Shown here: positions 1 through 37,113 of the stretch, piece by piece
Layout: each line of letters begins with the position of its first letter
Numbering within the stretch: the stretch's first letter is position 1
Assembly: GCA_028867755.1 (NCBI GenBank)
Contig: JAGWFT010000003.1
Location: 1-37,113 of the forward strand
From: Nitrososphaerota archaeon
GTDB taxonomy: Archaea > Thermoproteota > Nitrososphaeria > Nitrososphaerales > Nitrosopumilaceae
Reading direction: 5' to 3'
Length of the DNA: 37,113 nt
Notes under the pieces: model-generated
Told to the model about the DNA's origin: nothing
Seen by the model: only the letters and a program-made list of their open reading frames with translations
Database searches by the model: none
Translations under genes and position numbers: made by a program

Positions 1-108
1 TGGTGGTGTAGTTGGTGGTGTAGTTGGTGGTGTAGTTGGTGGTGTAGTTGGTGGTGTAGTTGGTGGTGTAGTTGGTGGTGTAGTTGGTGGTGTAGTTGGT
101 GGTGTAGT
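1..108. repeat. 12-bp tandem repeat encoding TTPP
   Basis: Nine perfect copies of TGGTGGTGTAGT run from the window edge to 108, followed by one diverged copy (109-120). On the minus strand each unit encodes Thr-Thr-Pro-Pro in frame with the surface protein. The array continues beyond the window, so copy number is unknown. Perfect identity suggests recent expansion, and length variation would not shift the frame. Confidence 0.97.
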
Positions 109-552
109 TGGTGTAGGTATTGATAATGATGAAGTGCCAGAACTACCAGAATGGGTAGAATCTCCAGCATATGTGCCAGTTATTGTTATGCTGCTAGGCA
201 AGCTATAGGGAGGCGTATACGTAAGTTCACATTTGTTGTTTGCAAGTATGCATACATTTGGAGCAAAAATACCGCCTGCTCCGTTATCACTCCATGATAT
301 GATGCCAATCAAAGAGGCAGATGGATTAGAAGTATCAACAACAGTTGCAGTAACAATAACTGTATTTCCAGAGGTAAGTGTTTTAGGATTTGATGTAACT
401 GTGGTGATAGTAACATCGCTGCCGTTGTCGGCCATCACATGAACAATAGTAAAGTCGTCAAAAAGTGATAAGCACAATATGCAAGTTACAAGTAAAATTG
501 TAACCAAGAAATTTTTTATATCTGATTTAATGTACACATTAAACTTATACAT
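1..552 (-). CDS. Exported Ig-like surface protein with TTPP repeats, partial
   Basis: The coding strand reads right to left from ATG at 550-552 and stays open for 184 codons to the window edge, so the C-terminus is missing. Residues about 14-33 form a hydrophobic signal or anchor segment. After it comes a domain of about 90 residues (VTITTVTSNPKTLTSGNT onward) that looks like a bacterial Ig-like fold (Big_3_5 type), with two cysteines about 7 residues apart. The last visible part is a run of Thr-Thr-Pro-Pro repeats encoded by perfect 12-bp copies, a typical rigid and possibly glycosylated linker on archaeal surface proteins. I infer a cell-envelope protein; the specific role is unknown. Confidence 0.75.
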   Translation of the reverse strand, partial: MYKFNVYIKSDIKNFLVTILLVTCILCLSLFDDFTIVHVMADNGSDVTITTVTSNPKTLTSGNTVIVTATVVDTSNPSASLIGIISWSDNGAGGIFAPNVCILANNKCELTYTPPYSLPSSITITGTYAGDSTHSGSSGTSSLSIPTPTTPPTTPPTTPPTTPPTTPPTTPPTTPPTTPPTTPP

Positions 553-789
553 GATTCCACATTTATTCGTGTCATACATCTACCCATTAAAAAAATCTTG
601 AGATAATATGTGATCTATTGTAGGCTCTTGGATTTCACATGTGGTGTATTATTGACCGAATCTTTTTCACATGCTCATCTTTTTTCAAATGGTGATATCC
701 ATATGATGATATCCATAATGATGATGGCTAGCAAAAGACAAGCCTGTAAAGGAGATCAAAGTCAATTTTTGCCAATTGCAATTCATTCC

Positions 790-845
790 GAAATTAACTA
801 ATTTTTAGTAAATTGCTTATATGCGGGCAAACAGACTCGTCTTTA
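790..845 (+). promoter_or_regulatory. Leaderless promoter of first PEFG-CTERM gene
   Basis: The 12-mer AATTGCTTATAT at 811-822 contains a TATA box and ends 24 nt before the GTG start at 846. The same 12-mer sits at exactly the same spacing ahead of the paralogue at 14471, and the flanking 50 nt align well (GAAATTAA, TAATTTTT and GGCAAA blocks). The spacing implies transcription starting at or next to the start codon. Confidence 0.75.
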
Positions 846-1838
846 GTGAAAGTCAGCACTAAAGGGCTAGTATTACTTGGTATTTTGATTAGCGCGGCTG
901 GCGTAGTTCCAGCATTTGCTGCTACTAATTCAACCATGAATATGGCCAATTCTACAATGGCTGCCACCTCATATGGCGGCATGTCTGCTTCCAATTCCAC
1001 TATGCATATGATGACTAATTCTACCGTTCCATCTAATTTGCCCCCTCCTCCTCACATGCTATATAATTCAACTAATCCAGGCCAAATAACAAGCATGGGT
1101 GGTGCTGCTCCTGCTATTACGGTTATGACAGACAAGTTGTCTTATAATGATGGAGATAAGATAACGATTTCAGGCAAAACAAGAGATAATCTAGGCGATA
1201 CTCCTCTTACAGTAATAATACGAAACCCAGTTGGAAATGTGGTCAAAATTGATCAAGTCCCAGTTTCTACTGATAATACATTTTCTACTAGCATGACATC
1301 AGGCGGTGCGTTATGGCAGGCAGCTGGAACATATTCTGTATATGTACAGTTTGGCGGCCCAGATAGATCTGCTACACTCACATTCCAGTTCGCAGGCTCA
1401 TCTCAAGGAAATACATTCCCAGTAGATGGCACTAATGTCTCAGTAAAATACAGTATAACAAATGGAAAGGTTCTTGACATCAAAGCTGATACTAATTCTA
1501 AATCACTAATTGTAACAATTCAGACAACTGGTGACGGTGCATTAACAATTGATATGCCACGTTCATTAATTGATGCAAAGAAAACCGATGGCACAGATGA
1601 TCAGTACTTTGTACTAAATGATGGTCAAGAAAACGACCAATTCCAGGAGACTAGCAATACTGCTACTGATAGGACACTCCAAATCCCATTCACTAATGGA
1701 ACATCTCAAATAGAGATAATTGGAACAATGGTAGTTCCAGAGTTTGGCCCAATCGCAGCCCTAGTACTTGCAGTTGCAATCATATCAATAATTGCAATCT
1801 CAACCAAGACAGGACTGAGATTTACACCAAAGATATAG
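846..1838 (+). CDS. PEFG-CTERM surface protein with Met/His-rich linker
   Basis: An exported envelope protein of about 330 residues. The GTG at 846 is chosen over the upstream TTG at 813 because the TATA box lies between them and because it gives a clean signal peptide ending in PAFA. A linker of about 60 residues is rich in Met, His and Asn-Ser-Thr sequons (MHMM, MNM). Next come an extracellular beta-sandwich-like domain (VMTDKLSYNDGDKITISG onward) and a second domain ending in IEIIGTMVVPEFG, followed by a hydrophobic helix and a short basic tail. PEFG plus helix plus basic tail is the PEFG-CTERM sorting signal, processed in Thaumarchaeota by an archaeosortase-family enzyme. It is a close paralogue of the gene at 14471. 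Function unknown; the Met-rich linker might bind copper. Confidence 0.88.
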   Translation: MKVSTKGLVLLGILISAAGVVPAFAATNSTMNMANSTMAATSYGGMSASNSTMHMMTNSTVPSNLPPPPHMLYNSTNPGQITSMGGAAPAITVMTDKLSYNDGDKITISGKTRDNLGDTPLTVIIRNPVGNVVKIDQVPVSTDNTFSTSMTSGGALWQAAGTYSVYVQFGGPDRSATLTFQFAGSSQGNTFPVDGTNVSVKYSITNGKVLDIKADTNSKSLIVTIQTTGDGALTIDMPRSLIDAKKTDGTDDQYFVLNDGQENDQFQETSNTATDRTLQIPFTNGTSQIEIIGTMVVPEFGPIAALVLAVAIISIIAISTKTGLRFTPKI

Positions 1839-1858
1839 CCACTCCGATAATCTTAAGA

Positions 1859-1899
1859 CAAAACCCCAGCACCTAGGGTTTTGCAATTTACATTTTTTG
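1859..1899 (+). terminator. Hairpin terminator after PEFG-CTERM gene
   Basis: CAAAACCC (1859-1866) and GGGTTTTG (1876-1883) form a perfect 8-bp stem, followed by a T6 run at 1894-1899. It begins 20 nt after the stop codon and precedes the next promoter. Confidence 0.6.
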
Positions 1900-1954
1900 A
1901 TAATGTGATTCTGTTATATTACACATGGACACATATCACGATGACAAGTATTTC

Positions 1955-2971
1955 ATGACTTTTGATTCTACTGTAAAAATGTCAGACGCCATTGCTATAG
2001 AAGCAAACAATCTAACAAAAGTTTATCGCGATAGTATTAGAGCAGTAGATGGAATAAGTTTCTCAGTTAGACAGGGCGAGATATTTGGCTTACTTGGTCC
2101 AAACGGGGCAGGAAAAACCACTACTATTAAGATGATAATAACTCTTACCAAGGCAACTTCTGGGACATTGCATGTTTTTGGAATAGATGTTTTCAAATCT
2201 CCAGAAACTGTAAGAGAAATGCTTGGATATGTACCACAGAGTATATCTGTTGACACTGATCTTACCGCGTATGAAAATTTATTGATATTTTCCAAATTGT
2301 CATATGTAAACAAGAAGGAACGCAACGAGAGAATAAGAAATGCACTGGAATACATGGATCTCTCAAGCAGGGCAGATGATATAGTCAAGCGCTATAGTGG
2401 AGGCATGATGCGCAGGTTAGAAATTGCACAAGCGCTTGTCAATAGGCCAAAAATTCTGCTTTTGGATGAACCAAGCATTGGTCTTGATCCATCCTCAAAA
2501 AAACAAGTGTGGAAAAATATCAAGCAATTAAATCAAGAATTCGGCACTACCATCCTAATTACAACTCATGATATGGGAGAGGCAGATGAGCTCTGTGACA
2601 GGATAGCTATCATGTCAGAAGGCAAGATAGCGATTTTGGGAACTCCTCTAGATCTAAAAAGAGATGTGGGAGGAGACATTGTAACAGTAAACCTTGCTTT
2701 TACACCTCCAATCATGTCATTACCAAAAGAGATAGGAAACATCGTACATAATAATGAAAAATCCATTCAAATCTTAACCACTAACGGTGAAGAAGCAATT
2801 CCACTCATTGCAGATTTCTTTAGGAGTCATGAAATTAGAGTGGAATCCATCTCGATTAACAAAGCAAATTTGGATGATGTTTTTATGAAATATGCAAAAA
2901 GAAGGCTTGGCGATGAGATGTATAAAGCCACACGCAATACACGTCGTGATTTTGCGAGGCGTGCAAGATGA
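1955..2971 (+). CDS. ABC transporter ATP-binding protein, DrrA type
   Basis: ATP-hydrolysing subunit of an ABC-2 exporter. Visible motifs are Walker A (GPNGAGKTT, residues about 49-57), signature YSGGM, Walker B (ILLLDEP) with a following D-loop, and the H-loop ITTHD. A C-terminal extension of about 100 residues (ending in NLDDVFMKYAKRRLG) is typical of the DrrA/NodI family. ATGs exist at 1925, 1955 and 1979 in one frame. The TATA-like GTTATATT at 1913-1920 would place transcription near 1943, so 1955 is the first start on the message, while 1979 best matches the usual family N-terminus. Its stop overlaps the start of the permease by 4 nt (ATGA), so the two are translationally coupled. The substrate cannot be read from sequence; lipids, drugs or polymers are all handled by relatives. 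Confidence 0.93.
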   Translation: MTFDSTVKMSDAIAIEANNLTKVYRDSIRAVDGISFSVRQGEIFGLLGPNGAGKTTTIKMIITLTKATSGTLHVFGIDVFKSPETVREMLGYVPQSISVDTDLTAYENLLIFSKLSYVNKKERNERIRNALEYMDLSSRADDIVKRYSGGMMRRLEIAQALVNRPKILLLDEPSIGLDPSSKKQVWKNIKQLNQEFGTTILITTHDMGEADELCDRIAIMSEGKIAILGTPLDLKRDVGGDIVTVNLAFTPPIMSLPKEIGNIVHNNEKSIQILTTNGEEAIPLIADFFRSHEIRVESISINKANLDDVFMKYAKRRLGDEMYKATRNTRRDFARRAR

Positions 2972-3738
2972 ACATTCGAAGGTTTCTTTCTAGTTCTATT
3001 ACAATTGCAGAGATGGAGGCAAGAAAGATTCGACATGACTCGACTGAGCTTTGGACTAGAATTATTCAACCTGCACTTTGGTTACTTGTTTTTGGAGAGA
3101 CCTTTAATGCCATCAAGGCTATGCCGTCTGGTAACTTTTCATATATCCAGTTTATCACTCCTGGCATCTTGGCCCAATCTGTCTTGTTTATTTCCATTTT
3201 TTATGGCATAACAGTAGTCTGGGAAAAAGATGTAGGAATAATTACCAAGCTTCTATCAACACCATCTCCACGCTCGTCTATAGTTTTAGGAAAATCACTT
3301 GCTGCAGGTCTAAGAGGTGCTTTTCAGGCTATAGTGATATTTGCCTTGGCATTGTTAATTGGAGCCAAGATAAGGCTTGACCCAATAGACGTAGCAGGTG
3401 TTTTTGCAGTTGTAATACTTTTTGCCATGTGTTTCTCAAGCCTCTCGATGTTTCTTGCCTCATATCTGAAAACTAGGGACAGGATGATGGGAATTGGCCA
3501 AGCGTTGACTATGCCGCTTTTCTTTGCAAGTAACGCCATATACCCAATATCTGTAATGCCAATCTGGCTACAATATGTTTCTATCGCAAATCCGCTCAGC
3601 TATGCCGTAGACGCAATTAGGTCCATGCTCCTTGTAGGAACATATGGCAACTTGTTAGTTGATATGCTTGTACTATTTCTTTCTACAATTGTTTTTCTGG
3701 TATTGGCTTCTATGTCGATAAAGAAATTATTAGAATGA
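2968..3738 (+). CDS. ABC-2 type exporter permease, DrrB type
   Basis: Integral membrane subunit of the exporter whose ATPase lies just upstream with a 4-nt overlap. The 256 residues hold about six hydrophobic helices. The segment LLSTPSPRSSIVLGKSLAAG between early helices and the NPLSYAVDAIRSMLL motif near the end are hallmarks of the ABC2_membrane/DrrB family. Length is normal for the family. One ATPase and one permease suggest a homodimeric complex. Gene order and coupling support export rather than import; the substrate is unknown. Confidence 0.93.
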   Translation: MNIRRFLSSSITIAEMEARKIRHDSTELWTRIIQPALWLLVFGETFNAIKAMPSGNFSYIQFITPGILAQSVLFISIFYGITVVWEKDVGIITKLLSTPSPRSSIVLGKSLAAGLRGAFQAIVIFALALLIGAKIRLDPIDVAGVFAVVILFAMCFSSLSMFLASYLKTRDRMMGIGQALTMPLFFASNAIYPISVMPIWLQYVSIANPLSYAVDAIRSMLLVGTYGNLLVDMLVLFLSTIVFLVLASMSIKKLLE

Positions 3739-3912
3739 TAAACTCAAATTCATTTTTAAATTACTAATTGTACTGATATAAAAAATAAAAAAATGGTTCA
3801 AAAATTTATTCTTGAAATCCATTTGGGATGATCTTGCCTTAACTTTTTTTGAGATTGTTTCTTACTGTAATGACTTTTGGTTAAAGGTATCTTATGATAA
3901 ATGGAAAAAGAA

Positions 3913-4458
3913 TTAATCCTTGCCCAGCTCATCATCTATTTTATCTTGTGTGGTTCTGTATCTCTTGTATCTTGCATTCCACTTTGAAAAGAAACTATAT
4001 TCTTTAAGCGCTACAAAGAGCAATACTGCAGCAAATATTATACATATGAAGATGAACACTTGTATTCCGATGAATATGGGGGCATCTTGATGCATAGGGT
4101 GCAGAGGAGGATGAAACGGAATCTCTCTGATGATAGAATCACCATTCTTTTCAACTAGGTATAACTGGGTACCGCTAGATGTCATGTTGCTCATGGATGT
4201 CATGTTATTGCCCATCTCCTCGTGATTTCGTTCAAGGTTGAGAACGCTATATCTGGGGTGTCCAAGAAGTATGCCCCCCATTACAAGTGCAACAGGGGCA
4301 AAAATTAGAGCAGATGCAATAAAGATGAGAAATATGCGCCTAGAGCTATTTGTGTGAGACAGAAGATCGTCTATCATCTTAAACATGTTCTCTGGGTCCC
4401 TCTTACCGCTATCTCCATCATCTGGTTTTTTATCTTGATTTTCTTCTGGTTCAGACAA
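3913..4458 (-). CDS. Two-helix membrane protein, unknown function
   Basis: A 181-residue protein I do not recognise. A charged N-terminus (EPEENQDKKPDDGDSGKRD) precedes a transmembrane helix at about residues 41-66 and an extracellular loop with Asn-linked sequons and Met/His-rich stretches (NNMTSMSNMT; PFHPPLHPMHQD). A second helix follows at about 127-150, then a basic and then acidic cytoplasmic tail. The His/Met-rich outer loop could contact metal, which is inference only. It faces the DrrAB operon convergently across an AT-rich gap (3739-3912) with no further gene, and lies downstream of the winged-helix gene on the same strand. Confidence 0.7.
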   Translation of the reverse strand: MSEPEENQDKKPDDGDSGKRDPENMFKMIDDLLSHTNSSRRIFLIFIASALIFAPVALVMGGILLGHPRYSVLNLERNHEEMGNNMTSMSNMTSSGTQLYLVEKNGDSIIREIPFHPPLHPMHQDAPIFIGIQVFIFICIIFAAVLLFVALKEYSFFSKWNARYKRYRTTQDKIDDELGKD

Positions 4459-4499
4459 TTTAGTGATTCAACTACTCCTTGTGTAAATAAAACATTTCG

Positions 4500-4913
4500 T
4501 TAACTTTGTTCATGATCTTTTTTTTCACTCCTTGGAAAGATTTCCTCATAAGGCTCTAGAACCATCTTGCAAAGCTGTCTACCTTTTTCGGTAACTGAAT
4601 ATTTTATGACTTTCTTATTTCCCCATGGTATTTCTATCCTTTGTATGAATCCTTTTCGTTCTAGACTTTCCAGTATGTCCTTATGCTTCATCAAGTTTAA
4701 ACCGCAATAACTTAGTAGATTTGTTTGATTAAGCTCACCAAATTCTGTGAGCTTCAAAAGTATATCCTTTCTTATATAGACCCGATCACGATACTCATGC
4801 GACAAGGATATCGCCTTGTTGGAAGTAAAATTCTGTATTAAGCTTTTACATGAACATTTTGCAAGAATTGTCACCTGACTGTGCATACTTCCACTAACAA
4901 TGTTCCTGAACAA
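4500..4913 (-). CDS. Winged-helix DNA-binding regulator
   Basis: The central region (YIRKDILLKLTEFGELNQTNLLSYCGLN, then KHKDILESLERKGFI) reads as a winged-helix fold: helix, recognition helix, then a wing ending in KYSVTEKGRQL. This is a common layout for small archaeal transcription factors. It has 137 residues from the first ATG. A second ATG at 4886 fits better with the near-symmetric box AATTATTTAATT at 4922-4933 as promoter. The N-terminal 40 residues contain a CSC motif without a clear partner. It lies upstream of the membrane gene at 3913 and diverges from a candidate small RNA and the ABC operon. Targets unknown. Confidence 0.75.
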   Translation of the reverse strand: MFRNIVSGSMHSQVTILAKCSCKSLIQNFTSNKAISLSHEYRDRVYIRKDILLKLTEFGELNQTNLLSYCGLNLMKHKDILESLERKGFIQRIEIPWGNKKVIKYSVTEKGRQLCKMVLEPYEEIFPRSEKKDHEQS

Positions 4914-4952
4914 AGTTTGACAATTATTTAATTCTGCTAATTGAATGGAAAA

Positions 4953-5049
4953 ACGTGGGCATGATTTTGAATTCTACCGTGGAGGAAATAAGATCTTCTC
5001 ACAACCCCTTTGATCTTAATGCATGCTTCTTTGGTAGGGATGCCCACGT
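4953..5049 (+). ncRNA. Candidate structured small RNA C
   Basis: A nested inverted-repeat structure in a gene-free gap. Outer helix: ACGTGGGCAT (4953-4962) with ATGCCCACGT (5040-5049), 10 bp perfect. Second helix: CTACC (4974-4978) with GGTAG (5033-5037). Third helix: TAAGATC (4989-4995) with GATCTTA (5012-5018), closing a 16-nt loop that contains ACAACCCC (5001-5008). A TATA-like box TTATTTAA (4924-4931) is centred about 26 nt before the outer helix, as expected for an archaeal transcript starting there. Strand is inferred from this box, which is nearly symmetric and could also serve the divergent regulator. No open frame of quality covers it. Confidence 0.45.
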
Positions 5050-5199
5050 AAACTGTCTTGACACAAATCTAAAACGTACTTTCATGATGAAATTATTGTT
5101 GTTATGTAATTCGTATAGCAACTATTTTTTTCACAATCTTGATATTTTTTTTGCAAAGTCATTTAATTATATTGGGAAAAACAATCTGGAGTATAATAT

Positions 5200-5967
5200 T
5201 TGTTGAATAGAGATAAATCAGGTCCTAAACGCAATTCTGCTAAAGTGGTAAACGAATCACAAGTTAATGACGTTAGTTCAAACTCAATAGCACTTGCCGT
5301 CAAAAACTTATCAAAGATATATGATTCCGTTGCAGGAAAAGTTGTAGCCTTACAAGACATTAATTTCACTGTAAAAAAAGGAGAATTTGTCTCTATAGTG
5401 GGTCCTTCAGGAAGCGGTAAATCCACCCTCCTCAATATGATAGGCGCATTAGATAGGCCCACCTCAGGCCAGGTATATATTAATGGAATAGATATTTTTT
5501 CTTTGAAAGATTCTGAAATAGCTACTATGAGAAACAACCTCATCGGATTTATTTTTCAGTCATTTAATTTAATCAACAGAACAACTGTTTTGAAAAATGT
5601 AAAACTGCCTAGCGTGATATCAGGAATGAGTACGTCTGAGGCTAACATGCGAGCAATGAAAATTTTAGAAGCCTTGGGAATTGCTGACAAGGCAACACAA
5701 AAGCCAGTCAATCTCAGCGGAGGACAGCAACAAAGAGTAGCAATTGCTAGATCGCTAGTAAACAACCCAGCAATAGTTTTGGCAGATGAACCGACAGGTA
5801 ACCTTGATACAAAAACCGGGGAGGATGTTTTTGACATGCTCAAAACCCTGTCGCATAAATTCAAGCGTACTATAATAATGGTCACACACAATCCAGAGCT
5901 TTCAGAATCAACTGATAGATCTATATTGATACGAGATGGAAGAATTGAACAAGATGTCATCAATTAA
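5200..5967 (+). CDS. ABC transporter ATP-binding protein, MacB/LolD type
   Basis: ATPase of a MacB/LolCDE-like system. Motifs: Walker A GPSGSGKST (about 68-76), Q-loop Q120 in FQSFN, signature LSGGQ (172-176), Walker B IVLADEP (192-198), and H-loop H230. All catalytic residues are present and length is normal. TTG at 5200 or the adjacent TTG at 5203 starts the gene, with a TATA-like AT-rich element (TTAATTATATT) upstream. It overlaps the next gene by 14 nt, and that gene overlaps the permease, so all three form one operon. In this superfamily the ATPase drives a mechanotransmission permease instead of classical transport through the membrane core. Confidence 0.94.
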   Translation: MLNRDKSGPKRNSAKVVNESQVNDVSSNSIALAVKNLSKIYDSVAGKVVALQDINFTVKKGEFVSIVGPSGSGKSTLLNMIGALDRPTSGQVYINGIDIFSLKDSEIATMRNNLIGFIFQSFNLINRTTVLKNVKLPSVISGMSTSEANMRAMKILEALGIADKATQKPVNLSGGQQQRVAIARSLVNNPAIVLADEPTGNLDTKTGEDVFDMLKTLSHKFKRTIIMVTHNPELSESTDRSILIRDGRIEQDVIN

Positions 5968-8023
5968 CGTGTCCAACAAGTTTCGCATGATTTTTGGAAA
6001 GAACCTGGCACCAAAGATTATTTCTGCTGTCTTGATTGTACTATTGTTTGCTCCATCGTTTAATATGCCATCATCAGCACAAGTGGAACAGCAAAACAAC
6101 TGTGCTGCTCCACTTACCACAACCATTAATGCGTTCTATAGTGGACCTGTTGCAACAGATGCATACTGGGTTAATCAAGGAGTTTCATCAGCTAGCAATA
6201 GCACCTCAACTAATCCGGTAAAAAAAGAGGTGGGACCAGGAGAGGGCGCAGAGACATTTGCAGTTGTCTTAATCAATAGAGGAAACTTTCCAATCAACTC
6301 AGTCACAGGCTTTCTCAATCTTCCACCTGGATTTACTTCAACAGGTGAAAGTAAGGTACCACAACTTCTTCAGCAGTACAATCCAGCATCAAAGTTTGCA
6401 AATAGTAACTATGCACTTGGTAGCTTCTATGGCTCAGTTCAGCCTGGAGGGACATTTGTTTTGTATTTTAATGTCAACGTTTCAGATACAGCAAAGGTTC
6501 AAACATACAATGTTAATCTAGTAGCCAATTATTACATACTGCAAACTAACCAAGGCGGCACTTACATTGAGGATTGTACTTCGGCCATACTCGAAGTCCC
6601 CATGGTTCTTCCAGGCAAGGTAATCTTGGATGTTTCATCACAAAACAGCTACATAGCTCCATCGCAAAGTGATCCAATAACAATATCTATTGTGAATAAA
6701 GGATCTGCTGCCGCAACTGGTGTCATTGCTTCAATTACAAATCTTGGCCAAAAGGGAAATTCAGGTTCATCTGGAAGTGGAGGTTCATTGACATTATCAT
6801 CAACAACCACTAATATCGTCAATCTTGGAGCTAATCAATTCAATTTAGGTACTATTCCAGCTGGTGGCTCTGCAAATATCACCACCACTGTCTTTCCCTC
6901 AAGTTCTGCAGGAGGCCAAACACAGGATGTCACAATACAACTTTCATACGAAAATGCATGGGGTGCACAAGAAAACACTCAGTTAAACACCGGTGTGGTA
7001 GTTACTCCAATTCCGCCACAATCATTGAGTCTTGCTTATGTTGGTAATACCACTTCTCCAGTAATTACTGCTGGAAATCTTGCCCCATTGAATTTTACAG
7101 TAGCAAACAATAGTACATCTGAGGCGTCAAATGTAATAATATCCCTCGTTCCACAGTCAACCTCTGTCTCAGTTGTAGGTCAGTCAACATGGACCATACC
7201 CAAGTTGGAACCAGGTCAACAGCAGTATCTATCCACCCAAGTATTTGCTGCAACTTCTTTGATTGATACTCCAGCTTCTTTTACACTTACAGCAAATTAT
7301 GTAGCAAATGGGCAGACCCAGGCTAATTCCTTGACATTAGGTGCATTTGTCATTGGAAATATCAAGTTGCAAGTATATGGTCTGGCAGTAAACTATGTGG
7401 GTACATCACCACAAATTGCAGGCAGCCTGCTAAACCAGGGAAGCACTACTGGACTTTATGGCACAATACAACTGGCCCCATCCCCCCTGCTTGATGCTAT
7501 AAGACAAGCCAGAATAGACAATGCTAATAGTTCTAATTATAATTCATCGTCATTCCAACAAGCTGATACCCAATTTGCATCAAGCCAAGGATCTGGCGGA
7601 GGAGGTCGTGGAGCCGCATCTTCACAACAATTTTTAGGAGACCTCACAGCAGATTCTCCAATTCCATTTAGTATACCGATTAACGGCTTGAACTTGCTCA
7701 AGCCTGGAAACTATGCTGTCTCGTTTAAGGTAGTATATGCCGATGATCTCAAGAATTTCCATACACTCATTCTCACTCAAAATGTCATGGTTGCTAAAAG
7801 TCCGACCACACATACACGTACACAGGGATCAATTATTGATCAAATCTTAGGTGATCCTTTACTACTAACTGCTGTTGGTGTTTCTATCGCTGGAGCTATA
7901 GCAGCAGCAATAATAATTCGAAAGAGAAAAACTCGTAAAAAACTAAAGATGCTGACTGGTGATGATAAAGACATAGTAGCAGTTTTAGAAAACGTTGACA
8001 AAGAGCAAAATGAATCCAAATGA
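5954..8023 (+). CDS. Exported Ig-like-domain partner of the ABC system
   Basis: A large extracellular protein of about 690 residues with an N-terminal signal sequence ending near SSAQ, several beta-rich modules of the archaeal S-layer-domain/NEW3 type (COG1361-like; GPGEGAETFAVVLINRGNFP, ITISIVNKGSAAATGV, LNFTVANNSTSEASNV), and a C-terminal helix (about 635-655) followed by a basic tail. It occupies the slot where bacterial MacB systems encode the HlyD-type MacA adaptor, but shows no HlyD coiled coil or lipoyl domain. ATG 5954 gives a 14-nt overlap with the ATPase; an in-frame ATG at 5936 is also possible. It probably forms the outer part of the complex; substrate unknown. Confidence 0.88.
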   Translation: MSSINVSNKFRMIFGKNLAPKIISAVLIVLLFAPSFNMPSSAQVEQQNNCAAPLTTTINAFYSGPVATDAYWVNQGVSSASNSTSTNPVKKEVGPGEGAETFAVVLINRGNFPINSVTGFLNLPPGFTSTGESKVPQLLQQYNPASKFANSNYALGSFYGSVQPGGTFVLYFNVNVSDTAKVQTYNVNLVANYYILQTNQGGTYIEDCTSAILEVPMVLPGKVILDVSSQNSYIAPSQSDPITISIVNKGSAAATGVIASITNLGQKGNSGSSGSGGSLTLSSTTTNIVNLGANQFNLGTIPAGGSANITTTVFPSSSAGGQTQDVTIQLSYENAWGAQENTQLNTGVVVTPIPPQSLSLAYVGNTTSPVITAGNLAPLNFTVANNSTSEASNVIISLVPQSTSVSVVGQSTWTIPKLEPGQQQYLSTQVFAATSLIDTPASFTLTANYVANGQTQANSLTLGAFVIGNIKLQVYGLAVNYVGTSPQIAGSLLNQGSTTGLYGTIQLAPSPLLDAIRQARIDNANSSNYNSSSFQQADTQFASSQGSGGGGRGAASSQQFLGDLTADSPIPFSIPINGLNLLKPGNYAVSFKVVYADDLKNFHTLILTQNVMVAKSPTTHTRTQGSIIDQILGDPLLLTAVGVSIAGAIAAAIIIRKRKTRKKLKMLTGDDKDIVAVLENVDKEQNESK

Positions 8024-9257
8024 TATCTTTGGGCTTGCATATGATGCTCTTGTAGATAGGAAAGTTAGAACAATACTAACAGTGCTGATGGTAGTTTTAG
8101 GTGCAAGTCTTGTTGTAGTGATAAACGGTCTTAGTGCTGGGCAGTCTGCATTTTTACAGCAACAATTTAGTTCCTTAGCAACTAATGTTATTACTGCAAC
8201 ATCAGGGCAACGCTCGTATTATGGAGGAGGCTCATCACAGGCTTCTCTAATCATTAACGATATAATAGTAAATAAAATCAAAGCACTCCCATTTGTTTCT
8301 GATGTCGTTCCGCAGTACACTGGTTCAGTAACAATTGACTCGTATGGTAATGTCCAACGTATTTCTGTGACAGGAATGAACCCAACAAAGTTAACAGTAC
8401 AGTTGCCAAACCTAGAGTTTGTCGATGGTTCTACTCTTGAACCAAACGATCGATCTGCTGCGGTTGTAGGTGATACAATAGCCAATCCGGCAGGAGCAAC
8501 AACACCATTTGTAACAGTGGGTCAAACACTCAAAATAACTTATAGTTACTCAGATCCAGCAGGAAAACAAGAACAAGAAGTCAGAAATTTTCTTGTAACT
8601 GCAATAATGAAGCCATCTGGAAACACAAGAATTGACAATTCCCTTGTGATCAATCCGGACGCAGCAAATCAACTCTTACGTAAATCCGGAAGATATGATT
8701 CGTTGCTTGTGCAAACTATTGATGATAGTTACGTAAATACTGTACAGGATGAGATAACTAGTCTTTATGGAAAAAATATTGGAACAAATACCCCGCAAGC
8801 AACTTTGAAGGTAAGACAACAAGCAACTAGTGGAAATGCAGCTTTTGTTGAGATGATTGGGATAATTGCACTGGTTGTAGGTGCTGTAGGAATAGTAACT
8901 ACGCTGTATAATTCGGTAACTGAAAGAATTCGTGAGATTGGTACAATGAAAGCAATAGGTGCACAAAATTCATCCATACTGGCACTTTTCCTAGTCGAGG
9001 CAGCCTTGATTGGAATAATGGGTGCAACCCTAGGCGTGACTATTGGAATAATAAGTGGATATGCTATGACTGGTCTATCATCTCAGCAAGGCAGCGGAGG
9101 TCCAGGTTTTAACATCAGTTCCTTTCCACCCATTTTTCTTCCACAAGATCTAATCAAAGTCTGGTTCTTGTCAGTATTGCTAGCCATCGGGGCAGGAATC
9201 TTTCCTGCATGGAAAGCATCAAAATTGTCTCCAATGGTAGCTTTGAGAAGAGAGTAA
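8010..9257 (+). CDS. ABC permease, FtsX/MacB family
   Basis: Permease of the three-gene operon. One N-terminal helix (ILTVLMVVLGASLVVVI) is followed by a large extracellular MacB_PCD-like domain of about 210 residues, then three helices of the FtsX domain. The conserved core motif TERIREIGTMKAIGA and the C-terminal PAWKASKLSPMVALRRE are classic for MacB/LolC permeases. ATG 8010 is preferred to the upstream TTG at 7995, giving a 14-nt overlap with the preceding gene, the same size as the first junction of the operon. All family landmarks are present. The likely role is moving or remodelling an envelope molecule using ATP. Confidence 0.94.
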   Translation: MNPNDIFGLAYDALVDRKVRTILTVLMVVLGASLVVVINGLSAGQSAFLQQQFSSLATNVITATSGQRSYYGGGSSQASLIINDIIVNKIKALPFVSDVVPQYTGSVTIDSYGNVQRISVTGMNPTKLTVQLPNLEFVDGSTLEPNDRSAAVVGDTIANPAGATTPFVTVGQTLKITYSYSDPAGKQEQEVRNFLVTAIMKPSGNTRIDNSLVINPDAANQLLRKSGRYDSLLVQTIDDSYVNTVQDEITSLYGKNIGTNTPQATLKVRQQATSGNAAFVEMIGIIALVVGAVGIVTTLYNSVTERIREIGTMKAIGAQNSSILALFLVEAALIGIMGATLGVTIGIISGYAMTGLSSQQGSGGPGFNISSFPPIFLPQDLIKVWFLSVLLAIGAGIFPAWKASKLSPMVALRRE

Positions 9258-9305
9258 TGCAATTACTATTTTTATAATCTCAAATGTATGTATTTTGATT
9301 CGTAC

Positions 9306-9713
9306 CTAGTTACACCAGGCAGTTATCATGCTATCTACTTTGGATATTCCATCTATTCCTTGCATAGTTTTTGTAACAATACTGTCAGCTTGGCCAGACG
9401 CGGTTGGTATTGTTAACTCAGATACAGAATTGGCATCAGGTTTACTTATGTGGATGTAGCTCCACCATGGATGACTACCAAGAATGTCTCCACTAAAATC
9501 AATATTTGATAAATTCTGTTTTAGACTGTTAATAGTTTTTGCTTCATCAAATTTTTCAGGATTGCTGTAGATGACTGTGTATGTAGTTTCACATTGAGGG
9601 TCACTTGGTGTCTGTGCAGTTGCATACGAATGAGACAGAAACGAAATTGACAGTACGGCGCACATTGCAAATATTCCAGGCAGAATAATTGCAAGTTTTT
9701 GGCTTTGGTTCAC
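9306..9713 (-). CDS. Small exported protein, unknown function
   Basis: A 135-residue protein with a signal peptide (hydrophobic stretch about 8-30, cleavage likely after SYATA). The mature part of about 100 residues starts with a Cys and ends in AWCN, so a disulfide joining the two ends is plausible. I see no family motif. It is convergent with the ABC operon, which ends 48 nt away; that gap has a T5 run usable as a terminator. Whether it is functionally linked to the transporter cannot be judged. Confidence 0.7.
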   Translation of the reverse strand: MNQSQKLAIILPGIFAMCAVLSISFLSHSYATAQTPSDPQCETTYTVIYSNPEKFDEAKTINSLKQNLSNIDFSGDILGSHPWWSYIHISKPDANSVSELTIPTASGQADSIVTKTMQGIDGISKVDSMITAWCN

Positions 9714-9805
9714 TATGTAGGATTAATATGAAAACTGACTTAAACTAGGTGGAATTATGGTCAAAATTGTGTTTCCATTGTGGAACAAATTCCAACAATC
9801 ATGTG

Positions 9806-10204
9806 TTATCCACCATAGCCAGAATTTCCAACAAAAGGCGCACTTGCAGGAACTCTGTATGGTTGTACTATGTTAATTCCTTGGTCAGTTGTAACTCTGA
9901 CCTCATTGAGGTCGCTACCAACTGGTGGTGATAATATGATCCTGTCTCCTGGATTGAGGATGGGAATAACATCAGATTTTGCAGTCCCACCATAGTCTAT
10001 CTTAACATTAGTCAGTGTATCCATGCCGGTATTCTTGATGATTACATGTGTCTCTGAACCCATGCTGTCCTTTACCAGAATGGGGTCAACAGAAATGTCA
10101 TATTTTTGAGAAGGAGGGATTATTGAAAAAAAGCTGAATGCAAAAAATATCACTAACGCAGCAAGACCTCCACCTATTACTAATACAAGAACAGGTTTTT
10201 TCAA
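9806..10204 (-). CDS. Membrane-anchored protein with CARDB-like domain
   Basis: 132 residues: an N-terminal anchor helix (about 4-29, after MKKP) and an outward beta-sandwich domain. The pattern ETHVIIKNTGMDTLTNVKI followed by NPGDRIILSPP resembles CARDB/DUF-type adhesion domains common on archaeal surfaces. It ends in a Gly/Tyr-rich tail (GNSGYGG). It is on the same strand as the gene at 9306, which starts 92 nt downstream, so a shared transcript is possible. Function unknown. Confidence 0.7.
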   Translation of the reverse strand: MKKPVLVLVIGGGLAALVIFFAFSFFSIIPPSQKYDISVDPILVKDSMGSETHVIIKNTGMDTLTNVKIDYGGTAKSDVIPILNPGDRIILSPPVGSDLNEVRVTTDQGINIVQPYRVPASAPFVGNSGYGG

Positions 10205-10396
10205 CTACTAGTAAGGTGATTGCTAAATATTTCAATTATGCTATATGAGTATTTTTCATTGTAGGGCATATTTGGTGTGAATAGGTGTCTTTTGTCTATC
10301 TGTAGTGCATCTGTGTTTACTCATGATTGAATTTATTTTTCAACTAGAGCAATAAAATGAAATTAAACTTTTTTAAAACAGTTTGACAAATATCTG

Positions 10397-10939
10397 ATGT
10401 TGAATAGCAGTCAATATTACAGTCTTCTTGGTCTGAAGGAGGGTGCATCCATACAGGAGGTAAAGGCAGCGTATAGAAAATTAGCGCTCAAGTATCATCC
10501 TGATAAAAGCATCTCAAAAAAAGACAATGAAAAATTCAAGTTAATCACAGAGGCTTATCAGATACTCAGAACGTGCTCAAAGAATTATGCATATGCAAGT
10601 ACGAATTATAAAAAACCGCATGATGAAAATTCTGGTGATAAAGGTCATGGTTCAAAAATTCCATACTGGGATGAGCTTAATCTAAATAAAATCTTCAAAG
10701 AGGATTGGTATCGTTACGCCAGATATGCAGAAAGGGCATATCATGATCTTTGCAAATGTGAAAAAGAAGTTTGGAAATATTCTGAAATGGTGGTGAAGAG
10801 TACCACTCATACTCTTTCTTCATCAGTTGTTATGCAATGCCATAAAATTCCATCTCTCTTCGTATCTCGGGCGTGTGTTTCTCTCTTAAAGAAAGGGCAA
10901 TACACTAGCATGCGTCTAAAAAATCATTTAAAACTGTAA
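10397..10939 (+). CDS. J-domain (DnaJ-like) protein
   Basis: The N-terminal 60 residues form a complete J domain: YYSLLGLKEGASIQEVKAAY, then the HPD tripeptide at 34-36 (LKYHPDKS) that stimulates Hsp70 ATPase, then FKLITEAYQIL. The remaining 120 residues lack the Gly/Phe and zinc-finger regions of true DnaJ, so this is a type III J protein with a private C-terminal domain containing CKCEKEVWKY. It probably recruits DnaK to a particular client. An AT-rich TATA-like stretch lies about 25 nt before ATG 10397. No dnaK or grpE is present in the window. Confidence 0.88.
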   Translation: MLNSSQYYSLLGLKEGASIQEVKAAYRKLALKYHPDKSISKKDNEKFKLITEAYQILRTCSKNYAYASTNYKKPHDENSGDKGHGSKIPYWDELNLNKIFKEDWYRYARYAERAYHDLCKCEKEVWKYSEMVVKSTTHTLSSSVVMQCHKIPSLFVSRACVSLLKKGQYTSMRLKNHLKL

Positions 10940-10988
10940 AAAGATTTTTTATAAAAATAAAGGAATGTAGTCTTTTGACTCCATTTGT

Positions 10989-11873
10989 TTATCTGCGTCG
11001 TACTGCTGTCCAGACTCCGATACCACTCATGACTGCAGCGATTGCAAGACCAGCAGTCCATCCTGACATTTGACTTGGGTCTGCACTACTAGTTGATTGT
11101 GTTGTAGACATTGATGATAAAGTAGACGATGTTTCGCTAGGCTGTGATGATGCTGATTCTGTGCTAGCTGGAGTTGTTGTAGTTGTAGTAGTTTGTGCTG
11201 CACCATATTCACTAGACTCTGTTGTGTTGTTGGATTGAGTGCTAGATGGTGTCGAAGACATGGTCGTACCAGATGAGTTCATGCTAGTTGGAGTTGTTGT
11301 GCTGCATGTTTGTGTTTGTGCGTTCCAATCTCCACCTGAATTAAAACAAGTCTGCATGGTATCTGTACCAGACGACATGTTCATGCTTGACGGTGTCGAA
11401 GACATGGTCGTACCAGATGAGTTCATGTTTGATGGCGTACTTGATGTTGTTTGTGTATTGCCAGTTGTGCTGGAAGTTGCAGCCGCAACAATCACTTGAC
11501 CAGTCATCCATGGATGGACTTGGCAGAAGTAATTGTATGTGCCAGGATCATTGAAGGTAAAGGAAAAGCTTTTTCCAGATGCAATCAAGCTGCTATCAAA
11601 GATAGTTCCAGTTTGATTGTCTGATGGGCTACCACTTGTTACAGTATGGCTGACTTTATCGCCGTTTTCCCAATTTACCGTTGTACCTGGTGTCACATTG
11701 ATAACATTTGGTGCAAAACAATTGTTTGTTTGTGCACAGTTTGGACTGGAGCCTGCTCCAGCTGAAATGTTTACCGTTGTTCCAGACTCTTGTGCAAAAG
11801 CTGATGGAGCAATTGCAAGAATCGCAACTAGGGTCAAAACACCAAATAACGCGCCTATTGGTTTTGACATCAT
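10989..11873 (-). CDS. Blue copper (plastocyanin-like) surface protein
   Basis: An exported type 1 copper protein. Signal peptide: 1-27 (ends AFAQ). Cupredoxin domain: about 30-132 with ligands His76 (VSHTVTSG), Cys117, His120 and Met123 in the set YFCQVHPWM, plus a probable disulfide between Cys46 and Cys52. After it comes a long Ser/Thr/Met-rich low-complexity stalk with repeated blocks (SSGTTMSSTPSS occurs twice), then a C-terminal helix and RRR anchor. It lacks the PEFG signal that its shorter relative at 21425 carries. Such proteins carry electrons outside the membrane in ammonia-oxidising Thaumarchaeota. The start may be the first or second of two adjacent ATGs. Confidence 0.92.
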   Translation of the reverse strand: MMSKPIGALFGVLTLVAILAIAPSAFAQESGTTVNISAGAGSSPNCAQTNNCFAPNVINVTPGTTVNWENGDKVSHTVTSGSPSDNQTGTIFDSSLIASGKSFSFTFNDPGTYNYFCQVHPWMTGQVIVAAATSSTTGNTQTTSSTPSNMNSSGTTMSSTPSSMNMSSGTDTMQTCFNSGGDWNAQTQTCSTTTPTSMNSSGTTMSSTPSSTQSNNTTESSEYGAAQTTTTTTTPASTESASSQPSETSSTLSSMSTTQSTSSADPSQMSGWTAGLAIAAVMSGIGVWTAVRRR

Positions 11874-12213
11874 GAATTCACTACCAACTTAATCAATTAA
11901 TAAATTCTATGCAATTGAAAGTGCTAGTGTTATTGGAGTCATTTTACGTTAAAGCCCAAAAATCGAACCAAATGAGGCAGTCAGTTAAAGGGCATATTTG
12001 CAAAGAATTGCAGGTTGGAGCCAGTCATACCTGTGTATATTTTTGATGTTTTCTGTAAGGATCGAAAATGGGAAATTACAGAGTTATCAAAGATGTACAA
12101 CAGATCTTACTTCAAAGTTTTGACTATATATCGAAAGAATGACTCTCATGGGCATCCGTCATTTTTTATTTCTAAATCTGTATCAATAAATACGGGCACG
12201 CATTAGTTCCCTT
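11874..12213. other. Gene-poor gap with hairpins
   Basis: This 340-nt gap contains no gene I can support. It has a TCTGTAA/TTACAGA hairpin (12052-12058 with 12076-12082) and a terminator-like hairpin at 12138-12167. A 63-codon frame from TTG 12015 has no recognisable content and no well-placed TATA box. The 3' end holds the TATA-like AATAAATA (12185-12192) for the gene at 12214. Confidence 0.4.
12138..12167 (+). terminator. Terminator-like hairpin
   Basis: AATGAC (12138-12143) and GTCATT (12158-12163) pair perfectly, with the second arm running into six T's (12162-12167). It would end a + strand transcript arising in the preceding gap, but I cannot identify that transcript. Confidence 0.35.
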
Positions 12214-12354
12214 ATGACAAGTACGAAATGTGTTGTATGCGGAATTGGATTTTTTTCTGCCACTGGTTCAGACAAATGTTCCAAGTGTGCGGGAAAAGGA
12301 GTACAAGAAACCGCTGAAAGTCACGATTCTTGTGGTTGCGGACACCACCACTAG
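12214..12354 (+). CDS. Small zinc-binding protein with CGCGHHH tail
   Basis: A 46-residue protein: KCVVCGIGFFSATGSDKCSKC gives two CxxC knuckles 14 residues apart, a compact zinc ribbon. The tail ends SCGCGHHH, a Cys/His cluster that could hold a second metal. TATA-like AATAAATA is centred about 26 nt ahead of the ATG, consistent with leaderless expression. The stop is followed by AT-rich sequence and a strong hairpin at 12385. I do not recognise a named family; a metal-sensing, metal-storage or nucleic-acid-binding role are all possible. Confidence 0.8.
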   Translation: MTSTKCVVCGIGFFSATGSDKCSKCAGKGVQETAESHDSCGCGHHH

Positions 12355-12384
12355 ATTTTTTTAATATCTAAATTTTTAAATTCT

Positions 12385-12412
12385 TTGAAAAAATACTCAT
12401 GTATTTTTTCAA
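12385..12412. terminator. Bidirectional AT-rich hairpin
   Basis: TTGAAAAAATAC (12385-12396) and GTATTTTTTCAA (12401-12412) form a perfect 12-bp stem around the loop TCAT. The A6/T6 tracts make it terminator-like in both directions. It separates the small zinc protein from the oxidoreductase. Confidence 0.55.
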
Positions 12413-12498
12413 GATTGTACTTTGCAATGGACAAGTTGTTATGTTGTAAACCTGTTTGTGAGCAATTTCTTAATATTACCATTACAAGATGGTGATTT

Positions 12499-13569
12499 GT
12501 GAAGGCTCTGGTCTATGAAGAATATGCACCAGATGATGATTATGCAAAGATTCTAAAAATAAAAGAAGTACCTCATCCTAAACCAAAATCAAATGAAGTA
12601 GTCTTCAAAGTACATTTTGCGGGATTAAATTATGATGACATTTGGGGAATGAGAGGAAAACCTATCACAATTCCCATGCCACACATCTCAGGGACTGACG
12701 CAGCAGGCGAAGTTGTCGCAATAGGGGAAGATGTTACCACGATTAAGGTTGGAGACAGAGTCGTATCCCATGGTAACCTGTCATGCAGAGTCTGTATTGC
12801 ATGCACTGATGGTCGTGAGTATGATTGTAGAAATAGAAAGATCTGGGGATTTCAGACAGGCCCATTATGGGGCGGATATTGTGAATACACTCACTTGCCA
12901 GAAGTAAATGTAGTAAAAATTCCTGATAGCATAAGCTATGAGGAGGCCGCCGCAGCTTCTATGGTAATGGTGACTTCGTGGCACATGTTGGTAGGAAGAG
13001 CAAAGATCAAGCCTGGTCAGATAGTACTCATAATGGGTGGAACTTCGGGAATTGGAACATTTGGAATTCAGATTGCAAAATTATATGGTTGTAATGTCAT
13101 TGCTACTGCCAGTCCAAACAAGCTTGAGCAATGCCTAAAACTTGGTGCAGACTTTGCAGTAGATCACAGAAAGGAAGACTGGCACAAAGAAGTTTTTTCA
13201 ATAACAAAAGATATTGCAAAAAAGAAAGATGCTATACCTGGAGTTGATGTTATCTTTGAGCATGTAGGGGGGTCACACTGGAATAAAGAATTGACTCTGC
13301 TAAAATATGGTGCAACTATAGTCACAACAGGTGCCACGACTGGATATGAAGTACAAACTGATCTTAGACACATATTCTTCAAAGGGATTAACGTCTTAGG
13401 TTCAACTCAAGGAACACGTTCAGAACTTATTGACGGACTGCATTGGATGTCTCAGAGAAAGATAAAATCAATAATTGATTCTGTCTATACATTTGAAAAT
13501 GCGGTAGAAGCGCATACTAAGATGCTAAAAGGCGACTTTATTGGAAAAATTTTGATGAAACCAAACTAG
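12499..13569 (+). CDS. Zinc-type MDR oxidoreductase (alcohol dehydrogenase/quinone reductase family)
   Basis: A 356-residue medium-chain dehydrogenase/reductase with a GroES-like N-domain and a Rossmann domain (GGTSGIGTFG, 180-189) that binds NAD(P)H. Structural zinc lobe cysteines C96, C99, C102 and C110 are present. The catalytic-zinc Cys of alcohol dehydrogenases is replaced (N44 in GLNYDD) and the usual GHE motif reads PHISG, so a redox chemistry without catalytic zinc, as in enoyl-CoA or acryloyl-CoA reductases, is more likely than alcohol oxidation. An acryloyl-CoA reductase role in the 3-hydroxypropionate/4-hydroxybutyrate cycle is a speculation. The GTG start at 12499 lies about 26 nt after CTTAATATTA, a leaderless layout. 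Confidence 0.88.
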   Translation: MKALVYEEYAPDDDYAKILKIKEVPHPKPKSNEVVFKVHFAGLNYDDIWGMRGKPITIPMPHISGTDAAGEVVAIGEDVTTIKVGDRVVSHGNLSCRVCIACTDGREYDCRNRKIWGFQTGPLWGGYCEYTHLPEVNVVKIPDSISYEEAAAASMVMVTSWHMLVGRAKIKPGQIVLIMGGTSGIGTFGIQIAKLYGCNVIATASPNKLEQCLKLGADFAVDHRKEDWHKEVFSITKDIAKKKDAIPGVDVIFEHVGGSHWNKELTLLKYGATIVTTGATTGYEVQTDLRHIFFKGINVLGSTQGTRSELIDGLHWMSQRKIKSIIDSVYTFENAVEAHTKMLKGDFIGKILMKPN

Positions 13570-13692
13570 GCTTTTATAAATGATATACTACAAGGCATAA
13601 AGACAAAAAAGGATCTGATCAATTTTACAAGCTCGTTAATTGATACTCATAGAAAGTATGAAAACACGCTCAAATGATCTTAAGGCTGTAAA

Positions 13693-14022
13693 ATGCTTCC
13701 AATTCTGCTAAGTATATGGGGATGTATGCCAGAACTTTCAAAAGATTGCATCGACATGACTAATGCATCTTCAACATATCTTGGAATAGTAGGGGGCGCA
13801 ATCATAGGTGGTATAGTAAGCTGGTGGGTATACAACAGACAAACAAAGACTTCTAACTCACAGGATCGTATTTTGCACAGGATTGAAGAGTTGGATAAAA
13901 GCCATGATTCTATATTAAAGAAACTTGCTGATTTTGACGATAAGCATGAATCCACTCTTGATGCAATGGAAGAACTACATCGCAAAGTTGATTCACTCCT
14001 AAGTCAGGATGATGAATCATAA
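13693..14022 (+). CDS. Membrane-anchored coiled-coil protein
   Basis: 109 residues: one transmembrane helix at about 28-47 (YLGIVGGAIIGGIVSWWVY) followed by a charged heptad-like region (about 55-105; RILHRIEELDKSHDSILKKL and similar) that should form a cytoplasmic coiled coil. Two cysteines sit in the short outer N-terminal part. No family recognised; possibly a scaffold or oligomerising anchor. The 123 nt before it contain short inverted repeats (ATCAATT/AATTGAT) but no clear gene. Confidence 0.7.
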   Translation: MLPILLSIWGCMPELSKDCIDMTNASSTYLGIVGGAIIGGIVSWWVYNRQTKTSNSQDRILHRIEELDKSHDSILKKLADFDDKHESTLDAMEELHRKVDSLLSQDDES

Positions 14023-14181
14023 GTTTTAATGACAAAGGTATATTTTTTAAAATATTAGGTAGTCAGTCTCAAAAATACTAATTTTATTTTATATCATTCC
14101 ATTTCATTTTCATGATAATAATTATAGAGAATGAAAATCTGTAACTTTTTCTTAAATAGACGAAATGCGTTTAAGATGCGA

Positions 14182-14244
14182 AGAAAACCCTATTCCAGAC
14201 ACACAAGTACCAAGGCAACGTGCTTTTGGTACTTTGGGTTTTCT
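14182..14244 (+). ncRNA. Candidate structured small RNA A
   Basis: Two nested perfect helices in a 448-nt gene-free gap (14023-14470). Outer: AGAAAACCC (14182-14190) with GGGTTTTCT (14236-14244). Inner: AAGTACCAA (14205-14213) with TTGGTACTT (14226-14234). The internal loop is strongly asymmetric: 14 nt on the 5' side, 1 nt on the 3' side. A TATA-like box CTTAAATAG (14151-14159) is centred about 26 nt before the structure. Upstream of the box, ATTTTCAT (14106-14113) and ATGAAAAT (14131-14138) form an 8-bp inverted repeat that might be an operator. The T5 run near 14264 may terminate the transcript. Confidence 0.5.
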
Positions 14245-14414
14245 CCTTTGTATCTGATGTAATGGTTTTTAAGATTTGTCATTTGGTTGAAAATTCGGAC
14301 TCGATCACCAATTTTGCTATTTCCCGTAAAATCAATAGTTATGAGCTGCAATCATTAACAATTTTACTGTGCGATCTAATATTTGCACAAAATTTTGCCA
14401 AATACATCTGATCC

Positions 14415-14470
14415 AGAAATTAATAATTTTTTTACAATTGCTTATATAACGGCAAATTGATTCGCAATTA
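14415..14470 (+). promoter_or_regulatory. Leaderless promoter of second PEFG-CTERM gene
   Basis: AATTGCTTATAT (14436-14447) ends 24 nt before the TTG start, exactly as in the paralogue at 846. The surrounding 50 nt align block by block with that promoter, so the duplication included the regulatory region. Confidence 0.75.
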
Positions 14471-15421
14471 TTGAATATAAAATTTAATGGATTTTTGCTG
14501 CTTCTAGTAATACTTGGATCTGCTGTTGCAGTTCCAGCATTTGCTGTTTCCAATTCAGCTGTGAACGTGACTAATGCTACAATGTCAAGTTTAGGTTCTT
14601 CTTCATCCATGTCTACGTATTCTTCCATGCTTAATTCTCATTCAAGTAATGGTACAATTGGGACTCCATCATCAGGAAGTCTTGCAGTCACGGTTTCAAC
14701 TGATAAAGCATCCTACAATGATGGCGACAAGGTACTAGTATCCGGTACAACCCGAGATTATTTAGGCGATACTCCTCTTACACTTATTCTAAGAAATCCT
14801 GTTGGAAATATAATAAAAGTAGACCAAATTACAGTAGGAACTGACAAAACCTTTTCCTCGACAATAACTGCTACAGGTCTTCTATGGCAAGCCGCTGGAA
14901 CATATACTGTGTCTGTACAGTATGGTACTCCAGACAGATCTGCAAAAACAACATTCCAATTCTCAGGCTCTAGCGGAGGCGGCTCAGGTCCAGGTACTAT
15001 TCCAGTAGATGGCACAAACTACATGGTCACTTATACTATAATCAATGGTAAAGTTCTTGATATCAAGGCAGATCCCCAGTCAAAATCTTTGACAGTATCA
15101 ATCCAGACTACTGGGGATGGACAATTGACAATCACAATGCCTAGAGCATTGATTGATGCAAAGAAGTCAGATGGCACTGATGACAAATTTGTTGTCCTAA
15201 ATGATGGTCAAGAAAATAGTCAAGCCAATGAAACAATAACAACAAGTACTGACAGAACTCTTGCAATTCCATTCAAGAATGGAACATCTCAAATAGAAAT
15301 AATTGGTACATTTGTAATTCCAGAGTTTGGTCCAATCGCAGCTCTAGTACTTACAATTGCAGTCATATCCATAATTGCACTCTCAGCAAAGACTGGACTT
15401 AGATTTTCTCCAAGATACTAG
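14471..15421 (+). CDS. PEFG-CTERM surface protein, paralogue of 846-1838
   Basis: A 316-residue exported protein: signal peptide (ends PAFAV), Ser-rich linker with few Met, the extracellular beta domain (VSTDKASYNDGDKVLVSG onward), the shared C-terminal module (VDGTNYMVTYTIINGKVLDI through IEIIGTFVIPEFG), a hydrophobic helix and a basic tail. The folded parts align closely with the gene at 846; only the linker differs. TTG 14471 is supported by the conserved 24-nt distance from the TATA box and by the signal peptide. Like its paralogue, it should be sorted through PEFG-CTERM processing to the S-layer region. Its molecular function is unknown. Confidence 0.88.
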   Translation: MNIKFNGFLLLLVILGSAVAVPAFAVSNSAVNVTNATMSSLGSSSSMSTYSSMLNSHSSNGTIGTPSSGSLAVTVSTDKASYNDGDKVLVSGTTRDYLGDTPLTLILRNPVGNIIKVDQITVGTDKTFSSTITATGLLWQAAGTYTVSVQYGTPDRSAKTTFQFSGSSGGGSGPGTIPVDGTNYMVTYTIINGKVLDIKADPQSKSLTVSIQTTGDGQLTITMPRALIDAKKSDGTDDKFVVLNDGQENSQANETITTSTDRTLAIPFKNGTSQIEIIGTFVIPEFGPIAALVLTIAVISIIALSAKTGLRFSPRY

Positions 15422-15488
15422 GTTCAAACCTAAAGATATCCAGCCTACATCCCAACACTATATAGCATACTAGAAGAAAGAGGCAATT

Positions 15489-15620
15489 GTGGAAAATTTA
15501 CTGACAAGCGAGGAGATTGATTGGCTGTGCAAATTCTTGGAGGGAAAAGGTAGTAACAATGAGATTATAATGAAGATAGTTACCATCACAACCAAACTTC
15601 AAAAGATGAAGCGAAGATAG
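15489..15620 (+). CDS. Small helical protein, unknown function
   Basis: A 43-residue frame from GTG 15489: acidic N-terminus (ENLLTSEEIDWLCKFLEGKG) and a basic C-terminus (KLQKMKRR), both helix-forming. The box CTATATAG (15459-15466) is centred about 26 nt ahead, which supports leaderless expression and this start. No family recognised. The size and style resemble the many short conserved proteins of Thaumarchaeota. Confidence 0.6.
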   Translation: MENLLTSEEIDWLCKFLEGKGSNNEIIMKIVTITTKLQKMKRR

Positions 15621-15685
15621 TCTGGCAGACATTTACTTGAGATTCAGGTTTAGCGTATAAATCAGGCCTAATCAAATTACTAGAA

Positions 15686-16198
15686 ATGGAAAACACGGAG
15701 AATATTTTATACCGCGAAGCACAAACCTTTTCACACTCTTCAGTGTGGCTGGTTGTACTTTGTATTACATTTAGTAGCGTTTACTTTGGACTACCTCAAC
15801 TCTTTGAAATTGCAGGGGATAGATCTCCTACAACTACAATTGTGGTAGCGTCATCTATTTTCTTGGCAATTGGATTCATTTTACCTGTGCTGTTGCTCAT
15901 GATAAAACTTAGAATTCAAGTACGAAATGATGGCTTGTACATAAGGGTCGTACCCTTCCAGTCCTCATTCAAAAAGATCTCACTGGCAGATCTTCAGGAT
16001 TGTAAATCTTATGAGCAACAGGAAAAAGAGGAAAATAAACTAGGTCTAAGATATGCGATTTCAAAAAAAGCATATTCACTTGGAGGCAAACGTGGAATAA
16101 AGTTAGAGTTGAAAAATGGCCAAACCATACTGGTAGAGTCTAAACGTCCAGAGAAAATTATTCAGGCCATCAAAACTGCAAGTAGCAAGAACGCATAA
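15686..16198 (+). CDS. Two-helix membrane protein with PH-like domain
   Basis: 170 residues. Two transmembrane helices (about 20-40 and 48-74) are followed by a beta-rich cytoplasmic domain (IQVRNDGLYIRVVPFQSSFKKISLADLQ..., GGKRGIKLELKNGQTILVES, ending in a helix RPEKIIQAIKTA). The order membrane hairpin, seven strands, C-terminal helix resembles bacterial PH-like (DUF6141-type) proteins. This is a fold-level guess. It is 65 nt downstream of the small gene at 15489 and might share its transcript. Confidence 0.72.
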   Translation: MENTENILYREAQTFSHSSVWLVVLCITFSSVYFGLPQLFEIAGDRSPTTTIVVASSIFLAIGFILPVLLLMIKLRIQVRNDGLYIRVVPFQSSFKKISLADLQDCKSYEQQEKEENKLGLRYAISKKAYSLGGKRGIKLELKNGQTILVESKRPEKIIQAIKTASSKNA

Positions 16199-16228
16199 GA
16201 TGAAGAAGTTCTTTATTCAATCTAAAAC

Positions 16229-16241
16229 GAACTGACAGTTC
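16229..16241. promoter_or_regulatory. Inverted repeat upstream of Lrp-like gene
   Basis: GAACTG-A-CAGTTC is a perfect 6-1-6 inverted repeat. It lies about 10 nt upstream of the TATA-like CTTAAACTTTATTA (16251-16264) of the gene at 16287, a fitting place for a transcription factor site. Confidence 0.4.
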
Positions 16242-16286
16242 AGTTCATACCTTAAACTTTATTACAATTGACTTGATGCATAGTGT

Positions 16287-16517
16287 GTGAACGAAGCATA
16301 TGTACTGCTAAACGTAGATTATAAAAAGCAAAAAAACATTATTGAACAGGCAAAAAAGATTCCTACTGTAAAATCAATCAAAACAACTTATGGGATATAT
16401 GATATACTAATCGTGCTGGAATCAAATAATATGCAAGAAATTAAACAAGCAATAGACGTAGACTTGCATAATGTAGATGGTATAAACAATCTTACTTCGC
16501 TTATCTCTATTAATTAA
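16287..16517 (+). CDS. Lrp/AsnC-type ligand-binding (RAM) domain protein
   Basis: 76 residues that match only the effector-binding domain of Lrp/AsnC regulators: AYVLLNVDYKKQKNIIEQ, then IPTVKSIKTTYGIYDILIVLES and a closing strand with LTSLISI. There is no helix-turn-helix, so it cannot bind DNA alone. Stand-alone RAM domains can sense small ligands or regulate partner proteins. GTG 16287 is leaderless relative to the TATA-like element about 26 nt upstream. The stop is one base from the TTG of the flavoprotein that follows, a tight operon that suggests a shared role. Confidence 0.85.
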   Translation: MNEAYVLLNVDYKKQKNIIEQAKKIPTVKSIKTTYGIYDILIVLESNNMQEIKQAIDVDLHNVDGINNLTSLISIN

Positions 16518-16518
16518 G

Positions 16519-17493
16519 TTGGTTCAAGAATACGAAATAATTGTAATTGGAGGAGGCCCTGCAGGGCTGAGCGCAGGAATTTTTGTTGCAAGACAAAAAA
16601 CGTCTTGTCTTGTAATATCTAAAGATCTGGGCGGACAGATGAACTTAATCCCAAAACTTGAGAATTATCCAGGTACGCTAATGTCAAGTGGGCCACTGCT
16701 TGCAAAAACATTAGAAAGCCAGTATCTCTCATTTAATGGTGAAATAATTTATGATACGGTAGAAATGATAGAAGAATCCGAAGCTGGATTGAAGGTTAAA
16801 ACCAGCAGATCAGAATATGTGGCAAAATCGGTAGTTCTTGCTCCTGGCAAAGTACCAAATAATTTGGGTGTAGAAAACGAGTCTACATTCTCAAATAAAG
16901 GAGTTCATTACTGCACAAAATGTGATGCGCCATTTTACCAAGGTAGAGTGACAGCCACTGTGGGTGTGGGGGGATATCTATTAGAGTCTGGAATCTTGCT
17001 TTCAAGAATGGCGTCAAAAGTATATCTAATTTACAAGGGCGGTGCATTGGGCGGAGACAAGGAGATGATTGCATCCATTGAAAAAAAAGAGAATGTGCAA
17101 CTGATACCGCAATCATCTGTCAAATCTCTTGCTGGCACAAATAACCTTCAATCAATTACACTTTTGGACAATTCGGGCAAGGAAAGTACTTTGCAAATAG
17201 ATGGCCTGTTCATTGAAATGGGCTCGAAGATAAACTTGGATTTTGTAAAACACCTAGTGAAAATCAACACCAAGGGGGAAATTGAGATATCTGACGGAAA
17301 TAAAACTTCACATCCAGCAATATTTGCTGCTGGTGATGCAACCAGTATACCATACAAACAGATTGTGGCTGCATGTGCAGGTGGTGCAACTGCTGGGCTT
17401 TCTGCATTCAATTACATAGAACGCCTAAAGGGAAAACCGGGAATTCGCGCAGACTGGAAGAAGACTATAGGCGACACCGTATTTCATTACTAG
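16519..17493 (+). CDS. Thioredoxin reductase-like flavoprotein
   Basis: 324 residues, the length of low-molecular-weight thioredoxin reductases. FAD motif GGGPAG at 11-16, redox pair C132-T-K-C135 in the NAD(P)H domain, and C-terminal FAD contact AAGDAT followed by KQIVAACAGGATAG. The nucleotide-binding loop is altered: GVGGYLLESG (149-158) replaces the normal GGGDSAxEEA, and the HRRxxxR signature that binds the NADPH phosphate is absent (IYKGGALGGDKE instead). Disulfide reduction is likely, but the electron donor may not be NADPH. TTG 16519 follows the Lrp-like gene by one base. Confidence 0.87.
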   Translation: MVQEYEIIVIGGGPAGLSAGIFVARQKTSCLVISKDLGGQMNLIPKLENYPGTLMSSGPLLAKTLESQYLSFNGEIIYDTVEMIEESEAGLKVKTSRSEYVAKSVVLAPGKVPNNLGVENESTFSNKGVHYCTKCDAPFYQGRVTATVGVGGYLLESGILLSRMASKVYLIYKGGALGGDKEMIASIEKKENVQLIPQSSVKSLAGTNNLQSITLLDNSGKESTLQIDGLFIEMGSKINLDFVKHLVKINTKGEIEISDGNKTSHPAIFAAGDATSIPYKQIVAACAGGATAGLSAFNYIERLKGKPGIRADWKKTIGDTVFHY

Positions 17494-17598
17494 GCTTTGT
17501 GATAGGCAAAACTCGCTGGTGATAAACTAGTAAAGTTTTTCATCCTTTTGTTATCAAAAATACTTGCTTTATCTTATCTCTTCGTACGTATACTTTAT

Positions 17599-17682
17599 AG
17601 GAGAAACTGTGGTCTTATTAGCACCTGTCAAGCCAGACCATATCGTGCTTATCATATGTCTTGACTCCCACAGTTTCGTCCT
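17599..17682 (+). ncRNA. Candidate structured small RNA B
   Basis: Outer helix: 17599-17612 (AGGAGAAACTGTGG) pairs with 17668-17682 (CCACAGTTTCGTCCT), 14 bp with G17678 bulged. Inner helix: GTCAAG (17627-17632) with CTTGAC (17660-17665). Apical helix: CATAT (17639-17643) with ATATG (17654-17658). The first internal loop is asymmetric, 14 nt on the 5' side and 2 nt on the 3' side, as in candidate A. A TATA-like GCTTTATCTTA (17566-17576) is centred about 26-28 nt upstream. It sits in a 313-nt gap between the flavoprotein and the zinc ribbon gene. It is too short and wrongly arranged for tRNA, SRP RNA or RNase P RNA. Confidence 0.5.
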
Positions 17683-17806
17683 CTACTATTCATTATAAGA
17701 ATACTTTTCACTTTTGGCCATTTGGGCGGGGGTAAGCCTGATTTAATTTTGATATCAATTAGATGAAATGCTAGAGTTATTATGTAACTGCTCCTGTACC
17801 AAAATC

Positions 17807-17944
17807 ATGTCAGATCGGGAAATGCATCCGGCTGTCTGCTCGGATTGCAAAAAAGAAACACAGGTTCCTTTCAAACCAATGGAAGGTAAACCAGTATACT
17901 GTCGTGAATGTTTACCAAAACATCGTACTCAAAGAAGATTTTAG
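17807..17944 (+). CDS. CxxC-x(n)-CxxC zinc ribbon protein
   Basis: A 45-residue protein beginning MSDREMHPAVCSDCKKE and ending YCRECLPKHRTQRRF. Two CxxC pairs about 20 residues apart form a zinc ribbon of a type widespread as tiny archaeal proteins (CxxC_20_CxxC/zinc-binding family). The basic tail suggests nucleic-acid or ribosome binding, but no function is established. An in-frame ATG at 17768 would add MLELLCNCSCTKI; the TATA-like ATTTAATTTT (17741-17750) is about 25 nt before that ATG, so the longer form with an extra CxC is a real alternative. Confidence 0.82.
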   Translation: MSDREMHPAVCSDCKKETQVPFKPMEGKPVYCRECLPKHRTQRRF

Positions 17945-18024
17945 GCTGAAATACGCCCAAATCAATTTTTTACTTTTAATTGGCCTACCGAAGGTATTAT
18001 CTATTTCATATGGTATGAATATGA

Positions 18025-18399
18025 TTGGTAAAGTTGACTGCCAAAGACTCCTTGGATTACGACTCTATATGTGAAAAGGTACTGAGCCTTGATTCGGAGA
18101 TAAGATTTGTCGGTGTAATAAATGAGAGGGGAAAGCTTCTCGCAGGAGGTTTGCGTGAGGGTCTCAAGTCTCTTGAGGATCCAAAAGACGACGAAATGCT
18201 GTTTACCGAAGTTGCTCTGCGTGCACGCATGAGAAAAGAATTTGACAACCAGTTGGGAAAGGTCAGATTTGCAATGTCACTTAGAGACAAGGTAATCATC
18301 ATGAGCTTTCCAATAGATTCTCATGACATATTGTATGTGTCTGCAAATACTGGTTTAGATCATGGCAAAATTTCAATGAAGATACTGGGAATGCTTTAG
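18025..18399 (+). CDS. Conserved thaumarchaeal protein, DUF6659-like
   Basis: 124 residues from TTG 18025. The pattern YDSICEKVLSLDSEIRFVGV, then INERGKLLAGGLREGLKSL, a middle helix, and FAMSLRDKVIIMSFPI matches a small thaumarchaeal family I associate with DUF6659, a roadblock/profilin-like alpha-beta fold by inspection. The neighbouring minus-strand gene (18404) is a paralogue with the same pattern (RYVRFAGIINNNGGLVAYVRRGDLKPL). The two stops are only 4 nt apart in convergent orientation. Function unknown. Confidence 0.75.
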   Translation: MVKLTAKDSLDYDSICEKVLSLDSEIRFVGVINERGKLLAGGLREGLKSLEDPKDDEMLFTEVALRARMRKEFDNQLGKVRFAMSLRDKVIIMSFPIDSHDILYVSANTGLDHGKISMKILGML

Positions 18400-18403
18400 G
18401 GAC

Positions 18404-18781
18404 CTATTGATAATGTTTTACGATGGGAAGACAACTATCTATTATTCTGAGAACTTCAGAGCGAACTACATTTTTATCAATTGAGATCCACACTGTATTC
18501 TTGCCTAGTGTGAATGATATTGTCTGAACTTTTTCTCGTTCTTCCCAGAGAAATTTTACATCTCCAAGCTGCCTGTTAAACTGTGTCGCCATACCTCTTT
18601 GGGTTGCAAGATGGGAAAACTTGTTTTTTGTATTTTTTGTGTCAAGTAAAGGTTTGAGATCTCCTCTTCTTACATAGGCGACTAGTCCACCATTATTGTT
18701 TATGATGCCAGCAAATCTAACATAACGACTAATGCCGCTTATTCTCTCTGTAATCTCTTGCGCTTCGACTTTGTTCAACAC
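18404..18781 (-). CDS. Conserved thaumarchaeal protein, DUF6659-like (paralogue)
   Basis: 125 residues. It shares with the gene at 18025 the order: helix, RFAGIINNNGGLVAYVRRGD, middle helix with an RGMATQFNRQLGDVKF stretch, then EKVQTISFTLG and a final helix. Divergence is large, so this is an old duplication. It lies tail to tail with its paralogue, 4 nt apart, with no room for separate terminators. Function unknown; a homodimeric or heterodimeric alpha-beta protein is a plausible guess. Confidence 0.75.
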   Translation of the reverse strand: MLNKVEAQEITERISGISRYVRFAGIINNNGGLVAYVRRGDLKPLLDTKNTKNKFSHLATQRGMATQFNRQLGDVKFLWEEREKVQTISFTLGKNTVWISIDKNVVRSEVLRIIDSCLPIVKHYQ

Positions 18782-18850
18782 AACAATTCTAAGTGTTTGA
18801 TATTTAACTATTAAGAAAGTGAAATTAAAAATTAAGAAAAGTTTGGAAAC

Positions 18851-18868
18851 CTAGTTTCTTTAAACTAG
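18851..18868 (-). terminator. Hairpin terminator of TRAM gene
   Basis: CTAGTTT and AAACTAG pair perfectly around a 4-nt loop. On the minus strand it starts about 9 nt after the TRAM gene's stop and is followed by a T-rich tract (CTTTTCTTAATTTTTAATTT). Confidence 0.5.
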
Positions 18869-18876
18869 TGTTCGTT

Positions 18877-19179
18877 CTATTCAGCTGGCTGAGACCCTTC
18901 TACTATATCTGCAGTAGCAAATCTCTGGCCTACTTCAGTAATCTTTACCTTACTGTTCTGACCAACCTTGCCATTTTTAACGAATATCACAAATCCTTCT
19001 ACTCTTGCGATACCGTCGCCTTTTCTGCTAATTTCCGTTATGGAAACATCGTATTCTTTTCCGGTCTCTACTGGTTTTGGTTTATTGTCGTCAAATCGTC
19101 TACCGCCGCCTCCGAATCCTCGGCCGCCGCCGTATCCGCGGTTAGACCTTCCTCCAAAACCGCCTTGGTTATAACTCAT
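18877..19179 (-). CDS. TRAM-domain RNA-binding protein with Gly/Arg-rich N-terminus
   Basis: 100 residues. The N-terminal third is rich in Gly, Arg, Asn and Tyr (GGFGGRSNRGYGGGRGFGGG), like RGG RNA-binding tails. The C-terminal 60 residues form a TRAM domain (EYDVSITEISRKGDGIARVE, GFVIFVKNG, VKITEVGQRFATADIV). Stand-alone TRAM proteins act as archaeal RNA chaperones, including in the cold. The ATG at 19177-19179 is chosen over an upstream in-frame ATG because GGAGGTG sits 8 nt before it, one of few clear Shine-Dalgarno sites in this window. Expression is probably high. Confidence 0.9.
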   Translation of the reverse strand: MSYNQGGFGGRSNRGYGGGRGFGGGGRRFDDNKPKPVETGKEYDVSITEISRKGDGIARVEGFVIFVKNGKVGQNSKVKITEVGQRFATADIVEGSQPAE

Positions 19180-19360
19180 CCTTGCACCTCCTTCTTCAAA
19201 ATTATACCATATATCTCCTAATAAGAATGGATATGGAATATTTTCTCCTTTAAAACATCTTTTGGTACTTGTCAGAAATAACTCCTTAAACATTTCTTGA
19301 GCCAATGGAGAAAAAAGTTAGATTTCAGTGATTAACAATGAACACAAAAAGTACTGAAAG

Positions 19361-20110
19361 TTGAAAGAAACCCATATCATATCAATCTCAATAGTACTTC
19401 TAGTCACAGTTATCGTTTTTTCAAACATTCAGGTATCCCACTCGACACTTTCTTACAGCATGCTTGTCACAGTGAAACCCCAAAAAGATCCAATCATGCA
19501 AGGGGATTATCCAGTGATAATCGGAAGTGTCACAGATCAAGCATATAGACCAGTTACCAATGCTAATGTGTTTATCCTATTTGGATCTGAAGCAGTAACA
19601 ACAACTACTGATAACCAAGGCAATTTTAAGTACCAATCTGCTATCGCCTCTACTCCAGGTACCTATGAAATCGATGTTACTATTACAAAACCTGGGTATG
19701 TAAAACAACTTGCCAGCTCAACTTACACTGTAAACCCGTATCCCACCACAAAGACAACCCCTGCAAATGTCACCACACCAATCACAAATACAATAACTGG
19801 ACTACCAATATCTGCAGGAAACTATACTGTCTTTCTTGGTAAGGTTGCCCAATGGAATCTTGAGACTACCTGTTTTGTAGACTTTTCTGACAAGTACATG
19901 AGATTTTTGAAAACATGTGATCTATACAATTTGGATCCTAAAGACTTTCAAATAGATCAACAAGTTGCACCTACAGTCACAGTCATACAGTATCACAATA
20001 CTTATCGACTCTTTTCAGAGAGTGTTTATACAGAATCATTCTATCTTGGAAATGACACACTTGATAATTTTGTAAAGGGAACATGGCAAAATTATACTGC
20101 TCCCAAATAA
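19361..20110 (+). CDS. Exported protein with carboxypeptidase-regulatory-like domain
   Basis: 249 residues from a TTG start. Signal segment at about 5-30 (ends SHSTLS). Then a transthyretin-like/CarboxypepD_reg domain (QGDYPVIIGSVTDQAYRPVT, DNQGNFKYQ, PGTYEIDVTITKPGYV), a Thr/Pro-rich linker, and a second domain of about 90 residues with two Cys (TTCFVDF, LKTCDLY) and many aromatic residues. Probably extracellular, with no C-terminal anchor seen. Specific role unknown. Confidence 0.75.
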   Translation: MKETHIISISIVLLVTVIVFSNIQVSHSTLSYSMLVTVKPQKDPIMQGDYPVIIGSVTDQAYRPVTNANVFILFGSEAVTTTTDNQGNFKYQSAIASTPGTYEIDVTITKPGYVKQLASSTYTVNPYPTTKTTPANVTTPITNTITGLPISAGNYTVFLGKVAQWNLETTCFVDFSDKYMRFLKTCDLYNLDPKDFQIDQQVAPTVTVIQYHNTYRLFSESVYTESFYLGNDTLDNFVKGTWQNYTAPK

Positions 20111-20141
20111 TAAATAATTATTTTTGAAAAACTTTCATGTT

Positions 20142-20753
20142 CTAAAAGAACAAATCTTTATTTCTCATCTTGACTGCATCTTTTTTCCACTCTGATGCAA
20201 AAAGATTATCGGGCTCGTCTTCAAGCACCTTATCAAAATATGCTATTGCCTCATCGTATTTACCTAAATGAAGAAGTGACAATCCCTTGTTTACTGATAT
20301 ATTAAGATCATTTGGCTGTTGTTCTAAAATTTTATCAAAACATCCTATTGCTTCTCTGTATCTGCCAAGGCTATCCAAAGAATAACCCTTCAAGGAAAGT
20401 GCGCCAAGATCAATTGGATCTATTCTTAATGCTTCTTCAAAACATAACAATGCCTCTTCTTGCCTATTCATGGTGGGGTTTGACAGGCAAAGTCCTTTGT
20501 TGATAAGGGCTGCAAAGTTATCCGATTCAATTCTCAATACCATGTTATAGTAATTTATCGCATCCCTGAATCTTAGAATCATCTGAAGCGATATTGCCTT
20601 GTCGTACAAAAACTCGGTATTATCTGGTTCAAGTTCTAATGCTTTATCAAAACTGGCAATTGCCTCTTCATGTCTTCCTAACTGTTGCAGCTCAAGTCCA
20701 TTTTTGTGAAAAGACTCTTCATTACTTACAGGAGTCTTGACTGACTTGTTCAT
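20142..20753 (-). CDS. TPR repeat protein
   Basis: 203 residues made of about five tetratricopeptide repeats from residue 15 to 195 (NGLELQQLGRHEEAIASFDK; KGYSLDSLGRYREAIGCFDK; KGLSLLHLGKYDEAIAYFDK). Each ends in the usual L-x-PDN/D linker. It has no signal peptide, so it is probably a cytoplasmic protein-protein interaction scaffold. It is similar in repeat style to the longer TPR protein at 22770 and convergent with the exported protein at 19361. The partner is unknown. Confidence 0.88.
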   Translation of the reverse strand: MNKSVKTPVSNEESFHKNGLELQQLGRHEEAIASFDKALELEPDNTEFLYDKAISLQMILRFRDAINYYNMVLRIESDNFAALINKGLCLSNPTMNRQEEALLCFEEALRIDPIDLGALSLKGYSLDSLGRYREAIGCFDKILEQQPNDLNISVNKGLSLLHLGKYDEAIAYFDKVLEDEPDNLFASEWKKDAVKMRNKDLFF

Positions 20754-20843
20754 ATGATGGTTTTATGGTCTCATAATGGATAAAGATACATCTTTTCTGG
20801 CTGAAGGCAATTTAACAAAATGGATATATGATAATTATAGCAA

Positions 20844-21380
20844 ATGTCAAATAGAGATTTTTATAAAACATTAAACATGAAAGAAGAGGCAGTAAAGTTA
20901 AGCAACATTGAGATATCAAAGTTGATTTTAAACATTAAACAACATTTTACAGAACTGGGTCTGCAGATAATTCATGAGGACAGCCATGAGGGATATTGGA
21001 GCATAAAGGCTCACAAGGGTGGAACATTATCTGCCGTCACTGGAAGCATACGAGACGTTGAGATATTGATAACAGGCTCGAGCAATAATTATGATCTGAT
21101 TTTTAGAACTGGAGCTTGGGGAAGAGACATTGCAATCCCTGCACTTCTTGCAAGTGCAGTCTCATTTGGGGCTGGAGCAATAGTGGCAGGTGCAGAAGTG
21201 TATAGAGCCCACAAGTTTGAAAAGAATTTTTGGGAGTGGATAAATCAAACAATACGCTCTCTTAATGCTACAATGAGTGCGCCTTCCAGTGTATCTTCTA
21301 GTGGAAAAATTTGTAGCAATTGTAATCTGCCACTTCAACCAGAGGCAAAGTTTTGCATGCATTGTGGATCCAAGCAATAA
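20844..21380 (+). CDS. Membrane-associated protein with C-terminal zinc ribbon
   Basis: 178 residues. The N-terminal 100 residues form an alpha-beta domain with no signature I recognise. At about 96-118 there is a Gly/Ala-rich hydrophobic segment (IPALLASAVSFGAGAIVAGA), probably membrane-inserted. The C-terminus is a zinc ribbon CSNCNLPLQPEAKFCMHCG (two CxxC). This is a common adaptor arrangement in archaeal proteins of unknown function. The start ATG gives MSNRDFYKTL; a TATA-like ATAATTATA lies about 20 nt upstream. Confidence 0.75.
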   Translation: MSNRDFYKTLNMKEEAVKLSNIEISKLILNIKQHFTELGLQIIHEDSHEGYWSIKAHKGGTLSAVTGSIRDVEILITGSSNNYDLIFRTGAWGRDIAIPALLASAVSFGAGAIVAGAEVYRAHKFEKNFWEWINQTIRSLNATMSAPSSVSSSGKICSNCNLPLQPEAKFCMHCGSKQ

Positions 21381-21424
21381 GGAACTATACGCTGTAATAA
21401 TGCCAGTCTGTAGTTGATATAGTC

Positions 21425-21928
21425 TTAAAATCTAAAAACCAGTCTATTTTTAGCCACAAATATTGCAGAAAAGACAGAGATTATAAAAACAAGAATAGCT
21501 GTAGGGCCAAATTCTGGTGTAGTTGCATTGTTTGAAGAATTAGTTGTAAGGGGTGATGCCACTATTACCTCTCCTGTCATCCAAGGATGAATTGAGCAAA
21601 AATAATTGTATGTGCCAGGACTTAGGAATATGAAAGAGTATGTTGCCTGAGGTGCCATCATATCACTATCAAATACAACTCCTGTATTGTTCTCTGATGG
21701 CTCGCCGCTTGTTACTGTATGTGCAGTACTATCGATGTTTGTCCATGTGACTATTGTTTTTGGGGGTACATCTATGGTGGTAGGATCATAGCAACTCTTG
21801 GACAAGACACAATTTTGACTTGCTTCACTTCCACCCGTAATGTTTACTGAAACACTAGTCTCTTCTGCAAACACAGGTACGACCGCAGATAAAAGCAACG
21901 TCAATGAAATCATCAATGCTAATCTCAT
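21425..21928 (-). CDS. Blue copper protein with PEFG-CTERM
   Basis: 167 residues from ATG 21928; longer in-frame starts add a non-signal leader, whereas this one gives a clean signal peptide ending FAEE. The cupredoxin domain has ligands His70 (STAHTVTSGEPS), Cys111, His114 and Met117 (YFCSIHPWM) and a probable Cys40-Cys46 disulfide. A short Asn/Ser/Thr linker leads to PEFG at about 138-141, a hydrophobic helix and a basic end, the PEFG-CTERM signal. It is the compact relative of the blue-copper protein at 10989. Likely an envelope electron carrier, perhaps serving ammonia oxidation or nitrite-side reactions. The redox partner is not in the window. Confidence 0.9.
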   Translation of the reverse strand: MRLALMISLTLLLSAVVPVFAEETSVSVNITGGSEASQNCVLSKSCYDPTTIDVPPKTIVTWTNIDSTAHTVTSGEPSENNTGVVFDSDMMAPQATYSFIFLSPGTYNYFCSIHPWMTGEVIVASPLTTNSSNNATTPEFGPTAILVFIISVFSAIFVAKNRLVFRF

Positions 21929-22049
21929 TTTCCTAATTGATGACGTATGTAACCTAGAATCAAATGTATCGATAATTCTCAGACTTTGTTTAAAATGTAT
22001 GGGCATGTATGCTAGTAGATGAAAACATCTTATGCATTAAATAGGAGAA

Positions 22050-22421
22050 ATGATGACCTGTGCTGTGCAAGGCTCTAGTGCGCTTGATATCTATGATTCT
22101 AAAAAAGCAGATAAGGCACTTAAGATGCTTTATGCAGATAAAAGCAACGAATTTCATGAACTCGCACATGCTACAGGTTATCCTGTAACCAACAAAGACT
22201 GGGAGAAGATCATCTTGAATTTCTGCCTAGACTTTGATGATTGTTTCAAGGCATGGTCAGATGCAAATACGCCGTCTGATCACAAAAAAGTACACAAATG
22301 TATGACAATGATGAGGCAGATAGCACATGGAAAAACAAACATGACTGAGGTGGCAAAACTACAGACCATTGCATATCGAATTGCAGAAGATTTCAAGTCC
22401 ATCTATAAGAGAATGGACTAA
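22050..22421 (+). CDS. Helical protein of unknown function
   Basis: 123 residues, mostly helical, with three Cys and several His (HELAHATGYPV, DFDDCFKAW, DHKKVHKCM). No family recognised. The ATG pair at 22050/22053 is preceded by GGAG four bases upstream, a weak Shine-Dalgarno. Divergent from the copper protein at 21425 across 121 nt. Cys and His spacing might allow metal binding, though no classical motif is present. Confidence 0.65.
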   Translation: MMTCAVQGSSALDIYDSKKADKALKMLYADKSNEFHELAHATGYPVTNKDWEKIILNFCLDFDDCFKAWSDANTPSDHKKVHKCMTMMRQIAHGKTNMTEVAKLQTIAYRIAEDFKSIYKRMD

Positions 22422-22537
22422 TATCGTCTCTCTCTAAACGGCATATCTCAATTTTATATGATTGATCGTACAAGCTGAGCAGGTACTATGAAAACTCTCA
22501 CACCTAGTCATATTATCGGTCTTTGAAGATTTTTGTC

Positions 22538-22675
22538 ATGTCAAACTCTGATAAAATATCTGTAGAAGAGATGTGGAAAACACTGGAACGCTATGGAATC
22601 AAGCGTGAAATGCTTGAGAAATTACATCCTTCAAACGAAACTATTTCGCACCTTTATTCTTCGATAAAAAGATAA
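22538..22675 (+). CDS. Small protein, unknown function
   Basis: A 45-residue frame beginning MSNSDKISVEEMWKTLERYG and ending LYSSIKR. It reads as two amphipathic helices. The TATA-like CATATTATC (22509-22517) is centred about 26 nt upstream, supporting leaderless expression from this ATG. No family recognised. Confidence 0.6.
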   Translation: MSNSDKISVEEMWKTLERYGIKREMLEKLHPSNETISHLYSSIKR

Positions 22676-22769
22676 AATGCATATCAATGATTCACTGATT
22701 TACTAAAGTCAACAAGAAATATTTTGTAAATTCCAGTCTTTCTACACTTGAGAGATATGTTCTAAAAAT

Positions 22770-24092
22770 TTAATGTTGTATGTAGTTTACGATCTCTTTG
22801 AAACGTGGATTTTTCTTCAAACGATCAAGGTCATTATCATGTGAAGCAGCTTCTTTCCACGAAGAGTCAAGGCGAATTGCTCTTTCAAGAGATGTGATTG
22901 CACCATATTCATCTCCCTTTATGGAACATAGACACGCTTTGTTGTATAATGCTTCGGCATTACTGCGATCGATTCTTATCACTCTGTTGTACAATTCAAG
23001 CGCTTCATTATTTTTTCCAAGCCTGTATAGTGCATGTCCCTTGAATGTGAGTGCACTTACATAATTGGTGTCGATTTTTAGAGCAGCATCAAAACATTCT
23101 GCTGCCTGTTGGTATTTCTCGCTCTTGTACAATGAAATTCCCTTATTGTATGAAACATGAACATTTTCTGGTACGACCTCTAGTGCTTTGTTAAAGTATT
23201 CTAGTGCACTGTCATATTCTTCTGTTGAATCTAGGACTACTCCTTTATTGTTAAGTGCTGCCATCTTTGTAGGGTTTCTTTTTAGAATGTATTCGTATGT
23301 CTCTGCAGCTTTTTGAGAATTACCTGTTATGTAGTAAAAGTTAGCTATTCTTAGAAGATACTCATCCTCCTCTATGGCTGGCTTGTTTGACTTTTGTATG
23401 ATTTCTCTTAGTCTATTGTTTTCTTCTAGAAGAGGTAATATCTCCTGTCGTGTCTCATCTTGTAACTGTATGGTTTGTTCTGACCTTAGTACAAGCGGTA
23501 AGCCTGCCAAAGTCAAACTCTTTGTAATGTATGTCTTATTTTCTTCAAATTTGGAACTTTCATCTTGTAATAAGACTGTGCTAGTAGAAGTCGGTATAGT
23601 TGGTGGTTCTTCTTGTTGTTCGGGTGCTTGGTCACTTGTTGTTTTTACCTCTGCGTTATTTTTCTCGGTAGTCCAAGTGGATAAAATACCGTAAATTTTT
23701 TTCACATCATACTGCAAACTCAAATCGGCATTTTCCTTGCCTATAGCTGTTTCTTCAATCCTATTCAATATTTTGTTATACTGTACTATGTCAATGTCAT
23801 GCAAGTTCTTAAAAAACAAAATCACATGTTTTATTTTCTCTCTTGTGTGTCCTGAGGAATTATCATAAACCATGCTGGCAATTGAGTCAAAGGGCAAGGG
23901 AAGTACTGCAAAACTCTCTTTTGCAACAGACTTTAACTCATGACTATTTCCATCGAATTCTTTTATATTGTCCATGGCTTTTGCTTCAAATTTTGTTATA
24001 CTCTTACCGAGTTCTTCCAAAGTAGGAAGGGTCTTTTCAGATGACTTGAACTTGTTCAGTGATGGAAATTTCAAATCTACAATAAATGGCAT
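22770..24092 (-). CDS. Large TPR protein with helical N-domain
   Basis: 440 residues. The N-terminal half (about 1-150) is helical and charged. A linker rich in Gln/Glu/Pro/Thr/Ser (about 150-180) leads to a short helical part and then about six TPR units from residue 240 (RIANFYYITGNSQKAAETYE; KGVVLDSTEEYDSALEYFNK; KGISLYKSEKYQQAAECFDA; KGHALYRLGKNNEALELYNR). No signal peptide is seen. It is probably a scaffold for a cytoplasmic or membrane-edge complex. Divergent from the HD hydrolase at 24205 with 112 nt between starts. Confidence 0.85.
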   Translation of the reverse strand: MPFIVDLKFPSLNKFKSSEKTLPTLEELGKSITKFEAKAMDNIKEFDGNSHELKSVAKESFAVLPLPFDSIASMVYDNSSGHTREKIKHVILFFKNLHDIDIVQYNKILNRIEETAIGKENADLSLQYDVKKIYGILSTWTTEKNNAEVKTTSDQAPEQQEEPPTIPTSTSTVLLQDESSKFEENKTYITKSLTLAGLPLVLRSEQTIQLQDETRQEILPLLEENNRLREIIQKSNKPAIEEDEYLLRIANFYYITGNSQKAAETYEYILKRNPTKMAALNNKGVVLDSTEEYDSALEYFNKALEVVPENVHVSYNKGISLYKSEKYQQAAECFDAALKIDTNYVSALTFKGHALYRLGKNNEALELYNRVIRIDRSNAEALYNKACLCSIKGDEYGAITSLERAIRLDSSWKEAASHDNDLDRLKKNPRFKEIVNYIQH

Positions 24093-24204
24093 TTATCCGA
24101 TTAATAATGCAATCTCTTGATAGGTTCTTTTTAACTATGCTTAAAACCGAGTAATAATGCCATCAAAGATCATATTTTTCAATGACTAGGGACAATATTA
24201 TACC

Positions 24205-24891
24205 ATGATTGAATCTGTAAAGAGAAACGAATTCATATCCTTTATAGAAAAAGAAGCAAAAATTCATGTTGACAGTTATATCGAAAGCGCGATACATCTT
24301 GCAGAAGAGGTTCATTCTGGAGTCAAAAGAGAAGATGGTATGTCATCGTTTCTTGAGACTCACATATTTCCAGTAACAATGAACGTAATCAGACACTACA
24401 AGTGGGCAAATAAACCCATGACTACAATCCAGATCGTCTCGGCAATTTTGCATGATGTGATGGAAGACAATGACAGAATATTGGATTTGCACGCGTCAAA
24501 ATCGTATGGCTTTGATGCATATTTTAGCCATAGATTTGGCGAATATGTTCACAGAACAGCCTCTGTTCTGAAAACAAAACCTCTGGAAACCTATCAGGGT
24601 GTAACTGACAAAGAACGCGAGCTTGAGAGATTCCGTGAATATTGTAACACCTTGACAAAATCAGATTATGATATCAAAGCTATCAAGCTTGCTGACAGAT
24701 TAAACAACATGCGATTCATCTCCAAGATTCCTGAAAACGAGAAAGTAATGCGTTACATTAGAGAAGCAGAAGATTTCTACATTGCTTATACGATAATTGA
24801 ACCAAGAATGGATGACTTTTACTTTGAAATTAGAGAAGCATATGAAGATCTGAGAAAGATTGAAAAGGAAACGACAAAAATAACTGCATAA
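24205..24891 (+). CDS. SpoT/MESH1-like HD hydrolase
   Basis: 228 residues with the metal site of the RelA/SpoT hydrolase domain: H37, H53 (ETHIFPV), H83-D84 and E87-D88 (ILHDVMEDN), and D164 in KAIKLADRLNNMR. That last motif is specific to the ppGpp hydrolase branch of the HD superfamily. No synthetase, TGS or ACT domain is present, so it resembles the small alarmone hydrolases (MESH1). In bacteria these remove the 3'-pyrophosphate of (p)ppGpp; since most archaea lack known (p)ppGpp synthetases, the substrate could instead be another nucleotide such as NADPH (a MESH1 activity). Single gene, divergent from the TPR gene. Confidence 0.82.
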   Translation: MIESVKRNEFISFIEKEAKIHVDSYIESAIHLAEEVHSGVKREDGMSSFLETHIFPVTMNVIRHYKWANKPMTTIQIVSAILHDVMEDNDRILDLHASKSYGFDAYFSHRFGEYVHRTASVLKTKPLETYQGVTDKERELERFREYCNTLTKSDYDIKAIKLADRLNNMRFISKIPENEKVMRYIREAEDFYIAYTIIEPRMDDFYFEIREAYEDLRKIEKETTKITA

Positions 24892-24913
24892 AATTTAAAA
24901 ATAATTCCACTGT

Positions 24914-26782
24914 CTACCCGTATTGATAATTAATTCCCTTCTCGCCTCGTGGGTGTTTCCAGTCTGTCTGCTCTGAGCAGGTACCGCACTCGACACATCC
25001 TTCATGCTGTATCATAACACCTTCTTTTTCCATGATGTAGCATTTTGTAGGACATAACGTTACCATATTTTTCATAAACTCACTAGTGGGCTTTAGTACC
25101 TTGATGTGTGATACGCTGTCATCATTGAAGTTTAGTTTTGCAACTCTTTGTCCAATAGATGGGATAGTAGGAGTATAAGATGTAGATATGCTCTTACCCA
25201 ATCTTTCTGCAAGTTCTGTTGGTACCTTGACATACGTATCAACAGTCTCAATTATTGGCAATAGTTTTTCGTATCCAAGAATGTTTGCAAATCCTACTGC
25301 AAAGCTTCTCAATGTGTTGCTTGACATCATCTTTACAACTAATCCGTATTTTGAGCTAATGATGTCTTTTGGGACATCCTTTGCTGCATCAAGAAATATC
25401 TTCAGATAATCTTTGTCTATTGCCTTTAGATCATGAGTATACGGACTTTCTTCGACTGATTGTGAATAGTACTCGCCAAGATAGTTATTTGCAAAATTGC
25501 CTTTGTCCAACGCTCTTGCCACTGCATTTGCTGCTCTTGCACCGTCATCAATTCCAACGTTGAGCCCTTCTATTCTGGGACCTACAAATATACCTCTACC
25601 TGCTGCATCTCCGACAAACAATATGTTCTTAAAGTAAGGTTTTTCCATTCTGCAACGTTTTCCGTCTGGCACAAGCTTTGCACTATATTCTGCTTCAACA
25701 TAATCTGTATCAAATTTAATATTGTACTTTGTTGACATCTGGTCTCTAAGAGAAGACAACTGTGATTCTATCTCTTCTGCAGATCCATACTTTCCTTCTC
25801 TGACAAGTCGTTCTTTCTCTTTTTTGGAATAGTAAACATCTCTAAGCTCTGACCAATTCTTTATCATCTTTGTTACGGCAAAGCGAATACGCATCTGTTC
25901 TTCTTTTGGAAGATCCTTGTCAATCTCGCTTCGTACTGGGACTTCGTCTTTTACAAACTCACTTATCATGGGATTTTTCAGCAATGTGTTTACAAGCTCA
26001 TAAGGCTCAACGGGAGTTTCTAAAAGCGAATCAAAATGATACACAGCTCCCAATGACAAAGTGTCACGATTAGTGTAGAGAAAACCTCCACCTATGTGAT
26101 CTAGTGTAACATCTCCCGCAAAAAGATGTGCGGCACCGTCATCTTGCTCAATTGAAAATCTTTGATTTATTATTTCCTCAGGAAGTTTTACAACTACCTT
26201 GACTCCCTGATATAGTTCACTTGGGGAGAATTTTTGTCGTGCGCCAGTCATGTATGCAACTTCGGAATTTACTCCATCGGCTGCAATTATTGCCTTGACT
26301 TCTATCTCTTCGAGCTCATCTGTCTGTATGATGGTGCGCTCGCCTTCCCATCTTATGGAATTGACATGAACTCCGGACACTATTCCTCCGCCTTGTTTTT
26401 GGGCTGCTTCTCCGGCTTGTTGTGAAAACCATTGGTTTAGCTTATTCATGAGCACTGAGCAACCAAAGTTTGCCTCATACTCATGGGCTGCAGTCAAGTC
26501 TATGGAAAAGACCTTGTCTTTTGATGTTGCATGTAGGATGTATTTTGTTATCTTTCTCTCAAAAGGTGCATCATTTAGAAAATTTTCAAAAATGTCTTCG
26601 ACATTGTATGTCTTGCCTTTTTTTGGCTTTTTAGAATAAAGTATTCCACCTGAAATGTTTTTAGAACCAATCTTATTTCCTGCCTCGAAAAGTATTACCT
26701 GTTTTCCTAGTGCAGATAATTGCTTTAAAGCTGCAAGCCCAGCAGAGCCTCCTCCAATAATAGCTACATCATATTTTTCCAA
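24914..26782 (-). CDS. fixC: FixC-FixX fusion, ETF:quinone oxidoreductase-like
   Basis: 622 residues. FAD-binding GGGSAGLAAL at about 10-19, then the ETF-QO/FixC body (GSKNISGGILYS, FVGDAAGRG, IEGLNVGIDDGARAANAVA). The last 60 residues are a FixX-type ferredoxin: CPTKCYI, then GCVECGTC and W.HPRGEKGINYQYG. FixC and FixX, usually separate proteins, are thus joined. With FixA and FixB it should pass electrons between the electron-transfer flavoprotein, ferredoxin and the quinone pool at the membrane. It is the last gene of the fixA-fixB-fixCX operon, 13 nt after fixB. Confidence 0.93.
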   Translation of the reverse strand: MEKYDVAIIGGGSAGLAALKQLSALGKQVILFEAGNKIGSKNISGGILYSKKPKKGKTYNVEDIFENFLNDAPFERKITKYILHATSKDKVFSIDLTAAHEYEANFGCSVLMNKLNQWFSQQAGEAAQKQGGGIVSGVHVNSIRWEGERTIIQTDELEEIEVKAIIAADGVNSEVAYMTGARQKFSPSELYQGVKVVVKLPEEIINQRFSIEQDDGAAHLFAGDVTLDHIGGGFLYTNRDTLSLGAVYHFDSLLETPVEPYELVNTLLKNPMISEFVKDEVPVRSEIDKDLPKEEQMRIRFAVTKMIKNWSELRDVYYSKKEKERLVREGKYGSAEEIESQLSSLRDQMSTKYNIKFDTDYVEAEYSAKLVPDGKRCRMEKPYFKNILFVGDAAGRGIFVGPRIEGLNVGIDDGARAANAVARALDKGNFANNYLGEYYSQSVEESPYTHDLKAIDKDYLKIFLDAAKDVPKDIISSKYGLVVKMMSSNTLRSFAVGFANILGYEKLLPIIETVDTYVKVPTELAERLGKSISTSYTPTIPSIGQRVAKLNFNDDSVSHIKVLKPTSEFMKNMVTLCPTKCYIMEKEGVMIQHEGCVECGTCSEQTDWKHPRGEKGINYQYG

Positions 26783-26795
26783 ATCTGTTCCACCT

Positions 26796-27980
26796 TCATG
26801 CCTGCACGACCTGTTTTTGTTTTCTTATCTCTTCTATAAGAACTGGAATGACATCTTCCATCCTTCCTTTTATGAATATGTCACATTCATCTTTCATTAA
26901 CGCATTCTCGTCTGGATTGATTGCAATGATAAACTCTGAATCTTTCATTCCTGAAATGTGCTGCATGGCACCACTTATTCCAACAGCTATGTACAGTTTG
27001 GGGGCAACCTTTCTTCCACTAATTCCTATCACTCTGTCAGGTATTAGATAGGTAGAGTCCACTGTCTGACTCACTGAGAATGGCTTTTTGGATAGAGGCA
27101 AAGAGATTCCGATCTGAGCGTCCAACTCTGCCGCAAGTTGTTCTATCAACTTGATATTTTGTTCAGGAGAATCTTTGATTCCGCGTCCAAAGCTTACTAT
27201 TGCCTTGTGACTATCAAAATCAATCTCGCTTTTGATGATTTTACGATCTATTATCCTAACTTTGAGGTCTTCTTCATCAAACTTTGGTGTATATTCGATT
27301 ATCTTTCCATCTCGACTCGGGTCAGATGGAATTATTTCAAAAACTCCAGGTATTATGCTGCAAGCTTGTGGGTGATAATCTTTCTGAATTGCTGGATTTT
27401 TATTGTCAAGACAAAGTATTGTAGTCCATAAAAATCCAGAAAAGTCTGGCCTGTACATCTCAAGTGTTTTTTCATAAGTGAGAGGCTTTCCACCTGTCTT
27501 GTTTTGGTGAGTTATCTGAAGGTCACCTATGACCAATTTATTAATGTCTGATGCAAGTCCAGAGTCCATATGAGCTAAAACCGTTGCAGAGAGATGCCTT
27601 CCAATGCTGTCAGCTGCAAAGAACATGTATCTTGGCCTCTTGAATTGTGTAGCATATTCTGGCTCTATATTTGCAGCAACATCTCTGTCTGATGCTATCT
27701 GGGCTATTACCTTGGTGTGAATCGTATTTCTCACATATCTTAATTCTTGACTGTCTGCATAAATTACGGCATCTGCACCGTGTTCAATCAAAATCTTTGG
27801 AATCTCTTTGACATTATATCCCAATAAAACTGCGACAACTTTTTCATTAGAAGAATATTTCTTGTTAAAATCATCCAATATTCTTCGTGCTTCTCCAAGC
27901 ATCTCAAGACTTACTTGTAGTATCTTTCCTTCTTCATGTTCTATTATGATGTAGACGTGTCTATAATCTCCCTCAGTCAT
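26796..27980 (-). CDS. fixB: Electron transfer flavoprotein alpha subunit, FixB/EtfA
   Basis: 394 residues. The N-terminal adenine-nucleotide-fold part contains HADAVIYAD and RDVAANIEPEYAT. The C-terminal FAD domain contains VSFGRGIKD, GISGRKVAPKLYIAVGISGA and IIAINPDENALM, the standard EtfA flavin site. It is somewhat longer than the usual 310-340 residues. The ATG overlaps the fixA stop by 4 nt, so synthesis of the two subunits is coupled. It forms the heterodimer with FixA that delivers electrons to the FixCX protein. Confidence 0.95.
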   Translation of the reverse strand: MTEGDYRHVYIIIEHEEGKILQVSLEMLGEARRILDDFNKKYSSNEKVVAVLLGYNVKEIPKILIEHGADAVIYADSQELRYVRNTIHTKVIAQIASDRDVAANIEPEYATQFKRPRYMFFAADSIGRHLSATVLAHMDSGLASDINKLVIGDLQITHQNKTGGKPLTYEKTLEMYRPDFSGFLWTTILCLDNKNPAIQKDYHPQACSIIPGVFEIIPSDPSRDGKIIEYTPKFDEEDLKVRIIDRKIIKSEIDFDSHKAIVSFGRGIKDSPEQNIKLIEQLAAELDAQIGISLPLSKKPFSVSQTVDSTYLIPDRVIGISGRKVAPKLYIAVGISGAMQHISGMKDSEFIIAINPDENALMKDECDIFIKGRMEDVIPVLIEEIRKQKQVVQA

Positions 27981-28852
27981 TTTATCACCATTGTAGATAG
28001 GGACTGTCGTAATCTTGCAACAACTTTGCGAATGTCTTCCTGATTGGCACCATCTATTACTTCTGCTTGTCTTGTGGCCTTGCCTTTTGGTATGCGCTCT
28101 ACTTTGTATACAATAGTTGGAGATCCAGAGATTCCAATAAGTTTTGGATCTGCCTCTATCTGTACTGCATTGAATACCTTTAGGTACTGCTTGAAATTCT
28201 TGGCGCGTTCAAATGCTTCTTTTTGATATCTTTCATAATCTAGCCTCTGTGATACGGTATTGAATTTAGACTTGTATGAAGGGTCTATTGCAATAAAGAC
28301 AGGAAGCGGCGCCTCAATTTCTTCAACAATATCGTAAATTCCCTGCATTCTGACAAGTCTCTTGGCTCTAACTGTCCTGTTCTCAAGGTTTATCTCATAC
28401 TCAATTACGTGACCAAGAAATGTCATACCAAGTTTCCATGCAGTTTGTGGGCCTGTCTGTCCGGTTTCACCATCTGAAGCCCTGTGTCCAGAAAATACGA
28501 TATCCATCTTGCCCATCTTTTGTACTCCTGACTTGAGAACTTCGGCAGTAGCCAGGGTGTCAGCACCCGCAAAGATTCTGTCGCTGTAAAGATAAAGATC
28601 ATCTGCGTCAGATATCAGTTGGGCCTGCTGCAGCATTGATTCTGCCATGGGAGGGCCCATGGTTCCTATTGATATCTTTGCGCCATACTTTACCTTGGCA
28701 TAAAAGGCAGCGGCAGTAGCTATGGCGCTGTGTGGACCTAGTATGTTCTTTGTCTCTGCTCGATTAAGTGTGCCATCTGGGTTGTAGCTCACATTTCCTT
28801 CTGAAAAGTCAGGTTCAAGTTTGACAATTACGGCTGTATTTATTGGATCCAT
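27977..28852 (-). CDS. fixA: Electron transfer flavoprotein beta subunit, FixA/EtfB
   Basis: 291 residues. EtfB signature DGETGQTGPQTA at about 135-146 binds the second flavin or nucleotide; the form DGxTxQxGPQ resembles bifurcating EtfB/FixA better than the DDDCNQTGQ type of simple mitochondrial-like ETF. KRLVRMQGIYDIVEEIEAPL is the conserved recognition region. First gene of the operon, with 4-nt overlap into fixB. In bifurcating systems NADH electrons are split to ferredoxin and quinone; whether that is so here is inference. Confidence 0.94.
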   Translation of the reverse strand: MDPINTAVIVKLEPDFSEGNVSYNPDGTLNRAETKNILGPHSAIATAAAFYAKVKYGAKISIGTMGPPMAESMLQQAQLISDADDLYLYSDRIFAGADTLATAEVLKSGVQKMGKMDIVFSGHRASDGETGQTGPQTAWKLGMTFLGHVIEYEINLENRTVRAKRLVRMQGIYDIVEEIEAPLPVFIAIDPSYKSKFNTVSQRLDYERYQKEAFERAKNFKQYLKVFNAVQIEADPKLIGISGSPTIVYKVERIPKGKATRQAEVIDGANQEDIRKVVARLRQSLSTMVIK

Positions 28853-28966
28853 TCAATTTCTAGATGTTTTACTTTGATTTTTATCTATTGTGGTGGTTCT
28901 CATGTACACAAAATGGAAAATTATATAATTCGAATAAAAATAGAGTAGCACAAAGTGTAGCATGAC

Positions 28967-29263
28967 ATGATTGGGCAAAATAAGAAATCAGTAAAACTAC
29001 GAATGGCTATTTTAATTGCCATATATACAGTATTGATTCCATTTTCTTTTGCGTGGTACAATGCACTTGTAAATGTTGATTGTAGTCTAACCAAGCCAGT
29101 ATCTTCTGATCTTGTAAAGATCGAGCCATCTGACCAGAAAACACAAAGCTGTGGTCAACAACTTGGCTTTCACTGGGTAAAGTTCTATGGCATTAATGGA
29201 ATATTATATGGCGTCTCACTTGCTGCCTTTGTTATCAATACGAGAAAAAACAACAAAAATTGA
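28967..29263 (+). CDS. Small two-helix membrane protein
   Basis: 98 residues. Helix 1 at about 13-33 (MAILIAIYTVLIPFSFAWY), an outer loop of about 40 residues with two cysteines (VDCSL, QSCGQQ) that could form a disulfide, and helix 2 at about 75-92. A short basic tail follows. No family recognised. Divergent from fixA; AT-rich elements between the two starts probably hold both promoters. Confidence 0.65.
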   Translation: MIGQNKKSVKLRMAILIAIYTVLIPFSFAWYNALVNVDCSLTKPVSSDLVKIEPSDQKTQSCGQQLGFHWVKFYGINGILYGVSLAAFVINTRKNNKN

Positions 29264-29331
29264 AAATTTTCAAAAATGACGATTCCATGCTATAAACAAT
29301 TCCCAGAGAATCTACCTAAAATTTATAATCA

Positions 29332-29347
29332 AGAAAATAGATTTTCT
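29332..29347. promoter_or_regulatory. Inverted repeat in Lon-like protease promoter
   Basis: AGAAAAT-AG-ATTTTCT is a perfect 7-2-7 inverted repeat that abuts the TATA-like TCTATATATC (29345-29354), ahead of ATG 29368. Its position would let a bound regulator block TBP/TFB. Confidence 0.45.
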
Positions 29348-29367
29348 ATATATCTCGCGACCTGATT

Positions 29368-30393
29368 ATGAAAAAGCTTGCAATCATTGCATTGTTAATA
29401 GTTCTCACGACATTTGCTGTTCTAGGGTACTCCATAACAGCTTCTGCCCAAGAACCTTCTATACCAAACTGGATAAAAAATACTGCACATTGGTGGTCAC
29501 AGAATCAGACTAGCGATTCTGATTTTCTGCAGGCCATGCAATATCTAATTGACCATAACATATTGCATGTATTGCATCAAACCCAAGTTCAGCAAAGTTT
29601 GAACATGTCTGTGCAAACTCAAAACTTGCAACTGCTGCAGAAGGTAAATGATCTTCAAACTAGATACGACACTTTACAATCAAAATACAACCTGTTGTTG
29701 CAACAGGTAAGAAGCATTACAACACAGTCTGTGGCCTCTGGCGAAAATAATGCCTCCATATCTGCTGTAGCGGTACGACCTGTCATAGCAAATGACGGGT
29801 TCTTTGAAACCACTAGCTATCAGGGCTCTATACTAAAAATCACAGTCGAGGTTAGAGACGGAACTGGGCTCATACTAGTCAACACTGCGATTCCAACCGG
29901 CGTGGACTTTCAATCCTCTGCACATACTGCTGTCATGGTGGCCCAAAATGTAACTGAAATAGATTTGGCAAAAAAAGATATAATATTTTCAGTCAGTTCT
30001 GCCAATAACCAAGATCTACAGGCTGTTGATGGTGGTAGTGCAGGTGGTGCAATGACTGTATTGCTTGTCTCAGAACTGCTTGGAAAACAGATCAATAATC
30101 ACGTGTTGATGACTGGCACAATTCAACCAGATGGTACCATAGGGCCAATTGGTGCAGCAGACGAGAAAGCTGATGCGGCAGGTCAGTATGGTGCAAAAAT
30201 ATTTTTGGTACCACTAGGACAAGCAGTTGTTTCTGTGCAGAGCTGTAGTGAAAAAAATGAAGGGCCTATAACCTATCAGACATGTACTACAGAGCAAAAA
30301 CCGCTCGCTCCAATAATGCAGAGTAAGTATGGAATGCAAGTAATTGAGATAAACACAATTCAGGATGCTCTAAAATATTTTGATTCAAACTAG
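29368..30393 (+). CDS. Exported Lon-type (S16) protease without ATPase
   Basis: 341 residues. Signal peptide 1-28 (ends TASAQ). A short W-rich domain follows (IPNWIKNTAHWWSQNQ, DFLQAMQYLIDHNIL), then a coiled coil (about 78-116), then a Lon proteolytic domain. Catalytic Ser224 sits in VDGGSAGGAM and Lys267 in GPIGAADEKADAA; the 43-residue spacing equals that in E. coli Lon (Ser679, Lys722). There is no AAA+ domain, so proteolysis outside the cell would be ATP independent, as in other exported Lon-like proteins. Two cysteines near the end (QSCSEK, YQTCTT) may pair. Probably a surface quality-control or processing enzyme. Confidence 0.9.
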   Translation: MKKLAIIALLIVLTTFAVLGYSITASAQEPSIPNWIKNTAHWWSQNQTSDSDFLQAMQYLIDHNILHVLHQTQVQQSLNMSVQTQNLQLLQKVNDLQTRYDTLQSKYNLLLQQVRSITTQSVASGENNASISAVAVRPVIANDGFFETTSYQGSILKITVEVRDGTGLILVNTAIPTGVDFQSSAHTAVMVAQNVTEIDLAKKDIIFSVSSANNQDLQAVDGGSAGGAMTVLLVSELLGKQINNHVLMTGTIQPDGTIGPIGAADEKADAAGQYGAKIFLVPLGQAVVSVQSCSEKNEGPITYQTCTTEQKPLAPIMQSKYGMQVIEINTIQDALKYFDSN

Positions 30394-30518
30394 ACTTTTT
30401 GCCCTAAATTTTATTGCAATCAGTTGCAATTACTAGAATCAAGTTTATCTTTAGGAAAGTGATAGATTAATGCGATACGATAACTACACAAAATAAAGAT
30501 GAAGCGCTTCCTGCACCA

Positions 30519-30794
30519 TTGCTAAATCTGCTCTTAGATGAGAGTGCAAACTGCATACTGCGAGCTGCCACTTTGCCCAAAAGCGCCTATCAACTAAGCA
30601 AGGACTGTAATGTTTCCTTGACGACAATATATAGACAGATCAAGAGGTTAAATGACAAAAAACTATTGCATGTGTCTGGTGCTATAGACAAAGGTGGCAA
30701 GAAACACTTTACTTTCAAAAGCAAGAGCAATGTGTATTGCAAGTGTGCCTGCTCTAACGTAGATATATCGTCCTTTATTGAATCTACAAAATGA
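30519..30794 (+). CDS. Winged-helix (ArsR-like) regulator, start uncertain
   Basis: Helix-turn-helix region: SANCILRAATLPKSAYQLSK, then VSLTTIYRQIKRLNDKKLL and a wing ending in KHFTFKSKS. The C-terminus YCKCACS holds three Cys in six residues and might sense metal or redox state. Coding quality extends upstream of TTG 30519 (KDEALPAPLL) without a usable start. A TATA-like GTTTATCTT (30443-30451) points to ATG 30470 as the leaderless start, but that frame ends after eight codons. A frameshift or a leader peptide is possible. Confidence 0.75.
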   Translation: MLNLLLDESANCILRAATLPKSAYQLSKDCNVSLTTIYRQIKRLNDKKLLHVSGAIDKGGKKHFTFKSKSNVYCKCACSNVDISSFIESTK

Positions 30795-30867
30795 TTTTTT
30801 CTTGTTGAATTTTTGGTTCAGGTAATGGAATAGTTTCTTATTAGGAAGATCTATTTGTAACTGCAAT

Positions 30868-31437
30868 TTGGCAAAACTATACATTCTAAGAGGTTTGATA
30901 GTTGTATCTGTTGGGGCAATATTGCTGGTTGTTGGCTCGAACATATTTGATGGCTCATATGATACGGCTGAATCAATTATGAAGACAAAACATGAACTGA
31001 TAGAAAACAAGGAGATACTGCAGGGCAACTTGGTAAATTCTACAATTGCTTGGGCAGATCTCTCTGAACACACTATTTTACTAGTGCATACGATACCTCC
31101 CTCTGATTTCGTAAAATTACAAGTAACAGAGCCAAATGGCGATACATTTGAAAAGGAAAGCAAAAATGGCTTTTTGTACCATATTATAGAAAAAAGACCA
31201 CAGGAACAAGGAAATTACAATTTTAGTATATCGAACCTAGGCAATGAACCAGTAAGTGTCAGTGTGACTTTGGGAGAAGATCCATATCTTAGCGGAACAT
31301 GTGATTTGAGCAACGGAATGAATTGTTATGCCATTCCAGTGGCAATTGGGATGGTTATAGTGGGAATAATCGCGTTGACAGTGGGCTCGTTGATAACCAT
31401 AAATGATCTTAACAAAAAAAGAAGACAAAGCAAGTGA
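30868..31437 (+). CDS. Membrane protein with extracellular beta domain
   Basis: 189 residues from TTG 30868. Helix 1 at about 8-27, a beta-sandwich-like outer domain of about 110 residues (LLVHTIPPSDFVKLQVTEPN, YNFSISNLGNEPVSVSVTLG), a possible disulfide (GTCDLSNGMNCY), and helix 2 at about 155-178 followed by a basic tail. No named family. It is 73 nt downstream of the regulator on the same strand and may be co-transcribed. Confidence 0.7.
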   Translation: MAKLYILRGLIVVSVGAILLVVGSNIFDGSYDTAESIMKTKHELIENKEILQGNLVNSTIAWADLSEHTILLVHTIPPSDFVKLQVTEPNGDTFEKESKNGFLYHIIEKRPQEQGNYNFSISNLGNEPVSVSVTLGEDPYLSGTCDLSNGMNCYAIPVAIGMVIVGIIALTVGSLITINDLNKKRRQSK

Positions 31438-31454
31438 TCTGATATCGTGTTGTT

Positions 31455-32333
31455 TTAGACTTTGATTATGCCGTTGCTGATGAGATATTGTACTCCTTTC
31501 ACAAAGTCATCATCTGATATCTCACTGCTTGCCCACCATCCTGCAGAATTTTTTATCCACGCAGGAATTTGTTGTGATTGATTGGTGTTTGATGCAGTAG
31601 GCGGCACCGCAATGATTCCTTGTTTTATCATATACTGAATCCCGCCTACAAACGTCTGGTCATTTATGGCCCCATCTGACCACCATTTGGCATCATTTTT
31701 GACCCACGGCGGAATTTGAGTACCAGTATTTGGAGGCGCGCCCACGTAAAATGTGTACACAGATTTTTCAAACTCTGCGGCATTTTGGTAAACTCCATTC
31801 TGCGATGAAGTCATAACTAGAAAATACTGCCTACCATCTTTTAACCAGAAGGAAAACTCTTCAATAATTGGGCTGTTCTGTGTGGTTTTGTTCTCAGATA
31901 CGACTACCTGAATAACATAACCATCAGAAAATCTTTGAATATTTTTTTGATATCCGACATACTTTGAACTATCAAACAACTTTGAAAGCGCAGTATCTAA
32001 GATCCACTCATCTGGAGCTGATGATAATGCAGGTGCTATGGGCTTACCTTGGTAGTAATAAATTGCAAAATCGGCTGCGCTTTCTGGATTTTCATTTGTA
32101 AATGTCACTAGTGCTGTATCTGATTTGTTGGCCTGGGTTACAGGAATCCATCCGGCAGGAGGCACTAGAGAAAAATTGTATACGGGATCTTTGTATGTAT
32201 TAGTCTGTATATTTGCAGAGTTAAACATGGAAATTGACAAATCCTGTGTATTATTTTCTTGGGCCCATGCAGAATTAGTCATCAAGAAAAAGAGTGTCAC
32301 ACTTAGTAAAATGGAATAAAAAACTAGTCTCAA
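31455..32333 (-). CDS. Exported PsbP-like protein with two W-rich domains
   Basis: 292 residues. Signal peptide 1-24 (ends AWAQ). The domain at about 45-200 starts YNFSLVPPAGWIPVT and has the PsbP/Mog1/DUF1795-like strand order. Two copies of a short domain follow: IPPWVKNDAKWWSDG...FVGGIQYMIKQGII and IPAWIKNSAGWWASS...FVKGVQYLISNGII. The same domain occurs once in the Lon-like protease at 29368. It is frequent in thaumarchaeal surface proteins and may bind a cell-wall or S-layer component. Convergent with the gene at 30868, 17 nt apart. Confidence 0.82.
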   Translation of the reverse strand: MRLVFYSILLSVTLFFLMTNSAWAQENNTQDLSISMFNSANIQTNTYKDPVYNFSLVPPAGWIPVTQANKSDTALVTFTNENPESAADFAIYYYQGKPIAPALSSAPDEWILDTALSKLFDSSKYVGYQKNIQRFSDGYVIQVVVSENKTTQNSPIIEEFSFWLKDGRQYFLVMTSSQNGVYQNAAEFEKSVYTFYVGAPPNTGTQIPPWVKNDAKWWSDGAINDQTFVGGIQYMIKQGIIAVPPTASNTNQSQQIPAWIKNSAGWWASSEISDDDFVKGVQYLISNGIIKV

Positions 32334-32383
32334 TTTAAAGGAATTTCTGCGACCTGCTATAAGAATTATGATGTAAAACTATA

Positions 32384-32546
32384 CAGCAGTGTGGTAATCT
32401 CTGGGTTACTGATACTGACAATAATAGAGTATTAGAGTTTGCCAACTTGCCTGTGCCTGAATTTGGAACAGTCATGGCAGTGTTTTGTTATTTCCATGAT
32501 ACCAATTGTAATAATTTCTGCAAGGATGAGGTTATCATTTTCATGA
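32384..32546 (+). pseudogene. 3' remnant of NHL-repeat PEFG-CTERM protein
   Basis: Reading from 32384 gives GNLWVTDTDNNRVLEF, a textbook NHL beta-propeller repeat, directly followed by ANLPVPEFGTVMAV. One extra base in the T4 run at 32483-32486 shifts the frame. In the next frame the text continues FVISMIPIVIISARMRLSFS and stops with TGA at 32544-32546, exactly the helix plus basic tail of a PEFG-CTERM signal. Upstream the frame meets a stop (near 32375) and no further NHL repeats are visible. It is therefore a 5'-truncated and frameshifted remnant. A sequencing error could explain the frameshift but not the missing N-terminus. Confidence 0.85.
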
Positions 32547-32577
32547 TGCTAAAAATCATCTGTCCAAAAGTGTAGAT

Positions 32578-32591
32578 TGCAACTAGTTGCA
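32578..32591. promoter_or_regulatory. 14-bp perfect palindrome
   Basis: TGCAACTAGTTGCA is a perfect palindrome. It lies about 15 nt upstream of the TATA-like CTTAATAA (32608-32615) that precedes the hairpin RNA candidate at 32637, so it could be its operator. Confidence 0.4.
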
Positions 32592-32636
32592 TTTTCTTGC
32601 TATTCTCTTAATAATGAATTCCAAACACAACTTGTA

Positions 32637-32714
32637 GGAACTGTAGGTAAGTCAGCATAACAACCCCATCCTCTGGCTTGCCTACGGTTTCATTTATCAT
32701 GTTACTATTTTTTT
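32637..32714 (+). ncRNA. Candidate hairpin small RNA D
   Basis: A 19-bp stem (32637-32655 with 32673-32691) encloses a 17-nt loop containing ACAACCCC (32660-32667). Fifteen pairs are Watson-Crick and four are G-U in + strand RNA; on the minus strand those four become C-A mismatches, so the sequence favours a + strand transcript. TATA-like CTTAATAA (32608-32615) is centred about 26 nt before the stem, and a T7 run at 32708-32714 could end transcription. No coding frame is supported. The neighbouring genes at 31455 and 32720 are both on the minus strand. Confidence 0.6.
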
Positions 32715-32719
32715 CTTAT

Positions 32720-33256
32720 TCAGGAAGAGACTTTGCGTGATTTTATGAATTTTGTTAGATGTACTGCACCAATAAACGGCCATGCCAGTGCCATGAAAAT
32801 GAAAACCATCCCAACTAACGAACTTGCATCAAAATTATTTGCCAGTATGTTTAGCGGAAACATGTACTGTTCTATGCTGGAAGGAAGATACGGGTTAAGA
32901 AAAGGCATTATATTGTTTTGAAATACATGCCATCCGACAAAGACTGTTACAAAGAAAAAGATTGCCTTTTTGCCAATATATCTCTCAAACCCTGCTCGCT
33001 CAAGCCTTGCAATCCTCTCACCAAGTGTCTGGATCTCTCCATGCAGTGTATCTATTGCGTGTTCTGCATGTCTTTGCAGTGATTGAGGATCTTGTGCACC
33101 AAGATACAATGGAATTATGCTTTCCAGGTATTTTTGATCCGATAAGGGCAGTGTTTTGTCTTTTGTCAGCAGTTGAAGAATGTATTCTAGTCTTCCGCGG
33201 TCACCTTTACCAAGCACGATCATTTGTTGAATGGAATTTACCAAACTTTCAGACAA
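32720..33256 (-). CDS. Two-helix membrane protein with helical N-domain
   Basis: 178 residues. The N-terminal 70 residues are helical and contain LPLSDQKYLESIIPLYLG, resembling the short oligomerisation region found in several archaeal membrane proteins. A coiled-coil stretch (about 65-90; IDTLHGEIQTLGERIARLE) leads to two hydrophobic helices (about 97-117 and 146-168) and a basic tail. No family recognised. The gene at 33297 starts the same transcript, 40 nt upstream. Confidence 0.72.
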   Translation of the reverse strand: MSESLVNSIQQMIVLGKGDRGRLEYILQLLTKDKTLPLSDQKYLESIIPLYLGAQDPQSLQRHAEHAIDTLHGEIQTLGERIARLERAGFERYIGKKAIFFFVTVFVGWHVFQNNIMPFLNPYLPSSIEQYMFPLNILANNFDASSLVGMVFIFMALAWPFIGAVHLTKFIKSRKVSS

Positions 33257-33296
33257 TGTGTACTGGAAATTTTAGCCCAGATAAAAGCGATGGGAC

Positions 33297-33440
33297 TCAT
33301 AACGACTTGAATTTCTTGATTGCTTCTTTTGCCAATTCTTCTTGGGAATCTTTTGATATTTTAGTTGGGTCGTCAGAGGCCAGCATTTTGTTATACTCAT
33401 CTTCTGTGTTTGGTTTCATCTTCTTCTTTTCTTCTACCAT
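33297..33440 (-). CDS. Small charged protein
   Basis: A 47-residue frame from ATG 33440 to TGA 33297: MVEEKKKMKPNTEDEYNKML, then DDPTKISKDSQEELAKEAIK and FKSL. It is highly charged and helical, with codon usage like its neighbours. An 8-bp inverted repeat at 33452-33472 overlaps the expected TATA position. Probably co-transcribed with the membrane gene at 32720. Function unknown. Confidence 0.7.
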   Translation of the reverse strand: MVEEKKKMKPNTEDEYNKMLASDDPTKISKDSQEELAKEAIKKFKSL

Positions 33441-33451
33441 GGAAATACTAT

Positions 33452-33472
33452 GAGATATCCAATTGATATCTC
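33452..33472. promoter_or_regulatory. Inverted repeat overlapping promoter of small charged protein
   Basis: GAGATATC-CAATT-GATATCTC is a perfect 8-5-8 inverted repeat located 12-32 nt upstream of the start at 33440, where the TATA box is expected. A repressor bound here would compete with TBP. Confidence 0.45.
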
Positions 33473-33505
33473 TACCTGTAATTTCGATAAAAATAGATGT
33501 TTTTA

Positions 33506-34054
33506 TTATAATGAAATAGGTTTCTGGCCGTATGATGTTGCCATCTCATTTATTCCATTTAAGATATTTTGAATTCCTGGATATTGGGCTTTGTTCTTGG
33601 ATAAATCAGGTTTTATTATATTAAGATAATACAGATTTTTTTTAACCTGTTTTGATCTTTTGGTCTTTGACAACTGTGTATTTTTCAAGTCTTTGAGATT
33701 TGTAGATATGTGACAAAGCTCAATTAGCTTTGCTTCTATTGATGCTTCCTTTAGCTGCTTGGTGTATTGTTTTTCTATTTGGTCCTTTGTCATGTTTTTA
33801 TCTTTAGATAATGCAAGAACAAGAACTGCTACTCTACTACCAAATTTTTTATCAATCTCATCAAATGTTGTATTTGTTTTCTCAATTATATTGTACAACC
33901 ACGCTGCTGCAAGCACTTCTTGGTCTGATATTCCAATATTTTTGAGCCTGTTTACTATTCCAATTAAATGATCCAAATATGACACGTCATCTTTTCTTGA
34001 TGTATTCACGTACTTTTCTTTTGAAAACAACTCTGCAGATTCTATTATTTGCAT
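33506..34054 (-). CDS. Degenerate SpoT-like HD-domain protein (pseudoenzyme)
   Basis: 182 residues. The layout follows the RelA/SpoT HD domain: YLDHLIGIVNRL, then QEVLAAAWLYNIIEKTNTTF, DEIDKKFGSRVAVLVLALSKDK, and KLIELCHISTNLKDL. Key residues are lost: the His-Asp pair reads Tyr54-Asn55, the catalytic Glu-Asp reads Glu58-Lys59, and the LADRLHNM Asp is Glu112. Metal binding and hydrolysis are therefore unlikely, and a regulatory binding role fits better. ATG 34054 shares one base with the stop of the upstream gene (TAATG), so the pair is translationally coupled. A longer start exists but would lie inside that gene. Confidence 0.75.
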   Translation of the reverse strand: MQIIESAELFSKEKYVNTSRKDDVSYLDHLIGIVNRLKNIGISDQEVLAAAWLYNIIEKTNTTFDEIDKKFGSRVAVLVLALSKDKNMTKDQIEKQYTKQLKEASIEAKLIELCHISTNLKDLKNTQLSKTKRSKQVKKNLYYLNIIKPDLSKNKAQYPGIQNILNGINEMATSYGQKPISL

Positions 34055-34320
34055 TATTCCTCTGTTTTTTCTAATTCTTGGCAAAGCTTTTTGTAATTTT
34101 CAATTAACTCTTTGAACGAAGAAAATACTGTTGTAATGTTTTTCTGTGCAACCTCAAAGCACATAGTCTTTTCAATAAGATATGATGCATCTTTTGGGTC
34201 CAAGCCTGTTTCCTCCCAAATGTTTTCAAACTCTGACATTAATTTTTGAAGGTGATTATAACTGTGGTCTATTTTTTCTTTTAGTTGTTTTACTGATGCA
34301 GAATTAGCCAAGTCTTTCAT
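34054..34320 (-). CDS. Small coiled-coil protein, partner of the HD pseudoenzyme
   Basis: 88 residues, almost wholly helical with heptad character (SVKQLKEKIDHSYNHLQKLM; SSFKELIENYKKLCQELEK). No family recognised. Its stop overlaps the start of the HD-like protein by one base, which argues that the two are made in fixed ratio and may interact. Confidence 0.7.
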   Translation of the reverse strand: MKDLANSASVKQLKEKIDHSYNHLQKLMSEFENIWEETGLDPKDASYLIEKTMCFEVAQKNITTVFSSFKELIENYKKLCQELEKTEE

Positions 34321-34372
34321 TATTGTGTGAGTGCACTATAATAATAACCTGAATTGAAAATTAGTGAACAAC

Positions 34373-34891
34373 TTAAAATGAAAATCTTGGTTTGGTTTTA
34401 ACTGTTATTGTTATGACTAGTATTGCTGAAAAAACAAGAATCAAGGGGGCAAGATCTCCAAATTCAGGAATAACCTGGGTGCCAATTATCTCTATGGTGT
34501 TAGTTTTATTGGGAAATTGCATTGTTAATTGTCTATAGTTCAAAGTTTCAAATTCTTTAAAGTTTATTCCATGTTTGTTTGCAAGCACGATAAAATGAGA
34601 ATCTTCACCGTTTTCTTTTGCATTGATCAACGCTCTTGGAAGGCTAATGGTGAGGATTCCTGAATTTGTGGACTTGATTGAAAGAATCATTGCTTTAGAT
34701 TGGCTGTCAAGATTAATTGCAAGTATGGTTCCATTTGTAATTGTATGGGGGACGACAAATCTAGTACTGTTGACACCAATAGTGTTATTTGTAGGAATTT
34801 GCCCAAATGATGTCTTTGGATACAAAGTGACTGCAACTACAAGAATTATCAGTATTAACATCAGACGGTGGCTTTGCAAAAGACTCTTCAT
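34373..34891 (-). CDS. Minimal PEFG-CTERM protein
   Basis: 172 residues from ATG 34891, preferred over ATG 34912 because the TATA-like CTTAAAAATAAG (34916-34927) is about 26 nt before 34891 and because it leaves a cleaner signal peptide (ending SFGQ). The mature protein is just the module seen at the C-terminus of the two large paralogues: VVPHTITNGTILAINLDSQS, ILTISLPRALINAKE, TIEIIGTQVIPEFG, then helix and basic tail. So the module can stand alone. Function unknown; envelope location expected. Confidence 0.82.
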   Translation of the reverse strand: MKSLLQSHRLMLILIILVVAVTLYPKTSFGQIPTNNTIGVNSTRFVVPHTITNGTILAINLDSQSKAMILSIKSTNSGILTISLPRALINAKENGEDSHFIVLANKHGINFKEFETLNYRQLTMQFPNKTNTIEIIGTQVIPEFGDLAPLILVFSAILVITITVKTKPRFSF

Positions 34892-35242
34892 TCTTGTTTT
34901 GGGTTTCTTCATACCTTATTTTTAAGTTCTCTAGAACAATATGCGCTAGTCTAATGCATCACAAGACAAATTATGGAAAAGGCAAATGCGCGTTTTTATT
35001 TATCGAATGTTTTTTTGCTATCTTTCTGACAGGACCGTCAGTGAACACACTCATTTGTATTATCTCACGTGATAAAACATCATAAGAATCAGCGTGTATC
35101 TTTTGAATGAACCTAGAAGTTTTTATATCTAAAACATTTGTCTGCTTGGCTGAGATGTCAAGTATTTGATTATATCTAGAATCGCGATATCTGAAGGTAA
35201 TTTACTAGCAAAGGAAAAATACAAGTCAATGTCAACCCTCTT
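34892..35242. other. Divergent intergenic region between two PEFG-CTERM genes
   Basis: No supported gene in 351 nt. GTTCT-CT-AGAAC (34926-34937) sits just upstream of the TATA box of the minus-strand gene. TTTTTATTTATC (34993-35004) is followed about 26 nt later by a short hairpin CTGAC/GTCAG (35026-35030 with 35037-35041), a weak echo of the small-RNA candidates elsewhere. The 3' part should hold the promoter for the gene at 35243. Confidence 0.35.
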
Positions 35243-35746
35243 GTGCGCCGTACATCTTACTTGATTTTGATCGTGTTTGCATTATCTCTTACAAGCATTC
35301 CATCATTTGCACAAACCACAAATATTTTCACCGTAAAAAATCCAGCAGGTGGGCAACCTTACAGTGTCAACTATTCCATAACAGGTGCTACAATAAATGA
35401 TATGTTGATTAGTACTCACGAGACATCACTTATAATATCGCTAAATTCTACAAGCAACGGGAATTTAGTTATTAATCTGCCTAGAAATCTAATTGATGCA
35501 AAAGCAGGCTTAGGCGATGATCGATTTATTGTTCTTGTGGATGATACCTATACTACTTTTCATGAGAGTAAAACCGATGCTAATAGAACTCTCTCCATCG
35601 CATTTACTAATGGCACGCAAAGAATTGAGATAATAGGAACTCAAGTTCTTCCAGAATTTGGCTCCCTCTCCCTTGCTATTCTTGCTGTATCTGTAATGTC
35701 AATAGTTGCAATTTCTGCAAAAATCAGATTTAAATCAAGCTTGTAG
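35243..35746 (+). CDS. Minimal PEFG-CTERM protein
   Basis: 167 residues from GTG 35243. Signal peptide ends SFAQT. The mature part matches the same module as the gene at 34373 and the C-termini of the large paralogues: VNYSITGATINDMLISTHET, NLVINLPRNLIDAKAG, DDRFIVLVDD, RIEIIGTQVLPEFG, then a hydrophobic helix and basic end. It is divergent from its relative at 34373. Probably a tandem-inverted duplication. Function unknown. Confidence 0.83.
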   Translation: MRRTSYLILIVFALSLTSIPSFAQTTNIFTVKNPAGGQPYSVNYSITGATINDMLISTHETSLIISLNSTSNGNLVINLPRNLIDAKAGLGDDRFIVLVDDTYTTFHESKTDANRTLSIAFTNGTQRIEIIGTQVLPEFGSLSLAILAVSVMSIVAISAKIRFKSSL

Positions 35747-35765
35747 CTGTATTTTGTGAAAAAAT

Positions 35766-36017
35766 TTAACTAAAGCCTGCTCCAAACTCGTCTCCATGCT
35801 GGAGAGGGTCTATGGCGTCAGATTTTTTTAGTTTTAGATACAGAAATGCTTCGTTAACCAACTGGATGGCAGGGTCACCATCTAAGCTGAACTGCTTTTT
35901 TACAAAGTCATAGTATTTCTGTAGTTTACTAGGTTCCTGCTCATCAAGAGAGGTATTGTCCTCTATGATCATAAATGCAATTTTTTCAATCTGCATGTTG
36001 TATTCTGATTCGTTCAA
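35766..36017 (-). CDS. Small acidic helical protein
   Basis: 83 residues: MNESEYNMQIEKIAFMIIED, then KLQKYYDFVKKQFSLDGDP, AIQLVNEAFLYLKLKKSD and a polar tail. Helical, no Cys, no signal. Family not recognised. Convergent with the PEFG-CTERM gene at 35243, 19 nt apart. Confidence 0.65.
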   Translation of the reverse strand: MNESEYNMQIEKIAFMIIEDNTSLDEQEPSKLQKYYDFVKKQFSLDGDPAIQLVNEAFLYLKLKKSDAIDPLQHGDEFGAGFS

Positions 36018-36117
36018 TATTATATTGTCTAGTATGACTGTCTTTTAAGTGATTAGAACAAATGATTTCTCAAGTATGGTTTTGAAAAATTTTCTACATT
36101 ATAGTGATATCTTAACC

Positions 36118-36234
36118 TCAACTGCTTGAATCGTCTTCTTCGTACTCGTCATCTAGATATTCAGTGTCTTCTTTTTCATTTTCTGGTGTCTCGTTAAGAA
36201 ACTCGTCGCTCTGTTTTTTCTGTTTGCTGTCCAT
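36118..36234 (-). CDS. Tiny highly acidic protein
   Basis: 38 residues from ATG 36234: MDSKQKKQSDEFLNE, then TPENEKEDTEYLDDEYEEDD and SSS. More than a third of the residues are Asp or Glu, mostly in the second half, so it is probably disordered. It could act as a charge-based binding peptide or be a chance frame; codon pattern and a clean stop favour a gene. Confidence 0.5.
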   Translation of the reverse strand: MDSKQKKQSDEFLNETPENEKEDTEYLDDEYEEDDSSS

Positions 36235-36290
36235 GTACTACAATTATGACACATTATACATGAATATTGTGTAAGGTGCTTTGAGTTGTA

Positions 36291-37079
36291 TTACTTGGGT
36301 AAAAAGTCAAGCACTAGTTTTGAAAATTCCTCTGGTCTTTCTTCATATGGTGTATGACCACATCCATTCATAACTGTAAGAACACAATTTGAAATCGACG
36401 ATGCAAATTCTTTGGAATATTCCACTGGAATCATCTTGTCTTCGCTGCCCCATATGAGCAATGTCGGTATCTTGATTTTCTGTAGTTTCTCTGTTATGAT
36501 AGGCGAATTCTTCATTCCTAAAAGTGTAGACAAGAACGCCATCTTGGCATTAGGCCTAGTCATATTTGAGATAAAATTTTCAACTGATTGGCTGCTTACC
36601 TCTTTGTTTTTACCCATCATCATTTGATATGCAGTTCTCACAGTTTCGTGAGTTGGGTATAGGGCAGCCATGGTATATGCGTCAAGAACGGGAGTGGATT
36701 TTTTCATGATTCCAGCTGGCGCAATCATTACAATCTTCTTAATGGATGGATTTTGTGTAGCTGCACACTCTGCCACGATCTCGCCCCCAAGCGATGTGCC
36801 AATCATGAACACCTTCTGCAAAGACAATGTTTCAAGAAAGCCAAGCACAAAGTCTCTGAATATCTCTGGCGTGTAATCTATCCGCGGTTTATCGCTTTGG
36901 CCATATCCTATCAAATCAACTGCAATTACTCTGTATTTTTTACTCAAAAGTGGAACTACAGGTAACCACCTCTCGGCCATGCCACCTAAACCATGAAGTA
37001 AGATTATGGTATTTTCAGAGTCTCCTTCCTCAACATATCTTATCCTACTTCCATTGACTGTCTGATATCTTTCTTGCAT
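36291..37079 (-). CDS. Alpha/beta hydrolase
   Basis: 262 residues with a full catalytic triad: Ser96 in the nucleophile elbow IGTSLGG, Asp214 (IWGSEDKMIP) and His242 (GCGHTPYEERP). The oxyanion-hole motif HGLGG is at 29-33 and GYGQSDKP is at 58-65. Length and cap size match the esterase/C-C hydrolase group. The reaction could be ester, thioester or C-C bond hydrolysis; the substrate is not evident. The last 34 nt of the window hold no further gene. Confidence 0.92.
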   Translation of the reverse strand: MQERYQTVNGSRIRYVEEGDSENTIILLHGLGGMAERWLPVVPLLSKKYRVIAVDLIGYGQSDKPRIDYTPEIFRDFVLGFLETLSLQKVFMIGTSLGGEIVAECAATQNPSIKKIVMIAPAGIMKKSTPVLDAYTMAALYPTHETVRTAYQMMMGKNKEVSSQSVENFISNMTRPNAKMAFLSTLLGMKNSPIITEKLQKIKIPTLLIWGSEDKMIPVEYSKEFASSISNCVLTVMNGCGHTPYEERPEEFSKLVLDFLPK

Positions 37080-37113
37080 CCATGAATTGATGAATTAATC
37101 ATGACATAAGTTT

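Follow-up and report, generated by a model that had tools for sequence, protein, structure and literature searches.

A predicted hairpin RNA with its own promoter

In the window (the whole stretch of 37,113 nucleotides of archaeal DNA that was analysed), RNA folding predicted a plus-strand hairpin at 32637..32691, in which 32637..32655 pairs with 32673..32691 over 19 uninterrupted base pairs, enclosing a 17-nt loop (–26.4 kcal/mol for 55 nt). Four of the 19 pairs (stem pairs 2, 6, 12 and 16) are G-U, as an earlier reading of the letters alone (referred to as the sequence-only reading) had described. Its further claim that only the plus strand pairs was borne out as well: the 88 nt around the hairpin gave a z-score of –5.41 on the plus strand (equalled by 0 of 200 shuffles) versus +0.96 on the minus strand, where pairing was limited to an interrupted structure of about –12 kcal/mol. 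The stem comprises a basal part that recurs in the family alignment discussed below (5′ arm GGAACUGUAGG at 32637..32647; 3′ arm CCUACGGUUUC at 32681..32691) and an inner part (5′ arm at 32648..32655; 3′ arm at 32673..32680) that, according to the fold and the alignment of close relatives, is specific to the group of hairpins referred to as type A. Fold, covariance model and pairing counts all assign the hairpin to this type. Its loop carries the core CAACCCCATCC (32661..32671), which we propose as a pairing (seed) site.

The TATA-like box that had been noted some 26 nt before the stem corresponds to CTTAATAA at 32607..32614 (plus strand), with its centre ~26.5 nt before position 32637. Judging from the spacing, transcription is predicted to start at a conserved AG at 32636..32637, ~25 nt from the TATA centre, and this A-G is invariant in the type A alignment (A2). 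Further upstream, at 32577..32600 on the plus strand, lies an element of the form TTGCA-N5-TTGCA-N5-TTGC with a 10-bp period, which is conserved in type A loci and is probably an activator or operator site. Downstream of the stem, the expected run of seven T residues was found at 32708..32714, within a probable 3′ end region (32692..32714, plus strand) that is marked by its sequence and by the T enrichment of the whole family in the first 10 nt past the stem (51% T, falling to a background of ~32% beyond). These start and stop signals, lying tight against a compact hairpin, suggest a primary transcript of ~60–75 nt.

The hairpin faces a convergent minus-strand gene (32720..33256) for a 178-aa protein, predicted by eye to be a membrane protein and without a match in Pfam or NCBIfam. 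The same gene adjoins type A wherever the neighbourhood could be read; in members of the genus without this RNA, the place is taken by another convergent gene or by some other sequence. On the other side, a plus-strand gene of ~240–420 aa ends just before the promoter in 9 of 11 genomes. This gene has been lost from the window while the promoter and RNA remain, which argues that the hairpin is not a product of its 3′UTR. Beyond the convergent neighbour, the window encodes an HD_4 domain protein (Pfam PF13328; 33506–34084, minus strand) that is conserved in 10 genomes, and a secreted protein with a PEFG-CTERM sorting signal (NCBIfam TIGR04296; 35243–35746, plus strand), similar proteins to which flank the RNA in relatives. 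A 341-aa secreted protein (29368–30393, plus strand) has weak similarity to Lon-type S16 proteases, with no AAA part, and shares an IPxWIKNxAxWW motif with the protein encoded at 31455–32333 on the minus strand.

Conservation and covariation of the type A hairpin

A DNA search of 41 genomes revealed relatives of the hairpin in six further genomes of the same genus (one other match, at L008, was attributed to chance). The resulting covariance model R1, built from seven sequences, was run on 250 genomes from the taxonomic family. In 11 of them, each a different species of the same genus, it detected a single copy, with E-values of 2.6e-5 to 1.8e-28 that are rough owing to the short calibration of our covariance models. 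No match was obtained in the other 21 genera of the family among these 250 genomes. Recovery of the same hairpin with the same promoter in 11 genomes by the covariance model excludes chance. The matches listed included type A copies in two Thaumarchaeota MAG records, Centralia_MAG_78 and clean277. A degenerate loop-plus-stem pattern run against GTDB genomes mostly returned chance hits among the matches listed, the real ones being the Thaumarchaeota contigs L042 and L061 only.

All type A loci share one order of elements, i.e. TTGCA repeats with a 10-bp period, TATA box, a spacer of 24–30 nt to the stem, basal stem, inner stem and loop core, with TATA box and upstream element conserved at fixed distance. 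The loop sequence (A)ACCCCATCC is invariant in 11 of 11 genomes, and the longer core CAACCCCATCC is identical in 10 of the 11 members, the eleventh reading CAAACCCCATCC. The type A stem is palindromic, and the relatives L003–L005 fold and align without force when read on the hairpin strand.

Pairing was counted on a hand-made structural alignment of the 11 genomes. Standard pairs occupied 205 of 217 stem cells (94.5%), compared with 29–51% when the strands were slid against each other, and 7 of the 20 pairs showed changes on both sides; genome G229 alone contributed A-U to G-C, G-C to C-G and U-A to C-G replacements. The cells that departed from Watson-Crick pairing comprised 28 G-U versus 2 A-C, indicating that the plus strand is the one that must pair. 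The compensatory changes in relatives that the sequence-only reading had named as a test were thus present, with pairing kept in 11 of 11 genomes. Together with the fixed distance of the TATA box and upstream element, this pairing supports its proposal of a primary plus-strand small RNA, at the level of comparative sequence evidence.

A multi-gene family of hairpins with a common basal stem

Weak matches in a sensitive search of the genus turned out to come from further hairpins built on the same outer stem. A degenerate pattern of this stem occurred in 13 of 37 genus genomes, against 0 for a backward control, and 25 examples of about ten types could be aligned from TATA box to stem without force. 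These 25 sequences, the hairpin of the window among them, were used to train a general covariance model (R3), which includes the TATA region, the TATA spacing having been seen before R3 was built. With R3, 56 family members from about 20 genomes were collected in the fetched loci. At E-values up to 0.1, 18 of the 37 genus genomes matched and the genome of the window yielded three members. Across 400 genomes from 66 genera of the order (E up to 0.01), the R3 matches came from 15 genomes in this genus and from three in another genus belonging to the same taxonomic family, with none outside these two genera. Three matches in viral contigs did not have the TATA-stem layout and were judged to be chance.

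All 56 hairpins have the basal stem GAAACUGUAGG/CCUACAGUUUC in common, together with a TATA box (TTATTTA, CTTAATTA or CTTAATAA) at fixed distance from the stem and a loose AATnnTACnCA motif ~12 nt upstream of this box. The window hairpin, scoring 60.5 bits with R3 (as one of the training sequences of that model), fits the consensus GRRRCUG(U/C)(A/G)G / C(U/C)(A/G)CAGUUUC with the TATA box at its fixed distance, and departs from it only in CUACGGUUUC, which pairs U-G. Over the 56 members the basal stem was paired in 98.9% of cases (33–51% for slid strands), a level that is partly selected since types B to R had been retrieved by means of their stem, using a pattern or a model. Two-sided changes were found in 44 cells of this stem, versus a shuffled mean of 11.3, and 0 of 500 shuffles reached 44. 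The inner-stem covariation of types A and F was not selected for by the search. The 3′ arm carries UUU in all 57 rows of the alignment and the 5′ arm varies between A and G, an asymmetry that was partly imposed by the search pattern.

No Rfam family reached its gathering score anywhere in the window, none scored an E-value below 5 in the 181 bases around the hairpin, and a tRNA search found none. Together, these comparisons mark the hairpin, by sequence conservation, as a predicted and conserved gene for a small RNA that has several sisters.

Hairpin types differ in loop and locus

Loops were constant within a type and different between types: AACCCCAUCC in A and B, UUCCUACCA in F, GUGCCCUUCCC in I, AACCCC in J and AUCCCAAACCCUC in P. 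Type B constitutes a second paralogue, with the loop AACCCCATCC as in type A and another inner stem and promoter. The loop core is conserved in types A, F and B, as would suit the pairing region of a base-pairing small RNA. Throughout the family, C makes up 38% of the unpaired bases and G 6%.

From species to species, each type retains a locus and a promoter of its own. In 11 genomes type F is found at a single locus, close to genes resembling purQ and purS (named from N-terminal motifs only), and locus stability was likewise seen for type J (3 genomes), G (3) and N (2), and less so for type B. In the genome of the window, the two further members are a type I hairpin with an internal GGGAA..UUCCC and a GUGCCC loop (G000:C24:750300-750420, minus strand, L380), and a type F hairpin with an UUUCCUACCAAAA loop near purQ-like and purS-like genes (G000:C24:963818-963917, plus strand, L381). 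Type G (L309, L312 and L397) is a larger hairpin with a more complex interior (GUCAAGCCAGACCAU..GUCUUGAC) and lies beside the same genes in three genomes.

The TTGCA-repeat motif is common to the upstream regions of types A and F, and similar sites occur at other places in the genus genomes; the excess of this motif over a backward control is overstated, since the reversed pattern contains CpG and makes for an unfair control. The element suggests a shared transcription factor, as a lead rather than a result. TTGCA repeats with the same 10-bp period were also seen at around position 1500 of loci L198, L200, L201 and L214, from genus members without the type A RNA, between two genes that by eye appear to encode a ribbon-helix-helix-like protein (176 aa) and a small HTH protein (106–109 aa). 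These repeats may be the operator of a factor that governs the RNAs of types A and F as well. In type I promoters (L335, L338 and L342), the TATA box is preceded by a palindrome resembling TTGTTCACGAACAA, a control element different from that of type A.

Target searches and comparison with known RNAs

A perfect complement of the type A loop occurred nowhere else in its own genome. Complements with one mismatch were near control counts in most of five genomes, and those that were conserved among the five lay only antisense to genes. No conserved sense site was found in these five genomes for 10–11-nt complements of the loop.

Archaeal H/ACA and C/D guide RNAs are small and structured, with many per genome and variable guide parts; a C/D box RNA carries a C box (RUGAUGA) and a D box (CUGA), and an H/ACA RNA an ACA/ANA box after the stem, a pocket and a k-turn. 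The present hairpins resemble them as small structured archaeal RNAs with several copies per genome and a variable part. A C box was present in 0 of 56 members, and 3 of the 56 had an ANA no more than 6 nt from the stem; the stem in the window is continuous and lacks a pocket. Neither class was retained.

In Listeria, the multicopy small RNAs LhrC1-5 use C/U-rich sites to base-pair with G-rich stretches close to the start codon; their copies are nearly identical, measure 111–114 nt and have three sites each, two of the three in loops (PMC4132741). The archaeal hairpins are like LhrC in having several sister RNAs per genome with C-rich loops, a functional likeness without homology, and differ from these bacterial RNAs in being hairpins of 55–75 nt with a shared stem and differing loops. 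Methanosarcina mazei sRNA162 and sRNA154 are archaeal intergenic small RNAs that act on mRNAs by base pairing (PMC3510493, PMC5867862), sRNA162 both in cis and in trans (PMC3510493), but the descriptions are of single genes with a different structure, not of a multi-gene family built on one constant stem. Thaumarchaeota go unmentioned in a review of regulatory RNAs in archaea (PMC5867862), and the available part of a Red Sea study mapping thaumarchaeal transcripts describes no such RNAs. Searches of open-licence literature on small RNAs of ammonia-oxidizing archaea and on archaeal multi-copy hairpin small RNAs brought to light no such hairpin family, and yielded nothing on small-RNA regulation in ammonia-oxidizing archaea. 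To our knowledge, very little is known about archaeal small-RNA regulation in general.

Interpretation and alternative explanations

The constant stem and the type-specific, G-poor loop suggest a common scaffold that presents a pairing loop. We favour, with a probability of roughly 0.6, the reading that the locus encodes an independently transcribed, trans-acting small RNA of ~60–75 nt with a shared scaffold and an exchangeable C-rich pairing loop. Its own TATA promoter would yield a short non-coding RNA belonging to a multi-gene hairpin family, possibly under control of a transcription factor acting at the upstream TTGCA repeats. The stem would lend the RNA stability and probably serves as the binding site of a protein common to the family, leaving the exposed loop (AACCCCAUCC) to pair with G-rich mRNA stretches (e.g. 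around start sites) and so to control translation or stability of the mRNA. Different members could then answer different signals and hit different targets while using the same scaffold.

CsrB-type RNAs titrate CsrA, and the stem and/or the C-rich loop might similarly act as a sponge for a regulatory RNA-binding protein instead of pairing with mRNA. We kept this rather unlikely role as a reading since no conserved sense target was found and the genome has no complement of the loop apart from the locus itself. It would also account for stem sequence being kept across types beyond what pairing demands (the 3′ UUU and the A or G of the 5′ arm), and the C-rich loops of several types could amount to one loose protein motif; however, the UUU may serve termination instead, and loops that are invariant within and different between types better suit separate pairing targets. 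An RNA acting only on the convergent minus-strand gene, by 3′UTR pairing or transcription interference, is improbable: type A does lie beside that gene in every genome with a readable neighbour, and no T-run terminator for the gene was found between its stop codon and the hairpin, but neither an invariant loop nor G-U pairs nor sister RNAs would be required of an RNA that is perfectly antisense in cis, and the genes next to the other types are unrelated and differently arranged.

Transcription termination in archaea requires no hairpin, and although a hairpin with T-rich DNA behind it, set between converging genes, resembles a terminator or 3′UTR structure of a neighbour, we regard that origin as very improbable. 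As the sequence-only reading had held, the hairpin does not suit a terminator of the minus-strand gene: on that strand pairing is lost, so that no stable hairpin with a U-run is formed, and a conserved promoter lies directly upstream. The upstream plus-strand gene is no better a candidate, being absent from the window where promoter and hairpin persist. Scarcely credible, finally, is the view of the hairpin as a MITE, a mobile DNA element bounded by the terminal inverted repeats GAAACTGTAGG/CCTACAGTTTC. The same terminal inverted repeat does recur at several loci with differing interiors, but most types represent one conserved locus across species whose neighbouring proteins are 57–72% identical, which gives no sign of mobility, and non-Watson-Crick cells are G-U rather than A-C, the TATA box stands at fixed distance outside the repeat, and the inner stems covary.

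Within the trans-acting small RNA reading, it is conceivable, and we propose it tentatively, that a single dedicated protein binds the constant GAAACUGUAGG/CCUACAGUUUC stem in every member and presents their different C-rich loops to different mRNAs, with each RNA expressed from its own signal-controlled promoter. The sister RNAs of these ammonia-oxidizing-type archaea, with one near-identical stem and differing C-rich loops, suggest an undescribed set of regulators, and the covariance-model family is absent from Rfam. If true, the proposal would amount to an archaeal platform of exchangeable-loop regulatory RNAs, in which the constant stem, changing loops, stable loci and separate promoters make the common protein, the pairing of loop and target, and signal-specific expression directly testable.
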